From Streptomyces fildesensis (GTDB lineage: Bacteria; Actinomycetota; Actinomycetes; Streptomycetales; Streptomycetaceae), in NCBI RefSeq assembly GCF_016107395.1, contig NZ_JAAIKO010000002.1, positions 124,001 through 188,000 of the forward strand: 64,000 nt of DNA, in the 5' to 3' direction. The notes under the pieces were generated by a model. That model was not told the origin of the DNA and did not search any database. It saw only the letters and a list, made by a program, of their open reading frames with translations. The position numbers were made by a program, and so were the translations under genes. Of this stretch, positions 1-64,000 are shown piece after piece (within the stretch, counting starts at the first letter, position 1; the number at the start of each line of letters is the position of its first letter).

Positions 1-78
1 GGCGAGCGCGGCCGGCGCTGGGTCGAGGAGGCGTGGCGCTGGGATCTGCTGGCGGAACGTCTGAAGTCATTGCTGTAA
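1..78 (+). CDS. C-terminal end of a glycosyltransferase (partial)
   Basis: Only the last 25 codons are present, read in frame from base 1 to the TAA at 76-78. The tail is rich in Arg, Trp and Leu and resembles the C-terminus of a GT4-type glycosyltransferase. The gene next to this acyl-CoA ligase in S. coelicolor is, from memory, a glycosyltransferase. The family call therefore rests mainly on synteny and is tentative. The gene is convergent with the acyl-CoA ligase and ends in front of the hairpin at 95-129. Confidence 0.5.
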   Translation, partial: GERGRRWVEEAWRWDLLAERLKSLL

Positions 79-94
79 AGGGCACTTGACGCGC

Positions 95-132
95 AACGGC
101 TCCCCTGGAAGAGGTCCGGGGGAGCCGTTTTC
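95..132. terminator. Hairpin terminator between convergent genes
   Basis: A perfect 11-bp inverted repeat, AACGGCTCCCC (95-105) and GGGGAGCCGTT (119-129), has a 13-nt loop and is followed by TTT on the + strand. It lies between the stop codons of two convergent genes and can serve both. Confidence 0.8.
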
Positions 133-143
133 CGTGCGTGCGC

Positions 144-1940
144 TCAGTGCTGGTAGAGCGCCTCGATCTCGCCCGCGAAGTCCTTCATGACGACGTTGCG
201 CTTCAGTTTCAGCGACGGCGTCACATGGCCGGACTCCTCGGTGAACTGGTTCGGCAGGATCTGGAACTTGCGCACCGACTCGGCCTTGGAGACGGCCGCG
301 TTGCCCTGGTCCACCGCGTGCTGCACGGCGGCCAGCAGCTCCGGGTCCTCGGCCAGTTCGGCCACGCTGCGGCCGGCCTTGCCGTGCTGTTCCGCCCAGC
401 GGGGCAGGAACTCCTCGTCCAGGGTGACGAGGGCGGCGATGAACGGCTTGCCGTCACCGACGACCATGCACTCGGCGATCAGCGCGTCGGCCCGGATCCG
501 GTCCTCGATCACGGCGGGGGCGACGTTCTTGCCGCCGGCCGTGACGATGATCTCCTTCTTGCGGCCGGTGATGGACAGATAGCCGTCCTCGTCGACCGTG
601 CCCAGGTCACCGGTGTGGAACCAGCCGTCGGAGACCGCGTCGGCGGTGGCCGTCTGGTTGTTCCAGTAGCCGGAGAACAGGTGCTCGCCATGCAGCAGCA
701 CCTCGCCGTCGTCGGCGATCCGCACCGTCGAACCGGGCAGCGGCTGGCCGACCGTGCCGATCTTCGTACGGTCCCAGGGGTTGAACGCGGTGGCCGCACA
801 GGACTCGGTGAGGCCGTAGCCCTCCAGGACGGTGAAGCCGATGCCCCGGTAGAAGTGCCCGAGCCGCTCGCCCAGCGGCGCGCCGCCGGAGATGGCGTGC
901 GTGGCGCGGCCGCCGAGGACGGCGCGCAGCTTGCTGTAGACCAGCCGGTCGAAGACCTTGTGCTTGAACTTCAGGCCGACCGACGGGCCGCCGGCGGAGT
1001 CCAGCGCCCGGCTGTAGGTGATCGCGGTGTCCGCGGCCTTGTCGAAGATCTTGCCCTTGCCGTCGGCCTGCGCCTTGGCCCGCGCCGAGTTGTACACCTT
1101 CTCGAAGACCCGGGGCACGCCCAGGATCATCGTCGGCCGGAACGCGGCCAGTTCGTCGGTGAGGTGCTTGATGTCGCTGACGTGCCCGAGCTTGATCGGC
1201 GCCATCACGGCCGCCACCTCGACCAGCCGGCCGAAGACGTGCGCGAGCGGCAGGAACAGCAGCACCGAGGACTCGCCGGTCCTGAACAGCGGGGCGAGGC
1301 GTTCCACCACATTGCCGCACTCGGCGAAGAAGGCCCGGTGGCTCAGCACACAGCCCTTGGGGCGGCCGGTGGTCCCGGAGGTGTACACGATCGTGGCGGG
1401 GGAGTCCGCGACGGCGGTCGCTCCCCGCTCGTCCACCACCTTCTCGGAGATGTCGGCGCCGACGGACACCAGGTGTTCCACGGCACCGGCGTCGATCCGC
1501 CAGATGTGCTTGAGCTCGGGGAGCCGGTCGTGCACCGAGGCGACGGCGGCCTCGTGGGTACCGGACTCGACGATGCAGGCCACCGCGCCCGAGTCTCCGA
1601 GGATCCACTCGACCTGTTCGGCCGAGGACGTCTCGTACACGGGCACGGCGACCGCGCCGGCGCTCCAGATCGCGAAGTCGAAGAGCGTCCACTCGTACCG
1701 GGTGGGCGACATCAGGGCGACCCGGTCGCCAGGCTGCACGCCGGATGCGATCAGTCCCTTGGCGACGGCTCTGACCTCGGAGAAGAAGTCGGTGGCGGTG
1801 ACGTCCTGCCATTCGCCGCCCGCGTTCTTGCGGGCGATCACCGGAACAGCTGGGTGCTGAGCGGCGTTGCGGCGGATCAGATCCGTCAGGTTGCCGTCCG
1901 CGGGGACCTCGTAAAGGGCCGGAAGGCTGAACTCACGCAA
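144..1940 (-). CDS. Long-chain fatty acid--CoA ligase (AMP-forming)
   Basis: A 598-residue ANL-superfamily adenylating enzyme, expected to activate long-chain fatty acids to acyl-CoA through an acyl-AMP. The AMP-binding P-loop YTSGTTGRPKG is at residues 186-196. Further on are the adenylate-forming motif GYGLTES, the YxxTGD-type motif (GWFHTGDLG) and the C-terminal GRKKEIIVTAGGKNVAP segment. Length and motifs match the bacterial FadD15-like class. The start is TTG at 1938-1940, chosen for a GAGGAG ribosome-binding site about 8 nt upstream. It is divergent from the metallophosphoesterase, with about 200 bp of shared promoter region. Substrate chain length cannot be read from the sequence. Confidence 0.93.
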   Translation of the reverse strand: MREFSLPALYEVPADGNLTDLIRRNAAQHPAVPVIARKNAGGEWQDVTATDFFSEVRAVAKGLIASGVQPGDRVALMSPTRYEWTLFDFAIWSAGAVAVPVYETSSAEQVEWILGDSGAVACIVESGTHEAAVASVHDRLPELKHIWRIDAGAVEHLVSVGADISEKVVDERGATAVADSPATIVYTSGTTGRPKGCVLSHRAFFAECGNVVERLAPLFRTGESSVLLFLPLAHVFGRLVEVAAVMAPIKLGHVSDIKHLTDELAAFRPTMILGVPRVFEKVYNSARAKAQADGKGKIFDKAADTAITYSRALDSAGGPSVGLKFKHKVFDRLVYSKLRAVLGGRATHAISGGAPLGERLGHFYRGIGFTVLEGYGLTESCAATAFNPWDRTKIGTVGQPLPGSTVRIADDGEVLLHGEHLFSGYWNNQTATADAVSDGWFHTGDLGTVDEDGYLSITGRKKEIIVTAGGKNVAPAVIEDRIRADALIAECMVVGDGKPFIAALVTLDEEFLPRWAEQHGKAGRSVAELAEDPELLAAVQHAVDQGNAAVSKAESVRKFQILPNQFTEESGHVTPSLKLKRNVVMKDFAGEIEALYQH

Positions 1941-2143
1941 GGCTGGTGCTCCTCATCGGCGCGACGGCGCACCCGGAGGGATAGTTGGACGGCCTGGACG
2001 TTACCCACCGGTAAAGCTTTCGCGATAGGGGTGCAGTACAGATGTTTTATGCATCACATACCCAGGAGTGCGGCTGAACCGCTCCGCGAACAGTAGTCCA
2101 GAGCGCCGGTAACCCGCAGGTAACCGGCGATAGGCTGACGGCC

Positions 2144-2905
2144 ATGCGGGTCCATGTGGTGAGCGATGTGCACGGTGCGGCGGAGGCTCTGGCCAGGGCC
2201 GGAGACGGTGCGGACGCCTTGATCTGCCTCGGCGACCTCGTGCTCTTCCTGGACTACGCCGATCACTCACGGGGGATCTTCCCGGACCTCTTCGGCGCGG
2301 CGAACGCCTCGCGCATGGTCGCGCTGCGGACCGCCAAGCGCTTCGAGGAGGCCCGCGCCCTCGACCGCGAGCTGTGGGAGGGCATCGACCGGCGCGGCGC
2401 CATCGAGACCGCCGTACGGAAGCAGTACGCGGAACTCTTCGCGGCCTTTCCCGCGCCGACGTACGCCACCTACGGCAATGTCGACATTCCGGCGCTGTGG
2501 TCGGAGTACGCCACCGAGGGCACCACGGTCCTGGACGGCGGCACCGCCGAGATCGGCGGCCTGGTCTTCGGCTTCGTCGGCGGCGGACTGCGGACGGCGA
2601 TGCGCACCCCGTACGAGATCGACGAGGCCGAGTACGCCGGGAAGGTCGCGGCGCTCGGGCGGGTCGACGTGCTCTGCTCGCACATCCCGCCCGCCGTTCC
2701 CGAGCTCTGCTACGACACCGTCGCCCGCCGCTTCGAACGCGGCAGCGAGGCGCTGCTCGACGCGATCCGCACCACCCGCCCCAAGTACGCCCTCTTCGGC
2801 CATGTCCACCAGCCGCTGGTCCCGCGGATGCGGATCGGCAGGACCGAGTGCGTCAACGTCGGACACTTCAACGCCACCCGCAGGCCATGGGCCCTGGAGT
2901 GGTGA
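2144..2905 (+). CDS. Metallophosphoesterase family protein
   Basis: A 253-residue calcineurin-like phosphoesterase. Metal-ligand motifs seen in order are SDVHG near residue 7, a LGDLV (GDxx) motif near 32, the YGNVD (GNH/D) motif near 110, SHIPP near 180 and FGHVHQP (GHxH) near 220. Together they make a dinuclear metal site. The substrate is unknown; the family includes phosphodiesterases and protein phosphatases. The start is ATG with a TAGGCT box ending about 7 nt upstream, so the mRNA may have almost no leader. A GGTAACC direct repeat (2108-2114 and 2119-2125) precedes it. Confidence 0.88.
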   Translation: MRVHVVSDVHGAAEALARAGDGADALICLGDLVLFLDYADHSRGIFPDLFGAANASRMVALRTAKRFEEARALDRELWEGIDRRGAIETAVRKQYAELFAAFPAPTYATYGNVDIPALWSEYATEGTTVLDGGTAEIGGLVFGFVGGGLRTAMRTPYEIDEAEYAGKVAALGRVDVLCSHIPPAVPELCYDTVARRFERGSEALLDAIRTTRPKYALFGHVHQPLVPRMRIGRTECVNVGHFNATRRPWALEW

Positions 2906-2995
2906 GTGCCGGGGTGACAGTTGTTCGACCGGCAGGCGGTAGCCTGCACCAGCAGACCCAGACATACGGCGCGAAGTCCCGGAGGGGCCACAGCG

Positions 2996-3475
2996 ATGGC
3001 GGAACACACCAAGTCGAGCATCACCATCGAGGCGGCCCCGGCCGACGTCATGGGCGTCATCGCCGATTTCACCCGCTATCCCGAGTGGACCGGTGAGGTG
3101 AAGGAGGCGGAGATCCTCTCCGCCGACGCCGAGGGCCGCGCGGAGCGGGTCCGGCTGCTGCTGGACGCCGGGGCGATCAAGGACGACCACACGCTCGCCT
3201 ACCGCTGGGTCGGCGACAGCGAGGTCCACTGGTCGCTGGTCAAGTCCCAGATGCTCCGCACCCTGGACGGCTCGTACGCCGTCGCCCCGCTGGACGGCGG
3301 CGCGCGCACCGAGGTCACCTACCAGCTGACGGTCGACGTCAAGATCCCGATGCTCGGCATGATCAAGCGCAAGGCCGAGAAGGTCATCATCGACCGCGCA
3401 CTCGCCGGTCTGAAGAAGCGCGTCGAATCCGGTCCGCCCGCCGGCGCGCCCGACAGTCCGCCCGACAAGAGCTGA
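2996..3475 (+). CDS. SRPBCC (polyketide cyclase/START-like) family protein
   Basis: A 159-residue single-domain protein of the SRPBCC helix-grip fold. These proteins bind hydrophobic ligands in a deep cavity. The N-terminal strand (SSITIEAAPADVMGVIADF), the YPEWTGEV motif and the long C-terminal helix are typical. The ATG at 2996 is chosen because GGAGGGG lies 8 nt upstream; in-frame codons further upstream lack such a site. It sits 5 nt before the ArsA-like ATPase, so the two are probably co-transcribed. The ligand is unknown. A small hairpin (GCAGGC-ggta-GCCTGC, 2932-2947) precedes the gene. Confidence 0.85.
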   Translation: MAEHTKSSITIEAAPADVMGVIADFTRYPEWTGEVKEAEILSADAEGRAERVRLLLDAGAIKDDHTLAYRWVGDSEVHWSLVKSQMLRTLDGSYAVAPLDGGARTEVTYQLTVDVKIPMLGMIKRKAEKVIIDRALAGLKKRVESGPPAGAPDSPPDKS

Positions 3476-3480
3476 GCGCC

Positions 3481-4671
3481 GTGCGCACGGTCCTGGTCAC
3501 CGGCCCCGGCGGAGCCGGCCGCACCACGGCGGCCGCCGCCACGGCGGTGAGCGCGGCCCGGCAAGGTACCCGCACCCTGCTGCTGTCCACGGACCGTGGC
3601 ACGTCACTGGAGGCCGTACTCGACGGGGACCGGACCACCGTGCCCGGTCTGCGCGCCCACCGGATAGACACCCAGGCGACGTTCCGGGCCGACGCCCGCG
3701 ACGTCCAGTCCCGGCTCGGCTCCCTCCTGGACCTGCTCGGCGCCGAACCGCTGGACCCCGAGGAACTCACCGAACTCCCCGGCGCCGACTCGCTGGCCCT
3801 GCTGCGCGCGCTGCGCGAATCGGCCGACGGATCCGCCGGCTGGGACGTGGTTGTCGTCGACCTGCCGGCCACCCCCGCGGCGCTCGCCGCCCTCGCCCTC
3901 CCCGAGCAGCTGCGCCGCTACCTGCGGCGGCTCGTCCCCGTCCAGCGCCAGGCGGCCAGGGCGCTGCGCCCGGTGCTCGCCCAGCTCGCGGGCGTGCCGA
4001 TGCCGGCCCAGTGGGCGTACGAGGCCGCCGAGCGCGTCGACCGTGAACTCGCCGCCGCCCAGGCGGTGATCGAGGCCGCGGGCACGACCGTACGGCTGGT
4101 CGTCGAGCCCGGCGCGGCCGCGGCCGACGCGGTCAGGACCGCCCGTACCGGACTGGCGCTCTTCGGGCACCGGCTGGAGGCCGTGGTCGCCAACCGGCTG
4201 CTGCCCGACCACTCGCCCGACCCCTGGCTCGCCGACCTGTCCGGCGTCCAGCACAAGGAACTCGCCGCGCTGCGGGCCGAATTGGCCGGAACCGGTACGG
4301 CGGTCCATGAACTGCCGCACCTGGGACGGGAACCGCGCGGCACCGACGACCTCGGCGCGCTCGGCGCCGTACCGCCGGGTCCCGGGGCGGAGCCGGACGG
4401 GACGGACGGGCGCGCGGCCGATCCGTGGAGCGTGACCGACCAGCCCGGCGCCGAGGACCGTTTCCGCTGGCGGCTGCCGCTGCCCGGGGCCACCCGTGAG
4501 GGTCTCGGACTGGTCCGGCGGGGTGACGAACTCGTGGTCGACGCGGAAGGTTTCCGCCGGATCCTCCCGCTGCCCTCCGCCCTGCGGCGCTGCACCGTCG
4601 ACGGCGCGGCGCTGCGCGACGGAGCCCTGGAGGTCCGGTTCGCGCCGGATCCCGACCTCTGGCCGCGCTGA
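3481..4671 (+). CDS. ArsA-like ATPase with altered P-loop
   Basis: A 396-residue protein resembling the ArsA/Get3 branch of the SIMIBI P-loop NTPases. The N-terminal loop reads GPGGAGRTT (residues 8-16). Family members usually have GKGGVGKTT, so both the signature lysine and the nucleotide-binding lysine are replaced, by Pro and Arg. The switch-like segment VVVDLPATPAAL follows near residue 124. The C-terminal part (about 330-396) resembles the small all-beta domain found at the end of actinobacterial ArsA-like proteins. The start is GTG, 5 nt after the SRPBCC gene. A role in arsenite export is unlikely since no ArsB is nearby. Whether it still hydrolyses ATP is open. Confidence 0.82.
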   Translation: MRTVLVTGPGGAGRTTAAAATAVSAARQGTRTLLLSTDRGTSLEAVLDGDRTTVPGLRAHRIDTQATFRADARDVQSRLGSLLDLLGAEPLDPEELTELPGADSLALLRALRESADGSAGWDVVVVDLPATPAALAALALPEQLRRYLRRLVPVQRQAARALRPVLAQLAGVPMPAQWAYEAAERVDRELAAAQAVIEAAGTTVRLVVEPGAAAADAVRTARTGLALFGHRLEAVVANRLLPDHSPDPWLADLSGVQHKELAALRAELAGTGTAVHELPHLGREPRGTDDLGALGAVPPGPGAEPDGTDGRAADPWSVTDQPGAEDRFRWRLPLPGATREGLGLVRRGDELVVDAEGFRRILPLPSALRRCTVDGAALRDGALEVRFAPDPDLWPR

Positions 4672-4735
4672 ACGCAGTGCGTCCATTCGGGTACCTTCGG
4701 TAGAACAACCCCGGAGTGCCGCGAGGGAGACCGTC

Positions 4736-5167
4736 ATGAGCGAGACCACCGACCGGCCCGACGCCGACGCGTGGGCCAAGGCCAGCGCGGAGGACACCGC
4801 CGCCGAGAACGCCAGGCGGCGTGAGCAGGCAGGACAGGGCGTCGGCAGCGCCACGGAAGAGCTGCGACGGCTCGCCGAGGCCGTGACCGAGAAGCTCGCC
4901 GAATTCCGCAACCCGGCGGTGACACTCGCCGCACAGACGGTGATCTCGCAGGTCAAGTCGGTTGTCGAGCCCATCCGCGAGCGCAACCCCGAGGTCTTCG
5001 AGCATCTGTCCTCGGCCGGCGTCGAGCTGCTCGCCGCGTACCGCTCGGTCGTCGCGGGACACGAGACCCGGTGGACCGCCAAGGACACGGCCGCCGGACA
5101 CCGCGCTTCCGAGACACCGCCCGACTCATCCACCGGCTCAACCAGTGAGCACATCGACCTCGACTGA
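4736..5167 (+). CDS. DUF5304-type hypothetical protein
   Basis: A 143-residue hydrophilic protein with no signal peptide or membrane segment. The N-terminal third is acidic and Ala-rich. The middle, about residues 40-105, is amphipathic helix (EELRRLAEAVTEKLAEF and onward). The tail is Ser/Thr-rich and ends in acidic residues. It matches what I recall of the actinomycete DUF5304 family, whose function is unknown. The ATG at 4736 is preceded by GAGGGAGA about 7 nt upstream. It sits between the ArsA-like gene and glkA on the same strand, with a 55-bp gap to glkA. Confidence 0.75.
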   Translation: MSETTDRPDADAWAKASAEDTAAENARRREQAGQGVGSATEELRRLAEAVTEKLAEFRNPAVTLAAQTVISQVKSVVEPIRERNPEVFEHLSSAGVELLAAYRSVVAGHETRWTAKDTAAGHRASETPPDSSTGSTSEHIDLD

Positions 5168-5222
5168 CCTCCCCTCCGGTACGGTTGGCTGAAGCGGGGA
5201 TCGACCGAAAACTGAGGGACAC

Positions 5223-6164
5223 ATGGGACTCACCATCGGCGTCGACATCGGCGGCACAAAGATCGCGGCCGGCGTAGTCGATGAGGACGGCTCGATTCTT
5301 GAGACGTGCAAGGTGCCGACCCCGGCGACCCCCGAGGCAGTCGTGGACGCCATCGCGGACGCGGTGCGCACGGTCAGCACCGGCCATGAGGTCGACGCGG
5401 TCGGCATCGGCGCGGCCGGCTACGTGGACGACAAGCGTGCCACCGTGCTCTTCGCCCCGAACATCAACTGGCGGCACGAAGCGCTCAAGGACAAGGTCGA
5501 GCAGCGCGTCGGCCTCTCCGTCATCGTCGAGAACGACGCGAACGCGGCGGCGTGGGGCGAATACAAGTTCGGTGCGGGCCAGGGTCACGACGACGTCGTG
5601 TGCATCACCCTCGGCACCGGCCTCGGCGGCGGCATCATCATCGGCGGCAAGCTGCACCGCGGCCGGTTCGGTGTGGCGGGCGAGTTCGGCCACGTACGGA
5701 TGGTGCCGGACGGGCTGCTGTGCGGCTGCGGCAGCCAGGGTTGCTGGGAGCAGTACGCCTCCGGGCGCGCTCTCGTCCGCTACGCGAAGCAGCGTGCCGC
5801 GGCCACGCCGGAGAACGCGGAGCTGCTGCTCTCCCTCGGCGACGGCAACCCCGACACCATCGAGGGCAAGCACATCAGCGAGGCCGCGCGGGGCGGTGAC
5901 CCGGTGGCGATCGACTCGTTCCGTGAGCTGGCCCGCTGGGCGGGCGCGGGCCTGGCCGACCTGGCCTCGCTCTTCGACCCGTCGGCGTTCATCGTCGGCG
6001 GCGGGGTCTCGGACGAGGGCGAGCTGGTGCTCGACCCGATCCGCAAGTCCTTCCGCCGCTGGCTGGTGGGCGGCCAGTACCGGCCGCATGCCCAGGTGCT
6101 CGCCGCGCAGCTCGGCGGCAAGGCAGGACTGGTCGGCGCCGCCGACCTGGCCCGCCAGGGCTGA
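5223..6164 (+). CDS. glkA: Glucokinase (ROK family)
   Basis: A 313-residue ATP-dependent glucose kinase feeding glycolysis. The phosphate-binding DIGGT motif is at residues 8-12, the catalytic END is at 103-105 and the ROK signature runs from about 130 to 160. The zinc site is intact: H157 and the CGCGSQGCWE cluster with C167, C169 and C174. Length and sequence match S. coelicolor GlkA. In Streptomyces this protein is established as needed for glucose repression as well as for phosphorylation. The start is ATG after GAGGGA. It is followed after 5 nt by an EEP-family gene, which is probably co-transcribed. Confidence 0.96.
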   Translation: MGLTIGVDIGGTKIAAGVVDEDGSILETCKVPTPATPEAVVDAIADAVRTVSTGHEVDAVGIGAAGYVDDKRATVLFAPNINWRHEALKDKVEQRVGLSVIVENDANAAAWGEYKFGAGQGHDDVVCITLGTGLGGGIIIGGKLHRGRFGVAGEFGHVRMVPDGLLCGCGSQGCWEQYASGRALVRYAKQRAAATPENAELLLSLGDGNPDTIEGKHISEAARGGDPVAIDSFRELARWAGAGLADLASLFDPSAFIVGGGVSDEGELVLDPIRKSFRRWLVGGQYRPHAQVLAAQLGGKAGLVGAADLARQG

Positions 6165-6169
6165 CGACC

Positions 6170-6943
6170 GTGCTCGCGGACCTGCCGCCCTCGACCACCG
6201 AGCCGGGTGACTCGGCGGTGGTCCGCGTGCTCAGTTACAACATCCGCTCCATGCGGGACGACAGGGGGGCGCTCGCCCGGGTCATCCAGGCCTGCGCCCC
6301 CGACCTCGTCCTCCTGCAGGAAGCGCCGCGCTTCTTCCGCTGGCGCAAGGCCGCCGCCTGGCTCGCCCATGAGTGCAACATGGTCATCGTCACCGGTGGC
6401 GCCACCGCCGCGGGACCGATGATCCTCTCCTCGCTGCGCGCCCATGTCGAGCGCACCGAGGACATCCTGCTGCCGCGTACCCCCGGTCTGCACCAGCGTG
6501 GTTTCGCCACCGCCGTCGTACGGATCGGCGGCGCCCGGCTCTCCGTGCTCAGCTGCCATCTCAGCCTCAGCGCGGCGGAACGCGACGGACAGTCCGCGCT
6601 GCTGCTGGAACGGCTCGCGGAAATGGGCGAGCCGTATGCCGTGGCGGGCGGCGATCTCAACGATCATCCGGACGGCCGTGCGTTCGGCCGGCTGTCGGCG
6701 GAGCTCCAGGACGCCTGGGCCACCAAGCCGTGGGGCAGCGAGTTCACCTCGGTGCCGGACAACCCCTACCAACGCATCGACGCGATCTTCGCGACGCAGG
6801 GCGTCGAGGTGCTGGGGTGCGGGGTGCCGCAGGGCCTTCCCGGTGTCGATCCGGCGGACCTGCTGGCCGCCACCGACCACCTGCCGCTGCTGGCCGCGTT
6901 CCGTATCCCGGCCGCGGCCCCGTCGGTCATCCCCGGCGGCTGA
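6170..6943 (+). CDS. Endonuclease/exonuclease/phosphatase family protein
   Basis: A 257-residue EEP-fold metal-dependent phosphoesterase. Motifs in order are LSYNIR near residue 20, VLLQEAP near 45 (the metal-binding Glu), a LSCHLS strand near 127, GGDLNDHP near 162 and a C-terminal TDHLPLLA with the catalytic Asp-His pair. The set supports an active enzyme, but DNase, sphingomyelinase-like and lipid phosphatase activities cannot be told apart. No signal peptide is seen. The start is GTG, 5 nt after the glkA stop, with no strong ribosome-binding site, suggesting translational coupling. Confidence 0.87.
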   Translation: MLADLPPSTTEPGDSAVVRVLSYNIRSMRDDRGALARVIQACAPDLVLLQEAPRFFRWRKAAAWLAHECNMVIVTGGATAAGPMILSSLRAHVERTEDILLPRTPGLHQRGFATAVVRIGGARLSVLSCHLSLSAAERDGQSALLLERLAEMGEPYAVAGGDLNDHPDGRAFGRLSAELQDAWATKPWGSEFTSVPDNPYQRIDAIFATQGVEVLGCGVPQGLPGVDPADLLAATDHLPLLAAFRIPAAAPSVIPGG

Positions 6944-6964
6944 ACCGCGCGGGAAACGGCCTGG

Positions 6965-7537
6965 TCAGACGACCGCGCCGCCACCGGGCAGCTCGTCGTC
7001 GTCCTCGCCCGTGCGCAGCCGCGTGACGAGGGTGCAGAAGCCGCCGACGAAGCCGCCGACGCCCAGTGTCATGACCCACCAGGTGATCTCCTGCTGGAGC
7101 AGGATGAACACGATCAGCAGCAGCGGCCCGCCCAGGACCGCGAGCCAGGCGAACTTGGTCGTGACATCGGCCTGCGGAAGCGGCGGGGGCTCGGGCGGTA
7201 CGTAGTGGCCCTCGTCCTCGTCCTCATGGGCCGTGTAGTCGCGCGGGCCGTGGATCACCGGGTGGACGACGATGCTGCGGGTCGGCGGGCCGGACCCGGC
7301 GTCCGGGTCGCTGTCGCCGGCAGGGTCGTCGGGCCGGGCGGGCGAGAGGTTCTCGGCGTCGGGCCAGGAGGCGGTGCCCGGCTCGGGCTCGTCGTCGAAG
7401 CCCGCGACCAGCTCGGCCCAGGCGGCGTCCTCGTCCAGCGGCGCACGGGCCGCCCCGTCGGCGGGGTCCGCGACGGCCGGCTCGGGGGCGTCGGGAGCGG
7501 TCTCGTCGGGAACCTGGTCCTCCTCGCGCTCAGCCAC
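6965..7537 (-). CDS. Hypothetical membrane protein, acidic N-terminal region
   Basis: A 190-residue protein. About 120 residues of acidic, Pro/Ala-rich, probably disordered sequence are followed by two closely spaced hydrophobic helices (about residues 133-153 and 155-175). A short charged tail follows. Only the C-terminus is likely to be anchored in the membrane. I do not recognise a domain. It starts with GTG behind AGGAGG and overlaps the 3' end of the upstream hydrolase gene by 8 nt, so the two form one transcription unit. It is convergent with the EEP-family gene. Confidence 0.7.
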   Translation of the reverse strand: MAEREEDQVPDETAPDAPEPAVADPADGAARAPLDEDAAWAELVAGFDDEPEPGTASWPDAENLSPARPDDPAGDSDPDAGSGPPTRSIVVHPVIHGPRDYTAHEDEDEGHYVPPEPPPLPQADVTTKFAWLAVLGGPLLLIVFILLQQEITWWVMTLGVGGFVGGFCTLVTRLRTGEDDDELPGGGAVV

Positions 7538-8306
7538 TGGCCGTTACCTCCTTGTCCACCGCGGGCGCCAGGCGCCGGATGAATCCGTAGGACTCCTCGA
7601 AGATCTGTTCCGCGTCATGGTCCAGCGTCGCCACGTGGTAGCTCCGCTCCAGCACGATCTCGGTGACGTCGCTGGAGGAGACCTTGCTGAGGACGACCGC
7701 GGTGTTCGACGGGTGGACCACATGGTCCACCCGGCTGTGCAGCAGCAGCAACGGCTGCGTGACCTGCGGCAGCCCCGCTCTGACGAGTTTCCAGAAGCGG
7801 CTGAGGGAGTACACGGCGTGCAGCGGCGTCCGGTCGTAACCGACCTCCAGGCCGCCCTCCTTGGCGATGTCGCTGGTGATGCCCGGCACCGACGGCACCA
7901 GATGGCGCAGCACCGGAACCGCCTTGATCTGGTGGCTGTCGGCCTTGACCGAAGGATTCACCAGGACGATGCCGCTGATCGAGTGGCCGTGCAGCGCGGC
8001 GAGCCGCAGTGTCAGGGCGCCACCCATCGACATGCCGCAGACGAAGACCTGCGAGCAGCGGGCCGACAACTCGCGCAGCGCGCGGTCGACCTCGGCGTAC
8101 CAGTCCTGCCAGCCGGTCTGCTGCATGTCCTGCCAGCGGGTGCCGTGACCCGGCAGCAGCGGCACGGACACCGTCAGGCCGCGGGCCGCCAGATACTCGC
8201 CCCAGGGGCGCATGGACTGCGGTGTGCCGGTGAATCCGTGACAGAGCAGGACACCGGTCTCGCCACCGTCGTGGCTGTACGGCTCGGCTCCGGGCATGAG
8301 CGGCAC
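7530..8306 (-). CDS. Alpha/beta hydrolase (carboxylesterase/monoacylglycerol-lipase-like)
   Basis: A 258-residue alpha/beta hydrolase. The oxyanion-hole motif LCHGFTG is near residues 20-26. The nucleophile elbow is GMSMGG near 96-101, with the catalytic Ser in the middle. The acid is in HSRVDHVV and the catalytic His in the C-terminal SYHVATLD segment. The short form without signal peptide resembles Est30 and thermostable monoacylglycerol lipases. The start is GTG at 8306, 7 nt after AGGAG. It is divergent from the PlsC gene, whose acyl-lipid role may be related. Confidence 0.9.
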   Translation of the reverse strand: MPLMPGAEPYSHDGGETGVLLCHGFTGTPQSMRPWGEYLAARGLTVSVPLLPGHGTRWQDMQQTGWQDWYAEVDRALRELSARCSQVFVCGMSMGGALTLRLAALHGHSISGIVLVNPSVKADSHQIKAVPVLRHLVPSVPGITSDIAKEGGLEVGYDRTPLHAVYSLSRFWKLVRAGLPQVTQPLLLLHSRVDHVVHPSNTAVVLSKVSSSDVTEIVLERSYHVATLDHDAEQIFEESYGFIRRLAPAVDKEVTASG

Positions 8307-8456
8307 CGTGGGACTCCTGTTCGCCGCGGGGAGGGTGGCAGGAGTTCAGCGTACGCGGCCCGGATACCCCCCGGTAAGCCCCGTCGCGTGGACGCGGGGA
8401 GTGCCGGGGGCCGAACTGGCGTTAAGGTCTTTGCGTCAGCTACAGGAGGTCCTCGG

Positions 8457-9239
8457 TTGTTCTACGGCGCGATGAAGCTCGCGATCGGTTCGCCGCTCAA
8501 GCTCGCCTTCCGCCCCTGGGTGGAAGGCATTGAGAACATCCCCAAGGAGGGGCCGGCGATCCTTGCCAGCAACCACCTCTCCTTCTCGGACTCCTTCTTC
8601 CTCCCCGCGATGCTCGACCGGCCGGTCACCTTCATCGCCAAGGCGGAGTACTTCACGTCCCCGGGCGTGAAGGGGAAGCTGACGGCCGCCTTCTTCAAGG
8701 GCGTCGGCCAGCTCCCGGTGGACCGCTCCGGCGCGCGCGGCGCCGGCGAGGCCGCGATCAACAGCGGGATCCAGGTGCTGGAGCGCGGTGAGCTGTTCGG
8801 CATCTACCCCGAGGGCACCCGTTCCCCCGACGGCCGGCTCTACCGGGGCAAGCCCGGCGGCCTGGCCCGGGTGGCGCTGGCCTCCGGAGCGCCGGTGATC
8901 CCCGTCGCGATGATCGACACCGAGAAGGTGCAGCCGCCCGGCAAGGTGCTGCCCAAGGTCTCGGTGCGTCCCGGCATCCGGATCGGCAAGCCGCTCGACT
9001 TCAGTCGCTACCACGGCATGGAGGGCGACCGCTTCATCCTGCGCTCGGTGACCGACGAGGTCATGTACGAGATCATGAAGCTGTCCGGCCAGGAGTACGT
9101 GGACATCTACGCCACCGCCGCGAAGCGCCAGATCGCGGAGGAGGCCAAGCGGCAGGCCGAGCTGGAGAAGTCCGAGAAGGCCGAGCGGGAAGCCGCCGAG
9201 AAGGCGGCCCAGGACAAGGGCGGGCCGGCCGGGTCCTAG
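8457..9239 (+). CDS. 1-acyl-sn-glycerol-3-phosphate acyltransferase (PlsC family)
   Basis: A 260-residue membrane-associated acyltransferase of phospholipid synthesis, expected to convert lysophosphatidate to phosphatidate. The catalytic HX4D box is H40-LSFS-D45 and the substrate motif YPEGTRS is near residue 120. The C-terminal tail, about residues 215-260, is a charged Lys/Glu/Ala helix. The start is taken as TTG at 8457 because AGGAGGT ends 6 nt before it. The first ATG (8472) lies five codons inside and has no such site. It is divergent from the hydrolase gene and followed by macS. Confidence 0.9.
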   Translation: MFYGAMKLAIGSPLKLAFRPWVEGIENIPKEGPAILASNHLSFSDSFFLPAMLDRPVTFIAKAEYFTSPGVKGKLTAAFFKGVGQLPVDRSGARGAGEAAINSGIQVLERGELFGIYPEGTRSPDGRLYRGKPGGLARVALASGAPVIPVAMIDTEKVQPPGKVLPKVSVRPGIRIGKPLDFSRYHGMEGDRFILRSVTDEVMYEIMKLSGQEYVDIYATAAKRQIAEEAKRQAELEKSEKAEREAAEKAAQDKGGPAGS

Positions 9240-9285
9240 GACCGGCCGGACGGGCCCCGGGCGGGCCGTGGGGGGAGGGGGAGCG

Positions 9286-10527
9286 GTGGCGGCGAAGGCG
9301 ATCCGGATGTCCGTCGAGCAGCCGCTGTGGCGTGCGCTGATCGCGTACCGCGTGCTCACCCTCGGCTATGCGCTGGCCCTGTTCGGCGACGCCTACGGGG
9401 AGTACCGGCACCCGCTGGTCGCCGCCGTGTACATGACGGTGCTGACCGTCTGGACGTTCCTCACCCTGGGGCGGGTGCGGTCCGCCGAACGGTGCACCAA
9501 GCGCTTCCTCTTCGCCGACCTCACCATCGCGCTGACCGGGATACTGCTCACCCCCGTCGCCGACACGCATCTGCGGATCGTCGAGGGCGCCCCGACGCTG
9601 CCGTCCATCTGGACGGCGGGATCCGTCCTCGCCTTCGCGATCAAGGGTGGCTGGCGCTGGGCCGCGGTCGCCTCCACGCTCGTCGGCGTCGCCAACGTCG
9701 TCCAGCGCGGCTCCTTCGCCCGCGACAGCCTGCACAACGTCCTGCTGGTGTGGGTGGCGAGCATCGCCATCGGCTATGTCGTCGAGGTCGCCCGCGCCAG
9801 CGAGCGGACCCTCGCGCGGGCGCTGCAGATCGAGGCGGCCACCCGTGAGCGGGAACGGCTCGCCCGGGACATCCACGACAACGTGCTCCAGGTGCTCGCC
9901 ATGGTCCAGCGCCGGGGCAGCGAGGCGGGCGGCGAGGCCGCGGCGCTCGGCCGGATGGCCGGTGAGCAGGAGTCGGCGCTGCGGGCGCTGGTCTCCGACG
10001 GCTTCGTCCCCAACCCCCGGCACCCCGAGAACGCCGCCGCGGTCCGCCGTGGCCGGCTGCTCGCGGCGCTCCGCTCGCGCACCGGCGCCGCCGAGGCCGA
10101 CCAGGAGGCCGCGGACGCGGCACTCGGCCCGTGCGACGTACGGGCCCTGCTCACGCCCTACGGCAGCTCGCAGGTGACGATCTCGGCACCCGGGACCCCG
10201 GTCCTGGTCGACGCGTACGCCGCCGCCGAGCTCGCGGCGGCCGTCGGCGCCGCCCTCGACAACGTCCGCACGCACGCCGGGGAGCAGGCCCACGCCTGGA
10301 TCCTGCTGGAGGACGAGCCCGGCGAGATCCTCGTCAGCGTCCGCGACGACGGCCCCGGCATCCCGGAAGGCCGGCTCGCCGACGCCGAACAGGAGGGCCG
10401 GCTCGGCGTCGCCCAGTCCATCCGCGGCCGGCTCCGCGACCTCGGCGGCACCGCGTCCCTCATCACCACCCCCGGCCAGGGCGCCGAGGTCGAACTCCGG
10501 CTCCCCAAGAAGCGCCCCACGCCCTGA
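9286..10527 (+). CDS. macS: MacS-type sensor histidine kinase
   Basis: A 413-residue sensor kinase. The N-terminal half has about five hydrophobic segments with very short loops, a membrane sensor region of the DUF5931 type. The HisKA_3 dimerisation box carries RERLARDIHDNVLQ with the phospho-acceptor His at residue 197. The ATP-binding domain has an N box (ALDNVRTHAG) and a G1 box (VRDDGPGIP). The GTG start at 9286 is chosen for GGAGGGGGA 4 nt upstream. The regulator gene follows after 69 bp. Order and sequence match the MacRS system of S. coelicolor, which controls morphogenesis-related membrane-protein genes. Confidence 0.9.
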   Translation: MAAKAIRMSVEQPLWRALIAYRVLTLGYALALFGDAYGEYRHPLVAAVYMTVLTVWTFLTLGRVRSAERCTKRFLFADLTIALTGILLTPVADTHLRIVEGAPTLPSIWTAGSVLAFAIKGGWRWAAVASTLVGVANVVQRGSFARDSLHNVLLVWVASIAIGYVVEVARASERTLARALQIEAATRERERLARDIHDNVLQVLAMVQRRGSEAGGEAAALGRMAGEQESALRALVSDGFVPNPRHPENAAAVRRGRLLAALRSRTGAAEADQEAADAALGPCDVRALLTPYGSSQVTISAPGTPVLVDAYAAAELAAAVGAALDNVRTHAGEQAHAWILLEDEPGEILVSVRDDGPGIPEGRLADAEQEGRLGVAQSIRGRLRDLGGTASLITTPGQGAEVELRLPKKRPTP

Positions 10528-10596
10528 GCTCCGCGTATCCGCCGCGTTTGTAGAGTTGCCCCGGCACGGAGATTCGGCCGGACGAGAGGCAGTCAC

Positions 10597-11286
10597 ATGG
10601 CGGGGGACACCCAACCCGAGCAGGACCACACCGTGAAGGTGATGGTGGTCGACGACCACCCGATGTGGCGGGACGCGGTCGCGCGGGACCTGTCCGAGGC
10701 CGGCTACCAGGTGGTGGCGACGGCGGGCGACGGGCCGGAGGCCGTGCGCCGGGCCAGGGCGGCGATGCCCGAGGTGATCGTGCTGGACCTCAACCTGCCG
10801 GGGATGTCCGGAGTGCAGGTGTGCAAGGACGTGGTCGCGGACAATCCCGCGCTGCGGGTGCTGGTGCTGTCGGCGAGCGGCGAGCACGAGGACGTGCTGG
10901 AGGCCGTGAAGTCCGGTGCCACCGGCTATCTGCTGAAGTCCGCCGGCCGTGACGAGCTGGTGGAGGCGGTCCGCAGGACGGCGATCGGCGATCCGGTCTT
11001 CACCCCGGGGCTGGCCGGGCTGGTCCTGGGCGAGTACCGGCGGCTGGCCTCCGACCCGGCCCCCACGTCCTCGGACGAGCCCGAGGCGCCTCGGCTGACG
11101 GACCGTGAGACGGAGGTGCTGCGGCTGGTCGCGAAGGGCCTGAGCTACAAGCAGATCGCCGAGCGGCTCGTCATCTCGCACCGCACCGTGCAGAACCACG
11201 TGCAGAACACCCTCGGCAAGCTGCACCTGCACAACCGGGTGGAACTGGTGCGATACGCGATCGAGCGCGGTCTCGACGGCGAATGA
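10597..11286 (+). CDS. macR: MacR-type response regulator (NarL/FixJ family)
   Basis: A 229-residue response regulator. The receiver domain (about 13-130) has the acidic pair D19-D20, the phospho-acceptor D64 in VLDLNLPG and the conserved Lys in the LLKSAG segment. The C-terminal LuxR-type HTH (about 160-225) has LTDRETEVLRLVAKGLSYKQ and a recognition helix in SHRTVQNHVQN. It is the partner of the upstream kinase. From memory, S. coelicolor MacR binds TGAGTAC-N2-GTACTCA. A site differing at 2 of 14 defined positions is in this window at 31063-31078. No copy was found in front of macS. Confidence 0.92.
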   Translation: MAGDTQPEQDHTVKVMVVDDHPMWRDAVARDLSEAGYQVVATAGDGPEAVRRARAAMPEVIVLDLNLPGMSGVQVCKDVVADNPALRVLVLSASGEHEDVLEAVKSGATGYLLKSAGRDELVEAVRRTAIGDPVFTPGLAGLVLGEYRRLASDPAPTSSDEPEAPRLTDRETEVLRLVAKGLSYKQIAERLVISHRTVQNHVQNTLGKLHLHNRVELVRYAIERGLDGE

Positions 11287-11307
11287 CCCCGTTCGCCCCA
11301 TCCCGCA

Positions 11308-11323
11308 TGTGACCCAAGTCACG
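11308..11323. promoter_or_regulatory. Crp-like palindrome upstream of pfkA
   Basis: TGTGA-CCCAAG-TCACG is a 5-6-5 inverted repeat with one mismatch. It fits both the E. coli CRP half-sites and the Streptomyces Crp pattern GTG-N6-GNCAC (11309-11322), the latter recalled from the literature. It lies 66 bp before the pfkA start, a usual distance for regulation. Confidence 0.55.
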
Positions 11324-11388
11324 CTAGCGTTGCCCGAGTTGGTTCCCGTTAAGGCAATGCAACGCAGTGCTGGCGAAGGGAAGAGTCC

Positions 11389-12417
11389 ATGCGGGTCGGA
11401 GTACTGACCGGTGGTGGTGACTGCCCCGGTCTCAACGCGGTCATCCGGGCGATCGTCCGCAAAGGTGTCCAGGAGTACGACTACGAGTTCATCGGCTTCA
11501 GGGACGGCTGGCGCGGTCCCCTCGAAGGCGACACCGTGCCGCTCGACATCCCCGCCGTGCGGGGCATCCTGCCGCGCGGCGGCACCATCCTCGGTTCCTC
11601 GCGCACCAATCCGCTCAAGGTCGAGGACGGTATCCGCCGGGTCAGGGAGAACCTCGCCGCCTTCGACGTCGACGCGCTCATCGTGATCGGTGGCGAGGAC
11701 ACCCTGGGGGTGGCCGCGACCCTCTCCGACGAGCACGGCATTCCGTGCGTCGGCGTTCCCAAGACCATCGACAACGACCTGTCCGCCACCGACTACACCT
11801 TCGGCTTCGACACGGCGGTCAACATCGCCACCGAGGCGATCGACCGGCTGCACACCACTGCCGAATCGCACATGCGTGTCCTCGTCGTCGAGGTGATGGG
11901 CCGGCACGCCGGCTGGATAGCCCTGCACTCGGGGCTGGCCGGCGGGGCCAACGTCATCCTCATCCCGGAACAGCGCTTCGACGTCGAGCAGGTCTGCGGA
12001 TGGGTGGAGAGCCGGTTCAAGATCCGTTACGCGCCCATCGTGGTCGTCGCGGAAGGCGCCATGCCCAAGGACGGCGACATGGTGCTCAAGGACGGCACCC
12101 TGGACTCGTTCGGCCATGTCCGGCTCTCCGGCGTGGGCGAATGGCTCGCCAAGGAGATCGAGAAGCGCACCGGCAAGGAGGCCCGCACCACGGTGCTCGG
12201 GCACGTCCAGCGCGGTGGAACGCCCAGTGCGTTCGACCGCTGGCTGGCCACCCGGTTCGGGCTGCACGCCATCGACGCGGTGCGCGAAGGGGACTTCGGG
12301 AAGATGGTCGCGCTGCGCGGTACGGACATCGTCCGGGTGCCGATCGCGGAGGCCACCGCCCGGATCAAGACCGTCGATCCGAAGCTCTACACGGAGGCGG
12401 GGGTCCTCTTTGGCTGA
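11389..12417 (+). CDS. pfkA: 6-phosphofructokinase, PPi-type signature
   Basis: A 342-residue group III phosphofructokinase that phosphorylates fructose-6-phosphate. The phosphate loop TGGGDCPGLN is at residues 7-16. The donor-site motif reads GGEDT with Asp at 104, and the catalytic PKTIDND has Lys at 125 and Asp at 128 and 130. The 6-phosphate site (VEVMGRHAGW) and HVQRGG are intact. In this family Gly at 104 goes with ATP and Asp with PPi. The main S. coelicolor enzyme (PfkA2) has GGEGT from memory, so this paralogue may use PPi. The start is ATG after AAGGGAAG. A Crp-like site lies upstream. Confidence 0.93.
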   Translation: MRVGVLTGGGDCPGLNAVIRAIVRKGVQEYDYEFIGFRDGWRGPLEGDTVPLDIPAVRGILPRGGTILGSSRTNPLKVEDGIRRVRENLAAFDVDALIVIGGEDTLGVAATLSDEHGIPCVGVPKTIDNDLSATDYTFGFDTAVNIATEAIDRLHTTAESHMRVLVVEVMGRHAGWIALHSGLAGGANVILIPEQRFDVEQVCGWVESRFKIRYAPIVVVAEGAMPKDGDMVLKDGTLDSFGHVRLSGVGEWLAKEIEKRTGKEARTTVLGHVQRGGTPSAFDRWLATRFGLHAIDAVREGDFGKMVALRGTDIVRVPIAEATARIKTVDPKLYTEAGVLFG

Positions 12418-12538
12418 ACCTTGAACATCAGGGGAACATCACTGCTTGCAGCAGACGATCAGTGCGCCTTATTCTCCGTCCACCCGGCTTGTCCGGCCGC
12501 TTCGTTTTCCCCCTTTGAGCACATGAGGAGCGCCCGGT

Positions 12539-13165
12539 ATGACGGGTGTGACGAACAGGTGGCGCACACCTGTACTGGCGGTCGCAGGCGGCACCGCATC
12601 GGGCAAGTCAACCCTTGCCGAGGCGCTGTCGCTGCACCATCACGAGACCATCGGTCTGATCCACCTCGATGACTTCTACGTGCCCGCGCACGACACCGTG
12701 CGCGGGGTGCGCACGGTCAGCGCGAGCGGGTCCGAGGTCCTGGACTGGAACCATCCCGGCTCGATCGACGAGCTCGCGGTGGTCGCGGCGATCGAGGCCG
12801 CGGCCACTTCGGGCCGGCACCGGCTGGTCGTCGTCGAGGGCCTGTTCGCCCTCACCCTGCCGTCGGTCGCCGGCCGGGCGACCTGGCGGGTGTACGTCGA
12901 CACCCCCGACGACATCCGGCTGGCCCGCAAGATCCTCCGCAAGATCGACGTCCAGCGGCAGGACCCGCGGCTGTCGCTGCTGAACTACCTGGAGACCGGG
13001 AGGGAGCGGCATGCCGCGCATGTCGCCCCCTCCCGGGCCCTGGCCGACCTGGTGGTCGACGGCACCGCCGACGAGTTCCGCATGATCGCCGAGGTGATGA
13101 TGCTGATCGGACCGGTGCTCGCCGATCCCGTGCTGGACGCCTCGGCGTTCAGCGAGACGGCGTGA
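12539..13165 (+). CDS. Uridine kinase-like P-loop protein
   Basis: A 208-residue nucleoside/phosphoribulokinase-family protein. The Walker A loop is GGTASGKST at about residues 16-24. It is followed by the LIHLDDFYVP motif near 42 (substrate-binding Asp), a WNHPGS loop near 76 and the VVVEGLFAL strand near 100. The set fits uridine kinase or a related small-molecule kinase; the true substrate is uncertain. The start is ATG at 12539, preceded by a GAGGAG site. The last 17 bp overlap the 3' end of the convergent trpE gene. Confidence 0.82.
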   Translation: MTGVTNRWRTPVLAVAGGTASGKSTLAEALSLHHHETIGLIHLDDFYVPAHDTVRGVRTVSASGSEVLDWNHPGSIDELAVVAAIEAAATSGRHRLVVVEGLFALTLPSVAGRATWRVYVDTPDDIRLARKILRKIDVQRQDPRLSLLNYLETGRERHAAHVAPSRALADLVVDGTADEFRMIAEVMMLIGPVLADPVLDASAFSETA

Positions 13166-15098
13166 GCACGGCCGCCAGCAGCTCCGCCGCGATCGCGGTG
13201 CCGTTCAGGGTGAGCACCGACTCGGGGTGGAACTGCACGCCCGCGAACCCCGGCCCGCGCATCGCGTGCACATCACCGGTGGCCGGGTCACGGCTCAGCT
13301 CCACCCGGTGGGTGGCGAGCTCCTCGGCGGTCGCGTCGTCGCAGCGCGCCGTGAAGGTGTTGTAGAACCCGACGGTCTCCGGCCGGCCGAAGAAGTCGAT
13401 GCGCTCCTGGGCGCCCTGGAAGGGGACGTCCTTGCGCACGATGTCCAGCCCCAGTTCCGCCGCGAGCAGCTCCTGGCCCAGGCACACACCGAGCAGCCCC
13501 TGCCGGTGGCCCTTGACCAGGTCGGCGGCGAGGGTGCGCAGGAAGCGCATCTTCGGGTCGGTGGCGTCCGCCGGATTGCCGGGTCCGGGGCCGAGCACGA
13601 CCGGACCCTCGTGGGACAGCGCCGCCTCCCGCAGGCCCGGCTCGTCGTAGCGCCGTACGGTGACGCCCAGCCCGGACGAGCGCAGCACATGCGCGAGCAT
13701 CGCGGTGAAGGTGTCCTCCGCGTCGATCACCAGCGCGTGCGCCGACAGCGCGCGCCGGTCGGCCGGGGACGGCTCGACCTGCATCCGCAGCCAGAACGGC
13801 GCCAGGTTCGCCCGCCGGGCGTCCAGCGCGGCCCGCACCCTGATGTCGTCGGCCAGCCGGTACGCCGGCTCGGGAGCGTGCTCGGGGGCCGGCCGCACTC
13901 CGAGCGCGGTGAGCACCCCGGCCGCCTTGGCGTGCGTCTCGGCGACCTCGCCGCGCGGGTCGGAGTGCCGGACCAGCGTCGCGCCGACCGGCACCTTCAG
14001 CTGCCCGCCGGGGTCGATGTCCGCGGTCCTGATCAGGATCGGCGAGTCCAGCGTCCTGGTCCCGGCCGCGTCCCGTCCGATCAGGGCCAGCGCGCCCGCG
14101 TAGTAACCGCGGCCCCCCGGCTCGTACCGCTCGATGACGCGGCAGGCGTTCTGCACCGGGGAGCCGGTGACGGTCGCGGCGAACATCGTCTCGCGCAGCA
14201 CGTCCCGTACATCCATGGTGGTGCGGCCGCGCAGCTCGTACTCGGTGTGCGCGAGGTGGGCCATCTCCTTGAGCCGCGGCCCGACCACCACACCGCCGAG
14301 GTCGCCGACGGTGCACATCATCTTCAGTTCCTCGTCGACCACCATCGTCAGCTCCTCCACCTCCTTGGGGTCGTGGAGGAAGGCGAGCAGCCCCTCGGGG
14401 TCCGGCCCGGTGACGGGATAGCGGTAGGTGCCGCTGATCGGGTTCATCACGACCGTGCCGCCCGCCATCCGCACATGCACCTCGGGACTGGCGCCCACCA
14501 GCGTGCGGTCCGGGGTGTGCACGACATACGTCCAGTACGCGCCGCGCTCACCGCTGAGCAGCTTCCGGAACAGGGCGAGCGCGGAGCGCGGCCCGTAGCC
14601 CGCGATCTGCCCCCGGAACGTCCGCCGGATCACGAAGTTGGCGCCCTCGCCGCGGCCGATCTCGTCCTCGATCACCCGCTCGACGATCCCGGCGTAGGTG
14701 TCGTCGTCCACGTCGAACGCACCCTCGTCGACCGTCACCTCCTGGTCCGGGAGCGCGGCGAGGACGTCCGCCAGCGGCAGCTCGTACGTCTCGTCGGGCC
14801 GCAGCACGGCCAGCGGCGTCCCGTCGTCGCGCACGTCGAAGCCGCGTTCGCGGATCTGCCGGAACGGTACGAGCGCGAGCGCGTCCAGCGCCGGGCCGTC
14901 ACCCGGTGCACCGTCCGGCAGGGTGATGTCCCGCAGCCGGCCGGCTTCGGTGACGGGCCCGAGGAGCACTTCGACGAGGTCGGTCTCGCGGCCCGGGGTG
15001 CGGCGGCGGAGCAGGGCGAACGGTGGGCAACCGGGGGAGAGCAGCCGCTCGACGAGGGCGGTGGCTGTGGTGGCTTCGGTGCCGGAGACGGGATGCAC
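13149..15098 (-). CDS. trpE: Anthranilate synthase, fused TrpE-TrpG
   Basis: A 649-residue fusion that converts chorismate and glutamine to anthranilate, the first step of tryptophan synthesis. The N-terminal TrpE domain (to about 440) has the chorismate-binding core, including MNPISGTYRYP, the ELTMVVDEE segment and GSPVQNACRVIE. The C-terminal glutamine amidotransferase domain has GVCLGQEL with the catalytic Cys and FHPESVLT with the His-Glu pair. The start is GTG at 15098, 6 nt after GGAAGGA; the frame stays open upstream but runs through the attenuator. Expression is controlled by the leader peptide and terminator at 15146-15256. It is divergent from the DAHP synthase gene. Confidence 0.94.
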   Translation of the reverse strand: MHPVSGTEATTATALVERLLSPGCPPFALLRRRTPGRETDLVEVLLGPVTEAGRLRDITLPDGAPGDGPALDALALVPFRQIRERGFDVRDDGTPLAVLRPDETYELPLADVLAALPDQEVTVDEGAFDVDDDTYAGIVERVIEDEIGRGEGANFVIRRTFRGQIAGYGPRSALALFRKLLSGERGAYWTYVVHTPDRTLVGASPEVHVRMAGGTVVMNPISGTYRYPVTGPDPEGLLAFLHDPKEVEELTMVVDEELKMMCTVGDLGGVVVGPRLKEMAHLAHTEYELRGRTTMDVRDVLRETMFAATVTGSPVQNACRVIERYEPGGRGYYAGALALIGRDAAGTRTLDSPILIRTADIDPGGQLKVPVGATLVRHSDPRGEVAETHAKAAGVLTALGVRPAPEHAPEPAYRLADDIRVRAALDARRANLAPFWLRMQVEPSPADRRALSAHALVIDAEDTFTAMLAHVLRSSGLGVTVRRYDEPGLREAALSHEGPVVLGPGPGNPADATDPKMRFLRTLAADLVKGHRQGLLGVCLGQELLAAELGLDIVRKDVPFQGAQERIDFFGRPETVGFYNTFTARCDDATAEELATHRVELSRDPATGDVHAMRGPGFAGVQFHPESVLTLNGTAIAAELLAAVLTPSR

Positions 15099-15145
15099 GG
15101 CGGGTCCTTCCGATGGTGGGACAACGGAGGGAGCGGCCGGGAAAC

Positions 15146-15172
15146 AGAAAAGGCCGCCCCTTGGGCGGCCTT
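15146..15172 (-). terminator. Attenuator terminator of trpE
   Basis: On the - strand the RNA reads AAGGCCGCCC, a 3-nt loop and GGGCGGCCTT, followed by a U-rich run: a strong Rho-independent terminator. Its 5' arm GGCCGCC (15164-15170) can pair instead with GGCGGCC inside the leader ORF (15206-15212), forming an antiterminator. It lies between trpL and the trpE start. Confidence 0.93.
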
Positions 15173-15184
15173 CGCGGTGAGTCG

Positions 15185-15256
15185 TTACGTACGCGCGATG
15201 AGGTGGGCCGCCGGTTGAGCGGGCCACCACCAGTTGGTGTGCTGTTGCGCGAACAT
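15185..15256 (-). CDS. trpL: Trp leader peptide
   Basis: A 23-codon ORF starting with ATG at 15256 and ending with TAA at 15185. It contains three successive TGG (Trp) codons at positions 9-11. The Trp codons are followed by GGCGGCC, which can pair with the terminator's 5' arm. A ribosome stalled at the Trp codons would favour the antiterminator, and one reaching the stop would favour the terminator. This is the classical attenuation arrangement, and a trp attenuator of this kind has been described for Streptomyces trpE. An AGGG lies 8 nt before the start. Confidence 0.93.
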   Translation of the reverse strand: MFAQQHTNWWWPAQPAAHLIART

Positions 15257-15324
15257 GTTCAGAACCCTAACGCACGGGGGACGGCGCAGTGGGGCTCGTC
15301 TCATCCAATGGGCGGCGTCGGATT

Positions 15325-15348
15325 CCGCCTGTCGTCACCCCGTAGTGT
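15325..15348 (+). promoter_or_regulatory. Probable leaderless promoter of the DAHP synthase gene
   Basis: A TAGTGT -10 box is at 15343-15348. The GTG start begins 7 nt later and there is no ribosome-binding site. This spacing fits a transcript starting at the first coding base. The -35 region is weak. Confidence 0.5.
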
Positions 15349-15354
15349 GGTCGT

Positions 15355-16704
15355 GTGACCGTGAACGCTAACCCCGCAGCCGGTGGAAACACCTGGCGAT
15401 CCCTTCCCGCGGCGCAGCAGCCCGAGTACCCCGACTCCGAGGCGCTGCGCAATGTGCTCGCGGAGCTCGAGTCGTATCCGCCTCTCGTCTTCGCCGGCGA
15501 GTGCGATCAGCTGCGTACCCGCCTGGGGGCTGTCGCCCGTGGCGAGGCGTTCCTGTTGCAGGGCGGCGACTGCGCCGAGGCCTTCGACGCCGTGTCCGCG
15601 GACCAGATCCGCAACAAGCTCAAGACGCTCCTGCAGATGGGTGCGGTGCTGACGTACGCGGCCTCCGTGCCGGTCGTGAAGGTGGGCCGGATCGCCGGCC
15701 AGTACTCGAAGCCGCGCTCCAAGCCGACCGAGACCCGCGACGGCGTGACGCTGCCGACGTACCGCGGTGACTCGGTCAACGGCTTCGCCTTCACCGAGAA
15801 GGAGCGGGTCCCGGACCCCGAGCGGCTCAAGCGGATGTACAACGCGTCCGCCTCGACGCTCAACCTGGTGCGCGCCTTCACCACCGGTGGCTACGCGGAC
15901 CTGCGCCAGGTGCACGCCTGGAACCAGGACTTCGTGAAGTCCTCGCCGTCCGGACAGCGCTACGAGGCGCTGGCCCGCGAGATCGACAACGCGCTGAACT
16001 TCATGGCGGCGTGCGGGACCGACCCCGCCGAGTTCCGGACCGTGGAGTTCTACGCGTCGCACGAGGCGCTGCTGCTGGACTACGAGTCGTCGCTGACCCG
16101 CGTCGACTCGCGGACCGGCTCGCTGTACGACACGTCGGGCCACATGGTGTGGATCGGCGAGCGCACCCGGCAGCTCGACGGGGCGCACATCGAGTTCGCC
16201 TCGAAGATCCGGAACCCGATCGGCATCAAGCTCGGCCCGACGACGACGCCGGAAGAGGCGCTGACGTACATCGACCGGCTGGACCCGGAGCGTGAGCCGG
16301 GCCGGCTGACGTTCATCGTCCGCATGGGCGCGGACAAGGTCCGCGACAAGCTCCCGACGCTGGTCGAGAAGGTCACGGCCTCGGGCGCGCAGGTGGCGTG
16401 GGTGACCGACCCGATGCACGGCAACACCTACGAGGCGGCGTCCGGCCACAAGACGCGGCGCTTCGACGACGTGCTCGACGAGGTCAAGGGCTTCTTCGAG
16501 GTCCACAAGGGCCTCGGCACCCACCCGGGCGGCATCCACGTCGAGCTGACCGGCGACGATGTGACCGAGTGCGTGGGCGGCGGCGACGAGATCTTCGTCG
16601 ACGACCTGCACCAGCGGTACGAGACGGCCTGCGACCCGCGGCTCAACCGCAGCCAGTCGCTGGACCTGGCGTTCCTGGTCGCGGAGATGTACCGGGGCCA
16701 GTAG
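15355..16704 (+). CDS. aroH: 3-deoxy-7-phosphoheptulonate synthase, class II (DAHP synthase)
   Basis: A 449-residue plant-like (class II) DAHP synthase. It condenses phosphoenolpyruvate and erythrose-4-phosphate, the entry step to aromatic amino acids. Recognisable segments are LQGGDCAEAFD (metal Cys), VGRIAGQYSKPRS, NFMAACG, TSGHMVWIGERTRQLDGAH, GIKLGPTTTPEEA, WVTDPMHGNTYE and the C-terminal GIHVELTGDDVTEC. The enzyme is of full length. It starts with GTG and is probably translated leaderless. It lies divergent from the attenuated trpE, so entry to the pathway and its Trp branch sit back to back. A 15-bp hairpin follows. Confidence 0.96.
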   Translation: MTVNANPAAGGNTWRSLPAAQQPEYPDSEALRNVLAELESYPPLVFAGECDQLRTRLGAVARGEAFLLQGGDCAEAFDAVSADQIRNKLKTLLQMGAVLTYAASVPVVKVGRIAGQYSKPRSKPTETRDGVTLPTYRGDSVNGFAFTEKERVPDPERLKRMYNASASTLNLVRAFTTGGYADLRQVHAWNQDFVKSSPSGQRYEALAREIDNALNFMAACGTDPAEFRTVEFYASHEALLLDYESSLTRVDSRTGSLYDTSGHMVWIGERTRQLDGAHIEFASKIRNPIGIKLGPTTTPEEALTYIDRLDPEREPGRLTFIVRMGADKVRDKLPTLVEKVTASGAQVAWVTDPMHGNTYEAASGHKTRRFDDVLDEVKGFFEVHKGLGTHPGGIHVELTGDDVTECVGGGDEIFVDDLHQRYETACDPRLNRSQSLDLAFLVAEMYRGQ

Positions 16705-16730
16705 TCCTGGCGGACAGCCGGAAGACGGCA

Positions 16731-16765
16731 CAAGGGGCGCGGATCACACAGATCCGCGCCCCTTG
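16731..16765 (+). terminator. Terminator after the DAHP synthase gene
   Basis: A perfect 15-bp stem, CAAGGGGCGCGGATC (16731-16745) and its complement (16751-16765), has a 5-nt loop. A TTTT follows five bases later. It separates the DAHP synthase gene from the ferredoxin gene. Confidence 0.9.
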
Positions 16766-16792
16766 CCGCTTTTCACCGACGGACGTGCCGGG

Positions 16793-16811
16793 TAAGGTAA
16801 GGGTAACCTCA
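16793..16811. promoter_or_regulatory. Iron box (DmdR/DtxR-type operator)
   Basis: TAAGGTAAGGGTAACCTCA matches the DtxR/DmdR consensus TTAGGTTAGGCTAACCTAA at 15 of 19 positions. It lies 29 bp upstream of the bfd start, where it would overlap the promoter. Confidence 0.75.
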
Positions 16812-16839
16812 GCCCAGGCGCCCGAGAGGGGTGAACCGC

Positions 16840-17067
16840 GTGTACGTGTGCTCTTGCTTCGGCATCACCGAGCAGCAGGTCAAGCAGCACGCGGATTCCG
16901 GCGCCTGCAGCCCCCGCAAACTCGCCTCGGCCTGCAAGGCCGGCACCGACTGCGGGTCGTGCGTCAAGCGCATCCAGGCGCTGCTCGGCCGAACGTCGAC
17001 GCCGGTGGCCCGGCCGGCCGCTGCGCAGCTGGCCGCCACGGAAGAGCCGATGGCCGAAGCGGCCTGA
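16840..17067 (+). CDS. bfd: Bacterioferritin-associated ferredoxin
   Basis: A 75-residue [2Fe-2S] protein of the BFD family. Ligands are C4, C6, C38 and C41 (CSC and CGSC pairs). In characterised systems Bfd delivers electrons to bacterioferritin to release stored iron. The GTG at 16840 is chosen because GAGAGGG then lies at a suitable distance; the GTG at 16831 directly abuts it. The iron box upstream suggests iron repression, so Bfd would be made when iron is scarce. It is convergent with bfr (24 bp between stops). Confidence 0.94.
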   Translation: MYVCSCFGITEQQVKQHADSGACSPRKLASACKAGTDCGSCVKRIQALLGRTSTPVARPAAAQLAATEEPMAEAA

Positions 17068-17091
17068 GCTGTCCGCTGCGCGGGACCGGCG

Positions 17092-17571
17092 TCAGCTCTC
17101 CGGTTGTTCGATGAGCTGCGCGATGTAGAGCGGCTCGCCCAGCTTCTCCACCAGTTCGAGCTGGGTGTCGAGGTAGTCGATGTGGTGCTCCTCGTCGGCG
17201 AGGATCGACTCGAAGATGTTCGCCGAGGTGATGTCGCCCTTGGTCCGCATGACCTCGACGCCGCGCTTGAGGCGGTCGATGGCCTCGACCTCGACCTGGC
17301 GGTCGGCCTGGAACATCTCGGTGACCGTCTGGCCCACCCGTACATGGAACAGCCGCTGGTAGTTCGGCAGGCCGTCGAGGAAGAGGATGCGGTCGGTCAG
17401 CAGTTCCGCGTGCTTCATCTCGTCGATGGATTCCGAGCGGGTGTATTTCGCGAGCTTCGTCCAACCGAAGTTCTCCTGCATCTTCGCGTGCAGGAAGTAC
17501 TGGTTGATCGCGGTCAGCTCTGCGGTCAGCTGTTCGTTGAGGAACTCGATGACCTCGGGGTCGCCCTGCAT
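17092..17571 (-). CDS. bfr: Bacterioferritin
   Basis: A 159-residue haem-containing ferritin that stores iron in a 24-mer shell. All ferroxidase ligands are present: E18, E51, H54, E94, E127 and H130. The haem-binding M52 is also there. The ATG at 17571 gives the normal family length and has GGAAGGA about 10 nt upstream; in-frame codons further upstream encode a non-conserved segment. It is tail-to-tail with its ferredoxin partner, which carries its own iron box. No such box was found in front of bfr. Confidence 0.96.
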   Translation of the reverse strand: MQGDPEVIEFLNEQLTAELTAINQYFLHAKMQENFGWTKLAKYTRSESIDEMKHAELLTDRILFLDGLPNYQRLFHVRVGQTVTEMFQADRQVEVEAIDRLKRGVEVMRTKGDITSANIFESILADEEHHIDYLDTQLELVEKLGEPLYIAQLIEQPES

Positions 17572-17734
17572 GGCAACGCCGTCCTTCCAAAGGGAATCGA
17601 CAAGATGGCCGCATCTTTGCACTGCGGGCACGGCTGATCCAGTAAGTGCACGCTTACATCCGGTGGGGACCGGCGGTCCCGAATCGGGCCCAGCCCGGTC
17701 AGAAGCACTGGGTCCGGTCTGTCACCATGGAGTC

Positions 17735-18349
17735 ATGGGTCAGTCCGAAAGCCGTGCGGGTGAGCTTCCCCCGGGGCAGCGGCTACAGCGGGGCTGGCCG
17801 GTCACCCACTACGGTCCCGTGCCGCGCTTCAAGCCGGACCGGTGGGAGTTCCGGGTCTTCGGGAACACGGCCGACGGGGACAAACACTGCTGGAACCACG
17901 AGGAGTTCTCGGCGCTGCCGTACTCGATCGTGAAGGCCGACTTCCACTGCGTGACGAAGTTCAGCATGGTCGGCATGGAGTGGGGCGGGGTCTCCGCCGC
18001 GACGGTACTGCGGCTCGCGCCCCCGGCCCCCAGCGTCACGCACGTGATGGTGTGGGCGGAGTACGGCTTCAGCTCGAATCTCCGGATCGAGGACTTCTCC
18101 GACGACAAGTCGATATTCGCCACCCACAAGGGCGGCGAACCGCTGACCGCGGAGCACGGTTTCCCGGCCCGGCTGGTGGTCCCGCACCTCTACGCCTGGA
18201 AGGGGCCCAAATGGGTCAGGGGCGTGGAGTACATGACCGCCGACCGCCGCGGCTTCTGGGAGGAGCGCGGCTATCACAACGTCGGCAGCCCCTGGTCGGA
18301 GCAGCGCTACTCCTACCAGGAGGAGCCCGGGGACGGCCCGGAGCTCTGA
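17735..18349 (+). CDS. Sulfite oxidase-like molybdopterin oxidoreductase
   Basis: A 204-residue protein consisting only of the oxidoreductase molybdopterin-binding domain. The predicted molybdenum ligand is C72 in FHCVTKFSM. The conserved GWPVTHYGPVP stretch near the N-terminus and the WKGPKWVRGVE and GFWEERGYHN segments at the C-terminus are typical of this small cytoplasmic type. No Tat signal and no haem or dimerisation domain are seen. The ATG at 17735 has only a short GGAG directly before it. The physiological substrate is unknown. It is convergent with the DUF4396 gene, with 8 bp between stops. Confidence 0.85.
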   Translation: MGQSESRAGELPPGQRLQRGWPVTHYGPVPRFKPDRWEFRVFGNTADGDKHCWNHEEFSALPYSIVKADFHCVTKFSMVGMEWGGVSAATVLRLAPPAPSVTHVMVWAEYGFSSNLRIEDFSDDKSIFATHKGGEPLTAEHGFPARLVVPHLYAWKGPKWVRGVEYMTADRRGFWEERGYHNVGSPWSEQRYSYQEEPGDGPEL

Positions 18350-18357
18350 CCGCCTGA

Positions 18358-18873
18358 TCAGTGGTACTGGTGGACGACCGCGTGGCCCTTGCCGCGGCCT
18401 ATCAGCCACTTGTTGACCGGTGTGGTCACGAGGAACGCGACGACGAACGACAGCGCCAGGCTCACCCAGAAGAGTGCGTCCGACAGGGTCGCGTCCATGG
18501 CGCCGGGAAAGACGATGATCGTCCCGTTGTCGGCGAGCTCCATGAAGATGATGGAGACGGTGTCGGCGGCGAGCGCGACCCGGAACGCGGCGCGCAGGTC
18601 GAGTCCGGCGCGCAGGACCCCGCGCATGGTGAGCGCGTAGCCGAAGGCGAAGGCCAGCACGATGGCCAGGATCATCGTCGGAACGTTGTGCCAGCCGAGC
18701 GCGGTGCCGATCAGCATGCCGAGGACCTCGCCGATGGCGCAGCCGGTGAGGCAGTGCAGGGTCGCCGTCGCCGCCATGCGCCAGGACGCGGAGCCGTGGG
18801 CGGCATGCCCTTCGTGGCCGGTCTGTGGTTCGTGGTGCGTGTGTTCTTGGTGCGTCGTGTGGTCGTGCTGCAT
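18358..18873 (-). CDS. DUF4396 membrane protein with His-rich N-terminus
   Basis: A 171-residue protein. The first 28 residues contain about ten His, spaced like a metal-binding tail. Four hydrophobic helices follow (about 35-52, 57-77, 88-112 and 130-155). Conserved-looking residues include LHCLTGCAIGE with two Cys and the FMELADNGT segment. It matches the DUF4396 family as I recall it; no function is established. The promoter contains a CsoR-like palindrome, so a copper-related role is a reasonable inference. It is convergent with the molybdopterin oxidoreductase. Confidence 0.8.
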   Translation of the reverse strand: MQHDHTTHQEHTHHEPQTGHEGHAAHGSASWRMAATATLHCLTGCAIGEVLGMLIGTALGWHNVPTMILAIVLAFAFGYALTMRGVLRAGLDLRAAFRVALAADTVSIIFMELADNGTIIVFPGAMDATLSDALFWVSLALSFVVAFLVTTPVNKWLIGRGKGHAVVHQYH

Positions 18874-18922
18874 GACGTTCCACCCCCATCAGGAATCGCC
18901 GGTTGGTTGCTCTGCAGCCAAC

Positions 18923-18950
18923 CGTATACCCCCAGGGGGTATTCCCGTAA
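18923..18950 (-). promoter_or_regulatory. Promoter with CsoR-type operator
   Basis: On the - strand a TTACGG -35 box (18945-18950) and a TATACG -10 box (18923-18928) are 16 bp apart. The spacer is almost filled by the perfect palindrome ATACCCCC-A-GGGGGTAT (18926-18942). A-T-flanked runs of C and G are the hallmark of CsoR-family (copper repressor) operators. The -10 box ends 50 bp before the DUF4396 start. Confidence 0.75.
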
Positions 18951-18954
18951 GGGG

Positions 18955-19833
18955 TTATCCGTCCTGCGGACCGTCCCTCAGCGCCTTCAGGAGCGCCACG
19001 TCCGCGGCATGGCCCTCGGGCCCGCCCGGTGTCTCGATGATCAGCGGAACCCCGGCGGTGGCCGGGTGGCGGAACAGCTCGCGGAACGGCTCGGCACCGA
19101 TGTGGCCGGCCCCGATGTTCTCGTGCCGGTCCTTGTGGGCGCCGCTCACGTCCTTGGAGTCATTGGCGTGGATCAACTTCAGCCGGCCCTCGCCGACGGT
19201 GTCCACCAGCTCGTCGAGCAGCAGCTTCATCCCGCCGGGCGCCGCCATGTCGTGCCCGGCCGCGAAGGCGTGGCAGGTGTCCAGGCAGACCCCGAGCTTC
19301 GGATGCCGGTCGAGGGCGTCGGCGTACGGGCCCAGGTCCTCGATCAGCGAGCAGAGCGAAGCGCCCTGGCCCGCGGTCGGCTCCAGCAGCAGCCATGGGT
19401 CGTCGTCGTGGGTGAGCTCGTCGAGCAGCGGCAGCATGTGCTCCCGCACCTGTGCCAGGGCGGTCGAGCGGGGCCGCCCGCCCGTCGCGGACCCAGTGTG
19501 CACCACCACGCCCAGCGCGCCGATCTCCCGGCCCCGGCGCAGCGAGTGGCGCAGTGATTCCACCGACTTCTCGACCGTCGCCGGGGTGTCCGAGCCGAAG
19601 TTGATCAGATACGGGGCGTGGACGTACGCGGGCACCGACCCGGCGGCGCGGCCCGCGCGGAACAGCTCGTCCTGCCGCGGATCGCCGGGCGGGGTGGCCC
19701 AGCCGCGCGGGTTGGCCACGAAGACCTGGACGGCCTCGGCCGTCAGCCGCTCGGCGTTGGCCAGCCCGACGGTCGCGAGGCCGCCGGCCACCTGCACATG
19801 GCCGCCGACGGGATTGCGGTTCACCGGACCCAC
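18955..19833 (-). CDS. nfo: Deoxyribonuclease IV (endonuclease IV)
   Basis: A 292-residue AP endonuclease that cuts 5' of abasic sites in base-excision repair. The TIM-barrel zinc ligands are recognisable: HAPYLINFGS, VVVHTGSATGG, the LLLEPTAGQG glutamate, CLDTCHAFAAGHD, KLIHANDSKD and HENIGAGHIG. It starts with ATG at 19833, inside the end of the kinase gene (13-bp overlap), so it is probably translationally coupled. Family length is normal, and the N-terminus begins directly at the first barrel strand (GGHVQVAGG). Confidence 0.94.
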   Translation of the reverse strand: MGPVNRNPVGGHVQVAGGLATVGLANAERLTAEAVQVFVANPRGWATPPGDPRQDELFRAGRAAGSVPAYVHAPYLINFGSDTPATVEKSVESLRHSLRRGREIGALGVVVHTGSATGGRPRSTALAQVREHMLPLLDELTHDDDPWLLLEPTAGQGASLCSLIEDLGPYADALDRHPKLGVCLDTCHAFAAGHDMAAPGGMKLLLDELVDTVGEGRLKLIHANDSKDVSGAHKDRHENIGAGHIGAEPFRELFRHPATAGVPLIIETPGGPEGHAADVALLKALRDGPQDG

Positions 19834-21809
19834 ACGGTGATCGTGGCGCCCCTGGGCGCCTGCTGGCCCCCCTCCGGCGACTGGCTGAACACGGTGTCGC
19901 CGAAGAACGCGTGCATCACCCGGATGTCGAAGCCGGCGTTCTTGAGGATCTGCTTCGCGTCGCCCGCGCTCCTGCCCTTCACATCCGGCACGTCGAAGAG
20001 CTGCTGTCCCTTGGAGATCGTGATCGTGACGGTGTCGCCCGCGCCGGCCTGGGTGCCCTTGCCCGGCGTCTGGAGGGCCACCTTGTCCTTGTCGGCCACG
20101 TCCGAGAAGACCTTGTCCGGGGCGAGCACGACGTTCAGCCCGGCGTCCTGCAGCGCCTGCTGGGCGTCGGCGACCGAATCCCCGACCACGTCGGGGACAT
20201 CCACCGGGGCGCCCTTGCTGACGACGATCGACACGACGGCGTCCGGCGAGCGCTTCGTACCGGCCGGCGGGTCCGTGGAGATCACGGCGCCCTTGGGTAC
20301 GTCCTCCGTGAACTCCTGCGTCACCGTGCCCGGCGTCAGCGCCGCGCCCTTGATCTGCTCCTGCGCCACGGCCAGCGTCTTGCCCGTGACATCGGGTACG
20401 TGGACCTCCTGCGGCCCCTTGGAGACGGCCAGCGTGACCTCGGCGTTGCTGCGGACGCGCCGGCCCGGTCCGGGATCGGTGGAGATCACCTGGCCGCGGG
20501 GAACGGTGAGGCTGAAGCCGGTGGTGACCTTGGTGTGCAGCCCCGCGTGGTCGAGCTTCTGCTGCGCGTCCGCCTGCGACAGCGCGAGAACGGCCGGGAC
20601 CTTGGTGAACTGGCCGTCGCTGATGTACCAGACGCCGGCGCCGACCCCGAGGATCAGCAGCGCCGCCACGATCACCGCGAGCACACCGCGCCGCGGGCCG
20701 CGCCGGGCGGTACGGTGCCCCGCGGGCCCCGACGGTCCCGGCGGGCCGGCCGGAACCGGCGGCAGCGGCGGCGGAAGCTGGAGAACGCTCGTGCGGTTGA
20801 GCTCCTCCTCGGCCGGCAGGACCGGCCGGGAGATGACGCTGGTCTGCTCCTCGTCGCCCGGCGCGCCCTGGGAGTCCTTCAGCCAGCCGGTGCCCGGAAC
20901 GGCGTCCTGCGGCTCCTGAGCGTCCGGCACCGCCCGCGGCGGCACCAGGTCCAGCTGCTCCTGGCTCAGCGCCTGACGGGTGGTGTGCAGCTGTGCGAGC
21001 AGCTCCACGGCGTCGGCGGGCCGCAGCTGCGGGTCACGCGCGGCGGCCCGGCCGACCAGCGCGTCCAGCACGGGCGCCAGCCCGGGGACGGCCTCGGACG
21101 GCGCGACGATGTCCTCGTTCAGCACGTGGAAGATCACCTGCATCGGCGTACCGCCGGTGTGCGGCTTCCCGCCGGTCAGCATCTCGTACAGCAGCACGCC
21201 GCAGGCGTACACGTCCGTGCGCTGGTCTATGGTGCCGTGCTCGATCTGCTCCGGGGCGAGGTACGAGACCGTGCCCAGCACCGAGCCGGTCGTCACGCTG
21301 GTGTTGGTGTCGACCGCCCGGACCAGGCCGAAGTCCACGACCTTCACCCGGCCGTCGTCGCCGATCAGGACGTTCTCCGGCTTCACGTCCCGGTGGATGA
21401 GCCCGGCCCGGTGCGCGGCGCCGAGCGCGGCCAGCACCGGCTCCAGGATGTCCAGCGCGGCCCGTGGCTGCAGGGCGCCGCGCTCGCGCAGCACGTCGCG
21501 CAGCGTGCAGCCCGCGATGTACTCCATGGCCAGGTACACGAACGTGCCGTCCGTGCCCTGGTCGTACACGCCGACGACATTCGGGTGCGCGAGCCGGGCC
21601 ACCGCCTTCGCCTCGCGGATGAAGCGGTCGACGAAACCGGCGTCGGCCGCCAGCCCGGGGTGCATCACCTTCAGCGCGAGCACCCGGTCGAGGCGGGTGT
21701 CCACAGCCCGGTAGACCGTGGCCATACCGCCGACGGCGATGCGCGCCTCGACCCGGTAGCGGCCATCGAGCGTCTGCCCGACGAGGGGATCCTGCAGGGT
21801 CGTATCCAC
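19821..21809 (-). CDS. PASTA-domain Ser/Thr protein kinase
   Basis: A 662-residue membrane kinase. The kinase domain (about 13-275) has the Gly-loop IAVGGMATVY, the lysine in LALKVMHP, the catalytic HRDVKPENVLIG and DFGLVR. A Pro-rich linker leads to one transmembrane helix (about 375-395). Four extracellular PASTA repeats follow, with cores FTKVPAVLAL, VHVPDVTGKT, VDVPDVVGDS and FDVPDVKGRS. PASTA repeats bind peptidoglycan fragments or lipid II in related kinases. The GTG at 21809 is used; the frame stays open further upstream. It is related to PknB/PknL. The Rv2175c-type gene at 25757 may encode a substrate. Confidence 0.93.
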   Translation of the reverse strand: MDTTLQDPLVGQTLDGRYRVEARIAVGGMATVYRAVDTRLDRVLALKVMHPGLAADAGFVDRFIREAKAVARLAHPNVVGVYDQGTDGTFVYLAMEYIAGCTLRDVLRERGALQPRAALDILEPVLAALGAAHRAGLIHRDVKPENVLIGDDGRVKVVDFGLVRAVDTNTSVTTGSVLGTVSYLAPEQIEHGTIDQRTDVYACGVLLYEMLTGGKPHTGGTPMQVIFHVLNEDIVAPSEAVPGLAPVLDALVGRAAARDPQLRPADAVELLAQLHTTRQALSQEQLDLVPPRAVPDAQEPQDAVPGTGWLKDSQGAPGDEEQTSVISRPVLPAEEELNRTSVLQLPPPLPPVPAGPPGPSGPAGHRTARRGPRRGVLAVIVAALLILGVGAGVWYISDGQFTKVPAVLALSQADAQQKLDHAGLHTKVTTGFSLTVPRGQVISTDPGPGRRVRSNAEVTLAVSKGPQEVHVPDVTGKTLAVAQEQIKGAALTPGTVTQEFTEDVPKGAVISTDPPAGTKRSPDAVVSIVVSKGAPVDVPDVVGDSVADAQQALQDAGLNVVLAPDKVFSDVADKDKVALQTPGKGTQAGAGDTVTITISKGQQLFDVPDVKGRSAGDAKQILKNAGFDIRVMHAFFGDTVFSQSPEGGQQAPRGATITVWVR

Positions 21810-21925
21810 GACACGGAAGTCTACGAGCCGCCGCCGACCCGTCTCGCCGAACGCGGCCGTACTGTGTCCCGCCCGTAGCGATCCGGGACGCAACCGTGAC
21901 CGTCCGCCCCGGTGGGAGCGCTCCA

Positions 21926-21967
21926 GGCGGCGGATCGGATCCCGGACCGGGGCCCGGATCCGCCGCC
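21926..21967 (-). terminator. Terminator after the thiOSG operon
   Basis: GGCGGCGGATC (21926-21936) and its exact complement (21957-21967) form an 11-bp stem. The 20-nt interior has further G/C pairing. It lies 17 bp downstream of the thiG stop on the - strand and ahead of the kinase gene. Confidence 0.7.
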
Positions 21968-21983
21968 CGGAGCGGGTCGTGGA

Positions 21984-23015
<1,032 letters not shown>

Positions 23016-23019
<4 letters not shown>

Positions 23020-24176
23020 GCGGGCTGCTCCTGAAGCGTGAAGCGTGCGGGGGAGAAGGGCCGGGCCGACTCCGGCACCGAGCCCGTCGTGAGCAGCTCG
23101 GCCATGATGTCGCCGGTCACCGGGGTCAGCAGCACACCGTTGCGGTGGTGGCCGGTGGCCAGCAGCAGACCGGGCAGCGCGCTGCGGCCGAGCAGCGGGG
23201 CGTTGTCGGGGGAGCCGGGGCGCAGGCCCGCGAGGGTCTCCACCAGCGGCAGTTCGGTGAGCCCCGGCACCAGTTCGTGGGCGTCGCGCAGCAGTTCGTA
23301 GACGCCGCCCGCGGTGACCGTGGTGTCCCAGCCGAGTTCCTCGCTGGTCGCGCCCACGACGAGCTCGCCGTTCTCGCGCGGCACGAGATACACCTGGCCG
23401 CCGCGCACCACGGCCCGCACCGTGCGGGAGAGGAACGGCGCGTAGCCCGGTGGGATGCGCAGCCGCAGGATCTGCCCCTTGACCGGGCGGACCGGCGGCA
23501 GGGCGTGCTCGGGGATGCCCGGCAGACCGCCGCTGCGGCTGCCCGCCGCGAGCACGGTCTGCTCGGCGGCGAGCACGGTGCCGTCGTCCAGCACCGCGCC
23601 GGTGGCGTGGTCCCGGACGGTCTCGATCCGGGCCACCGAACTCCGGTGCAGTGCCACGCCCGCGAGTTCGGCCGCGCGCAGCAGCGCGGCGGCCAGCCGG
23701 CGCGGATCGACCTGGTGGTCGCCGTCGACACGCAGTCCGCCTCGCACACCGGGCGCCAGCATCGGCTCCAGCCGGCGGCACTCCCGGCCGGACAGCCACT
23801 CGGACTGCAGGCCCAGCGACGTCTGGAAGGCGTGCAGTTCGCGCAGGTCGGCGCGGTCGTCGGCGTCCAGGGCGACGGCGAGCGTGCCGCACCGCCGGTA
23901 GCCGAGGCCCAGCCCGGTGGCGTCCTCCAGCTCGGCGGCGAAGGACGGATAGCGGCGGGCCGACGCGAGGTTGAGGTCGAGCAGCGTCTGCTCGCCGTAC
24001 TGCAGCTCGGTGACGGCGGCCAGCATGCCGGCCGCGACATGCGCGGCACCGCCGCCCGGCGCCGGGTCGGCGACCGCGGTGCGCAGCCCGCGCTGCGCGG
24101 CGCGCCAGGCCGTGACGAGTCCGATGATTCCGCCGCCCACGACCAGTACGTCGTAGCGGTGGCGAGATGGATGCAT
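23016..24176 (-). CDS. thiO: Glycine oxidase ThiO
   Basis: A 386-residue FAD-dependent amine oxidase that makes dehydroglycine for thiazole synthesis. The Rossmann motif VVGGGIIGLVTAWRA is near residue 10. The DAO-family C-terminal part includes the GLRPGSPDNAPLLG and LLATGHHRNGVLL segments. The ATG at 24176 follows the riboswitch; its ribosome-binding site GGAGGAG (24187-24193) overlaps the 3' strand of the aptamer. It is the first gene of the thiO-thiS-thiG operon. Confidence 0.94.
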
Positions 24177-24186
24177 GAGTGTCCCG

Positions 24187-24283
24187 CTCCTCCCTTCGCC
24201 GGCATGACCCGGATCAGGTTCGTACGGTCGGCGGCCGGTCAGCCGCCCTCTCAGCCCGGTACGTCCGGACTCCCGCGAGTGCG
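24187..24283 (-). promoter_or_regulatory. TPP riboswitch
   Basis: On the - strand the two invariant halves of the THI element are present: CTGAGA (24249-24254) in the pyrimidine-binding arm, and ACCTGATCCGG (24209-24219) followed by the GCCGGCGAAGGGAG tail. The tail runs straight into the thiO ribosome-binding site. Bound thiamin pyrophosphate would therefore block translation initiation. Confidence 0.96.
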
Positions 24284-24421
24284 TTAGCCCCGCCACCCTA
24301 GTACGCGGGCCCGAACGGCGGTAAGGGAGCACCGTTCGGGCGGGAGGGGAGTGCGGAGACAGGGGGATCGGATTTCGCACTGGTGGCCTGCCGGTAATCA
24401 ATGGGGCGTTACGGTGATCGT

Positions 24422-25657
24422 GTGAGCCAGCCAAGCGCCGAGCGCGCAGTGATCGTCGGGGCCGGGATGGCCGGAGTGCAGACCGCTGTGTCGTTGCGGG
24501 AACAGGGGTGGCGCGGCGACATCACGCTGATCGGCGCCGAGCCGCACGCACCGTACGACCGCCCGCCGCTGTCCAAGTCCGTACTCCTCGGCACGGCCGA
24601 GGGCTCGCCCTTCGACGTGGACTTCAACGGCCTCGGCGTCGAGTTGCTGCTCGGCCGGCACGTGAGCGCGCTGAGCGCCGCGGAACGGCACGTGGCCACC
24701 GAAGAGGGCCTGGTCCGGTACGACCGGCTGGTGCTCGCCACCGGCGCCCACCCGGTGGCACTGCCCGGCAGCGAGGGCATCCCGGGCGTCTTCATGCTGC
24801 GCACCCTGGACGACGCCGCCGAGCTGCGGCCGGTGCTCGACGAGAAGCGCGACGTCGTCGTGGTCGGGGCGGGCTGGATCGGCGCGGAGTTCGCCACGGC
24901 GGCCCGCCAGGCGGGCTGCGCGGTGACCGTCGTCGAGGCGGCCGACCGGCCGCTGGCCGGAGTCCTGCCGGGCTCCGTCACCGACCACATGCGCGGCTGG
25001 TACGCGGACGCGGGCGCCGAACTGATCACCGGGACCGCGGTAGCGGCCGTCGAGCCCGGCGCGGTGCTGCTCGCCGACGGGAGGCGGCTGCGGGCCGGGG
25101 CCGTCGTCGTCGGCATCGGCGCCCGGCCGGCCACCGGCTGGCTGGCGGGCTCCGGCGTCGAGCTGGGACCGGACCGCTCCGTGCTGGCCGACGACCGGCT
25201 GCGGACCTCCGTCGCCGATGTCTTCGCGGTGGGGGACTGCGCGTCCTTCCCGTCCGCGCGCTTCGGCGAGCGGCTGCTCGTCCACCACTGGGACAACGCG
25301 GTCCAGGGGCCGCGCGCCGCCGCCGCCAATGTGCTGGGCGGCGACGAGGTCTACGACCCGGTCCCGTACTTCTGGTCCGAGCAGTTCGGCCGTTTCGTGC
25401 AGTACGCGGGGCACCACTCCGCCACCGACACGATGCTGCTGCGCGGCGACCTGACCGGGCCCGCCTGGTCCGTCTGCTGGCTGCGGGACGGCGTGCTCGC
25501 GGCGCTGCTCGCGGTCGGCCGCCCGCGCGACCTGGCTCAGGGCCGCAAGCTCATCGAACGCGGCGCCCATCTCGACCCGGGCCTCGTCACCGACCCCGCG
25601 GTCCCGCTCAAGACCGCGGTACAGGCCACCCCCGGCAACAGCCCCGCGGGCGTCTGA
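24422..25657 (+). CDS. FAD-dependent ferredoxin/NAD(P) reductase-like oxidoreductase
   Basis: A 411-residue pyridine nucleotide-disulphide reductase-fold flavoprotein. The FAD Rossmann motif IVGAGMAGVQTA is near the N-terminus. The second dinucleotide motif VVVGAGWIGAEFA is near residue 145, and the FAD-closing VFAVGDCAS motif is near 270. The C-terminal reductase domain has the HWDNAVQ segment typical of rubredoxin/ferredoxin reductases (BphA4-like). The start is uncertain: GTG at 24422 gives the tighter N-terminus, and an in-frame ATG lies at 24401. Its redox partner is unknown. It is divergent from the TPP riboswitch. Confidence 0.87.
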   Translation: MSQPSAERAVIVGAGMAGVQTAVSLREQGWRGDITLIGAEPHAPYDRPPLSKSVLLGTAEGSPFDVDFNGLGVELLLGRHVSALSAAERHVATEEGLVRYDRLVLATGAHPVALPGSEGIPGVFMLRTLDDAAELRPVLDEKRDVVVVGAGWIGAEFATAARQAGCAVTVVEAADRPLAGVLPGSVTDHMRGWYADAGAELITGTAVAAVEPGAVLLADGRRLRAGAVVVGIGARPATGWLAGSGVELGPDRSVLADDRLRTSVADVFAVGDCASFPSARFGERLLVHHWDNAVQGPRAAAANVLGGDEVYDPVPYFWSEQFGRFVQYAGHHSATDTMLLRGDLTGPAWSVCWLRDGVLAALLAVGRPRDLAQGRKLIERGAHLDPGLVTDPAVPLKTAVQATPGNSPAGV

Positions 25658-25756
25658 GGCCAAAACCGGGCCTGCGCGTCAATTGTGGTCAAACCGTCAG
25701 GCCCGGCGGCGGCGAACCGGTACGCGGGTGCCCGTCAGGGATGGCACGCTTGTCCC

Positions 25757-26122
25757 GTGACCGAGATCGACGCAACGATTGATGCCCTCGTACCTTCCTG
25801 GCTGAACCTCCCCGAGGTCGCCGAGCGACTGGGTGTGCCCATCACCCGGGTCCGCCCGATGATCAAGGAGAAGCTGTTCCTGGCGATCCGCCGCGGTGAG
25901 AACCGGGTCCTGATGGTCCCCGCCGACTTCATCGGCGAGGGAAGCATCGTCAAGGGGCTGCCCGGCCTGCTGACGGTCCTCAAGGACAACGGCTTCAGCG
26001 ACGAAGAGGTGCTGGAGTGGCTGTTCACCGCGGACCCGACGCTGCCCGGCACGCCCATCCAGGCACTGAAGGAGAACCGCGGGACCGAGGTGAAGCGCCG
26101 CGCCCAGGCGCTCGCCTTCTAG
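25757..26122 (+). CDS. Rv2175c-family DNA-binding protein
   Basis: A 121-residue protein with an N-terminal winged-helix/HTH segment (WLNLPEVAERLGVPITRVRPMI) and a C-terminal helical domain. It matches mycobacterial Rv2175c, which is established as a DNA-binding substrate of the Ser/Thr kinase PknL, its neighbour in M. tuberculosis. Here a PASTA kinase gene lies about 4 kb away. The GTG at 25757 starts directly at the conserved region. No ribosome-binding site is visible, so the mRNA may be leaderless. The target DNA is unknown. Confidence 0.85.
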   Translation: MTEIDATIDALVPSWLNLPEVAERLGVPITRVRPMIKEKLFLAIRRGENRVLMVPADFIGEGSIVKGLPGLLTVLKDNGFSDEEVLEWLFTADPTLPGTPIQALKENRGTEVKRRAQALAF

Positions 26123-26191
26123 ATCCCCTCAGCCGCCTGCCCGCAGGCCCGTAACGCAGTCAGGACCCGCAGCACCGAGGGGGAGCGCACC

Positions 26192-26851
26192 ATGACCACG
26201 CCGAACACCGTCCGTGAGCGGTTCGCCGACGCCCGGCTGTATCTGTGCACCGACGCCAGGACCGGGCGGGGCGACCTGGCCGAGTTCGCGGACGCGGTGC
26301 TCGGCTCGGACGTCGACGTCATCCAGCTGCGCGCCAAGGGGATCGAGGCCCGCGACGAGCTGGACGCGCTCGCGGTCCTGGCCGACGCGTGCCGCCGGCA
26401 CGGAAAACTGCTCGCGGTGAACGACCGGGCGGATGTCGCGCACGCGTCGGGCGCGGACGTGCTGCACCTGGGGCAGGGCGACCTGCCGGTACCCGCCGCT
26501 CGCGCGATCCTGGGCGAGGACGTGGTCATCGGACGGTCCTGCCACGCGGAGTCCGAGGCCGCGGCGGCCGCCGCGGAGCCCGGTGCGGACTACTTCTGCA
26601 CCGGACCGGTCTGGCCCACCCCGACCAAGCCCGGCCGGCACGCGCCGGGCCTGGACCTGGTGCGGTACGCGGCCTCGCTGGAGACCGACCGGCCCTGGTT
26701 CGCGATCGGCGGGATCGACCTGGCCAACGTCGAGCAGGTGCTGGAGGCCGGGGCCCGGCGGATCGTCGTCGTCCGGGCGATCACCGAGGCCGACGACCCG
26801 GCCGCCGCGGCGGCCGCACTGGCGAAGATCGTCACCTCGTACGACGGCTGA
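26192..26851 (+). CDS. thiE: Thiamine-phosphate synthase
   Basis: A 219-residue TIM-barrel enzyme that joins the thiazole and pyrimidine moieties to thiamin phosphate. Motifs in order are [37 protein letters not shown], the pyrophosphate-binding [12 protein letters not shown] and FAIGGID. It starts with ATG after GGGGGAGCG. It is separate from the riboswitch-controlled operon, 2 kb away on the other strand, and has no TPP element of its own that I can see. Confidence 0.95.
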
Positions 26852-27014
26852 CCCCTCCCCCTGATGCGCCCCGCCACGGCCCGGTCACGCTCTGACCGAT
26901 CGTGATCGGCCACCGGGTGTCCGACAGGCGTCCACTCCGTACCCCGCGCGTCACCAGCGCGTGTCCAAAGGATGGACGAGGGTGGGGCGCAAGCGGATAA
27001 ATCGCCCGTCCTGG

Positions 27015-27042
27015 TTACGGGCGGTCGCGAGGCGCGGATACC
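27015..27042 (+). promoter_or_regulatory. Probable leaderless promoter of metF
   Basis: TTACGG (27015-27020) and GATACC (27037-27042) are 16 bp apart. The ATG at 27051 lies 8 nt after the -10 box with no ribosome-binding site between, so transcription probably starts at or next to the start codon. Confidence 0.6.
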
Positions 27043-27050
27043 CTTCGGGT

Positions 27051-27968
27051 ATGGCCCTTGGGACAGCTTCCACCCGGACCGATCACGCGGTCACCATTCG
27101 TGAACTTCTCGCGTCCGGCGAGCGGTCGTATTCGTTCGAGTTCGCCGCGCCGAAGACCGAGAAGGGCGAGCGGACGCTCTGGAACGCCATCCGCCGCATC
27201 GAGGCGGTAGGGCCGACCTTCGTGTCCGTGACCTACGGAGCCGGCGGATCGTCCCGTGAGGGCACCGTCCGCGCCACCGACCGGATCGTCTCCGACACCA
27301 CCCTGACCCCGGTCGCGCACCTGACGGCGGTCAACCACTCGATCGCCGAGCTGCGCAACATCATCGGGCAGTACGCCGACGCCGGGATCCGGAACATCCT
27401 CGCGGTGCGCGGCGACCCGCCCGGCGACCCGCTCGGCGAGTGGGTCAAGCACCCCCAGGGCCTGCTGTACGCCGCCGACCTGGTCCGGCTCATCAAGGAG
27501 TCCGGCGACTTCTGCGTCGGCGTCGCGGCATTCACCGAGATGCACCCGCGCTCCAGCGACTGGGAGTCCGACACCCGGAACTTCGTCGACAAGTGCCGCG
27601 CCGGGGCCGACTTCGCGATCACCCAGATGTTCTTCGACGCGGACGACTACTTCCGGCTGCGTGACCGGGTGGCCGCCGCCGGCTGCACGACCCCGATCAT
27701 TCCCGAGGTCATGCCGGTCACCAACGTGCGACAGATCGAGCGCTTCGCTCAGCTCGGCAACGCGCCTTTCCCGCCGGAGCTGGCGGACCGTATCCTCGCG
27801 GTGAAGGACGATCCGGCGGCGGTGCGGGCGATCGGCATCGAGTTCACGACCGAGATGTGCCGGCGCCTGATGGCCGAGGACATCCCCGGACTCCACTTCA
27901 TTACTCTTAACCACTCCACGGCGTCGCTGGAAATCTACGAGAATCTCGGTCTGCACCAGAGGTCGTGA
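27051..27968 (+). CDS. metF: Methylenetetrahydrofolate reductase
   Basis: A 305-residue FAD-dependent TIM-barrel enzyme making 5-methyl-THF for methionine synthesis. Typical segments are [13 protein letters not shown] with the catalytic Glu, [22 protein letters not shown] and [16 protein letters not shown]. The ATG at 27051 gives the family N-terminus; in-frame codons upstream run through the promoter. No riboswitch is seen in the 199 bp upstream, but a CCGATC-gt-GATCGG palindrome (26896-26909) is present. Confidence 0.95.
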
Positions 27969-27995
27969 CCGCTCGTAAGGTGAGGAAGTGCGGAC

Positions 27996-28802
27996 ATGGG
28001 CTACACGCTGCTCTACATCGCGTTCGGCGTGGTCGCGCTGTGGCTGCTCGGTGAGGTGCTGCTGCAGTACAAGGCGCGGCTGCGCTGGCGGCTGCTCGCC
28101 TTCGCGGGATTCCTGGGAGTCGTCGGGGGTGTCTCGCTCCGCAACGCCATCGTCATCGCGGTCGGCGCCATCGCGTTCGGCACCGGCCAGACGTTCGTGA
28201 CGATGTCCTACCGGCAGGGCTTCTCCACCGGCTGGGCGCTCGGCGGCAGCCCCGGCTCCAGCCGCCGCCGCAAGGGCACCCGCGGTGCGGGCGCCGGGGC
28301 GGGCGAGCCCGTCCTCGAGGTCAGCCCCATCGAGGAGGTGTCCGAGGGACCCGAACTGGCGACGGTCTACCAGGCGATGCCGGTGCTCGACGACACCGGC
28401 GAGTACGGGATCTACGACGGCCAGTCGTCCTACACCCCCGACCCGTACACCAGCGGTGGCTACGAGGGCTACGGCGCCCAGGGCTACGAGGGCTGGGGCG
28501 GTGGCGGCGAGCAGCAGCCGCAGCCCGCGGCGGCGGACGCGTACGCCTGGGGCGGTCAGCAGGACTACGACCCCGCCTACGCGGCTCCGTACCAGGACCC
28601 GGGCCAGCAGCAGTACACCCCGCAGTACGACCACGAGTTCGGCTACGACACGCCGCCCGGCGGTGTCTGGGTCCCGCAGCAGCAGTCCACCGAGCCGCAG
28701 TTCAACGAGCCGCAGCAGCAGGCGTACATCCCGCAGCAGCCCCAGCAACCGCAGTACGAGCAGTCGCAGTACGCGGATCCGTACGACCCCTACCGCTACT
28801 AG
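27996..28802 (+). CDS. Membrane protein with Gln/Tyr/Pro-rich tail
   Basis: A 268-residue protein. Two or three N-terminal hydrophobic helices (about 3-22, 32-46 and 49-65) are followed by a basic Ser/Arg patch (SRRRKG). A tail of about 170 residues is rich in Gln, Tyr, Pro and Gly, with irregular YEGYGAQGYEG and PQQPQQP repeats. The tail is probably disordered and cytoplasmic. No known domain is recognised. It starts 27 bp after metF and is probably co-transcribed, although no functional link to methionine is evident. Confidence 0.75.
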   Translation: MGYTLLYIAFGVVALWLLGEVLLQYKARLRWRLLAFAGFLGVVGGVSLRNAIVIAVGAIAFGTGQTFVTMSYRQGFSTGWALGGSPGSSRRRKGTRGAGAGAGEPVLEVSPIEEVSEGPELATVYQAMPVLDDTGEYGIYDGQSSYTPDPYTSGGYEGYGAQGYEGWGGGGEQQPQPAAADAYAWGGQQDYDPAYAAPYQDPGQQQYTPQYDHEFGYDTPPGGVWVPQQQSTEPQFNEPQQQAYIPQQPQQPQYEQSQYADPYDPYRY

Positions 28803-28892
28803 GGCGCGTGCCAGGCGTCGTGGGCCAGGCGGGACTTTCGCAACACGCCCTGGGACCGCTGCTCGGTCCTGACCGGTCCTGGGCGGATGGCC

Positions 28893-30359
28893 CTAGCGGC
28901 TGCCGCCCGGGCCGCCCGCGATCAGGTCCGCGACGATCGCGCCCGACATGCCGGCGTGCGCCAGGCCGCCGCCGGGGTGCGACCAGCCGCCCACGGAGTA
29001 CAGCCCGGGGACGGCGGAGCGGTTGGCCGGGTGGAGATGCAGACCGCCCGCGCCCGCCAGGGCGGGGCCGGGCACCGCGCCGCCCGGGGCGCCGGTCTCC
29101 CGTTCGGTGTCGGCGGGGGTGCGCACCTCACGCCACAACTCCCGCTCGCGCAGACCCGGAACGGCCGCCTCTGCGGCCTTCACGACCCGCTCGGCGAAGC
29201 CCGCGGCGGCGCCGGGCGCCGCCCAGTCCGCCCCGCCGGCCGTCGTCGCCACGGTGACCTGGAGGGTCACCGCCTCGTGCGACGCGTCGGGGACCGTCGA
29301 CGGGTCGTCGGGACGCAGCACCGTCACGGTCGGGGAGTCACAGGGCCCGGCGCCGGAGAAGACGGACTCCCACTCCGCGCGGCCGTCCGCCGCGTGCACC
29401 ACGGTGCGGTGTGCGGTGCCCGCCGGTCGGGGACCCCGCAGCGCCAGGCACACCACGAACCTGCCGGGCATGCCTCCTGCGGCGTGGGGCTCCCCGGGAG
29501 CGGGCAGCGGGGCTCCCGCGACCACCGTGTCCGCGTCGATCCGCCGCCCGTCGGCGAGGTCGAGACCGCAGGCCCGGCCGTCCTCCGCGGTCCTGACCCC
29601 GAGGACCTCGGCGCCGAAGTGGAACTCGACCTTGCGCGCCAGGCACCGCTCGTACACCGCGTCGGCGAGGGCCCGCATACCGCCGCTCACGTACCAGGCG
29701 CCGAAGGTCTGCTCCATGTACGGCAGCACGGTGGCGCTCGCCGGGACGGTGCGCGGGTCGAAGCCGTACGCGAGGGCGTAACTCGTCAGCAGGGCGGCCG
29801 CCCTGGGGTCGGCCAGCTCGCGTTCGGCGACGGAGGCGAGGGACGGGGCGCCGCGGCGGAACAGCCCGCGCCGCACGGCGGGGTAGGGGTCGCGGCCCAG
29901 CGGGGTGGTGTCGGCCGCCAGGGCGTCCTCCAGGAGCGGGCGGCGGGTGGCCTCCCAGACCTCGCGGGCCCGGCCGGTCACCTCACTCCAGCGCTCACCG
30001 GCGCCCGCACCGAACGCGCCGTCCAGCGCGCTGATGACGCCCGCGCGGGTGGCGTTCGGCAGCGACACGGCCGTGCCGTCCGGGAAGAGATGCCGGCTCG
30101 CCGGATCGACCTGCGCCAGGCCGACGCGGCTCTCCAGCGGTTCCTTGCCGGTCTTGACGAACAGATCGCGGTAGACGGCGGGCAGTTGGAGCAGACCAGG
30201 GCCGGTGTCGAAGGTGAAGCCGTCCCGGGCGAACCTTCCGACGGCTCCGCCGTACGTCGCCGAGCGCTCGTAGACCGCCACCCGGTGGCCGCCGACGGCC
30301 AGCCGGGCCGCCGTCGCCATTGCGCCCATACCCGCGCCGATTACCGCGATCCGTGCCAT
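28893..30359 (-). CDS. Phytoene desaturase-like FAD oxidoreductase
   Basis: A 488-residue CrtI/NAD(P)-FAD amine-oxidase-type protein. The N-terminal dinucleotide motif is IAVIGAGMGAMATAARLA, followed by VAVYERSATYGGAVG and the GFTFDTGPGLLQLP signature of CrtI-like enzymes. The C-terminal FAD segment is LYSVGGWSHPGGGLAHAG. No crtB, crtE or other carotenoid genes are nearby, so the substrate may not be phytoene. The ATG at 30359 starts directly at the Rossmann strand. A GATACA box ends 9 nt upstream and no ribosome-binding site is seen, suggesting a leaderless mRNA. Confidence 0.85.
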   Translation of the reverse strand: MARIAVIGAGMGAMATAARLAVGGHRVAVYERSATYGGAVGRFARDGFTFDTGPGLLQLPAVYRDLFVKTGKEPLESRVGLAQVDPASRHLFPDGTAVSLPNATRAGVISALDGAFGAGAGERWSEVTGRAREVWEATRRPLLEDALAADTTPLGRDPYPAVRRGLFRRGAPSLASVAERELADPRAAALLTSYALAYGFDPRTVPASATVLPYMEQTFGAWYVSGGMRALADAVYERCLARKVEFHFGAEVLGVRTAEDGRACGLDLADGRRIDADTVVAGAPLPAPGEPHAAGGMPGRFVVCLALRGPRPAGTAHRTVVHAADGRAEWESVFSGAGPCDSPTVTVLRPDDPSTVPDASHEAVTLQVTVATTAGGADWAAPGAAAGFAERVVKAAEAAVPGLRERELWREVRTPADTERETGAPGGAVPGPALAGAGGLHLHPANRSAVPGLYSVGGWSHPGGGLAHAGMSGAIVADLIAGGPGGSR

Positions 30360-30408
30360 GTCAGGGACTGTATCGGGCGGCACCGACAGCGCCGTCCGGC
30401 AGGTCGTC

Positions 30409-31008
30409 TCAGGTCGGCGCGACCAGCCGCTTCTCCGCGCGCCGGGCCTTCCAGCGGCGCAGGAAGCGGCGGATCCGGGAGAACAGGAAGACGACCGTGA
30501 TGATGCCGAGCACCAGTATCGTGCCCGCGATGATCGCGGCGGCGAGCGGATGGAAGAGCGCGAAGACGATGATCGCGGAGACACCGAGGTCCTCGGCGAG
30601 GCTGAGGACGATGTTGCTGGCCGGTTCGGGCGAGGTGTTGACCGCTATCCGCGTACCGGCCTTGACGAGGTGGCTGGCGAGCGCCGTCGAGCCGCCGATC
30701 GCGGCGGCGGCCAGCTCCGGCAGCGAACCGTTCTGCCCGGCGAGCAGCGCCGCGACCACCGCTCCGGCGACCGGGCGGATGACGGTGTGCACCACGTCCC
30801 ACGCCGAGTCCACGAACGGGATCTTGTCGGCGACGGCCTCGCACAGGAACAGCACCCCGGCGACGATCAGCACATCGGGCCGCTCCAGGGACGCGGGTAC
30901 CTCGTCGGTGACCCCGGTCGCGCCCATCAGGCCGAGCAGGAACACCACGGCGTAGGCGTTGATCCCGCTCGCCCAGCCGCTGGTGAACACGAGCGGAAGT
31001 ACCGACAT
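30409..31008 (-). CDS. DUF4126 membrane protein
   Basis: A 199-residue protein with about five hydrophobic helices (about 5-30, 45-62, 78-95, 128-150 and 155-178). It ends in a very basic tail (RRFLRRWKARRAEKR). The INAYAVVFLLGL and DKIPFVDSAWD segments fit the DUF4126 family, whose function is not established. The ATG lies 7 nt after a TACGAT -10 box, so translation is probably leaderless. A MacR-type box is centred about 62 bp upstream of that start, a typical activator position. The gene may belong to the MacRS morphogenetic membrane-protein set. Confidence 0.82.
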   Translation of the reverse strand: MSVLPLVFTSGWASGINAYAVVFLLGLMGATGVTDEVPASLERPDVLIVAGVLFLCEAVADKIPFVDSAWDVVHTVIRPVAGAVVAALLAGQNGSLPELAAAAIGGSTALASHLVKAGTRIAVNTSPEPASNIVLSLAEDLGVSAIIVFALFHPLAAAIIAGTILVLGIITVVFLFSRIRRFLRRWKARRAEKRLVAPT

Positions 31009-31015
31009 GGTCCGG

Positions 31016-31021
31016 ATCGTA
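31016..31021 (-). promoter_or_regulatory. -10 box of the DUF4126 gene
   Basis: TACGAT on the - strand, 7 nt before the ATG. There is no ribosome-binding site in between, which indicates a leaderless transcript. Confidence 0.5.
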
Positions 31022-31062
31022 GCGAACCGTCCACAGGGAGCGGAGGCGAAACCACGCAGTTA

Positions 31063-31078
31063 TGAGTACTGGTACCTA
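31063..31078. promoter_or_regulatory. Candidate MacR box
   Basis: TGAGTAC-TG-GTACCTA matches the recalled S. coelicolor MacR site TGAGTAC-N2-GTACTCA at 12 of 14 defined positions. It is centred about 62 bp upstream of the predicted DUF4126 transcription start, and 25 bp upstream of a small ORF on the other strand. The cognate macR gene is at 10597-11286. Confidence 0.65.
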
Positions 31079-31103
31079 GACGAAGACTTGAGTAGGAGCG
31101 CGG

Positions 31104-31220
31104 ATGGGCCGCGGCCCCCGTTCGGGGGAAGGTAGGGGCACGGACGGGCGCGGTGCCGGTACCGCCGACACGGGGCGGCGGAGCAGGGGCGGCCCGGACG
31201 CAACGGGGGTGCACGGGTAG
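31104..31220 (+). CDS. Possible small Gly/Arg-rich protein
   Basis: A 38-codon ORF beginning MGRGPRSGEGRG. It has an AGGAG site 6 nt before the ATG and ends at TAG exactly where a strong 16-bp inverted repeat begins. The product would be very rich in Gly and Arg, with no recognisable domain. Composition is close to what random GC-rich DNA would give. The argument for it is only the ribosome-binding site and the flanking signals, so it is tentative. Confidence 0.25.
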   Translation: MGRGPRSGEGRGTDGRGAGTADTGRRSRGGPDATGVHG

Positions 31221-31271
31221 CGCTGTTCTGGCACGGTCCGAAGGGGGATCGGGACGTGCCAGAACAGCGCT
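31219..31271. terminator. Strong inverted repeat, probable terminator
   Basis: AGCGCTGTTCTGGCAC (31219-31234) and its exact complement (31256-31271) form a perfect 16-bp stem, with 4 more pairs possible inside the 21-nt loop. It lies 30 bp beyond the stop of the - strand TetR gene. There is no U-run, which is common for Streptomyces terminators. Confidence 0.65.
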
Positions 31272-31301
31272 CACTCATGTCCGCTCAACCATCTCGTACC
31301 G

Positions 31302-31916
31302 TCAGGTCCGCCGTGAGTCGCCGCTGACCCGGCCCTGCAGCAGCCGGGACAGGGCGGAGTGCACGTCGTCGATACTGCGGTGCGACTGGAACGCCTGCCA
31401 GTCCAGGGCGGCGACCAGCACCATCCCGAAGAGCGCTGACGCGGTGAGCGGTACGTCGATCTCGTCGCTGAGCTCCCCGTTGTCCACCGCCTCGCGCAGC
31501 ACCTTCTCCACCACCGCGACCGCCTCCTGGCGGACCAGCATCAGCGTGTCCTGCCAGGCGCGGTTGGTCCGCCACAGCTCGGCGACGTACAGCTGTGTGA
31601 AGGACGGGTAGCGGGCGATGAACGCCAGCCCGGCCCGGATCTGCGCGTCCAGCGCGTCGACCCGGGTGCCGCCGCGCGCCGCCACCTCGTCGGCGGCGTC
31701 CCGCAGCGAGACGGTGAGCAGCCCGACGCCGTGCTGGAGCAGCTGCTCGAACAATTCGTTCTTGCTGGCGAAGTTGTAGTAGACGGTGCCCTTGGCGACG
31801 CCGGCCCGCTCGGCGATCTCCTCCACCGTGGTGGCGGAGAAGCCCTGCTCGGCGATGAGTGTGACGGCGGCCTCGTAGAGCTTCTGCCGCGTGGCCTGAC
31901 GACGTGCGGTGGTCAT
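31302..31916 (-). CDS. TetR-family transcriptional regulator
   Basis: A 204-residue repressor. The N-terminal HTH (about 10-55) reads EQGFSATTVEEIAERAGVAK with GTVYYNFASKNELF as recognition helix and anchor. The C-terminal ligand-binding domain is all-helical. It is the last gene of an operon with the ABC ATPase and the YhgE/Pip membrane protein, 34 bp downstream of the latter. It probably controls the operon through the palindrome at 34818-34845. The ligand is unknown; hydrophobic compounds exported by the neighbouring transporter are one possibility. Confidence 0.93.
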   Translation of the reverse strand: MTTARRQATRQKLYEAAVTLIAEQGFSATTVEEIAERAGVAKGTVYYNFASKNELFEQLLQHGVGLLTVSLRDAADEVAARGGTRVDALDAQIRAGLAFIARYPSFTQLYVAELWRTNRAWQDTLMLVRQEAVAVVEKVLREAVDNGELSDEIDVPLTASALFGMVLVAALDWQAFQSHRSIDDVHSALSRLLQGRVSGDSRRT

Positions 31917-31950
31917 GGCGTCGATTGTCCCTGCCCGGGACGGCCCCGGC

Positions 31951-34068
31951 TCACAGGGTCAGCTCCGGGTGCAGCCGGTCCACGGTCCACACCTGCTTGG
32001 CGCGGGCGGTCAGGGTGGTGAGCGCCAGTGCGGCGCCGGTGAAGGCGAGGAGCACCAGGCAGGCCCGCCAGACCGGCCAGAGGTCGCCGCCGGTGATCAG
32101 GTGGCGGAGCCCCTCGACGACGTAGCTCATGGGCAGGAACGGGTGGATGGCACCGAAGAAGCCGGGGCTGGTCTGCACCGGATAGGTGCCGCCCGCCGAG
32201 GTCAGCTGCAGCATCAGCATCGCCAGGGTGAGCACCCGTCCGGCCGGGCCGAACCGGGCGCCCAGGAACTGGATGATGGCGGCGAAGCAGCCCGCGGCCA
32301 GCAGCAGGAAGCCGATCGTGCCGGCGGCGCGGGCCATCTGCAGCCCGACCACCCAGTGCAGCACCGACATCAGCGCCAGCACCTGCGCCACCCCGACCGC
32401 GGCCACCGGCAGCCAGCCAGCCAGCGCTATCCGCCAGGACGCGGCCCCGGCGGCGAGCGCCCGGCGGTTCATCGGCTGGAAGAGCATGTAGCCGACCATC
32501 GCGCCGACCCACAGAGAGAGCGGGATGAAGTACGGGGCGAGCCCCTCGCCGTAGTTGGACGCCTGGTGCAGGGACTGCGAGGCGAGCTGTACGGGGTCGG
32601 CCATCACCGCGGTGCGCGCGTCGCGCTCCTGGGCGTCGTAGTCCGGGATCTTGTCGACGCCCTCGTGCAGACCGGTGGCGAGCTGCCCGCTGCCGGTGGA
32701 GAGCTGCGTCAGACCGGTGGTGAGGCGGTTGCTGCCGGTGGCGAGCTGGTACATGCCGCCGCTGAGGGTGTCGGCGCCCTGGGAGAGGGTGCCGATGCCC
32801 TTGTCGAGGGTGCGGGCGCCGCCGGCCGCCGTGTGGGCGCCCGAGGCGACCTGGTGGGCCCCGGTGTTGAGCCGGTTGATGTCCTTCACTGCGCCGTTGA
32901 TGTCCGAGGACAGGTGCGGCGCGGCGGCGGCCAGTTCCTGGGCGTAGTCGTGCAGCTTGCCCAGGTCGGTGGCGAGCTGGTCGAACGACGCCGGGCCGCT
33001 GACCTGCGCGTTGAGCCGCTCGGCCAGTGTCGCGGCCTCGGCCGCCTTGTCCGCGGCGCGCTTCAGCGCGACGCAGTCTCCGGTGGCGGGGGTTGCGGCG
33101 CACTGCTTCGTGTACTGCTGCCGTACGAGGTCGGCGGCGGTCCTGGACGCCTTGGCGGCGTCCGGTGCCAGCGCGGCGATCGTGTCCAGATGGTCCTTGA
33201 TCGCCTGCGATCCGTCGGCGACGACCCGGGAGACCTCGCCGATCTCCCGGGTGTGGGCCTTCACGAACGCGATCTTGTCGGAGGCGCCGTTCACCGCGTC
33301 CACGAGCCGCTGGGTGCCGGACGCGACCTGGCCCGCGCCGGAGTCGAGCGTGGTGAGACCGGTGGCCAGGTCGCCGCTGCCCTTCCTGGCGTCCTTGAGG
33401 CCCGCGGCGAGCCGGCCCGCGCCCTGCTCGGCCTTGCGGATGCCGGAGCCGAGCTCCTTCGAGCCCTGCTCGGCGCTGCCCGCGCCGCCGGCCACGTCGG
33501 ACGCGCCCTTCGCGGCCTGCTGCGTCTTGTCGTGCAGATCGGCGAACGACACGAAGATCCGGTCGTAGAAGCCGCGCGAGGCGCCGGCCGAGGTGGCCGC
33601 CCTGACCTGCGAGAACACACTGCGGGAGATCTGCCCGACGATGTAGTTGTTGGAGTCGTTGGTGCGCACCTGCAGGGCGCCGGTCTCCGGGTGGCTGCCC
33701 GAGCTGGACGCGATCCGCTCGCTGAAGTCGGCGGGGATGGTGAGCGTCAGGTAGTACGAGCCGTTCTCCAGGCCCTTCGTGGCGTCGGCGGGGTCCGTCT
33801 CCTGCCAGTCGAAGGTGGCCGTGTCGTGCAGCTTGGCGGCGAGTTCGTCGCCCGCCGCGATCTTCTTGCCGCCGGCGGTCGCGCCGCGGTCGGCGTTCAC
33901 CAGGGCGACGGGGATCTTGTCGAGCCGCCCGTACGGATCCCAGAAGGACCACAGGTACAGGGCGCCGTAGAGCAGCGGCAGCAGCAGGAGGGCGGCCATG
34001 GCCGCCCGCGGCAGCCGGCCCCGGCCGAACTTCTTCAGCTCAAGCGCGGCGAGCTTCGGTGCGCGCAT
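31951..34068 (-). CDS. YhgE/Pip-domain membrane protein (ABC-2-like transporter)
   Basis: A 705-residue protein. One N-terminal transmembrane helix (about 22-42) is followed by the YhgE/Pip N-domain (IPVALVNADRGA). A long extracytoplasmic region, about 160-500, contains many heptad-like LATGLxxLxxG repeats predicted to form coiled coil. The C-terminal half has five hydrophobic helices (about 515-690) of ABC-2 permease type. The YhgE/Pip family includes phage-infection protein Pip and is related to EsaA of type VII secretion. The gene overlaps the upstream ATPase gene by 29 bp. The substrate is unknown. Confidence 0.9.
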   Translation of the reverse strand: MRAPKLAALELKKFGRGRLPRAAMAALLLLPLLYGALYLWSFWDPYGRLDKIPVALVNADRGATAGGKKIAAGDELAAKLHDTATFDWQETDPADATKGLENGSYYLTLTIPADFSERIASSSGSHPETGALQVRTNDSNNYIVGQISRSVFSQVRAATSAGASRGFYDRIFVSFADLHDKTQQAAKGASDVAGGAGSAEQGSKELGSGIRKAEQGAGRLAAGLKDARKGSGDLATGLTTLDSGAGQVASGTQRLVDAVNGASDKIAFVKAHTREIGEVSRVVADGSQAIKDHLDTIAALAPDAAKASRTAADLVRQQYTKQCAATPATGDCVALKRAADKAAEAATLAERLNAQVSGPASFDQLATDLGKLHDYAQELAAAAPHLSSDINGAVKDINRLNTGAHQVASGAHTAAGGARTLDKGIGTLSQGADTLSGGMYQLATGSNRLTTGLTQLSTGSGQLATGLHEGVDKIPDYDAQERDARTAVMADPVQLASQSLHQASNYGEGLAPYFIPLSLWVGAMVGYMLFQPMNRRALAAGAASWRIALAGWLPVAAVGVAQVLALMSVLHWVVGLQMARAAGTIGFLLLAAGCFAAIIQFLGARFGPAGRVLTLAMLMLQLTSAGGTYPVQTSPGFFGAIHPFLPMSYVVEGLRHLITGGDLWPVWRACLVLLAFTGAALALTTLTARAKQVWTVDRLHPELTL

Positions 34069-34804
34069 CGACAGCCACCTCTTCGGTCTCTTCGGTCGCG
34101 TCGGCGGTCCGGTCGGTGGTCAGGTCGGCGGTCAGGTCGGCGGTGGTGTCCTGTGCGGTCCCGGTGGCCCGGGTGGGGACCACGAGCGCGTCCCCGGGCG
34201 CCCTGGTGCAGACGCCGAGGACGGTGGTGCCCGCGTCGGCGACCGAGCGCAGCATCGACCAGGCCAGCTCGCGGTCGGTGTCGCCGAGCTTGTGGTCGAC
34301 GTCGTCGATCCCGAGCACCTGCGGGCGTGGCAGCAGTGCGAGGGCGACGCCCAGCCGCAGTGCCTCCAGCCGTTCCAGATCGCGTACGGCCGTCCGCTCG
34401 CCCTTCACCAGCGAGTCCAGGTCGAGCCCCGAGGCCTTGAGGGCCGCCGCCACATCGGCGCGGTCGCGCGCGGCGCGGGAGGCGAACCTGCGCTGCAGCA
34501 GCACCCTCTCGCGCAGATGCTCGGCGACGGTGAGGGCCGGTTCGAGGGCGGAGATGCCGTCGACGGGACCGAGAGCACTGATCCGGCGTACAGCGGGCAT
34601 GCGCCGGGGGAGGGGGTGTCCGTGGACCTCCGCCTGTCCCTCGGTGGCCTTCATGCGGCCGGTGAGCGCCAGCATCAGGCAGGTGCGGCCGGTGCCCGAC
34701 GGGCCCTCGACGGCGATCAGCGTGCCGGCGGGCGCGCTGAACGACACCTCCCCGAACACCCGCCCACGCGGGCCGCGCAGCCCGTACCCCTCCGCGGTGA
34801 TCAC
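34040..34804 (-). CDS. ABC-type ATP-binding protein with degenerate motifs
   Basis: A 254-residue nucleotide-binding domain-like protein. The Walker A loop reads GPSGTGRT (34-41), with Arg at 40 where the invariant Lys should be. The LSGGQ signature is replaced by DLERLEALRLG, and Walker B reads VLGIDD with Asp instead of the catalytic Glu. A Thr/Asp-rich tail (TTADLTADLTTDRTAD) comes from a short tandem repeat. It starts with GTG behind AGGAG and overlaps the YhgE/Pip gene by 29 bp. It may bind but not hydrolyse ATP efficiently. Confidence 0.85.
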   Translation of the reverse strand: MITAEGYGLRGPRGRVFGEVSFSAPAGTLIAVEGPSGTGRTCLMLALTGRMKATEGQAEVHGHPLPRRMPAVRRISALGPVDGISALEPALTVAEHLRERVLLQRRFASRAARDRADVAAALKASGLDLDSLVKGERTAVRDLERLEALRLGVALALLPRPQVLGIDDVDHKLGDTDRELAWSMLRSVADAGTTVLGVCTRAPGDALVVPTRATGTAQDTTADLTADLTTDRTADATEETEEVAVDARTEARRA

Positions 34805-34817
34805 GAGTCACTCTCCT

Positions 34818-34845
34818 CTTTTGAACTGACTGGTCAGTACAAAAG
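34818..34845. promoter_or_regulatory. TetR-type operator
   Basis: A 28-bp palindrome with 12 of 14 pairs matching. The outer arms are CTTTTG and CAAAAG and the core is ACTGAC-TG-GTCAGT. It lies directly upstream of the ribosome-binding site of the ABC gene, the first gene of the operon that ends in the TetR gene. Confidence 0.8.
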
Positions 34846-34980
34846 ACAAGTATGCAGCATCGCGGGGAGGGGCCCGCCGCAGGGGTGGGCGAACACCTGT
34901 GCTAAGGGCATTTCCGCAGGTCAGGGCCGATTGTCAGTGGTGTGCCCCACTATGTGTCGTACGAAGACAGGAGGCTCGTC

Positions 34981-35469
34981 ATGGCTGCTCACGTAAGCGA
35001 CATCCATCCCGTGCTGCGCCGTGCGGCGGCTCCGCCCGCCGCGCTCGACCTGCTCACCCAGGCCCACCTCGGACTCGACGAGGCGGCCGTCCTGGAAACC
35101 CCCAACGAGCGCTACGCCACCGCCCACCTCGCCGCACTGCGGACCGCCGCCGCGGTGCTGGCCGTGCGGGGCCGGCCCGAGCCGGGCCCCAGGCGGCGAC
35201 AGCGGATACGCAGCGCCTGGGAGGTGCTGCCCGAAGTCGCGCCGGAGCTCAGCGAATGGAGCGCCATGTTCGAGTACGGCGCCCGCCGCCGGGCGCGCGC
35301 CGAAGCCGGCATCGAGGGCGCCGCCACCTGGCGGGACGCGGACGATCTGCTGCGCGCCGCCGGCATGTTCCTGCGCCTGGTGGAACGGATGCTGGTGCTC
35401 CAGCCCACCCTGCCCGCTGAACTGCGCGACGGCCTGCCGCCCGCCCTGCCGCAGCAGAAGGCCAATTGA
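34981..35469 (+). CDS. SAV_6107-type HEPN domain protein
   Basis: A 162-residue all-helical protein resembling the actinomycete SAV_6107 HEPN family. A HEPN-type RX4H motif is present at R44-YATA-H49, the arrangement that forms the RNase active site in HEPN toxins. No nucleotidyltransferase antitoxin partner is adjacent, so this is not an obvious toxin-antitoxin pair. The ATG at 34981 has AGGAGG 6 nt upstream. A methyltransferase gene follows after 73 bp on the same strand. Confidence 0.75.
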   Translation: MAAHVSDIHPVLRRAAAPPAALDLLTQAHLGLDEAAVLETPNERYATAHLAALRTAAAVLAVRGRPEPGPRRRQRIRSAWEVLPEVAPELSEWSAMFEYGARRRARAEAGIEGAATWRDADDLLRAAGMFLRLVERMLVLQPTLPAELRDGLPPALPQQKAN

Positions 35470-35542
35470 TCGGCCATGGGGTACCGCACGGATAGAGTGA
35501 AGTCGCTCGTTCCAGCCAGTCGTCCGCGAGGAGCCGCCCGCC

Positions 35543-36322
35543 ATGTCCCGTGAAGGAGTGGTGGATCCGATCCGCCCCCGAGCGTCCCTCCGTACCGCCG
35601 TGGTCTGGGAGGTCCTGCGCGACGCACTGGAGCGGCAGGCCAAGGCCGGCGGCCGCGACGCCGAAGAGCCGCTGGACGTGCTCGACACCGGGGGCGGCAC
35701 CGGAAACTTCGCGGTGCCCGTGGCGCGCCTCGGCCACCGGGTCACCGTCGTCGACCCGAGCCCGGACGCGCTCTTCGCGCTGGAACGCCGGGCCGCCGAA
35801 GCCGGGGTGACCGACCGGGTCCGCGGCGTCCAGGGCGACACCCACGGCCTGCTCGACGTCGTCGAGCCCGGCAGCTACGACGTCGTGCTGTGCCACGGTG
35901 TCCTGGAGTACGTCGACGACCCGGGCGAGGGCATCCGCAACGCCGTCGGCGCGCTCCGCCCGGCCGGGGCGCTCAGCCTGCTGGCCGCCGGCCGCGGCGG
36001 CGCCGTGCTGGCCCGGGCCATCGCCGGCCACTTCACCGAGGCCCAGCACGCCATAGGGGACCCGGACGGCCGATGGGGCGACGGGGACTCGCTCCCGCGC
36101 CGCTTCACCGCCGAGCAGCTGACCCGCCTGGTCTCCGACGCCGGCCTGCGGGTCGGCGCGGTGCACGGCGTCCGGGTCTTCGCCGACCTGGTCCCGGGCG
36201 TGCTGGTGGACACCGAGCCGGGCGCCCTGGAAGCGCTGCTCAAGCTGGAACTGGCCGCCGCGGAGCAGCCCGCGTTCCACTCGATCGCCACTCAACTGCA
36301 CGTCCTCGCGGACCGCGGCTGA
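35543..36322 (+). CDS. SAM-dependent methyltransferase
   Basis: A 259-residue class I methyltransferase. Motif I is VLDTGGGTGNFAVPVA (about 47-62), and the acidic SAM-ribose residue follows in VTVVDPSPD. The DVVLCHGVLEYVDDP segment is motif II/III. The C-terminal part resembles the CmoA/BioC-like Methyltransf_11 group; the substrate is unknown. It starts with ATG, 9 nt after GAGGAG. It may be co-transcribed with the HEPN gene. Confidence 0.9.
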   Translation: MSREGVVDPIRPRASLRTAVVWEVLRDALERQAKAGGRDAEEPLDVLDTGGGTGNFAVPVARLGHRVTVVDPSPDALFALERRAAEAGVTDRVRGVQGDTHGLLDVVEPGSYDVVLCHGVLEYVDDPGEGIRNAVGALRPAGALSLLAAGRGGAVLARAIAGHFTEAQHAIGDPDGRWGDGDSLPRRFTAEQLTRLVSDAGLRVGAVHGVRVFADLVPGVLVDTEPGALEALLKLELAAAEQPAFHSIATQLHVLADRG

Positions 36323-36410
36323 CCCGGCCACCGGACACAGCGCCAGGAGTAGTCGGTCACAGGCCGCCCGGTCAGCCGTTCAGGACCGTATGCTGGCATG
36401 ACGTAACGGC

Positions 36411-36511
36411 GGACGGGGAATGAAGCCCCCGTCGGATTGGCGTAGTGGGGCGGGTTTCACGGGGGCGAATCCCTGCCTATCCTTGAATAAGGGTCGGACC
36501 GGTCGCCCCCG
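36411..36511 (+). ncRNA. Structured leader upstream of the DUF3040 gene
   Basis: Two nested sets of inverted repeats precede the gene. GACGGGG (36412-36418) pairs with CCCCGTC (36427-36433). CGGGGGCGA (36460-36468) pairs with TCGCCCCCG (36503-36511) around an inner ATCCTT/AAGGGT hairpin. No known riboswitch family is recognised. It may be a cis-regulatory RNA or an attenuator-like element. Confidence 0.35.
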
Positions 36512-36534
36512 CGACCGACGAGTAGGAGGACTCC

Positions 36535-36924
36535 GTGCCGCTCTCGGAGCACGAGCAGCGCATGCTCGAGCAGATGGAGCGAGCGCTGTACGCCGAAGAT
36601 CCCAAGTTCGCGTCGGCGCTTGAGGGAAGCGGGCTGCGCACCTATACTCGGCGGCGCGTCTACCAAGCCGTAGCGGGCTTCCTGGTGGGTATCGCGCTGC
36701 TGATGGCTGGAATGATCAAGCAGCAGCCCTGGATCAGTGTGGTCGGTTTCCTCGTCATGCTGGCTTGTGCCGTGCTCGCGGTCACGGGCTGGCGGAAGGC
36801 CGGCAAACCCGGTGAGCAGCAGCCCGCCGCAACCACCGGCCGAGGCCACCCCCGTCGCAGGGGGAAGGTCATGGACCGGATCGAGGAACGCTGGCAGCGC
36901 CGCAGGGACGGGCAGGAAAGCTAG
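36535..36924 (+). CDS. DUF3040 membrane protein
   Basis: A 129-residue actinobacterial protein. It opens with the family signature PLSEHEQRMLEQMERALYAE. Two transmembrane helices (about 43-60 and 64-84) are followed by a basic cytoplasmic tail. The family is common in actinomycetes near division genes, and its function is unknown. It starts with GTG behind AGGAGGA. It is convergent with the transglutaminase gene and ends before a 20-bp hairpin. Confidence 0.9.
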   Translation: MPLSEHEQRMLEQMERALYAEDPKFASALEGSGLRTYTRRRVYQAVAGFLVGIALLMAGMIKQQPWISVVGFLVMLACAVLAVTGWRKAGKPGEQQPAATTGRGHPRRRGKVMDRIEERWQRRRDGQES

Positions 36925-36976
36925 GCCCACCCGGCCGCCGCCCAGGCAGAGGGTTCTCAACAGTTCTCAGAATGAC

Positions 36977-37019
36977 GACGAGGGGCGCGGAACCGGAAAC
37001 CGGTTCCGCGCCCCTCGTC
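36977..37019. terminator. 20-bp bidirectional terminator
   Basis: A perfect 20-bp stem with a 3-nt AAA loop. The arms are 36977-36996 and 37000-37019 and contain GAGGGGCGCGG and its complement. It lies between convergent DUF3040 and transglutaminase genes. Confidence 0.93.
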
Positions 37020-37067
37020 ATGTCCGGCCCCGGTAGGCCCGGACGCCCGGTACCCGCGCTGCCGGGC

Positions 37068-39473
37068 CTAGGACGCCTGCCGTGACGGCCGCCGGACCGC
37101 GTCCGCGGCCCGCCGGACGGCCGCCGACCAGCGCCGCGTCGCCACCGACCACTGCTCCGACAGCCGCCAGATCACCCGTGCGGCCGAACGTGGCAGGAGA
37201 ACCGCGCGCAGCCGTCCGCGCCGCCCGGCCGTCCGGTGCAGCCCGGCCCGTACCTGGTGCACATCCGCCGCCAGCCCGGCCACCGGCCGCGGCCTGGGCG
37301 AGTACAGCACCTGCTCCACGGCGGCCGCGACCTGTCCGGCGGCCAGCGCCGCCGCCTCGTCGAGCTCGCCCTCCCGCACCAGCCGGGCGGTGGCCCGGCG
37401 CGGTGTCTCGGAGTCGTCGGGCAGGATCCCGTAGTCCCACGCGGTGTCGACGAGCTCCCGCCAGGCCGCGAGCGTCCTGGCACCGTCCGCCTGGCCGTGG
37501 CCGACGCCGAGCCGCCGGGACCGCTCACGGCGGCGCCACAGCAGCGGCAGCAGGGGCGCACCGACCACCACCAGCGCCAGCAGGGCGATGCCCGCCAGCC
37601 GGCCGGCGCTGATCCCGGTGTCGGTCGGTCCGCTGCCCGTGTCCTGGCCGACCGGGGTGCAGTCGCCCAGCGCCTTGTCCTTGACCGAGCAGCTCGCCGA
37701 GGCCGAGGCGCCTACGCTCGGTGCCGCCGATTTGCCGGGCTCCGGGACGACCGGGCCGCCGCCGGGGTTCGACGGCTGGTCCACCGTGTAGCTGGGGGCG
37801 GTGCCGCGGGACGGGGTGGGCTCGAAGCGGGTCCAGCCGACGCCCTCGAAGTACAGCTCGGGCCAGGCGTGCGCGTCCTGGAGTCCCACCGAGACGCTGC
37901 CGTCGGACCGGGGCCCGTTGCCCGGCGCGAAGCCGACCGCGACGCGGGCCGGGATGTGCAGGGTGCGGGCCATCGCCGCCATGGTGAAGGCGAAGTGGAC
38001 GCAGAACCCCTGCTTGTCCCGGAGGAAGTTGGCGATCGCGTCGACCCCGGTGCCCGAGCGGACCTGCGTGCTGTACCGGAAGTCCCCGGAGTGGAAGTAC
38101 TTCTGCAGGGCCACGGCCTGCTCGTAAGGGTTCGCCGCACCGCGCGTCACCTCCAGCGCGGTCCTGCTGACCACCTCCGGCAGGGTGTCCGGGACCTGGG
38201 TGTACTCCTGCTTGAAGGTGGCCGCCGGATCGGGTGCCGTGGCGAGCTGCGCCACCGTCGGCTGCACCAGCAGGCTGGTGACCTTGTACTTCACGCCCTT
38301 GGTCGTCTGCTTGCGGTCACCGACGACCGTGCGCCCCTCCTTGTCGAACCGCCAGCGGCCGTCGACCTTCAGCTTTTCGACGGGGTAGGGGAGCGGCAGC
38401 CAGCTCTGCGCGTAGTTCCCGTCGGCGGCGAGCGAGGTGACGACCTCGGTCGACTTCACCTCGGGGCCCAGCCCGGCCGGGACCGGGAACACCTCGGGGA
38501 TCTCGGTCACCGGGCGCTCGGAGGAACGCCACTGCGTGCCGTCGAACTTGTCGAGCGCGACGATGCGCAGATACATGTCCGTCGTGCTGGGCGCGTTCGT
38601 GCGATACGACAGGACCTCGCGGTTGGTCGGCTGGTTGAGGCTGTCCTGCAGCGCCACCACCGGGTTGACCGACGAGGAGTTGGCACCGCCGAAGCCGGGG
38701 CCCGTGCCGGTGCCCGACGGGTCGAGCAGCCCGCTGCCCAGCGAGGGCAGCACGGCGGGGGCGATCAGCGCGATGCCCAGGGCCATCGCCCCGATCCGGC
38801 GGCCGGTGCGGACCGGTGCCACGACCGAGCCCTCGGACCGGGTCCCCGAAGCGCCCGCCCAGCCGGTGGACGGCGGACCGCCGCCGAAGACCCGGCCCCA
38901 GCGCGACAGCCGGTCCCGGCCCTCGGCGAGGAGCAGCAGCAGATAGCCGGCCGCCGCGATCAGGAACCACAGCCAGCGGCTGCCGCTGCCGGCCAGACCG
39001 GAGGCGACGGAGTACAGCGCGAGCAGCGGCAGCCCGGCCGGGGCGGCGCTGCCGTACGTCACCGCCATCGCGTCCACGGCCAGCGCGATCACCAGTACAC
39101 CGGCGACCAGCAGCAGCCGGATGCCCGGGGTCACCGGGGCGGGGATGGCGAACTGGCTGACGTCCCGCAGTCCGTCACCGAGCCGGTCGCCGAGCCCCAC
39201 GAACGCCTTGGGCCCGGGCAGGATGCCGCCGACCGCCTGCTTCGAGACGAACATCATGGTCAGTATCAGCAGGCTGACCAGGGCCTGCGCCAGCACGGTC
39301 AGCGGCCTGGCCAGCGGTACCCGCCGGGCCAGCGCGCCGACGCAGGACTGGAGCGTGACGAGGAAGGCCGCCTGCAGGATCCAGCCGGTCGGGGTGGCCA
39401 GCGGCAGCAGGGAGCAGGCCGCCATGATCGACGCCACCGCGGCGCAGACCGTCAGCCGTGCGCGTCCGCTCAT
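37068..39473 (-). CDS. Transglutaminase-like membrane protein (TgpA type)
   Basis: An 801-residue protein. Six N-terminal transmembrane helices (to about 240) are followed by an extracytoplasmic transglutaminase-core domain. The catalytic Cys is in KQGFCVHFAF and the His in DAHAWPELYF; FEPTPSRG follows. Another transmembrane helix comes near 640 and a cytoplasmic DUF4129-like C-terminal domain ends the protein. Genes of this type form a conserved trio with MoxR and DUF58 genes. The trio is probably involved in envelope protein maturation, but the target is unknown. It starts with ATG overlapping the DUF58 stop by 4 nt. Confidence 0.92.
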   Translation of the reverse strand: MSGRARLTVCAAVASIMAACSLLPLATPTGWILQAAFLVTLQSCVGALARRVPLARPLTVLAQALVSLLILTMMFVSKQAVGGILPGPKAFVGLGDRLGDGLRDVSQFAIPAPVTPGIRLLLVAGVLVIALAVDAMAVTYGSAAPAGLPLLALYSVASGLAGSGSRWLWFLIAAAGYLLLLLAEGRDRLSRWGRVFGGGPPSTGWAGASGTRSEGSVVAPVRTGRRIGAMALGIALIAPAVLPSLGSGLLDPSGTGTGPGFGGANSSSVNPVVALQDSLNQPTNREVLSYRTNAPSTTDMYLRIVALDKFDGTQWRSSERPVTEIPEVFPVPAGLGPEVKSTEVVTSLAADGNYAQSWLPLPYPVEKLKVDGRWRFDKEGRTVVGDRKQTTKGVKYKVTSLLVQPTVAQLATAPDPAATFKQEYTQVPDTLPEVVSRTALEVTRGAANPYEQAVALQKYFHSGDFRYSTQVRSGTGVDAIANFLRDKQGFCVHFAFTMAAMARTLHIPARVAVGFAPGNGPRSDGSVSVGLQDAHAWPELYFEGVGWTRFEPTPSRGTAPSYTVDQPSNPGGGPVVPEPGKSAAPSVGASASASCSVKDKALGDCTPVGQDTGSGPTDTGISAGRLAGIALLALVVVGAPLLPLLWRRRERSRRLGVGHGQADGARTLAAWRELVDTAWDYGILPDDSETPRRATARLVREGELDEAAALAAGQVAAAVEQVLYSPRPRPVAGLAADVHQVRAGLHRTAGRRGRLRAVLLPRSAARVIWRLSEQWSVATRRWSAAVRRAADAVRRPSRQAS

Positions 39474-40876
39474 GAGCTCGCTCCCGCCTCTTCACGCGAG
39501 CGGTACCGGTCCGCCAGCTGCCACAGCGAGGGCAGTCCCTCGCCCGGCGGCACCGGCAGTACCGTCCAGCCGGCCTCGCGCAGCATCCGCACGGCCCGCC
39601 GGGCACCGGTGTCCGCGGCCGTGCCCGGACCGTCGCCGCCGTTCACGCCGGAGCCACCGGGGGAGCCGGAGGCCGCGGGGCCGCCGCCGGCCGCCGGTAC
39701 TTCGGGGTACGGGTCCACGGCGTCGCGTGACGCCCATGCGGAACTGTCCAGGACGAACGCCACCGCGCCGCCGGCCCGCTGGCGCATCCGTCCGACGATC
39801 GTCGCCTGCTCCTCGTCCAGGTCCCCCAGGAAGGCCACCAGCAGCCCCTCGCTGCCGACCCGCAGCACGTCGTGCGCCCGGGAGAACCCGCCGCCGTCCG
39901 AGTGCTCGACCACCGCGAGGGTGTCGAGCAGCACTCCTGCGGTGTCGGAGGAGTCGCCGCCGAAACCGCCCTCGGGGCCCGGGACGCTGCTGCCGGTGTC
40001 GGTCAGCAGCCGCACCGAGTAGCCGCGCTCCAGCATGTGCGTCGAGACCGAGGCCGCTCCGGACACCGCCCATTCGAAGGCGGAGTCGGGTCCGGCGCCG
40101 TAGAAGGCGAGCCGCCGGGTGTCCACCAGCACGGTGCAGCGGGCCTTGTGCGGCTGCTCCTCGCGGCGCACCATCAGCTCGCCGTACTTCGCGGTGGAGC
40201 GCCAGTGCACCCGCCGCAGATCGTCGCCGTGCCGGTAGCCGCGCGGGATAGCGTCGTCCTCGCCGGCCAGCGACAGCGAGCGGGTGCGGCTGTCGCCGTA
40301 GCCGGACGCCTCGCCCGCGAGCCGGACCGCGGGCAGCGGCTCCACCCGGGGCACCACGGTCAGGGTGTCGAACGCGCTGAACGACCGGGTCAGCTCGCAC
40401 ATGCCGAAGGGGTCCGTCAGCCGCAACTGCAGCGGCCCCAGCGGATAGCGCCCGCGCAGATCGGAGCGGACCCGGTAGGACACCTCGCGGTGGCCGCCCG
40501 GCTCCACCCGGTCCAGCACGAAGCGCGGCCGCGGCCCGAGCACGTACGGCACCCGGTCCTGCAGCATCAGCAGTCCGGTGGGGATGCGCGAGACGTTGTC
40601 GACCCGCAGGTGCACCCGCGCCTCGGACATCGCGGGCACCCGCGACGGCGCGAGCCGCCGGCTGCCCGCCACCCGGTAGCGCGTGCGGTACAGGACCGCG
40701 ACGCAGACCAGCGGCAGCACCGCCAGCAGCAGCCCGACCCGCAGCAGGTCCGGCTGCCCCAGCACATACGCGCAGATGGCCGCCGCGACCCCGGCCGCGA
40801 AGAAGGACCGTCCGCGCGTGGTCAGCCCCGACAACGCCGTACGGAAACCTCCCGCGGCCTGCGGGTCGGTGGACAT
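39470..40876 (-). CDS. DUF58 domain protein
   Basis: A 468-residue protein with two N-terminal transmembrane helices (about 25-65) and a DUF58 domain. The domain has RYPLGPLQLRLTDPFGM and the signature RGYRHGDDLRRVHWRSTAK. A von Willebrand-like region with a Gly/Pro-rich linker follows. DUF58 proteins are usual partners of MoxR ATPases. The ATG at 40876 overlaps the MoxR stop by one base (TGATG), showing tight coupling; the frame stays open further upstream inside moxR. Confidence 0.92.
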   Translation of the reverse strand: MSTDPQAAGGFRTALSGLTTRGRSFFAAGVAAAICAYVLGQPDLLRVGLLLAVLPLVCVAVLYRTRYRVAGSRRLAPSRVPAMSEARVHLRVDNVSRIPTGLLMLQDRVPYVLGPRPRFVLDRVEPGGHREVSYRVRSDLRGRYPLGPLQLRLTDPFGMCELTRSFSAFDTLTVVPRVEPLPAVRLAGEASGYGDSRTRSLSLAGEDDAIPRGYRHGDDLRRVHWRSTAKYGELMVRREEQPHKARCTVLVDTRRLAFYGAGPDSAFEWAVSGAASVSTHMLERGYSVRLLTDTGSSVPGPEGGFGGDSSDTAGVLLDTLAVVEHSDGGGFSRAHDVLRVGSEGLLVAFLGDLDEEQATIVGRMRQRAGGAVAFVLDSSAWASRDAVDPYPEVPAAGGGPAASGSPGGSGVNGGDGPGTAADTGARRAVRMLREAGWTVLPVPPGEGLPSLWQLADRYRSREEAGASS

Positions 40877-41922
40877 CACAAGCCCCGGACGCCGGGCGGC
40901 TGGGCGCTCTGCGCCTGCCGCCATTGCGCTGCGGACGCCGCCGTGGCCGGGGAGGCGGACGGGTCGGGGACCGGTGTGCGCTGCAGGATCTCCGCGACGA
41001 CCTGCTCGGGCGTCCGCCGGTTCAGCTGTGCCTGCGCGGTCGGCAGCAGCCGGTGCGCCAGTACCGCGGGGGCGAGCGTCTGCACGTCGTCCGGCAGGAC
41101 GAAGTCCCGGCCGTCCAGCGCCGCCGAGGCGCGGGCCGCCCGCACCAGGTGCAGGGTCGCGCGCGGCGAGGCGCCGAGCCGCAGGTCCGGGTGGTGCCGG
41201 GTGGCACCGACCAGGGCGACGGCGTAGCGCCGCACGGGGTCCGACACATGCACCGTCCGCACCGCTTCGATCAGCTTCACGATCTCGTGGGCGTGCGCCA
41301 CCGGCTGCAGATCGTCCAGCGGCGGCGTACCGCCGTGCACGTCGAGCATCTGCAGTTCGGCCTCCGGGCTCGGGTAGCCGATCGACACCCGGGCCATGAA
41401 GCGGTCGCGCTGCGCCTCGGGCAGCGGATAGGTGCCCTCCATCTCCACCGGGTTCTGGGTGGCGATGACCATGAACGGGTTGGGCAGCTCGTACGTGGTG
41501 CCGTCGACGGTGACCTGCCGCTCCTCCATCGACTCCAGCAGCGCCGACTGGGTCTTCGGCGAGGCCCGGTTGATCTCGTCCCCGACCACGATCTGCGCGA
41601 AGATCGCCCCCGGCTTGAACTCGAAGTCCCGCCGCTGCTGGTCGAAGACGCTCACTCCGGTGATGTCGGAGGGCAGCAGGTCGGGCGTGAACTGGATACG
41701 CCGCACCGAGCAGTCGATGGACCGCGCGAGCGCCTTGGCCAGCATCGTCTTCCCGACCCCCGGCACATCCTCGATCAGGAGGTGCCCCTCTGCCAGCATC
41801 ACGGTCAGCGAAAGCCGTACGACCTCGGGCTTGCCCTCGATCACGTTCTCCACGGACCGGCGCACCCGCTCCGCCGTCGTGGTCAGATCGCTGAGGCTGG
41901 CTCGCGCGTCATAGGTCGTCAC
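40876..41922 (-). CDS. MoxR-family AAA+ ATPase
   Basis: A 348-residue AAA+ chaperone-like ATPase. Walker A is [12 protein letters not shown] (about 60-71) and Walker B is [14 protein letters not shown]. The sensor region has [22 protein letters not shown] and the arginine region QRDRFMARV. The GTG at 41922 is chosen for GAGGAG 6 nt upstream. It is first of the MoxR-DUF58-transglutaminase operon and 147 bp downstream of the carbonic anhydrase gene. MoxR proteins act in assembling or activating protein complexes. Confidence 0.93.
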
Positions 41923-42069
41923 CCGGTTCTCCTCGGCCTGTTCATTGGGGCGCGGCCAACCACGGACCGGCCCCTCCCCGAATGCGGTGCACCACGCGCC
42001 CTGACGGGCGAGGGGGTGCCGCACGTTGCATTGTTCCCTTGAACAGCGCCCCGCGTCACTCGCCTGCCG

Positions 42070-42621
42070 TTACTTGGCCGTGATTTCCCGCATCAGACCG
42101 GTGTGGACGTCGAACACAAAACCGCGTACATCGTCCGTGTGCGCCAGGAACGGGGACGTACGCACCCGCGCCATCGACTGGCGTACGTCCTGGTCGATGT
42201 CGGTGAACGCCTCGACCGACCAGGTCGGACGCTGGCCGACCTCGTGCTCCAGCTCGGTCCTGAAGTCCTCGGTGATGCTCTGCAGGCCGCAGCCCGTGTG
42301 GTGGATGAGGACCACCGAACGGGTGCCGAGAGCCCGCTGGCTGATGGTCAGCGAGCGGATGGTGTCATCGGTGACGACACCGCCCGCGTTGCGGATGGTG
42401 TGGCAGTCGCCCAGGTCGAGGCCCAGTGCGGCGTGCAGGTCGAGGCGGGCGTCCATGCACGCGACGACGGCGACGCCCAGGACCGGCCGGGCATCCATGC
42501 CGGGGTCGTGGAAGGCGACGGCGTAGCGCTCGTTGGCGCCCACGAGCCGGTCGATGACGGAGGCGGATTCGGAGGCGGGCTCGGAGCCGGGTCCGGATGG
42601 CTGCGCTGCGGATATCGACAT
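42070..42621 (-). CDS. Beta-class carbonic anhydrase
   Basis: A 183-residue enzyme interconverting CO2 and bicarbonate. The zinc ligands are C55, H108 and C111 (ACMDARLD and HHTGCG), and the D57-R59 dyad is present. It resembles the short Mycobacterium Rv1284-like type. It starts with ATG and is divergent from mraZ. A possible CTCGCC/GGTGAG hairpin lies in the 298-bp intergenic region, which also holds the mraZ promoter. Confidence 0.93.
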   Translation of the reverse strand: MSISAAQPSGPGSEPASESASVIDRLVGANERYAVAFHDPGMDARPVLGVAVVACMDARLDLHAALGLDLGDCHTIRNAGGVVTDDTIRSLTISQRALGTRSVVLIHHTGCGLQSITEDFRTELEHEVGQRPTWSVEAFTDIDQDVRQSMARVRTSPFLAHTDDVRGFVFDVHTGLMREITAK

Positions 42622-42762
42622 GTGACTGACGTTAGAGGGCGCGGACCCGTCCCACCTGCTGCAGGGGCGGGAAAAAGTCGGTCAATTGGCCGCTGTGTGA
42701 GGTAACCCACAGGCGTCGTGCCCCTCGCCCCTGGGGGTGAGGCGCGCGGGCCGTTGATTGCG

Positions 42763-42804
42763 TTGACCGTGGGGCTTAGTGGAGTAAAGTGGCGCGAAAT
42801 GGGG
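42763..42804 (+). promoter_or_regulatory. mraZ promoter with four MraZ repeats
   Basis: TTGACC (42763-42768) and TAAAGT (42785-42790) are 16 bp apart. Over them lie TGGGG, TGGAG, TGGCG and TGGGG at 42770, 42780, 42790 and 42800, exactly 10 bp apart. E. coli MraZ binds TGGGN repeats with 5-nt spacers, so this is a typical self-repressed dcw promoter. Confidence 0.88.
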
Positions 42805-42919
42805 TCTCCCCGCCGCAGGTAGGGGCAGCTCCCGTTCTCGACAGGGGTCCCGGTTTCCCGACGGGGATCCCGTCCGGTTACCGACAGGGCCCCGGCGGGC
42901 CCGGCTGCGGGAGGTGTGG

Positions 42920-43351
42920 GTGTTCCTCGGAACGTACGCGCCGCGACTCGACGACAAGAGCCGCCTCGTCCTGCCCGCGAAGTTCCGGGAGCAGCTCGCC
43001 CAGGGCCTGGTGATCACCAAGGGTCAGGAGCGCTGCCTGTACGTATGGCCGCTGCGCGGATTCCAGGCCGTCACCGAGGAACTGCGCCGGGCGCCCCTGA
43101 CGTCCAAGCCCGCAAGGGACTACATGCGGGTGCTGTTCGCCGGAGCCACCGACGAGGTGCCCGACAAGCAGGGACGGATCACCGTCCCGCAGCCGCTGCG
43201 GGAGTACGCCGGGCTGGACCGCGACTGTGCGGTCATCGGCGCCAACACCCGGGTCGAGGTGTGGTCCGCCCAGGCCTGGGACCGCTACCTGGCGGCGCAG
43301 GAAGACACCTTTTCGGCCCTGTCCGAGGAGGTTCCGACCGGATTACTGTGA
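42920..43351 (+). CDS. mraZ: Transcriptional regulator MraZ
   Basis: A 143-residue protein with two SpoVT/AbrB-like DNA-binding halves ([16 protein letters not shown] near the N-terminus and [18 protein letters not shown] near 80). MraZ forms a ring oligomer that binds direct repeats in its own promoter and represses the dcw cluster. The GTG at 42920 is chosen because GGGAGG lies 5 nt upstream; the GTG at 42914 overlaps that site. The start [14 protein letters not shown] fits the family. A 175-bp gap separates it from rsmH. Confidence 0.95.
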
Positions 43352-43526
43352 CCCCGGCCCCTACTCGCAGCGTCACCACGGTGTACGTATGGCTCGGCCT
43401 CCTCCCGCTCTCCGGCTCCACTGGCACTACTTCCCCGGCGCCAGAGGGTCACTTCCCTCCCGAGCGGGCGGGGACCAGGCCATATGTCGAAGCAGTCGAA
43501 GAAGTCGAAGAACCGAGAAGGGCCCC

Positions 43527-44576
43527 ATGAGCGCCGTCCCCGCCCCGCAGTCCGAGCCGCATGGCGCCCCCGAGGACCCCGCCACCACCGAGCCCACCGG
43601 GTCCAGCGAGTCCGCCGAGGCCACCCCCGCGAAGCATGTGCCCGTGATGCTGCGCCGCTGCCTGGACCTGCTGGCTCCCGCGCTGGCCGCACCGGGCGCC
43701 GTGGTCGTGGACGCGACGCTGGGGCTCGGCGGCCACAGCGAGGCGCTGCTGACCACGTTCCCGTCGGCCCGGCTGGTCGCCATCGACCGCGACCCCGCCG
43801 CGCTCAAGCTCTCCGCCGAGCGGCTGGCGCCGTTCGGCGACCGGGCCACGCTGGTGCACGCGGTCTACGACGAGCTGGCGGACGTCCTCGCCCGGCTCGG
43901 CATCCCCAAGGTCCAGGGCGTGCTGTTCGATCTCGGCGTCTCCTCCATGCAGCTGGACGAGGCGGACCGCGGCTTCGCCTACGCGCAGGACGCCCCGCTC
44001 GACATGCGGATGGACCAGACGACCGGCATCAGCGCCGCCGAGGTGCTCAACACCTACCCGCCGGGCGACCTGGTGCGGATCCTGCGCACCTACGGCGAGG
44101 AGAAGTACGCCCGCAAGATCGTCGACGCGGTCGTCAAACAGCGTGTGAAGGAACCGTTCACCAACAGCGCGCGGCTGGTCGACCTCATCCGCGAGGTGCT
44201 CCCGCAGGCGGCCAAGCGCACCGGCGGCAACCCCGCCAAGCGCACCTTCCAGGCGCTGCGCATCGAGGTCAACGCCGAGCTCGCCGCGGTCGAGGGCGCG
44301 ATCCCCGCGGCGATCGGCGCCCTCGCGGTCGGCGGCCGGATCGCCGTGCTGTCGTACCAGTCGCTGGAGGACCGCATCGTCAAGCAGGCGTTCGCGGCGG
44401 GCGCGGCCAACACCGCCCCGCCCGGCCTGCCCGTGGTGCCCGAGCAGTACCAGCCCCGGCTGAAGCTGCTCACCCGCGGCGCGGAACTGCCGACCGAGGA
44501 GGAGATCGCGGAGAACAAGCGCGCCACCCCGGCCCGGCTGCGGGGCGCGGAACGGATCCGCGAGGAGGCGCTGTGA
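43527..44576 (+). CDS. rsmH: 16S rRNA (cytosine-1402-N4)-methyltransferase
   Basis: A 349-residue SAM-dependent enzyme that methylates C1402 in the ribosomal P site. The conserved core begins at [14 protein letters not shown] (about 36). The SAM motif [17 protein letters not shown] is at about 57-73, followed by [20 protein letters not shown] and the C-terminal [11 protein letters not shown]. The first 35 residues are a variable Pro/Ser/Glu extension usual in Streptomyces. The ATG at 43527 follows GAGAAGGG. It overlaps ftsL by 4 nt (GTGA). Confidence 0.96.
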
Positions 44577-45049
44577 GGGCGGCCCGGTCGGCCACGGCGG
44601 CCCGCGCGCCCTTCGTCCTGCTGGTGGTGGCGCTGCTGGCCGGCGGCCTCATCTCGCTGCTCCTGCTGAACGGGGCCGTCAACCAGGACTCCTTCGAGCT
44701 CAACCGGCTGCAGAAGGACACCACCACGTACACCGACGAGGAGCAGGCGCTCCAGCAGGACGTGGACCGGTACAAGGCGCCCGACGCGCTCGACCGCCGC
44801 GCCCGCGAGCTGGGCATGGTGCCCGGCGGCAACCCCGCCTTCCTGAACCCGGACGGCACCGTGCGCGGCGACCCCACCGAGGCCGAGGCCGCGCCGACCG
44901 CGGCACCCGTCCGCACCCAGGCGCCGTCCAGCACGGCCCCCACCACGAACGCCCCCGCCACGAACGGCACCCCCGCCACGAAGCCGTCCGGCGGCGCGCC
45001 CTCGCCGACCCCCCACGGCTCCCAGACGTCCCAGACCACCGGCAGGTGA
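44573..45049 (+). CDS. ftsL: Cell division protein FtsL
   Basis: A 158-residue bitopic membrane protein of the FtsQ-FtsL-FtsB divisome subcomplex. One transmembrane helix (about 13-35, [19 protein letters not shown]) is followed by a coiled-coil ([20 protein letters not shown]). A Thr/Pro-rich tail ends the protein. The GTG at 44573 overlaps the rsmH stop, and GAGGAGG lies just upstream. The position between rsmH and ftsI is diagnostic. The frame is open far upstream, but only by GC-rich chance. Confidence 0.93.
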
Positions 45050-45099
45050 CCTCGTGACCAGTCCCCGCATCCTGCGCACCGCTCCGGGGGACGGTGCGC

Positions 45100-47118
45100 A
45101 TGAGTGAGCCGAGGCGCCCGCAGCGCGGGCGGCTGCCGGGCCCCGGCGGGCCGCGGAAGGCCGGGGCGCCGGGAGCGGCCGGACAGGGCTCGCAGCGGTC
45201 GCAGGACGCCAGGAGACCGGGCCGTCCCGCCCCGGGCGACGTCCGCCGGCCCGCCGCCCGCCGCCCGCGCCCGCCACGCCCCCCGGCCCCGCTGCGGCTG
45301 GGCCGCCCCAGGCCCCGGCTGCGGCTCGTCAGCGTCGCGCTGACGCTGGTGATGCTCGCGTTCGTCGTCCGGCTGCTGCAGGTGCAGGCCGTCGACGCGC
45401 CCGCGTACGCGGCCAAGGCCGCCGTCAACCGCTGGGTCTCGCACACCGTCGCCGCCGACCGGGGGACCATCACCGACCGGTCGGGCACCGACCTGGCGAC
45501 GACCGTCGACGCGTACGACATCACCGCGGACCCGTTCCTGTTCACCTCCGCCCAGACGAAGACCGCGGACGCGCCCGCGCAGGCGGCCGAGCTCCTCGCG
45601 CCGATCGTCGGCGGCGACGCCAGGACCATCGCGAAGAAGCTCGCCACCCCGAACTCCCGCTACCAGGTCATCGCCAGGCAGCAGTCCCCGCAGGTCTGGA
45701 ACCAGATCAAGGACCTCAAGCGGGCGCTGAACGACAAGGCCGCGAAGACCAAGGGCGGCGGCGGCAGTGTACTGGCCGGCATCTTCAGTGATCCGCACAC
45801 CAAGCGGATCTACCCCGGCGGCGACCTCGCGGCCGGAGTGATCGGCTTCGTCAACGGCGAGGGCGCCGGCGGCGGCGGTCTCGAGGCGATGCTCGACCAG
45901 GAGCTCGCGGGCGAGGCCGGGAAGATCCGCTACGCCCAGTCCAGCGGCCGCCAGGTGCCGACCGCCGGAGTCCAGGAGCACCCCGCCGTGCCCGGCTCGG
46001 ACGTGCAGCTGACCATCGACCGCGACATCCAGTGGGCGGCGCAGAGCGCCATCACCGCGCAGGTGCAGAAATCCCGGGCGGACCGCGGCTACGTCATCGT
46101 CCAGGACACCCGCACCGGCGAGATCCTCGCGATGGCCAACGCCCCCGGCTACGACCCGAACGACCTCACCCACGCCAGCGCCAACGCGCTGGGCAACGCG
46201 GCCGTCCAGGACGCCTACGAGCCCGGCAGCGTCAGCAAGCTGATGTCGATGGCCGCGGTCCTGGACCAGGGCGTCGCGACCCCGGAGACCCACGTCACGG
46301 TCCCCGGCACCCTGCCGCGCGCCGACCGGATCTTCCACGACGACATCGACCACGGCACCTGGTCGCTGACCCTCAACGGGGTGCTCGCCAAGTCCAGCAA
46401 CATCGGCACGATCCTGGCGACCGGCCAGCTCGGCAGGACCCAGGCGCAGGCGAACGCGGTGCTGTACTCGTATCTGAAGAAGTTCGGGATCGGCGATCCC
46501 ACCGGGCTCGGCTTCCCCGGCGAGACCCGCGGGATCCTGGCCAAGCCGCAGAACTGGAACGCCTCCCAGCAGTACACGATCCCGTTCGGCCAGGGCCTGT
46601 CGCTCAACGCGCTGCAGGCCACGTCGGTCTACTCGACGGTCGCCAACGGCGGCGTCCGCGTGGAGCCCAGCCTGATCCGCGGCATCACCGGTCCCGACGG
46701 CCGCTTCGTACCGTCCGAGGCGCCCAAGACGTCCCGGGTGGTCAGCGAGAAGACCGCCAAGACGCTGGCGACCATGCTGGAGTCCGTGGTCGGCGACGAA
46801 CAGGGCACCGGAAACAAGGCGCAGATCGCCGGATACCGGGTCGCGGGCAAGACCGGCACGGCCAACCGGGTGGACCCGGTCACCGGCCGGTACAAGGGGT
46901 ACACGGCCTCGTTCCTGGGCTTCGCGCCCGCCGACAACCCGCGTGTCACCGTCTCCTGCGTGATCCAGAACCCGACCAGCGGCAGCTACTTCGGCGGGCA
47001 GATCTGCGGCCCGGTCTTCAAGCAGGTCATGGAATTCGCCCTCAAATCCCTGCAGGCCGCGCCCTCGGGCGCGGAGGCGCCGCACCTGCCCGTCGAGTTC
47101 GACCCATCGAAGAGGTGA
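45100..47118 (+). CDS. ftsI: Septum transpeptidase FtsI (class B PBP)
   Basis: A 672-residue penicillin-binding protein for septal peptidoglycan crosslinking. A long basic, Pro/Arg-rich cytoplasmic tail (about 1-70) precedes one transmembrane helix (about 77-95). A dimerisation domain follows with DRGTITDRSGTDLA. The transpeptidase motifs are SVSK (SxxK) in PGSVSKLMS, SSN (SxN) in KSSNIGTI and KTGT in AGKTGTAN. There are no PASTA repeats. The ATG at 45100 has GGGGGA about 8 nt upstream; an in-frame GTG lies at 45094. The stop overlaps the murE GTG. Confidence 0.95.
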   Translation: MSEPRRPQRGRLPGPGGPRKAGAPGAAGQGSQRSQDARRPGRPAPGDVRRPAARRPRPPRPPAPLRLGRPRPRLRLVSVALTLVMLAFVVRLLQVQAVDAPAYAAKAAVNRWVSHTVAADRGTITDRSGTDLATTVDAYDITADPFLFTSAQTKTADAPAQAAELLAPIVGGDARTIAKKLATPNSRYQVIARQQSPQVWNQIKDLKRALNDKAAKTKGGGGSVLAGIFSDPHTKRIYPGGDLAAGVIGFVNGEGAGGGGLEAMLDQELAGEAGKIRYAQSSGRQVPTAGVQEHPAVPGSDVQLTIDRDIQWAAQSAITAQVQKSRADRGYVIVQDTRTGEILAMANAPGYDPNDLTHASANALGNAAVQDAYEPGSVSKLMSMAAVLDQGVATPETHVTVPGTLPRADRIFHDDIDHGTWSLTLNGVLAKSSNIGTILATGQLGRTQAQANAVLYSYLKKFGIGDPTGLGFPGETRGILAKPQNWNASQQYTIPFGQGLSLNALQATSVYSTVANGGVRVEPSLIRGITGPDGRFVPSEAPKTSRVVSEKTAKTLATMLESVVGDEQGTGNKAQIAGYRVAGKTGTANRVDPVTGRYKGYTASFLGFAPADNPRVTVSCVIQNPTSGSYFGGQICGPVFKQVMEFALKSLQAAPSGAEAPHLPVEFDPSKR

Positions 47119-48761
47119 CAACGATCACATCCGACGGCGACCGCCCCGGCCGGGACCGGGGGTCTTTTGGCCCCGACCGGGGCCAGCCCGGTAACCTCAC
47201 CGCCGTGCCAAAAGCTGATCAGTCCCCCCTCAAGCAGCCGGGCGCGCCCCGCCCGTCCGCAGTCCGTCCCAAAGCGCTGGCGGAGCTGGCCGCGCGGCTC
47301 GGTGCGGAGCCGCCCGCGGACGGCGCCCCCGCCACTGGCATCACCCACGACTCCCGGGCGGTCCGCCCCGGCGACGTCTACGCGGCACTGCCGGGCGCCC
47401 GCTTCCACGGCGCCGACTTCGCCGTCCAGGCGGCGGACCTGGGCGCCGTCGCGATCCTCACCGATCCAGCGGGCACCGAGCGTGCCGCGGCCACCGGTCT
47501 GCCGGTCCTGACCGTGGACGACCCGCGTGCCCGGATGGGCGCGCTGGCCGCCTGGATCTACGACGAACCGGGCGAGGACCTGCTGCAGATCGGCATCACC
47601 GGAACGTCGGGCAAGACCACCACCGCCTATCTCGTCGAGGGCGGTCTGCGGGCCGTGCACGGCAAGGCCACCGGTCTCATCGGCACCGTCGAGTCGCGGA
47701 TCGGCGACGAGCGGATCAAGAGCGAGCGCACCACCCCCGAGGCCACCGACCTCCAGGCGCTCTTCGCCGTCATGCACGAGCGGGGCGTCCGGTCGGTCGT
47801 CATGGAGGTCTCCAGCCACGCGCTGGTGCTCGGCCGGGTGGACGGCGCCGTCTTCGACGTGGCGGTCTTCAACAACCTCAGTCCCGAGCACATGGAATTC
47901 CACACGGACATGGAGGACTACTTCCAGGCGAAGGCGCGGCTGTTCACGCCGCAGCGCAGCCGGGTCGGCGTCGTCAACCTGGACGACGCGTACGGCCGCC
48001 GGCTCGTCGCCGAGGCCGGGGTCCCCATCACCACGTTCTCCGCCGAGGGGGACCTGGACGCCGACTGGCGTGCCACGGACGTCGAGACCGGCCCGCTGGG
48101 CAGCACCTTCACCGTGACCGGGCCCAAGGGCGAGACGGCACGGGCCGCCGCCCCGCTGCCCGGCCCGTTCAACGTCGCCAACACCCTCGCCGCGATCACC
48201 GCGCTGGTCATCGCCGGCATGGACCCGCAGACCGCCGCGGACGGCGTCGCAGCCGTCCCCGGGGTGCCCGGCCGGCTGGAAGGTGTCGACGCGGGCCAGC
48301 CGTATCTCGCGGTCGTGGACTACGCCCACAAGACCGACGCCGTCGAGTCCGTGCTGCGCGCCCTGCGCAAGACCACCGAGGGCCGGATCCACGCCGTGCT
48401 CGGCTGCGGCGGCGACCGCGACCAGCACAAGCGCGGCCCGATGGGCGCCGCCTGCGCGCGGCTCGCGGACACCGCCGTACTGACGTCCGACAACCCGCGC
48501 TCCGAGGACCCGCTCGCGATCCTCGCCGCGATGCTGAACGGAGCAGCCGAAGTACCCGCCCACGAACGCGGGCACGTCATCGTCGAGCCCGACCGGGCCG
48601 CCGCCATCGCCATCGCGGTAGCCCGGGCCGAGCCCGGCGACATCGTGCTGGTCGCGGGCAAGGGCCATGAACAGGGCCAGGACATCGCCGGAGTGGTACG
48701 CCCCTTCGACGACCGGGAAGTACTGCGCGCCGCCATCGAGAAGGACCAGGAACAGCTGTGA
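47115..48761 (+). CDS. murE: UDP-MurNAc-tripeptide synthetase
   Basis: A 548-residue Mur ligase that adds diaminopimelate to UDP-MurNAc-L-Ala-D-Glu in the cytoplasm. The ATP loop is GITGTSGKTTT. The Mur-core segments (THDSRAVRPGDVYAALPG, VMEVSSHAL, VDYAHKTDA) are present. The DNPR motif in TSDNPRSEDP marks diaminopimelate specificity; Streptomyces uses the LL isomer. The start is uncertain: GTG at 47115 overlaps the ftsI stop (GTGA). GTG at 47205 follows a TAACCT box by 7 nt and could be a leaderless start, giving 518 residues. Confidence 0.93.
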   Translation: MTTITSDGDRPGRDRGSFGPDRGQPGNLTAVPKADQSPLKQPGAPRPSAVRPKALAELAARLGAEPPADGAPATGITHDSRAVRPGDVYAALPGARFHGADFAVQAADLGAVAILTDPAGTERAAATGLPVLTVDDPRARMGALAAWIYDEPGEDLLQIGITGTSGKTTTAYLVEGGLRAVHGKATGLIGTVESRIGDERIKSERTTPEATDLQALFAVMHERGVRSVVMEVSSHALVLGRVDGAVFDVAVFNNLSPEHMEFHTDMEDYFQAKARLFTPQRSRVGVVNLDDAYGRRLVAEAGVPITTFSAEGDLDADWRATDVETGPLGSTFTVTGPKGETARAAAPLPGPFNVANTLAAITALVIAGMDPQTAADGVAAVPGVPGRLEGVDAGQPYLAVVDYAHKTDAVESVLRALRKTTEGRIHAVLGCGGDRDQHKRGPMGAACARLADTAVLTSDNPRSEDPLAILAAMLNGAAEVPAHERGHVIVEPDRAAAIAIAVARAEPGDIVLVAGKGHEQGQDIAGVVRPFDDREVLRAAIEKDQEQL

Positions 48762-50170
48762 TCCCACTCACCCTCGCCGAGGTCGCTGACGCGGTCGGCG
48801 GGAGCATGCACGACATACCGGAACCAGGGACGCGCGTGACGGGCCCCGTGGTCATCGACTCCCGTGAGGTGGTGCCCGGCGCGCTGTTCGCCGCCTTCGC
48901 CGGCGAGCGCGTGGACGGCCACGACTACGCGGTGGGCGCCGTGAAGGACGGAGCGGTGGCGGTACTCGCCTCCCGCCCCGTCGGCGTGCCCGCGATCGTC
49001 GTCGACGACGTCGTGGCCGCGCTCGGCGCCCTCGCCCGGACCGTCATCGCCCGGCTCGGCGCGACCACCGTCGCCCTCACCGGTTCGGCCGGCAAGACCA
49101 GCACCAAGGACCTGATGGCCCAGTTGCTGGAACGGCACGCTCCCACGGTGTGGACACCCGGCTCGTTGAACAACGAGATCGGGCTGCCGCTCACCGCGCT
49201 GCGCGCCGAGGAGTCCACCCAGCACCTGGTGCTCGAGATGGGCGCCCGCGGCATCGGCCACATCCGGTATCTGACGGAGCTGACCCCGCCGCGGATCGGC
49301 GTGGTCCTGAACGTCGGCGCCGCGCACATCGGCGAGTTCGGCGGCCGGGACCGGACGGCCATCGCGAAGGGCGAACTCGTCGAGTCGCTGCCCGCCGCGG
49401 AACAGGGCGGAGTGGCGGTCCTCAACGCCGACGACCCGCTGGTGCGTGCGATGTCCTCGCGCACCTCGGCCCGCGTCGTGCTCTTCGGCGAAGGGCCCGA
49501 CGCCGAGGTCCGCGGGGAGAATGTCCGGCTCAACGACCGAGGTCAGGCGCTCTTCACACTCCGCACACCCACCGGGTGCGCCGAAGTGACCTTGCGCCTG
49601 TACGGTGAGCACCACGTGTCGAACGCGCTCGCCGCGGCCGCCGTCGCCGGTGAACTGGGCATGCCCGTCGAGGAGATCGCCACCGCGCTCTCCGCCGCGG
49701 GAACCCTTTCGCACTGGCGTATGGAGGTCACCGAGCGGCCCGACGGCGTGACGGTCGTCAACGACGCCTACAACGCGAACCCCGACTCCATGAGAGCCGC
49801 TCTGCGCGCGCTCGCCGCCATGGGGCGCGGGCGCCGTACGTGGGCGGTGCTCGGCGAGATGGCCGAACTCGGTGAGGAGTCCCTCACCGAGCACGACGCG
49901 GTCGGGCGACTGGTCGTCCGGCTCAACGTCAGCAAGCTCGTGGCCGTGGGCGGCTTGGAAGCCGCCTGGTTGGATATGGGCGCCAAGAACGAGGGTTCGT
50001 GGGGTGAGGAGTCGGTGCACGTGTCCGACGCGGAGACGGCGATCGACCTGCTGCGCAGCGAATTGCGCCCGGGGGACGTCGTGCTGGTGAAGGCATCTAG
50101 GTCGGTCGGACTGGAGCGCGTGGCGCTGGCGCTGCTCGACGGCACCGAAGGTGAGGTCGCCGCGCGATGA
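48758..50170 (+). CDS. murF: UDP-MurNAc-tripeptide:D-Ala-D-Ala ligase
   Basis: A 470-residue Mur ligase adding D-Ala-D-Ala to complete the cytoplasmic precursor. The ATP loop is [13 protein letters not shown] (about 108-120). Typical segments are [37 protein letters not shown] and [13 protein letters not shown]. The GTG overlaps the murE stop (GTGA), and the stop overlaps the mraY ATG (ATGA). The murE-to-murD genes are thus translationally coupled. Confidence 0.96.
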
Positions 50171-51231
50171 AGCAGATTCTCGTATCCGGTGTGCTCGGTC
50201 TCTTCCTGTCGCTGATCGGCACCCCGCTGCTGATCCGGCTGCTGGCCCGCAAGGGTTACGGGCAGATGATCCGTGACGACGGTCCGAAGGCGCACCACAG
50301 CAAGCGCGGCACTCCGACGATGGGCGGCATCTCGTTCATCCTGGCGACCCTGGTCGCCTATGCCGCGACCAAGGTCATCACCAGCGAGCGGCCGACCATG
50401 TCCGGTCTGCTGGTGCTGTTCCTGACCGCGGGCCTCGGCCTGGTCGGGTTCCTGGACGACTACATCAAGATCGTCAAGCAGCGGAGCCTGGGCCTGCGGG
50501 CCAAGGCGAAGCTGGGCGGCCAGCTCATCGTCGGCATCGCGTTCGCGGTCCTGGCGCTGAACTTCTCGGACTCGCGCGGCCAGACCCCGGCCTCCACCAA
50601 GCTGTCCTTCACCCAGGACTTCGGCTGGACCATCGGCCCGGTGATCTTCGTCATCTGGGCGCTGTTCATGATCCTGGCGATGTCCAACGGCGTGAACCTC
50701 ACCGACGGCCTCGACGGTCTGGCCACCGGTGCGTCCGTGATGGTCTTCGCCGCCTACACCGTCATCGGCGTCTGGCAGTACGGCCAGTGGTGCGGCGCCC
50801 CGCTCAGTGCCAACGGCGCCTGTTACGAGGTCAGGGACCCACTCGACCTGGCGGTCGTCGCCGCGGCCCTGATGGGCGCGTGCTTCGGCTTCCTGTGGTG
50901 GAACACCTCACCGGCCAAGATCTTCATGGGCGACACCGGCTCGCTGGCCCTCGGCGGCGCGCTCGCCGGTCTGGCGATCTGCTCGCGCACCGAGATGCTG
51001 CTCGCGATCCTCGGCGGCCTGTTCGTCCTCATCACGCTCTCCGTCGTCATCCAGGTCGGCTCCTTCCGGCTCACCGGCAAGCGGGTCTTCCGGATGGCGC
51101 CACTCCAGCACCACTTCGAACTCAAGGGCTGGAGCGAAGTCCTGGTCGTGGTCCGCTTCTGGATCATCCAGGGCATGTGCATGGCCATCGGCCTCGGACT
51201 GTTCTACGCCGGCTGGGTGGCCGCCTCGTGA
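50167..51231 (+). CDS. mraY: Phospho-MurNAc-pentapeptide translocase
   Basis: A 354-residue polytopic membrane enzyme with about ten helices. It transfers phospho-MurNAc-pentapeptide to undecaprenyl phosphate, making lipid I. Signature motifs are the [10 protein letters not shown] loop, GFLDDYIKI with the Asp pair, [17 protein letters not shown] and the C-terminal [12 protein letters not shown]. The ATG at 50167 overlaps the murF stop. The murD GTG overlaps its own stop. Confidence 0.96.
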
Positions 51232-52673
51232 CAGCGCCGCACCCGGTGGCGACCGAACTGGCGGGCGTCCGCGTCACCGTCGCGGGCCTGGGCGTCTCCG
51301 GCGTCCCGGCCGCACGGGCACTGCACGCCCTGGGCGCCGTCGTCACCGTCGTGAACAGCGGCGACGGCGAGCGGGAGCGGACCGAGGCCGAGGGGCTGCG
51401 GGAGCTGGGCGTCACCGTGCGCCTGGGCGACGGCGACACCCTCCCCGAAGGCACCGGGCTCGTCGTCACCGCACCGGGCTGGAAGCCCACGAGCCCGCTC
51501 TTCGCGGCCGCCGAGGCGGCCGGTGTCGAGGTGTGGGGCGACGTGGAGCTGGCCTGGCGACTGCGGGACGAGAGTGCCGCGCCGTGGCTGGCGGTCACCG
51601 GCACCAACGGCAAGACCACCACCGTCCAGATGCTCGCCTCCATCCTCAAGGCCGCCGGCCTGCGGACCGCCGCCGTCGGCAACATCGGCGTCTCGGTCCT
51701 GGACGCCGTGCTCGGCGAGGAGAAGTACGACGTCCTGGCCGTCGAGCTCTCGAGCTACCAGCTGCACTGGGCGCCCAGTGTCCGGCCGCACTCCGCGGCC
51801 GTCCTCAACCTCGCGCCGGACCACCTGGACTGGCACGGCTCCATGGAGGCGTACGCCGCCGACAAGGGCCGGATCTACGAGGGCAACCAGGTCGCCTGCG
51901 TCTACAACACCGCGGACCCGGCGACCGAGGCACTGGTCCGCGAGGCCGACGTCGAGGAGGGTGCCCGCGCGATCGGCTTCACCCTCGGCAGCCCCGGTCC
52001 CTCCCAGTTCGGCGTGGTGGACGGCATCCTGCTCGACCGCGCCTTCGTCGAGGGACGGCACAAGAACGCCCAGGAGCTCGCGGAAGTCTCCGACGTCCAG
52101 CCGCCCGCCCCGCACAACATCGCCAACGCGCTGGCCGCCGCGGCGCTGGCCCGCGCCTTCGGCGTCGAACCGGCCGCCGTACGCGACGGGCTGCGCGCCT
52201 TCCGGCCCGACGCCCACCGCATCGCCCTCGTGGAGACCGTCGACGAGGTCGCCTACGTGGACGACTCCAAAGCCACCAACACGCACGCCGCCGAGGCCTC
52301 GCTGGCCGCCTACGAGTCCATCGTGTGGATCGCCGGCGGCCTCGCCAAGGGCGCCACGTTCGACGAGTTGGTCATCAGGTCCGCCCCGCGGCTGCGCGGC
52401 GCGGTGCTGATGGGCGCCGACCGCGCGCTGATCCGCGAAGCGCTCGCGCGACACGCCCCTGAGGTCCCGGTCACCGACCTGGAACGGACCGACACTGGGG
52501 CGATGGCCGCGGCGGTGGAGGCGGCGAGGGAGCTCTCCCGGCCCGGTGACACGGTTCTGCTGGCACCGGCCTGCGCCTCCATGGACATGTTCACCAACTA
52601 CGGCAAGCGTGGCGAGGCATTCGCCGAGGCCGTGCGGGCCCTGGTACCCGAGAGCGCGGGGCACGACAAGTAG
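51228..52673 (+). CDS. murD: UDP-MurNAc-L-Ala:D-Glu ligase
   Basis: A 481-residue Mur ligase that adds D-glutamate. An N-terminal dinucleotide-like fold ([17 protein letters not shown]) is followed by the ATP loop [13 protein letters not shown] (about 122-134). Other motifs are [27 protein letters not shown] and [17 protein letters not shown]. The GTG at 51228 overlaps the mraY stop. The cluster then breaks, with 59 bp before ftsW. Confidence 0.96.
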
Positions 52674-52732
52674 CCGGGCGTCCCCGCTCCCCAAGTCGTA
52701 GACCCCCGGCGCTGTACCACTGGAGGGGACGC

Positions 52733-54124
52733 ATGACGGCAGACCGTTCCGCCGCCCGCGGCGTGGAACGCCGTTCCCGCGAAGGGGCGGCCCGCGTGCT
52801 GCCCGCCAAGCGCGTCGCTGCGGGCCCCGCCAGGCCCGCCGTACCCGCCCCGGCACGCAAGGAGGCCAGGACCCGGCGGTCCGGCCCCCTGGGGGGCGCA
52901 CGCAGGCTCCACGACCGCCTCCAGGCGGCCTGGGACCGGCCGCTCACCGCGTATTACCTGATCCTCGGCGGAAGCCTGCTCATCACCGTTCTCGGGCTGG
53001 TGATGGTCTACTCCGCGTCGATGATCCAGGCGCTGCGCTACGGCTACCCGTCCACGTACTACTTCCGCAAGCAGTTGCTGGCCGCCGCCATCGGCACCGT
53101 GCTGCTGATCTCCGCCGCGCGTATGCCCGTCAAGCTGCACCGCGCGCTGGCGTATCCGCTGCTGCTCGGCGCCGTTTTCCTGATGTGCCTGGTCCAGGTG
53201 CCGGGAATAGGGGAAACGGTCCACGGCAATACCAACTGGATCTCTCTCGGCGGGCCTTTCCAGCTGCAGCCCAGCGAATTCGGCAAGCTCGCACTCGTCC
53301 TGTGGGGCGCCGACCTGCTGGCCCGCAAGAGCGACAAGAACCTGCTGATCCAGTGGAAGCACCTGCTGGTGCCCCTGGTGCCCGTGACATTCATGGTGCT
53401 CGGCCTGATCATGCTCGGCGGCGACATGGGCACCACGGTCATCCTCACCGCGATTCTCTTCGGCCTGCTCTGGCTGGCCGGCGCCCCCACCCGGTTGTTC
53501 GTGGGAGTACTTTCCGGCGCCGCCTTCCTCGCGTTCCTGGCCATCAAGACCAGCCCCAACCGGATGTCACGGCTCGGCTGCATCGCCGCCAGCGATCCGG
53601 GCACCAACGACCAGTGCTGGCAGGCCGTGCACGGGATCTACGCCCTCGCATCCGGTGGCTGGTTCGGTTCCGGACTGGGCGCGAGTATGGAAAAATGGGG
53701 CGAACTGCCCGAGCCGCACACCGACTTCATCTTCGCCGTCACCGGGGAGGAACTGGGTCTCGCGGGGACGCTGTCGGTTCTCGCCCTCTTCGCGGCCCTA
53801 GGCTATGCGGGTATCCGCGTGGCCGGTCGTACGGAGGACCCCTTCGTCAGGTTCGCAGCGGGTGGCGTGACAACCTGGATCACGGCTCAGGCCGTGATCA
53901 ACATTGGTGCGGTGCTCGGCCTGCTGCCGATCGCCGGAGTCCCGCTTCCGCTGTTCTCCTACGGAGGTTCGGCCCTCCTGCCGACGATGTTCGCGATCGG
54001 GTTGCTCATCTCCTTCGCTAGGAGTGAGCCCGGGGCGCGAGCGGCACTGGCCGTGCGCGGACCCGGGGTGATGTCACGGACGATGAGACGGTTCGTCAAA
54101 GGACGGCCGTCCGGGAAGCGGTGA
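52733..54124 (+). CDS. ftsW: Peptidoglycan glycosyltransferase FtsW
   Basis: A 463-residue SEDS-family polymerase that partners FtsI in septal synthesis. An Arg/Ala-rich N-terminal extension of about 65 residues precedes about ten transmembrane helices. Conserved SEDS segments include NTNWISLGGPFQLQPSEFGK, a TDFIFAVTGEELGL motif near 310 and IAGVPLPLFSYGGSAL. It starts with ATG behind GGAGGGG. The murG gene follows 6 nt after the stop. A sporulation-specific promoter for ftsW is known in other Streptomyces, but I could not identify it here. Confidence 0.95.
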   Translation: MTADRSAARGVERRSREGAARVLPAKRVAAGPARPAVPAPARKEARTRRSGPLGGARRLHDRLQAAWDRPLTAYYLILGGSLLITVLGLVMVYSASMIQALRYGYPSTYYFRKQLLAAAIGTVLLISAARMPVKLHRALAYPLLLGAVFLMCLVQVPGIGETVHGNTNWISLGGPFQLQPSEFGKLALVLWGADLLARKSDKNLLIQWKHLLVPLVPVTFMVLGLIMLGGDMGTTVILTAILFGLLWLAGAPTRLFVGVLSGAAFLAFLAIKTSPNRMSRLGCIAASDPGTNDQCWQAVHGIYALASGGWFGSGLGASMEKWGELPEPHTDFIFAVTGEELGLAGTLSVLALFAALGYAGIRVAGRTEDPFVRFAAGGVTTWITAQAVINIGAVLGLLPIAGVPLPLFSYGGSALLPTMFAIGLLISFARSEPGARAALAVRGPGVMSRTMRRFVKGRPSGKR

Positions 54125-54130
54125 ATTTCG

Positions 54131-55225
54131 GTGCATGTCGTACTCGCCGGTGGGGGGACCGCCGGCCACATCGAGCCTGCGCTCGCGCTCGCCGATGCCC
54201 TGCGCAGGCAGGACCCGACCGTAGGAATCACAGCGCTCGGCACGGAGAAGGGCCTGGAGACCAGGCTCGTCCCGGAGCGCGGTTATGAACTGGCGCTGAT
54301 CCCGGCCGTTCCGCTGCCACGCCGCCCCACGCCCGAACTGATCACCGTCCCCGGACGGCTGCGCGGCACCATCAAGGCCGCGGAGCAGATCCTGGAACGC
54401 ACCAAGGCCGATGTGGTCGTCGGGTTCGGCGGCTACGTCGCGCTGCCCGGCTATCTCGCCGCCAAGCGGCTCGGTGTGCCGATCGTCGTCCACGAGGCCA
54501 ACGCCCGCCCGGGCCTCGCCAACAAGATCGGCTCGCGCTACGCCCACGGCGTCGCCGTCAGCAGCCCGGACAGCAAGCTGCGCAACGCCCGTTACATCGG
54601 CATCCCGCTGCGCCGGACGATCGCCACCCTCGACCGGGCCGCCGTGCGCGCCGAGGCACGGGCCTATTTCGGACTCGACCAGAACCTGCCGACGCTGCTG
54701 GTCTCCGGCGGCTCCCAGGGCGCCCGCCGGCTGAACGAGGTGATCGCCACGGTCGCCCCGCGACTGCAGCAGTCCGGCGTCCAGATCCTGCACGCGGTCG
54801 GTCCGAAGAACGAACTCCCGGTCCCCGACAACATGCCCGGAATGCCGCCCTACCGCCCGGTTCCGTACATCGACCGGATGGATCTCGCCTACGCGGCCGC
54901 CGACATGATGCTCTGCCGGGCCGGCGCGATGACCGTCGCCGAGCTGTCCGCGGTCGGCCTGCCGGCCGCCTACGTCCCGCTGCCGATCGGCAACGGCGAA
55001 CAGCGCCTCAACGCCCAGCCGCTGGTCAAGGCGGGCGGCGGGCTGCTGGTGGACGACGCCGAGGTGACCCCGGACTGGGTCGTCGGCAACGTCCTCCCGG
55101 TGCTGACCGATCCGCACCGGTTGTACGAGATGTCCCGGCACGCCGCCGAGTTCGGCCGCCCCGACGCCGACGACCTGCTGGTCGGCATGGTGTACGAGGC
55201 GATCGCCGCCCGCCGGGCAGGATAG
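54131..55225 (+). CDS. murG: MurG N-acetylglucosaminyltransferase
   Basis: A 364-residue GT28 enzyme on the inner membrane face. It adds GlcNAc to lipid I, forming lipid II. The N-terminal glycine loop is [18 protein letters not shown]. Further on are [25 protein letters not shown], the linker-region [12 protein letters not shown] and the UDP-GlcNAc motif [18 protein letters not shown]. The start is GTG without a strong ribosome-binding site, 6 nt after ftsW, so it is likely coupled. Confidence 0.96.
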
Positions 55226-55317
55226 GAGCCCCCCGGCGGGCTTGGACAGCAAGCCCGCCCAGGGGCGGCCCCCGGTCACGTTCCGGGGGCGGCCAGGGCG
55301 CAGGAAGGGGCGAATGC

Positions 55318-56100
55318 ATGGCCGGACCGACCACCGCGGAACGCGGCGGGAAGGCGGAGCCGACCGCCCCCCCGCGTCGCACGCCCGCCCGCCGCAAGCG
55401 CGCGCGCCGCGCCGTGCTGATCCTGCTCGTCCTCGTCACCGTGCTGGCCGCCGCCGGGACATGGCTGGTCTATGGCTCGTCCTGGCTGCGGGCGCAGCAC
55501 GTCACGGTCAGCGGCACCAAGGTGCTCACCGCCGACGAGGTGCGCGCCGCCGCGGCCGTACCGCTCGGGGGACCGCTCGCCTCGGTCGACACCGGCGCCG
55601 TCGAACACCGGCTGCTCGCCGCCCTGCCGCGGATCGCCGAGGTGACCGTCGAACGGGACTGGCCGCACGGCATCGGCCTGAAAGTGACCGAGAGAACGCC
55701 GTCCGCGGTACTCAAGAGCGGCGAAAAGTTCATCGAAGTGGACGCGGAAGGCGTACGTTTCGCCACCGTCGTCACCGCGCCGGCCGGTGCGCCCCTCGTG
55801 GAATTGACTCCGGATCAGTCTCCGAGCCTTCTCCACTTCGGAACAAAGAGCCTGCTGCGGGCGGCCGTCGAAGTCTCCGCGAGTCTCCCCGATTCCGTCC
55901 GCAAGGATGCCCGTGTCATCAGGATGCGGTCCTATGACAGCGTCACCGTCGAACTCTCCGGCGGCCGGACGGTGGTGTGGGGGAGCTCCGAAGAGGGTGA
56001 GCAGAAGGCGTCGGTGCTGATCGCTCTGATGAAGGCGGCGAAAAACGCGAACAGATTCGATGTAAGTGCTCCCAGCGCCCCTGCGGCATCGGGAAGTTGA
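55318..56100 (+). CDS. ftsQ: Cell division protein FtsQ
   Basis: A 260-residue bitopic protein. A basic cytoplasmic tail of about 36 residues precedes one transmembrane helix (about 38-58). A POTRA domain (LRAQHVTVSGTKVLTADEV) and a beta domain follow, including RVVERDWP-like and VTERTPSAV segments. It joins FtsL and FtsB in the divisome. It starts with ATG behind AGGAAGGGG, 92 bp after murG. A 249-bp region with ftsZ promoter elements follows. Confidence 0.94.
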   Translation: MAGPTTAERGGKAEPTAPPRRTPARRKRARRAVLILLVLVTVLAAAGTWLVYGSSWLRAQHVTVSGTKVLTADEVRAAAAVPLGGPLASVDTGAVEHRLLAALPRIAEVTVERDWPHGIGLKVTERTPSAVLKSGEKFIEVDAEGVRFATVVTAPAGAPLVELTPDQSPSLLHFGTKSLLRAAVEVSASLPDSVRKDARVIRMRSYDSVTVELSGGRTVVWGSSEEGEQKASVLIALMKAAKNANRFDVSAPSAPAASGS

Positions 56101-56183
56101 CGCCGAGTATCCCGGTTCGCCCCCTGGTTCGCCCGACCGGGCCGTGATCACATAGGGTCAAAAGAAAAACGGGAGGTTCGGCG

Positions 56184-56258
56184 TGTTCGTTGAACGCACA
56201 CCGCTTGTCGACTTAGTGTCCTGTCCCAAGGAACGCATGGGACAGGCATACTGGTAAC
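56184..56258 (+). CDS. Possible leader ORF upstream of ftsZ
   Basis: A 24-codon ORF with GGGAGG 6 nt before its GTG. It begins [12 protein letters not shown] and ends at TAA. Codon 11 is TTA, which in Streptomyces needs the bldA tRNA. The stop overlaps the 5' arm of a hairpin. A likely promoter lies inside it, so only read-through mRNA from ftsQ would carry the whole ORF. It may be coincidental. Confidence 0.3.
56191..56220 (+). promoter_or_regulatory. Probable ftsZ promoter
   Basis: TTGAAC (56191-56196) and TAGTGT (56215-56220) are 18 bp apart, about 130 bp upstream of ftsZ. GTGTC at 56217-56221 is the complement of GACAC, the core bound by WhiA, a known activator of ftsZ in sporulation. 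Streptomyces ftsZ is known to have several promoters. Confidence 0.55.
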
Positions 56259-56280
56259 CCTAAACCTCAGCGTTAGGGTT
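56221..56280 (+). promoter_or_regulatory. Two hairpins in the ftsZ leader
   Basis: CTGTCCC (56221-56227) pairs with GGGACAG (56239-56245). AACCCTAA (56256-56263) pairs perfectly with TTAGGGTT (56273-56280). They lie 70-130 bp before the ftsZ start, downstream of the predicted promoter, and would be in its transcript. Their function is unknown. Confidence 0.5.
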
Positions 56281-56349
56281 CGGGGCAGCACCGGCGAACG
56301 TACCGACCGTCCCACAGGCATACGTAACTCGAGGCGAGAGGCCTTCGAC

Positions 56350-57570
56350 GTGGCAGCACCGCAGAACTACCTCGCAGTCATCAAGGTCGTCGGAATCGGC
56401 GGCGGTGGCGTCAATGCCATCAACCGGATGATCGAGGTCGGTCTCAAGGGCGTCGAGTTCATCGCGATCAACACCGATGCGCAGGCCCTCCTGATGAGCG
56501 ACGCCGACGTCAAGCTCGACGTCGGCCGCGAACTCACCCGCGGCCTCGGCGCCGGCGCGAACCCCGATGTCGGCCGCAAGGCCGCCGAGGACCACCGCGA
56601 AGAGATCGAAGAAGTGCTCAAGGGCGCAGACATGGTCTTCGTCACCGCGGGCGAGGGCGGCGGCACCGGTACCGGCGGCGCACCCGTGGTCGCGCATATC
56701 GCCCGCTCGCTGGGCGCCCTGACGATCGGTGTGGTCACCCGGCCCTTCACCTTCGAGGGACGTCGCCGCGCCAACCAGGCCGAGGACGGCATCGCCGGTC
56801 TCCGCGAAAATGTCGACACTCTCATCGTGATCCCGAACGACCGGCTGCTGTCCATCTCGGACCGCCAGGTCAGCGTGCTCGACGCGTTCCGGTCCGCGGA
56901 CCAGGTGCTGCTGTCCGGCGTGCAGGGGATCACCGATCTCATCACCACCCCGGGTCTGATCAACCTGGACTTCGCCGATGTGAAGTCCGTGATGTCCGAA
57001 GCAGGTTCCGCCCTGATGGGCATCGGTTCGGCCCGTGGCGACGACCGCGCGGTAGCGGCCGCGGAGATGGCCATCTCCTCGCCGCTGCTCGAAGCGTCCA
57101 TCGACGGCGCCCGCGGCGTGCTGCTCTCCATCTCCGGCGGCTCCGACCTCGGCCTGTTCGAGATCAACGAGTCCGCCCAGCTGGTGAGCGAGGCCGCGCA
57201 CCCCGAGGCCAACATCATCTTCGGTGCGGTCATCGATGACGCGCTCGGCGACGAGGTCCGGGTCACCGTGATCGCGGCCGGCTTCGACGGCGGCCAGCCG
57301 CCGCCCAAGGGCAACCGCGACAAGGTGCTCGGCGCGTACAGCGGTCGCGAGGAGACTCCCGCCACCGGACCTGCCCGGGTCGGCAGCCAGGCCGAGGCCC
57401 CGCGCCCGACCTCCTACGGCGGTCTCGGCAGTGTGCCGGTCCGTGCCGAGGAGCCGGAGCCGGTCGCTGAGGTCCCGCCGTCCCCGGTCACCCCGCCGCA
57501 CGTGCCGCCGGCCCGTCCGTACCAGGACTCCGCGGCCGAGGAGCTGGACGTACCCGATTTCCTGAAGTGA
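56350..57570 (+). CDS. ftsZ: Cell division GTPase FtsZ
   Basis: A 406-residue tubulin homologue that forms the Z-ring. The nucleotide-binding segments are [20 protein letters not shown] and the tubulin signature [15 protein letters not shown]. The T7 loop [11 protein letters not shown] follows. A variable linker of about 75 residues ends in the conserved C-terminal peptide LDVPDFLK, which binds SepF and FtsW in actinobacteria. It starts with GTG behind GAGAGG. In Streptomyces FtsZ makes the sporulation ladders. The ylmD gene usually found next is missing here. Confidence 0.97.
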
Positions 57571-57641
57571 GCTTCCCTCAGTTCCCTGGGTGATGTGACC
57601 TTCTTGTCCCCTTGTTCGTGAAGTGGCCGGGTTCGGCCCCT

Positions 57642-57701
57642 CGGTGAACGGCGCGCATTTCGTCCCTCTTTACGGAGGGGCGCGATGAGCGCCGTTCGCT
57701 G
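57642..57701. repeat. Long inverted repeat in place of ylmD
   Basis: A 27-bp stem with two mismatches and a 6-nt loop: arms 57642-57668 and 57675-57701, including GAACGGCGC/GCGCCGTTC and CCCTC/GAGGG. It lies 71 bp after ftsZ. It can act as a terminator or processing site, uncoupling ftsZ from ylmE. It has no U-run. Confidence 0.8.
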
Positions 57702-57782
57702 TGTATCCGCCCAACTCGCCCGATTCGAGACGGCTATGGGTGAGATATCCCATGTTCGTATCATCGGATCGACTGAAGGAAC

Positions 57783-58514
57783 GTGAGCGAGGCAGTGACG
57801 GATCGCAAGGCCCAACTGGCCGCGAATCTGGCCCGGGTCGAGGAGCGCATCACCGCCGCGTGCGACGCGGCGGGCCGCGACCGCAAGGACGTGACGCTGG
57901 TGGTGGTCACCAAGACCTACCCCGCGAGCGATGTGCGTTTTCTCTCGGAACTCGGTGTTCAGCAGGTCGCGGAGAACCGCGACCAGGACGCCGCCCCGAA
58001 GGCTGCCGCGTGTGCGGATCTGCCGCTGACCTGGCATTTCGTGGGTCAGTTGCAGACCAATAAAGTCCGTTCCGTGGTCGGTTACGCCGATGTCGTGCAC
58101 TCCGTCGACCGGCTCCGGCTGGTCGGCGCGCTGTCCACCGCGGCGGTCGCCCGCGGCCGCGAGGTGGGCTGTCTGGTCCAGGTCGCCCTTGACACCGAGT
58201 CAGGAACCCAGGGCAGCAGGGGCGGAGTCGCGCCCGACGTCGTCGGCGGCCTCGCCGACGCGATCGCCGCGGCGCCGGGCCTCCGGCTCGACGGGCTGAT
58301 GACGGTCGCTCCGCTCGACGGCCCGTACCGGGGCCAACCCCGCGCCGCCTTCGATCGGCTGGCGGAAATCTCATCCGGCCTGCGCGCGGCCCATCCGGCT
58401 GCCACCATGGTCTCGGCAGGGATGAGCGCCGACCTGGAGCAGGCGGTGGCGGCGGGAGCGACACATGTACGCGTCGGTACTGCGGTACTCGGAGTCCGTC
58501 CCGGGCTCCGGTAA
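57783..58514 (+). CDS. ylmE: YggS/YlmE family PLP-binding protein
   Basis: A 243-residue pyridoxal-phosphate-binding homeostasis protein with an alanine-racemase-like N-terminal barrel and no racemase domain. The PLP lysine is K44 in VVTKTYPAS. Other segments are WHFVGQLQTNK, HSVDRL, LDGLMTVAP, SAGMSADLEQAV and THVRVGTAVLG. The GTG at 57783 is used, but AAGGA is only 2 nt away; the in-frame GTG at 57798 is an alternative. In Streptomyces this gene normally follows ylmD. An ATGGG-N8-CCCAT palindrome (57736-57753) lies upstream. Confidence 0.93.
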   Translation: MSEAVTDRKAQLAANLARVEERITAACDAAGRDRKDVTLVVVTKTYPASDVRFLSELGVQQVAENRDQDAAPKAAACADLPLTWHFVGQLQTNKVRSVVGYADVVHSVDRLRLVGALSTAAVARGREVGCLVQVALDTESGTQGSRGGVAPDVVGGLADAIAAAPGLRLDGLMTVAPLDGPYRGQPRAAFDRLAEISSGLRAAHPAATMVSAGMSADLEQAVAAGATHVRVGTAVLGVRPGLR

Positions 58515-58578
58515 CGTCACCAAACAAGTCGGACCACAGCAATAAATATGGTCTTTCCCCGCTGAGAGGACGCAGAGC

Positions 58579-59175
58579 ATGGCCGGCGCGATGCGCAAGA
58601 TGGCGGTCTACCTCGGCCTCGTGGAGGACGACGGGTACGACGGCCCGGGATTCGATCCCGACGACGAGTTCGAACCCGAGCCGGAGCCTGAGCGCAACCA
58701 CAGGCCACGCAGCCAGCACAATCAGCACAATGAGCTCGCCCAGCACCAGCCACAACGGGACGAACCGGCACGACTCGTCCATGCGCCGGCGCCCCGCGAA
58801 CCGCGGATCGCCCCAGTGGCGTCCATCACACCCGAACGTCACAGCATGGAGAAGAACGCACCGGTGATCATGCCCAAGGTCGTGTCCGAGCGTGAGCCCT
58901 ACCGGATCACCACACTTCACCCCCGCACGTACAACGAAGCCCGTACCATCGGGGAACACTTCCGCGAGGGCACACCGGTGATCATGAATCTGACGGAGAT
59001 GGACGACACGGACGCAAAGCGTCTTGTCGACTTCGCCGCCGGCCTGGTCTTCGGCCTGCACGGCAGCATCGAGCGGGTGACGCAGAAGGTGTTCCTGCTG
59101 TCGCCTGCTAACGTCGATGTCACGGCGGAGGACAAGGCCCGCATCGCCGAGGGCGGGTTCTTCAACCAGAGCTGA
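58579..59175 (+). CDS. sepF: Cell division protein SepF
   Basis: A 198-residue protein. An N-terminal amphipathic membrane-targeting helix ([18 protein letters not shown]) is followed by an acidic, His/Gln-rich linker (about 20-100). The SepF core (about 105-190) contains [19 protein letters not shown] and [16 protein letters not shown]. SepF anchors FtsZ to the membrane in actinobacteria, which lack FtsA. It starts with ATG after GAGAGGA, 64 bp after ylmE. Confidence 0.95.
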
Positions 59176-59237
59176 GCACCACACACCGAGGAAATCCGGC
59201 CACCAGGCCGAAGGCGAGCAGGGGAGAGGGACGCGCG

Positions 59238-59522
59238 ATGAGCTACGCACTACAGGTGCTCTACATCGTGCTGATGTGCTTCCTGATCGTGCTGATCTTC
59301 CGGTTGGTGATGGATTACGTCTTCCAGTTCGCGCGCTCGTGGCAACCTGGGAAGCCGATGGTGGTGGTCCTTGAGGCCACCTACACTGTCACCGATCCGC
59401 CACTCAAGCTTCTGCGGCGGTTCATTCCGCCGCTGCGTCTCGGGGGCGTGGCGCTCGACCTGTCCTTCTTCGTATTGATGATCATCGTGCTCATCCTGCT
59501 CCGCGTTGTCGGGAGTCTGTGA
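59238..59522 (+). CDS. ylmG: YggT/YlmG family membrane protein
   Basis: A 94-residue protein with two transmembrane helices (about 5-27 and 68-90) separated by a short loop with the RRFIPPLRLGGVALDLSF motif. The YggT family is linked to division and membrane organisation, with an unclear mechanism. It starts with ATG behind AGGGGAGAGGG. Between sepF (62 bp upstream) and divIVA (49 bp downstream), it keeps the usual Gram-positive order. Confidence 0.93.
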   Translation: MSYALQVLYIVLMCFLIVLIFRLVMDYVFQFARSWQPGKPMVVVLEATYTVTDPPLKLLRRFIPPLRLGGVALDLSFFVLMIIVLILLRVVGSL

Positions 59523-59571
59523 TGAACGATGCGGACTCCCGATATGTCGACGATCACGTTGAGGTGAAGAG

Positions 59572-60744
59572 ATGCCGCTGACCCCCGAGGACGTGCGGAA
59601 CAAGCAGTTCACGACCGTCCGCCTCCGAGAAGGTTATGACGAGGACGAGGTCGACGCCTTCCTCGATGAGGTCGAGGGAGAGCTGACCAGGCTCCTACGA
59701 GAAAACGAGGACCTGCGGGCCAAACTGGCCGCGGCCACCCGAGCCGCCGCCCAGAACCAGCAGCAGGGCATGCGCAAGCCGGAGTCTCAGGACCGTCCGG
59801 TCCCCGCGGCCATATCCGGACCGCAGCCCGTGCCGCCGCAGCAGATGGGTCCGCCCCAGCAGATGGGGCAGCCCCAGCAGCAGTCCGGCGCACTGCAGCT
59901 GCCTGCCGGGCCGAGCGCCCAGCAGCACGGTCCCGGTCCGATGGGCCAGGGCCCCATGGGTCAGGGTCCGATGGGCCAGAACCAAATGGGTCAGGGTCCG
60001 ATGGGCCAGAACTCCATGGGCCAGCAGCACCCGATGCAGCAGCAGCACCCCATGCAGCAGCAGCATCCGATGCAGCAGCAGGGCCACCCCATGCAGCAGC
60101 AGTCGCCCGGCGGCGACAGCGCGGCGCGGGTTCTTTCGCTGGCGCAGCAGACCGCCGACCAGGCGATCGCGGAGGCCCGTTCCGAGGCCAACAAGATCGT
60201 CGGCGAGGCACGCAGCCGCGCCGAGGGCCTGGAGCGGGACGCCCGTGCCAAGGCTGACGCCCTGGAGCGGGACGCGCAGGAGAAGCACCGCGTAGCGATG
60301 GGCTCGCTGGAGTCCGCCCGCGCCACGCTGGAGCGCAAGGTCGAAGACCTGCGCGGCTTCGAGCGTGAGTACCGGACCCGTCTGAAGTCCTACCTGGAGA
60401 GCCAGCTGCGCCAGCTGGAGACCCAGGCGGACGACTCGCTGGCTCCGCCGCGTGCCCCGGCCGCCGCGTCGCTGCCCGCTCCGTCCTCCATGGGCGGCGG
60501 GACGATGGGCGGTGGCATGGCTCCGGCCGGTGCCGGTGCGATGGGTCACAACACCGGCCAGAACCCGTCGTACGGGAACCAGGGCATGGGCCACAGCGGC
60601 CCGAACCCGACGTACGGCGGCCAGCAGCAGATGTCTCCGGCCATGACGCAGCCGATGGCTCCGGTGCGGCCGCAGAGCCCGCAGCCGCTGCAGCAGGCGC
60701 CTACGCCGATGCGTGGCTTCCTGATCGACGAGGACGACAACTAG
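59572..60744 (+). CDS. divIVA: Polar growth protein DivIVA
   Basis: A 390-residue coiled-coil protein. The lipid-binding N-terminal domain (about 1-55) has [20 protein letters not shown] and [14 protein letters not shown] low-complexity linker (about 58-180) contains repeats of MGQGP and QHPMQQ. A long central coiled coil (about 190-285) is followed by a Gly/Met/Gln-rich tail. It drives tip extension in Streptomyces and is essential there. The ATG at 59572 follows GAGGTGAAGAG. A strong terminator follows the stop. Confidence 0.96.
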
Positions 60745-60783
60745 TCGCCTGCCGCTCGGCGCGTCAGCGCCTGCGGCGGGCAT

Positions 60784-60825
60784 CGGGCCGGGCCCCTGGG
60801 GATTTCTCCCTTGGGGCCCGGCCCG
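60784..60825 (+). terminator. Terminator after divIVA
   Basis: CGGGCCGGGCCCC (60784-60796) pairs perfectly with GGGGCCCGGCCCG (60813-60825). Up to five further pairs form inside, and TTTTC follows. It is a strong Rho-independent-like terminator ending the dcw cluster. Confidence 0.92.
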
Positions 60826-60984
60826 TTTTCGTCGTCCGGTGCGTCGGTGGCTGCGGGGCCGGGCCCTCCGGCGTGGGAGTCCGAAATCGACTAGTGAGGG
60901 CCTGGCGGCCCACAAGTAGCTCGGCAGCATTTCGGACCCTCCACGCCTGCGGTCCCGGCCCCTCGCGTTCGAGCCCGGATATGG

Positions 60985-61027
60985 CGGAGGCCGCCGTCCC
61001 ACTTGGTGTGGTGGGCGGCGGCCTCCG
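60985..61027 (-). terminator. Terminator after ileS
   Basis: CGGAGGCCGCCG (60985-60996) and its exact complement (61016-61027) form a 12-bp stem. Five further pairs follow after a one-base bulge. It lies 6 bp beyond the ileS stop on the - strand. Nothing else is recognised in 60830-60984. Confidence 0.85.
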
Positions 61028-61033
61028 TGGTTT

Positions 61034-64000
61034 CTACTGCTTGCGCAGGTGGAAGGTCAGGCCCAGCTGGTCGTCCGTGAAGGGCTGGCCGTAGGTCCGG
61101 TCCGGGTCGCCGGGGGCGAAGTCCGTGGCCAGGACCTCGTCCGCGATCAGGGTGGCGTGTTCGGTCAGGGCGGTGGTCAGGTCGTTGTCGGCGGAGTGCC
61201 AGCGGACGGCGATGCGGTCCGCCACGTCCAGGCCCGAGTTCTTGCGGGCCTCCTGGATCAGCCGGATCGCGTCGCGGGCCAGGCCCGCCAGGCGGAGTTC
61301 CGGGGTGATCTCCAGGTCCAGGGCGACGGTGGCGCCGGAGTCGGACGCCACCGACCAGCCCTCGCGCGGGGTCTCGGTGATGATCACTTCGTCCGGGGAG
61401 AGCGGGATCTGCTCGCCGTTGAACTCGACGGTGGCGGTGCCGTCGCGCAGCGCTGCGGAGAGCGCTGCCGCGTCGGCGGCCGCGACGGCCTTCGCGACGT
61501 CCTGGACGCCCTTGCCGAAGCGCTTGCCGAGCGCCCGGAAGTTCGCCTTGGCCGTCGTGTCGACCAGGGATCCGCCGACCTCCGAGAGCGAGGCGAGGGA
61601 GAGCACGTTGAGTTCCTCGGTGATCTGCGTGTGCAGGGCCGGGTCGAGGGAGTCGAAGCCGGCGACGGCCACCAGGGCGCGGGAGAGCGGCTGGCGGGTC
61701 TTGACGCCCGACTCCGCGCGGGTCGCGCGGCCCAGCTCCACCAGCCGGCGGACGAGCAGCATCTGCTCGGAGAGGGTCGGGTTGATCGCGGACTCGTCGG
61801 CGACCGGCCACGAGGTGAGGTGGACGGAGTCCGGGGCGTCCGGGGTGACCGGGACGACGAGGTCCTGCCAGACCCGCTCGGTGATGAACGGCGTGAGCGG
61901 GGCCATCAGGCGGGTGACCGTCTCGACCACGTCGTGCAGGGTGCGCAGCGCGGCGGCGTCGCCCTGCCAGAAGCGGCGGCGCGAGCGGCGGACGTACCAG
62001 TTGGACAGGTCGTCGACGAAGGAGGAGAGCAGCTTGCCCGCGCGCTGGGTGTCGTACGACTCCAGGGATTCGGTGACGTCACGTGTGAGAGCGTGCAGCT
62101 CGCCGAGCAGCCAGCGGTCCAGCAGCGGGCGGTCGGCCGGGGCCGGGTCGCTCGCGCTGGGGGTCCAGCCGGCGGTACGGGCGTACAGGGCCTGGAAGGC
62201 GACGGTGTTCCAGTAGGTGAGGAGGGTCTTGCGGACCACTTCCTGGATCGTGCCGTGGCCGACCCGGCGGGCGGACCAGGGCGAGCCGCCGGCCGCCATG
62301 AACCAGCGGACGGCGTCGGCGCCGTGCTGGTCCATGAGCGCGATGGGCTCCAGGGTGTTGCCCAGGTGCTTGGACATCTTGCGGCCGTCCTCGGCGAGGA
62401 TGTGGCCCAGGCAGACCACGTTCTCGTAGGCGGACCGGTCGAAGACCAGGGTGCCGACGGCCATCAGCGTGTAGAACCAGCCGCGGGTCTGGTCGATCGC
62501 CTCGGAGATGAACTGCGCCGGGTAGCTCTTCTCGAAGATCTCCTTGTTGCGGTGCGGGTAGCCCCACTGCGCGAACGGCATCGATCCCGAGTCGTACCAG
62601 GCGTCGATGACCTCGGGGACGCGGACCGATTCCAGCGAGCAGCCTTCGGAGGTGCAGGGGAACGTGATCTCGTCGATGTACGGGCGGTGCGGGTCCAGAC
62701 CGCTCTGGTCGGTGCCCGTGAGGGTGGAGAGGTCCGAGAGGCTGCCGACGCACGTGAGGTGGTTCTCCTCGCAGCGCCAGATCGGGAGCGGGGTGCCCCA
62801 GTAGCGGTTGCGCGAGAGGGCCCAGTCGACGTTGTTGTTCAGCCAGTCGCCGAAGCGGCCCTGCTTGACCGAGTCCGGGTACCAGTTGGTCTTCTCGTTC
62901 TCGCGCAGCATCGCGTCCTTGACGGCGGTGGTGCGGATGTACCAGGACGGCTGCGCGTAGTAGAGCAGCGCGGTGTGGCAGCGCCAGCAGTGCGGGTAGC
63001 TGTGCTCGTACGGGACGTGACGGAAGAGGCGGCCGGTGCGCTGGAGCTCCGCGACCAGTTTTTCGTCCGCCTTCTTGAAGAACTCGCCGCCGACGAGCGG
63101 GACCTCCGGCTCGAAGGTGCCGTCGGGGCGGACCGGGTTCACCACGGGGAGGCCGTAGGCGCGGCAGACCTTGAGGTCGTCCTCGCCGAAGGCGGGGGAC
63201 TGGTGGACCAGACCGGTGCCGTCCTCGGTGGTGACGTACTCGGCGTTGACGATGTAGTGCGCGTCCGGGATCTCGACGAAGTCGAAGGGCCGCTCGTACG
63301 TCCAGCGCTCCATCTCGGCGCCGGTGAAGCTGACGCCGGTGGCGGTCCAGCCCTCGCCGAGGGCCTTCTCCAGCAGCGGTTCGGCGACGACCAGCTTCTC
63401 GTCGCCGTCGGTCGCCACCACGTAGGTGACCGTGGGGTGGGTCGCGACGGCCGTGTTGGAGACCAGGGTCCAGGGGGTGGTCGTCCAGACCAGGAGGGCG
63501 GCCTCGCCCGCGAGGGGGCCCGAGGTGAGCGGGAAGCGGACGAAGACGGAGGGGTCGACGATCGTCTCGTAGCCCTGCGCCAGTTCGTGGTCGGACAGGC
63601 CCGTCTGGTCCTTCGGGCACCAGGGGGCGACGCGGTAGTCCTGGACCAGCAGGCCCTTGTCGAAGATCTGCTGCAGCGACCACCACACGGACTCCACGTA
63701 CTCCGGGTCCATGGTGCGGTAGGCGTCCTCCAGGTCGACCCAGTAGCCCATGCGGTTCGTCAGCTCGGTGAAGGCGTCGGTGTGGCGGGTCACCGACTCA
63801 CGGCACTTCGCGTTGAACTCGGCGATGCCGTAGTCCTCGATGTCCTGCTTGCTGGTGAAGCCGAGTTCCTTCTCGACGGCCAGCTCGACGGGCAGGCCGT
63901 GGCAGTCCCAGCCGGCCTTGCGGGTCACATGGTGGCCCCGCATGGTCTTGAAGCGGGGGAAGACGTCCTTGAAGACGCGGGCCTCGATGTGGTGCGCGCC
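61034..64000 (-). CDS. ileS: Isoleucyl-tRNA synthetase (5' end outside window)
   Basis: The last 988 codons of a class I aminoacyl-tRNA synthetase; the frame continues beyond base 64000, so the N-terminus and HIGH motif are not visible. Present are GAHHIEARVFKDVFPRFKTM at the window end, AGWDCHGLPVELAVEKELG, and the editing domain with VWTTTPWTLVSNTAVA. The KMSKH motif in EDGRKMSKHLGN and a C-terminal anticodon-binding region are also seen. Sequence type resembles the long, eukaryote-like (type 2) IleS. It is convergent with divIVA, the usual boundary of the Streptomyces dcw cluster. Confidence 0.96.
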   Translation of the reverse strand, partial: GAHHIEARVFKDVFPRFKTMRGHHVTRKAGWDCHGLPVELAVEKELGFTSKQDIEDYGIAEFNAKCRESVTRHTDAFTELTNRMGYWVDLEDAYRTMDPEYVESVWWSLQQIFDKGLLVQDYRVAPWCPKDQTGLSDHELAQGYETIVDPSVFVRFPLTSGPLAGEAALLVWTTTPWTLVSNTAVATHPTVTYVVATDGDEKLVVAEPLLEKALGEGWTATGVSFTGAEMERWTYERPFDFVEIPDAHYIVNAEYVTTEDGTGLVHQSPAFGEDDLKVCRAYGLPVVNPVRPDGTFEPEVPLVGGEFFKKADEKLVAELQRTGRLFRHVPYEHSYPHCWRCHTALLYYAQPSWYIRTTAVKDAMLRENEKTNWYPDSVKQGRFGDWLNNNVDWALSRNRYWGTPLPIWRCEENHLTCVGSLSDLSTLTGTDQSGLDPHRPYIDEITFPCTSEGCSLESVRVPEVIDAWYDSGSMPFAQWGYPHRNKEIFEKSYPAQFISEAIDQTRGWFYTLMAVGTLVFDRSAYENVVCLGHILAEDGRKMSKHLGNTLEPIALMDQHGADAVRWFMAAGGSPWSARRVGHGTIQEVVRKTLLTYWNTVAFQALYARTAGWTPSASDPAPADRPLLDRWLLGELHALTRDVTESLESYDTQRAGKLLSSFVDDLSNWYVRRSRRRFWQGDAAALRTLHDVVETVTRLMAPLTPFITERVWQDLVVPVTPDAPDSVHLTSWPVADESAINPTLSEQMLLVRRLVELGRATRAESGVKTRQPLSRALVAVAGFDSLDPALHTQITEELNVLSLASLSEVGGSLVDTTAKANFRALGKRFGKGVQDVAKAVAAADAAALSAALRDGTATVEFNGEQIPLSPDEVIITETPREGWSVASDSGATVALDLEITPELRLAGLARDAIRLIQEARKNSGLDVADRIAVRWHSADNDLTTALTEHATLIADEVLATDFAPGDPDRTYGQPFTDDQLGLTFHLRKQ

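Follow-up and report, generated by a model that had tools for sequence, protein, structure and literature searches.

In Streptomyces coelicolor, the record of the small RNA scr2101 goes back to 2008 (Swiercz 2008, cited in PMC5775266), and a Northern blot verified that an sRNA lies downstream of SCO2100 and is encoded on the strand opposite to it (PMC4681348, Romero 2014). RT-PCR with primers delimiting the SCO2100-SCO2101 interval gave a product of 635 nt, a common SCO2100-SCO2101 transcript was detected by RT-PCR, and the level of scr2101 was higher in an rnc mutant (PMC5775266). Neither a regulator nor a structure of scr2101 is named in the portions of these two papers that we drew on, nor is its distribution across the family. 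The MacRS system (SCO2120/2121) has been described through protein-coding targets, namely membrane protein and lipoprotein genes (reviewed in PMC9739842).

Here, we describe a locus in a 64-kb stretch of Streptomyces fildesensis DNA (64,000 nucleotides, hereafter the window) at which, from sequence comparison, tandem MacR sites probably bind MacR and drive, by activation, an scr2101-family sRNA on the forward strand, and not the adjacent gene for a DUF4126 membrane protein. A sequence-only reading of the window had proposed the latter, with a MacR-type box serving as an activator site for a leaderless reverse-strand promoter by the DUF4126 ATG. The genes concerned and the box are as follows.

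9268..10527, forward strand: MacS orthologue, a DUF5931 histidine kinase
10597..11286, forward strand: MacR orthologue, a REC + LuxR/GerE response regulator
28893..30281, reverse strand: FAD amine oxidoreductase / phytoene-dehydrogenase-like gene (Pfam), equivalent of SCO2101
30409..31008, reverse strand: DUF4126 membrane protein gene (Pfam E 6.5e-49), a neighbour of the element described below and not its conserved target
31063..31078, forward strand: distal MacR-type site (box 2), TGAGTAC-TG-GTACCTA (TGAGTACTGGTACCTA), predicted centre at -69.5 from the sRNA start
31302..31916, reverse strand: TetR-family regulator (Pfam), equivalent of SCO2100, with a primer match at 31332-31351 (2 mismatches)

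All boxes were scored against TGAGTAC-N2-GTACTCA, which we take to be the MacR consensus. As the sequence-only reading had stated, TGAGTACTGGTACCTA agrees with this consensus at 12 of 14 positions (2 mismatches), and its centre lies 62 bp ahead of the DUF4126 start (ATG at 31008). It is the sole match at up to three mismatches in the window, and one such box is unremarkable by itself because 0.66 matches are expected at this threshold in shuffled windows. Conservation of the box upstream of DUF4126 orthologues rules out a chance match: a box scoring at least 11/14 lies within 300 bp upstream of DUF4126 in 73 of 83 MacR-bearing genomes, compared with 0.24% of shuffled sequences. Boxes of relatives reach up to 14/14, and nearly all of the DUF4126 upstream regions at 80 orthologue loci carry one. 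Of 121 genomes of the family, 106 contain the palindrome without mismatch, against about 8 for the reversed control. A search of the literature on the box sequence and on DUF4126 turned up nothing useful.

Across the orthologues of 31063-31078, the outer half-site alternates about equally between TGAGTA and TAGGTA, with almost no intermediates; this two-base swap breaks the palindrome while the conservation expected of a binding site is kept. That the box itself folds into an RNA hairpin is unlikely, given that the TAGGTA form, present in half of the sites, disrupts pairing and yet is conserved as DNA.

The box is one part of a larger composite element, the remaining parts of which are the following.

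31089..31105, forward strand: proximal site (box 1), with the half-site TGAGTA at 31089-31094, 6 bp, and CGGAT at 31101-31105; predicted centre at -43.5
31128..31133, forward strand: GAAGGT, the -10-like hexamer in the predicted promoter of the sRNA (NANNGT across the family), at a fixed 22 bp after CGGAT

In an anchored alignment of 128 contexts, the columns of ATCCG-N6-TACTCA-N10-T(GA/AG)GTA-N4-TACTCA are nearly invariant, including both halves of box 2 (TGAGTA/TAGGTA and TACTCA). The CGGAT columns of box 1 are 98-100% conserved. In box 1, the left-hand half (TCCG) deviates from the consensus that we assumed, although it is invariant. Box 2 and box 1 are 10 bp apart in nearly all genera, and in two genera this N10 spacer is 19-20 bp, that is, one helical turn longer. 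The -10-like hexamer lacks T1, with A2 and T6 each conserved in about 87% of 159 contexts. Exactly one copy of the element at up to two mismatches was found in 79 of the 121 family genomes, and none with the reversed control; about 25 MacR-bearing genomes have no element by the patterns used.

Read in the direction of the sRNA, the order and spacing of box 2, box 1, CGGAT and the A/T-anchored -10 are constant, and this fixed geometry points to the opposite-strand sRNA, away from DUF4126. Toward DUF4126, the "normal activator position" that had been proposed is not conserved: the distance to the start varies, and the box lies at -27 to -136 from the predicted transcription start, without helical phase. 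A promoter toward DUF4126 from a YACTCT hexamer was also considered and rejected: this hexamer is the sRNA -10 read on the other strand, and the MacR sites would fall downstream of the start.

The presence of MacR in the window, 20 kb from the box, was borne out by a REC + LuxR/GerE gene beside a histidine kinase and a phosphofructokinase gene, its domains and gene order identifying it as the equivalent of SCO2120. The MacR orthologue is missing from 6 of 395 genomes; a looser search in four of these recovered only paralogues of about 41% identity, and no MacS. None of the six carries the element. In the cleanest case (G008), the order TetR, DUF4126, oxidoreductase is the usual one, and the element and the sRNA hairpin are both gone; its MacR-bearing sister (G023) retains both. 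Two further MacR-less genomes (G013 and G035) are weaker cases with DUF4126 relocated and, because the box is also missing from their MacR-bearing relative G026, the co-absence is partly non-independent. Each genome encodes many regulators of the NarL type (13-17 listed per genome), and one of these, in place of MacR, might bind the boxes; we consider this improbable, given the joint loss and the distribution of exact boxes, which occur in 106 of 117 genomes with MacR and in none of four without it.

The assignment as a MacR-type site is thus sustained by the absence of the element from the six genomes without macR, and the other half of the original proposal, DUF4126 as the conserved target, is not supported, since the element persists without this gene. 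DUF4126 is missing from 33 of the 121 family genomes, and 17 of the 79 genomes with a single-copy element lack it. In the DUF4126-less genomes inspected, the order TetR, element, FAD oxidoreductase is kept, with the oxidoreductase, elsewhere the gene beyond DUF4126, following the element. The element is likewise intact where DUF4126 is 2.5 kb away (G067). Element and hairpin survive together in G017, which has DUF4126 on a different contig, and where 6 kb separate the element from DUF4126 (G064 and G118) and the element sits between two converging genes.

Nested rearrangements were apparent at three of these loci (L223, L224 and L270). The element and DUF4126 are separated by an inverted TetR-ABC transporter block in G064 and G118. 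In G109 the element has been inverted at its usual place and is intact, as is its hairpin.

Most genomes with a DUF4126 gene have the box upstream of it, a leaderless -10 (TTACGAT) is conserved beside its start, and -62 is the commonest box position in Streptomyces, all of which would fit a role as the DUF4126 promoter. Persistence of the element with DUF4126 lost or distant, or with the element flipped, together with the unphased distances, excludes this as the conserved role and leaves activation of DUF4126 from the box as a very unlikely explanation. A two-way operator, from which MacR would act on the DUF4126 or oxidoreductase promoter opposite as well as driving the sRNA, is a possibility to which we give less weight than to control of the sRNA alone but which deserves consideration: NarL-type regulators often work on divergent promoters, and where DUF4126 is missing, some 170-440 bp separate the element from the oxidoreductase downstream of it. 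On the gene side, however, the spacing is unconserved, and the element stays intact when flipped or separated.

The predicted transcript and its structural features on the other side of the element are given below.

31140..31270, forward strand: predicted sRNA, relative of scr2101 / scr2100(d-), with the start inferred from the -10 and the end from the terminator
31154..31189, forward strand: conserved sRNA hairpin, comprising an outer stem, an internal loop, the inner stem CCGCCG/CGGCGG (31162-31181) and the loop ACACGGGG (31168-31175)
31220..31270, both strands: strong inverted repeat GCGCTGTTCTGGCACG...CGTGCCAGAACAGCGC, a probable terminator for the sRNA (forward) and TetR (reverse)

The predicted sRNA occupies the scr2101-family position, between the equivalents of SCO2100 and SCO2101 and on the opposite strand, with the conserved -10-like hexamer marking a putative promoter of its own and the strong inverted repeat a probable terminator; the start is a prediction. 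As for SCO2100-SCO2101, the published primers (PMC5775266) fall on the 3' end of the TetR gene and the 5' end of the oxidoreductase gene. The oxidoreductase-side primer has 3 mismatches at locus L264 and matches exactly at L280 and L285. At L285, from another Streptomyces genome, both primers match exactly and define a product of 634 nt, against the 635 nt reported, with the element inside. The primer labels in PMC5775266 seem to be swapped, the "SCO2101" primer fitting the 3' end of TetR (SCO2100) and the other one the 5' end of the oxidoreductase (SCO2101).

The hairpin with the loop (A/G)CACGGGG is present in 157 of 159 contexts. Compensatory changes occur at 9 of its 12 pairs among 117 distinct sequences, values attained by none of 500 shuffles and by no slid version. 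The predicted sRNA folds 5.3 SD below shuffled sequences (z -5.3), with much of this due to the terminator. No conserved small ORF was found in the sRNA, since 136 of the 159 contexts lack any closed ORF, and Rfam models run across 30900-31400 gave chance-level matches only and reached no known family. At L256 (G007) and L268 (G012), the CCCCGTG(T/C) hairpin of the sRNA is tandemly duplicated just upstream of the element. An autonomous DNA site without a transcript was dropped from consideration in view of the covarying hairpin and of the sRNA already reported at this place.

In this reading, the box would be the distal one of two tandem MacR sites forming an operator in the promoter of a conserved forward-strand sRNA gene. 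MacR dimers at about -69.5 (box 2) and about -43.5 (box 1) would occupy the positions of an ordinary activator and would bring RNA polymerase to a promoter that is weak because its -10 is poor. The resulting RNA, from about 31140 to 31270, would expose the (A/G)CACGGGG loop on a structured hairpin and stop at the terminator common to TetR; the loop would probably pair with mRNAs bearing CCCCGUG(U).

Two modes of action can be weighed for such an RNA. One is that it acts mainly as a cis-antisense to the SCO2100-SCO2101 read-through transcript, with degradation by RNase III; the common transcript and the raised scr2101 level in the rnc mutant (PMC5775266) would agree with this. However, the element is intact in the rearranged G109, G064 and G118, where the RNA no longer opposes that transcript, and pure antisense pairing does not need covarying stems or an invariant loop, so that we regard cis-antisense action as the main function as rather unlikely. 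The other mode is action in trans through the loop, which is probable because the rearranged copies no longer face a neighbouring mRNA; its predicted targets follow from the loop sequence. Whether MacRS directly controls a trans-acting sRNA of the Streptomycetaceae, the invariant (A/G)CACGGGG loop of which regulates CCCCGUG mRNAs as a post-transcriptional arm of the MacR regulon, is a proposal for and against which we see the case as evenly balanced.

With these findings, scr2101 gains a candidate regulator, suggested by the tandem MacR operator and the joint loss with MacRS, as well as a structure and a candidate pairing sequence, and the developmental regulator MacR would be linked to a known but unexplained small RNA. 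If the proposal is true, a two-component regulon so far described through membrane-protein genes would include a small RNA, and a post-transcriptional arm may account for part of the effects of MacR on development and antibiotics.

Among known systems, scr2101 / scr2100(d-) of S. coelicolor is placed in the same interval between TetR (SCO2100) and the oxidoreductase (SCO2101), on the opposite strand, as located by the published primers; unlike that locus, the window has the DUF4126 gene on the stretch from the sRNA promoter to the oxidoreductase gene. The likeness to the MacRS system lies in the palindromic 7-2-7 site, in macRS being encoded 20 kb away and in the loss of the element together with MacRS, and the difference from the described regulon is that the conserved candidate target here is an sRNA with two tandem sites. 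The other MacR-box loci inspected (intergenic by maf, upstream of a YiaA-like gene and by a lipoprotein gene) have a single palindrome and no box 1. The only perfect MacR box of its genome lies between carboxylase genes and maf (L081; G000:C107:434760-434775), and this is the most conserved MacR site, since 20 family box loci inspected cluster with it. Two loci (L083 and L085), at which a box with one mismatch precedes the gene of a YiaA-like small membrane protein or of a small lipoprotein, fit the described MacR regulon. In enterobacteria, sRNAs under two-component control, such as OmrA/B under OmpR, are likewise short and structured and are preceded by sites for a response regulator. The RNA and the regulator family are unrelated to those of the window.

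Follow-up and report, generated by a model that had tools for sequence, protein, structure and literature searches.

A hairpin downstream of ftsZ in Streptomycetaceae: a candidate mRNA 3' element in the first codons of ylmD that is kept where ylmD is missing from the locus

Across the Streptomycetaceae, ftsZ is followed by a very stable hairpin that is encoded within the first codons of ylmD, and that is also found in ftsZ-ylmE gaps from which ylmD is missing. We lean towards reading this dual-coding hairpin as a functional 3' element of the ftsZ mRNA, which would constrain N-terminal residues of YlmD (a change of His to Arg is paired with one of Val to Ala), and which would have been kept at each displacement of ylmD by a foreign homolog, here called YlmD2 (our own label for a distinct YlmD lineage). 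What would be new, judging from sequence, is a terminator- or attenuator-like hairpin that is written in the codons of the next gene and outlives that gene.

The dosage of ftsZ decides sporulation septation in streptomycetes. In Streptomyces coelicolor, ftsZ, ylmD and ylmE are reported to form an operon in which stop and start codons overlap, and transcription of ftsZ, not that of ylmD and ylmE, to rise during sporulation (PMC5943314); an RNA element at the junction, inside the next gene, would, if real, explain why expression of ftsZ differs from that of ylmD/ylmE. Genomes in which the gene was displaced and the RNA element kept amount to a natural experiment, and represent lineages in which YlmD and YlmE, proteins reported as functionally antagonistic, are unlinked. 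The statement, made in 2018, that all Streptomyces genomes analysed have the ftsZ-ylmD-ylmE operon (PMC5943314) fails for some genomes.

The ftsZ-ylmE junction of Streptomyces fildesensis

The window, a 64,000-nt stretch of the S. fildesensis genome, contains ftsZ, ylmE and an ORF that we take to be sepF from synteny (Table 1). An earlier note on this DNA had reported that ylmD is missing between ftsZ and ylmE, unlike in other Streptomyces, and the 212-bp gap was confirmed: ylmD lies there, within about 150 bp of ylmE, in 30 of the 35 genomes of the genus, and away from ylmE in the remaining five, namely this genome (G000), G018, G019 (Streptomyces sp. H39-S7), G020 (SPB162) and G021 (PH10-H1), hereafter the clade. 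The gap measures 188-220 bp in all five clade genomes (the figure for G020 depends on the stop codon chosen, the alternative being 215), and in S. fildesensis the ORF list shows no ORF of at least 80 aa wholly inside it. A 120-aa GTG frame at 57701-58063 overlaps the gap and, in another frame, ylmE; it was judged a chance ORF.

Table 1. Features of the ftsZ-ylmE junction in the S. fildesensis window (positions of the window)
Feature	Position	Strand	Basis
ftsZ (406 aa)	56350..57570	+	ORF; protein shares 95-99% identity with its counterparts in the four sister genomes along most of the sequence
ftsZ-ylmE gap without ylmD body, 212 bp	57571..57782	+	ORF limits and genus comparison
RNA hairpin, 26 bp (13 + 4 + 9 pairs, two 1x1 mismatches, 4-nt loop)	57642..57701	+	Folding
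ylmD 5' coding relic, left outer arm of hairpin (codons V N G A H F)	57644..57661	+	17 nt identical to the 5' end of ylmD in G014; aligned with ylmD-keeping loci
Hairpin core matched by covariance model R1	57646..57697	+	37.6 bits, E 3.6e-4
ylmD 5' coding relic, right outer arm of hairpin (relatives: GGGTGAGCGCCGTTC)	57684..57697	+	Alignment and R1
Conserved block between hairpin and ylmE	57741..57770	+	Across five genomes, 24 of the 30 columns do not vary
GAAGGA, likely Shine-Dalgarno sequence of ylmE	57775..57780	+	Spotted by eye
ylmE (YggS-like PLP-fold protein, 243 aa, GTG start)	57783..58514	+	PF01168, 69.1 bits, above the curated cut-off
sepF (presumed)	58579..59175	+	ORF; order ftsZ-ylmE-sepF the same in relatives

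Of the 60-nt folds in the gap, the best has a free energy of -43.7 kcal/mol, against -23.8 +/- 3.1 kcal/mol in dinucleotide shuffles (none of 100 was as low), and a 231-nt fold across the gap gives a z-score of -4.0. The earlier description of the stem, 27 bp with two mismatches, comes close to the 26 bp counted here. Among 1406 150-nt segments of the window, taken from both strands (median -29.6 kcal/mol), 40 fold at -41 kcal/mol or below; the gap hairpin is unusual, yet stems just as strong do occur elsewhere in such DNA. A similar arm pattern was found once in the 9.39-Mb genome, at the ftsZ-ylmE gap, and a search of the whole genome with R1, a covariance model built from ylmD-keeping loci only, returned the gap hairpin as the sole match at E <= 1.

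The earlier note had seen no laccase-domain remnant in the gap, and held that finding ylmD remnants there would speak against its reading; the outer arms of the hairpin are such a remnant, a relic of the 5' end of ylmD. A search of the five-genome gap for a remnant of the 3' end gave E values of 0.027-0.93, compared with 0.047 for the best shuffled control, and was not significant.

As in an intrinsic terminator, the hairpin is stable and GC-rich and lies shortly 3' of a stop codon on the transcribed strand. A simple terminator scan called none at this position, where no U-run directly follows the stem, and Rfam 15 yielded nothing at E <= 1 for window positions 56000-59300 or for positions 2200-3200 of locus L017. 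It is plausible that the hairpin obstructs transcription from ftsZ into ylmE, and an uncoupling of ylmE from ftsZ transcription is likewise plausible. The conserved block upstream of ylmE, which contains TATCAT at 57759-57764, is a possible candidate for a ylmE promoter; inspection of this region for a promoter found only the block with its TATCAT/TACCAT, and a convincing -35 element was absent.

The hairpin within ylmD of relatives, and selection on the RNA stem

According to the earlier note, the hairpin occupies the place of ylmD, and the loss of the gene may reflect a deletion at a palindrome. Neither suggestion survived comparison with relatives: a homologous hairpin lies within the first codons of ylmD in all 99 Streptomycetaceae loci examined that have ylmD beside ftsZ, comprising 30 from this genus, 49 from the genus of Kitasatospora (so assigned from its named members; g14), including a broken copy in G103, and 20 from other Streptomycetaceae. 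Comparing the gap across relatives, as that note had proposed, thus finds ylmD missing there in 5 of 35 genus genomes, and the hairpin itself older than the loss. The g14 loci represent 49 of the 52 genomes with a dcw-type YlmD; in G134, G200 and G212 the ylmD locus lies at contig edges. A hairpin newly arisen in ylmD-less genomes had been considered as a candidate, and was rejected when folds extended past the short ftsZ-ylmD gaps revealed the same hairpin in ylmD coding sequence.

The hairpin is 53 nt long, takes up about the first 10-25 codons of ylmD, and lies 20-100 nt past the ftsZ stop codon in other Streptomycetaceae; arms at the ylmD start are exemplified by GAACGGCGCGCACTTCGCC...GGCGGGGTGAGCGCCGTTC and, in the g14 version, by GGTGCTCACTTCGCC...GGCGGGGTGAGCACC. 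Within the 150 nt that follow ftsZ, the best 60-nt fold has a median of -42.9 kcal/mol in this genus, -41.9 in g14 and -45.1 in the other Streptomycetaceae, the weakest single fold among ylmD-keeping loci being -25.6 (this genus); the corresponding fold in the five ylmD-less genomes is -45.0. At the ylmD start, R1 scores 68.7-82 bits in 41 named Streptomyces and related loci, and Yinghuangia, at 44 bits, is the weakest of the 42 ylmD-keeping loci given. At E 0.01, R1 matches 178 of 200 genomes, although matches in ylmD-keeping genomes are not independent evidence: R1 itself derives from such genomes, and the protein motif also keeps the sequence conserved. At the same threshold it matches three of the five clade members and, among the YlmD2-bearing g14 genomes listed in the sample, only G162, the others being missed because their inner stems have diverged; position, arm similarity and weak local scores suggest that the other g14 gap hairpins are homologous.

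GC-rich coding for a conserved N-terminal motif might generate such a hairpin as a by-product, surviving by chance in recent deletions, and in ylmD-keeping genomes the hairpin does encode a conserved GAHFAFTDRWGGVS stretch. This explanation is made extremely improbable by the choice among synonymous codons: with protein and local codon usage held constant, the mean z-score of the hairpin is -4.39 (range -3.49 to -5.81), the pattern holds at 33 of 33 loci (taken from 98), and 3 of 6600 nulls were as low as observed, compared with averages of -0.8 to +0.1, about -0.5, for windows elsewhere in ylmD. YlmD2, moreover, has a similar protein motif without the hairpin, the homologous window in 40 ylmD2 genes giving mean z-scores of 0.63, 0.24 and -0.02 by group. 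In the five clade genomes, finally, the inner stem (57661-57680) is invariant in 5 of 20 columns but still pairs, the outer arms being 83-95% invariant. All 49 g14 loci use GGT GCT, codons with usages of 0.157 and 0.047.

As expected of a conserved structured RNA, compensatory changes exceed those in shuffled controls and with slid partners. The covariation score is 0.126, compared with 0.087 in shuffles (0 of 500 as high) and 0.032-0.069 for slid partners, and 60 cells are changed on both sides of a pair, compared with 25.8 in shuffles (0 of 500), many of these covarying cells representing one switch between genera and hence few events. Pair 7-47 is CG in 31 sequences and UA in 31; pair 12-42 is AU in 60 and GC in two, the GC going with the His-to-Arg and Val-to-Ala changes.

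The inverted repeat at the junction could also act as DNA, in the form of a protein site, a cruciform or a deletion hot spot that removed ylmD. We consider this very improbable, as the pairing makes use of G-U in the transcribed sense (220 G-U pairs in sense versus 25 in antisense, and 49 versus 6), and as the hairpin predates the loss of ylmD and sits at one edge of the deleted stretch. The sense strand folds more stably than the antisense strand in all 62 distinct hairpins from ylmD-keeping loci and in 20 of 22 ylmD-less gaps, a comparison that for the gaps favours sense, because their window was picked on the sense strand. Each of the 22 readable ylmD-less gaps (five from the clade and 17 from g14; the gap of G206, which holds a run of N, was left out) keeps a hairpin of -40 to -60 kcal/mol, which beats 100 of 100 shuffles in 21 cases and 99 of 100 in one. 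Selection of the stem as RNA is well supported at the level of sequence: codon choice and covariation both point to it, as do the strand asymmetry, the lack of the hairpin in ylmD2 and its persistence where ylmD has decayed. Four ftsZ-ylmE gaps (G162, G206, G071 and G129; loci L146, L147, L149 and L151) share GTGCGATCATCTG 3' of the hairpin, a motif that might serve as promoter or operator of ylmE.

YlmD2 and the displacement of native ylmD

Taken genome-wide, the loss of ylmD described earlier does not hold: a genome search found a single PF02578 gene, intact and on another contig (G000:C338:44083-44796, minus strand), which rules out the candidate explanation that ylmD was lost from the genome. 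Its product, a YlmD2, matches the full profile (231 bits against a cut-off of 22.9; residues 12-235 on profile positions 1-238), and is in this respect like the YfiH/PgeF (YlmD) family of peptidoglycan-editing amidases, differing as a separate lineage encoded outside the dcw cluster. The catalytic triad of Escherichia coli YfiH is reported as Asp89/Cys107/His124 (PMC8844914), and ADC and AAH segments are visible in the YlmD2 translation. The YfiH enzyme is described as a cytoplasmic amidase (PMC8844914), which would leave its gene free to move.

In all five clade genomes ylmD2 occupies a common ectopic site, flanked by genes for an alpha/beta hydrolase and a siderophore-interacting protein, with an ABC-2 transporter pair adjoining. 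In G018, ylmD2 and the gene for the siderophore-interacting protein are separated by an extra gene of ~473 aa (L033:10280-11701), which the other four genomes lack. At 25 loci from relatives around the siderophore-interacting protein, neither ylmD nor the alpha/beta hydrolase gene was found within flanks of up to 1.5 kb. Identity to the YlmD2 of this genome is 93-97% in G018-G020 and 87% in G021; to the ftsZ-adjacent YlmDs of its own genus it is ~54-60%, versus 76-83% for YlmE in the same comparisons. YlmD2 is 66-74% identical to YlmDs from 18 of 70 g14 genomes and 64-69% identical to those from 17 genomes of another family (f17), at loci with neither ftsZ nor ylmE in the flanks. In g14, 17 of the 18 ylmD2 genes share one helicase site; that of G170 (L170) is at a different one. 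Two intact YlmDs in one genome were found in none of the 35 genus or 70 g14 genomes; ylmD positions in the family-wide scan rest on the matches listed.

In a careful YlmD tree, the YlmD2 proteins of the Streptomycetaceae form one clade (support 100/97), which is joined by those of f17 (100/98). This tree took every third of the available genus YlmDs and every second of the 20 from other Streptomycetaceae, and omitted six long-branch rows (Kribbella, Arthrobacter, Oerskovia, Mobilicoccus, G644 and G746); a first tree used 12 of the 25 genus YlmDs that it could draw on, and the broken YlmD of G103 entered neither. Approximately unbiased (AU) tests rejected all Streptomycetaceae YlmDs as one clade (p 6.6e-4, at a cost of 46 lnL units) and the genus YlmDs together with YlmD2 (p 4.8e-7, 136 lnL units), the latter result speaking against orthology by vertical descent between YlmD2 and the ftsZ-adjacent YlmDs of the genus. 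A native gene relocated by rearrangement, vertically inherited and fast-evolving, would agree with the presence of one YlmD per genome, which points to a conserved function. We nevertheless regard such a relocation as highly improbable, given both rejections, which hold under the model used, and the joining of the YlmD2 clade with 17 genomes of another family. The ectopic YlmD of the clade was probably acquired horizontally.

A tree of FtsZ-YlmE-SepF places the five clade genomes inside their own genus (support 97), and the 18 YlmD2-bearing g14 genomes in four places within g14; for the losses of native ylmD in g14, the host tree needs four changes, of which strongly supported branches force two. 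These data fit a xenologous displacement, well supported, in which the ancestor of the clade would have gained YlmD2 far from ftsZ, the native dcw ylmD being lost afterwards. In G162 (g14), YlmD2 is present and both ends of native ylmD are kept between ftsZ and ylmE: gap positions 36-89 correspond to the 5' end and 174-325 to the 3' end of other g14 ylmDs (~85-98% DNA identity), and the 36-89 piece folds into a hairpin of -46 to -48 kcal/mol that scores 71.5 bits with R1. As an intermediate, G162 fits a gain of ylmD elsewhere and a subsequent decay of the native gene that spared the hairpin. In G103 (L164, g14), where no YlmD2 was found, the ftsZ-adjacent native ylmD is split in two frames, reflecting a pseudogene or a sequencing error.

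A proposed role at the ftsZ mRNA 3' end

That the hairpin is kept although ylmD has been replaced elsewhere suggests that it serves ftsZ. Our preferred reading as a whole, displacement of ylmD together with a spared hairpin that acts as a 3'-end or attenuator element of the ftsZ mRNA, seems to us fairly probable. Deletion of native ylmD would have spared the 53-nt hairpin, which would mark the 3' end of the ftsZ mRNA as a U-poor terminator or attenuator of the Streptomyces type, and as a block to exonucleases. With ylmD in place, translation coupled from ftsZ into ylmD would carry ribosomes through the hairpin, opening it and permitting partial read-through into ylmD-ylmE; where ylmD is gone, the untranslated hairpin would become a constitutive barrier, leaving ylmE-sepF to rely on one or more promoters of their own. 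Given the S. coelicolor operon, any termination there must be partial, and since promoters are reported inside ylmE and between ylmE and sepF (PMC5943314), sepF need not depend on read-through from ftsZ. We infer this role, terminator action included, from the features of the stem.

A hairpin that stabilises the mRNA 3' end, or directs RNase processing, could set the ratio of ftsZ to ylmDE mRNA without termination, a possible but rather doubtful explanation. It would accord with the very stable, U-poor stem, with its strand-specific stability, and with the reported operon and its unequal ftsZ and ylmDE levels (PMC5943314); sequence does not distinguish it from a terminator, as either would place a 3' end at the stem. 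Since YlmD is reported to be harmful without YlmE, and deletion of ylmD to rescue ylmE mutants (PMC5943314), expression ratios matter, and a structure located shortly after the ylmD start codon might instead keep translation of YlmD low. Persistence of the hairpin in 22 of 22 readable gaps that lack ylmD, and its absence from ylmD2 genes, render translational control quite improbable.

The favoured 3'-end element resembles known systems in part. Intrinsic terminators of Streptomyces, described in a Term-seq atlas as long, very stable and U-poor (PMC12207403), are alike in having few U's downstream, a position tens of nt past the stop codon, and stem covariation; the hairpin studied here differs in lying, in most relatives, within the next gene's coding sequence and in outliving that gene, and its terminating action is putative. 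The neighbourhood is that of the S. coelicolor and S. venezuelae ftsZ-ylmD-ylmE operon (PMC5943314, PMC5701809), with YlmE and SepF conserved, except that native ylmD has been lost here and its replacement lies elsewhere. The available text of these two papers makes no mention of the hairpin, and a literature search on ylmD/ftsZ hairpins and ylmD transfer, covering papers available in part, returned none describing the element.

In attenuators and polarity elements that overlap coding sequence, a stem that is opened by translation and otherwise closed tunes downstream expression, as the ftsZ hairpin would. The ftsZ hairpin differs from these in having no known leader peptide or ligand, and in being placed after ftsZ, within the start of ylmD.

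Beyond the Streptomycetaceae loci that share this hairpin, folding found no clear stem after ftsZ in Jiangella, G464 and several f17 genomes, so that the hairpin is not universal; several f17 genomes that lack ylmD beside ftsZ have 0-28 nt between ftsZ and ylmE, with no intergenic hairpin. Strong intergenic stems soon after the ftsZ stop codon occur in Yinghuangia, Kribbella, Mobilicoccus, G560 and G621, and strong stems at the start of ylmD after ftsZ in Arthrobacter sp. Leaf234 and Actinomyces sp. B33; hairpins on the 3' side of ftsZ may be a recurring feature of actinobacteria. The intergenic stem of Yinghuangia reaches -49 kcal/mol, and its ylmD-start stem is broken at many pairs. In Arthrobacter sp. 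Leaf234 (L139, -51.9 kcal/mol) and Actinomyces sp. B33 (L141, -46.3 kcal/mol), the hairpins are near-perfect, lie within 80 nt past the ftsZ stop codon, and are unlike those of Streptomyces in sequence.
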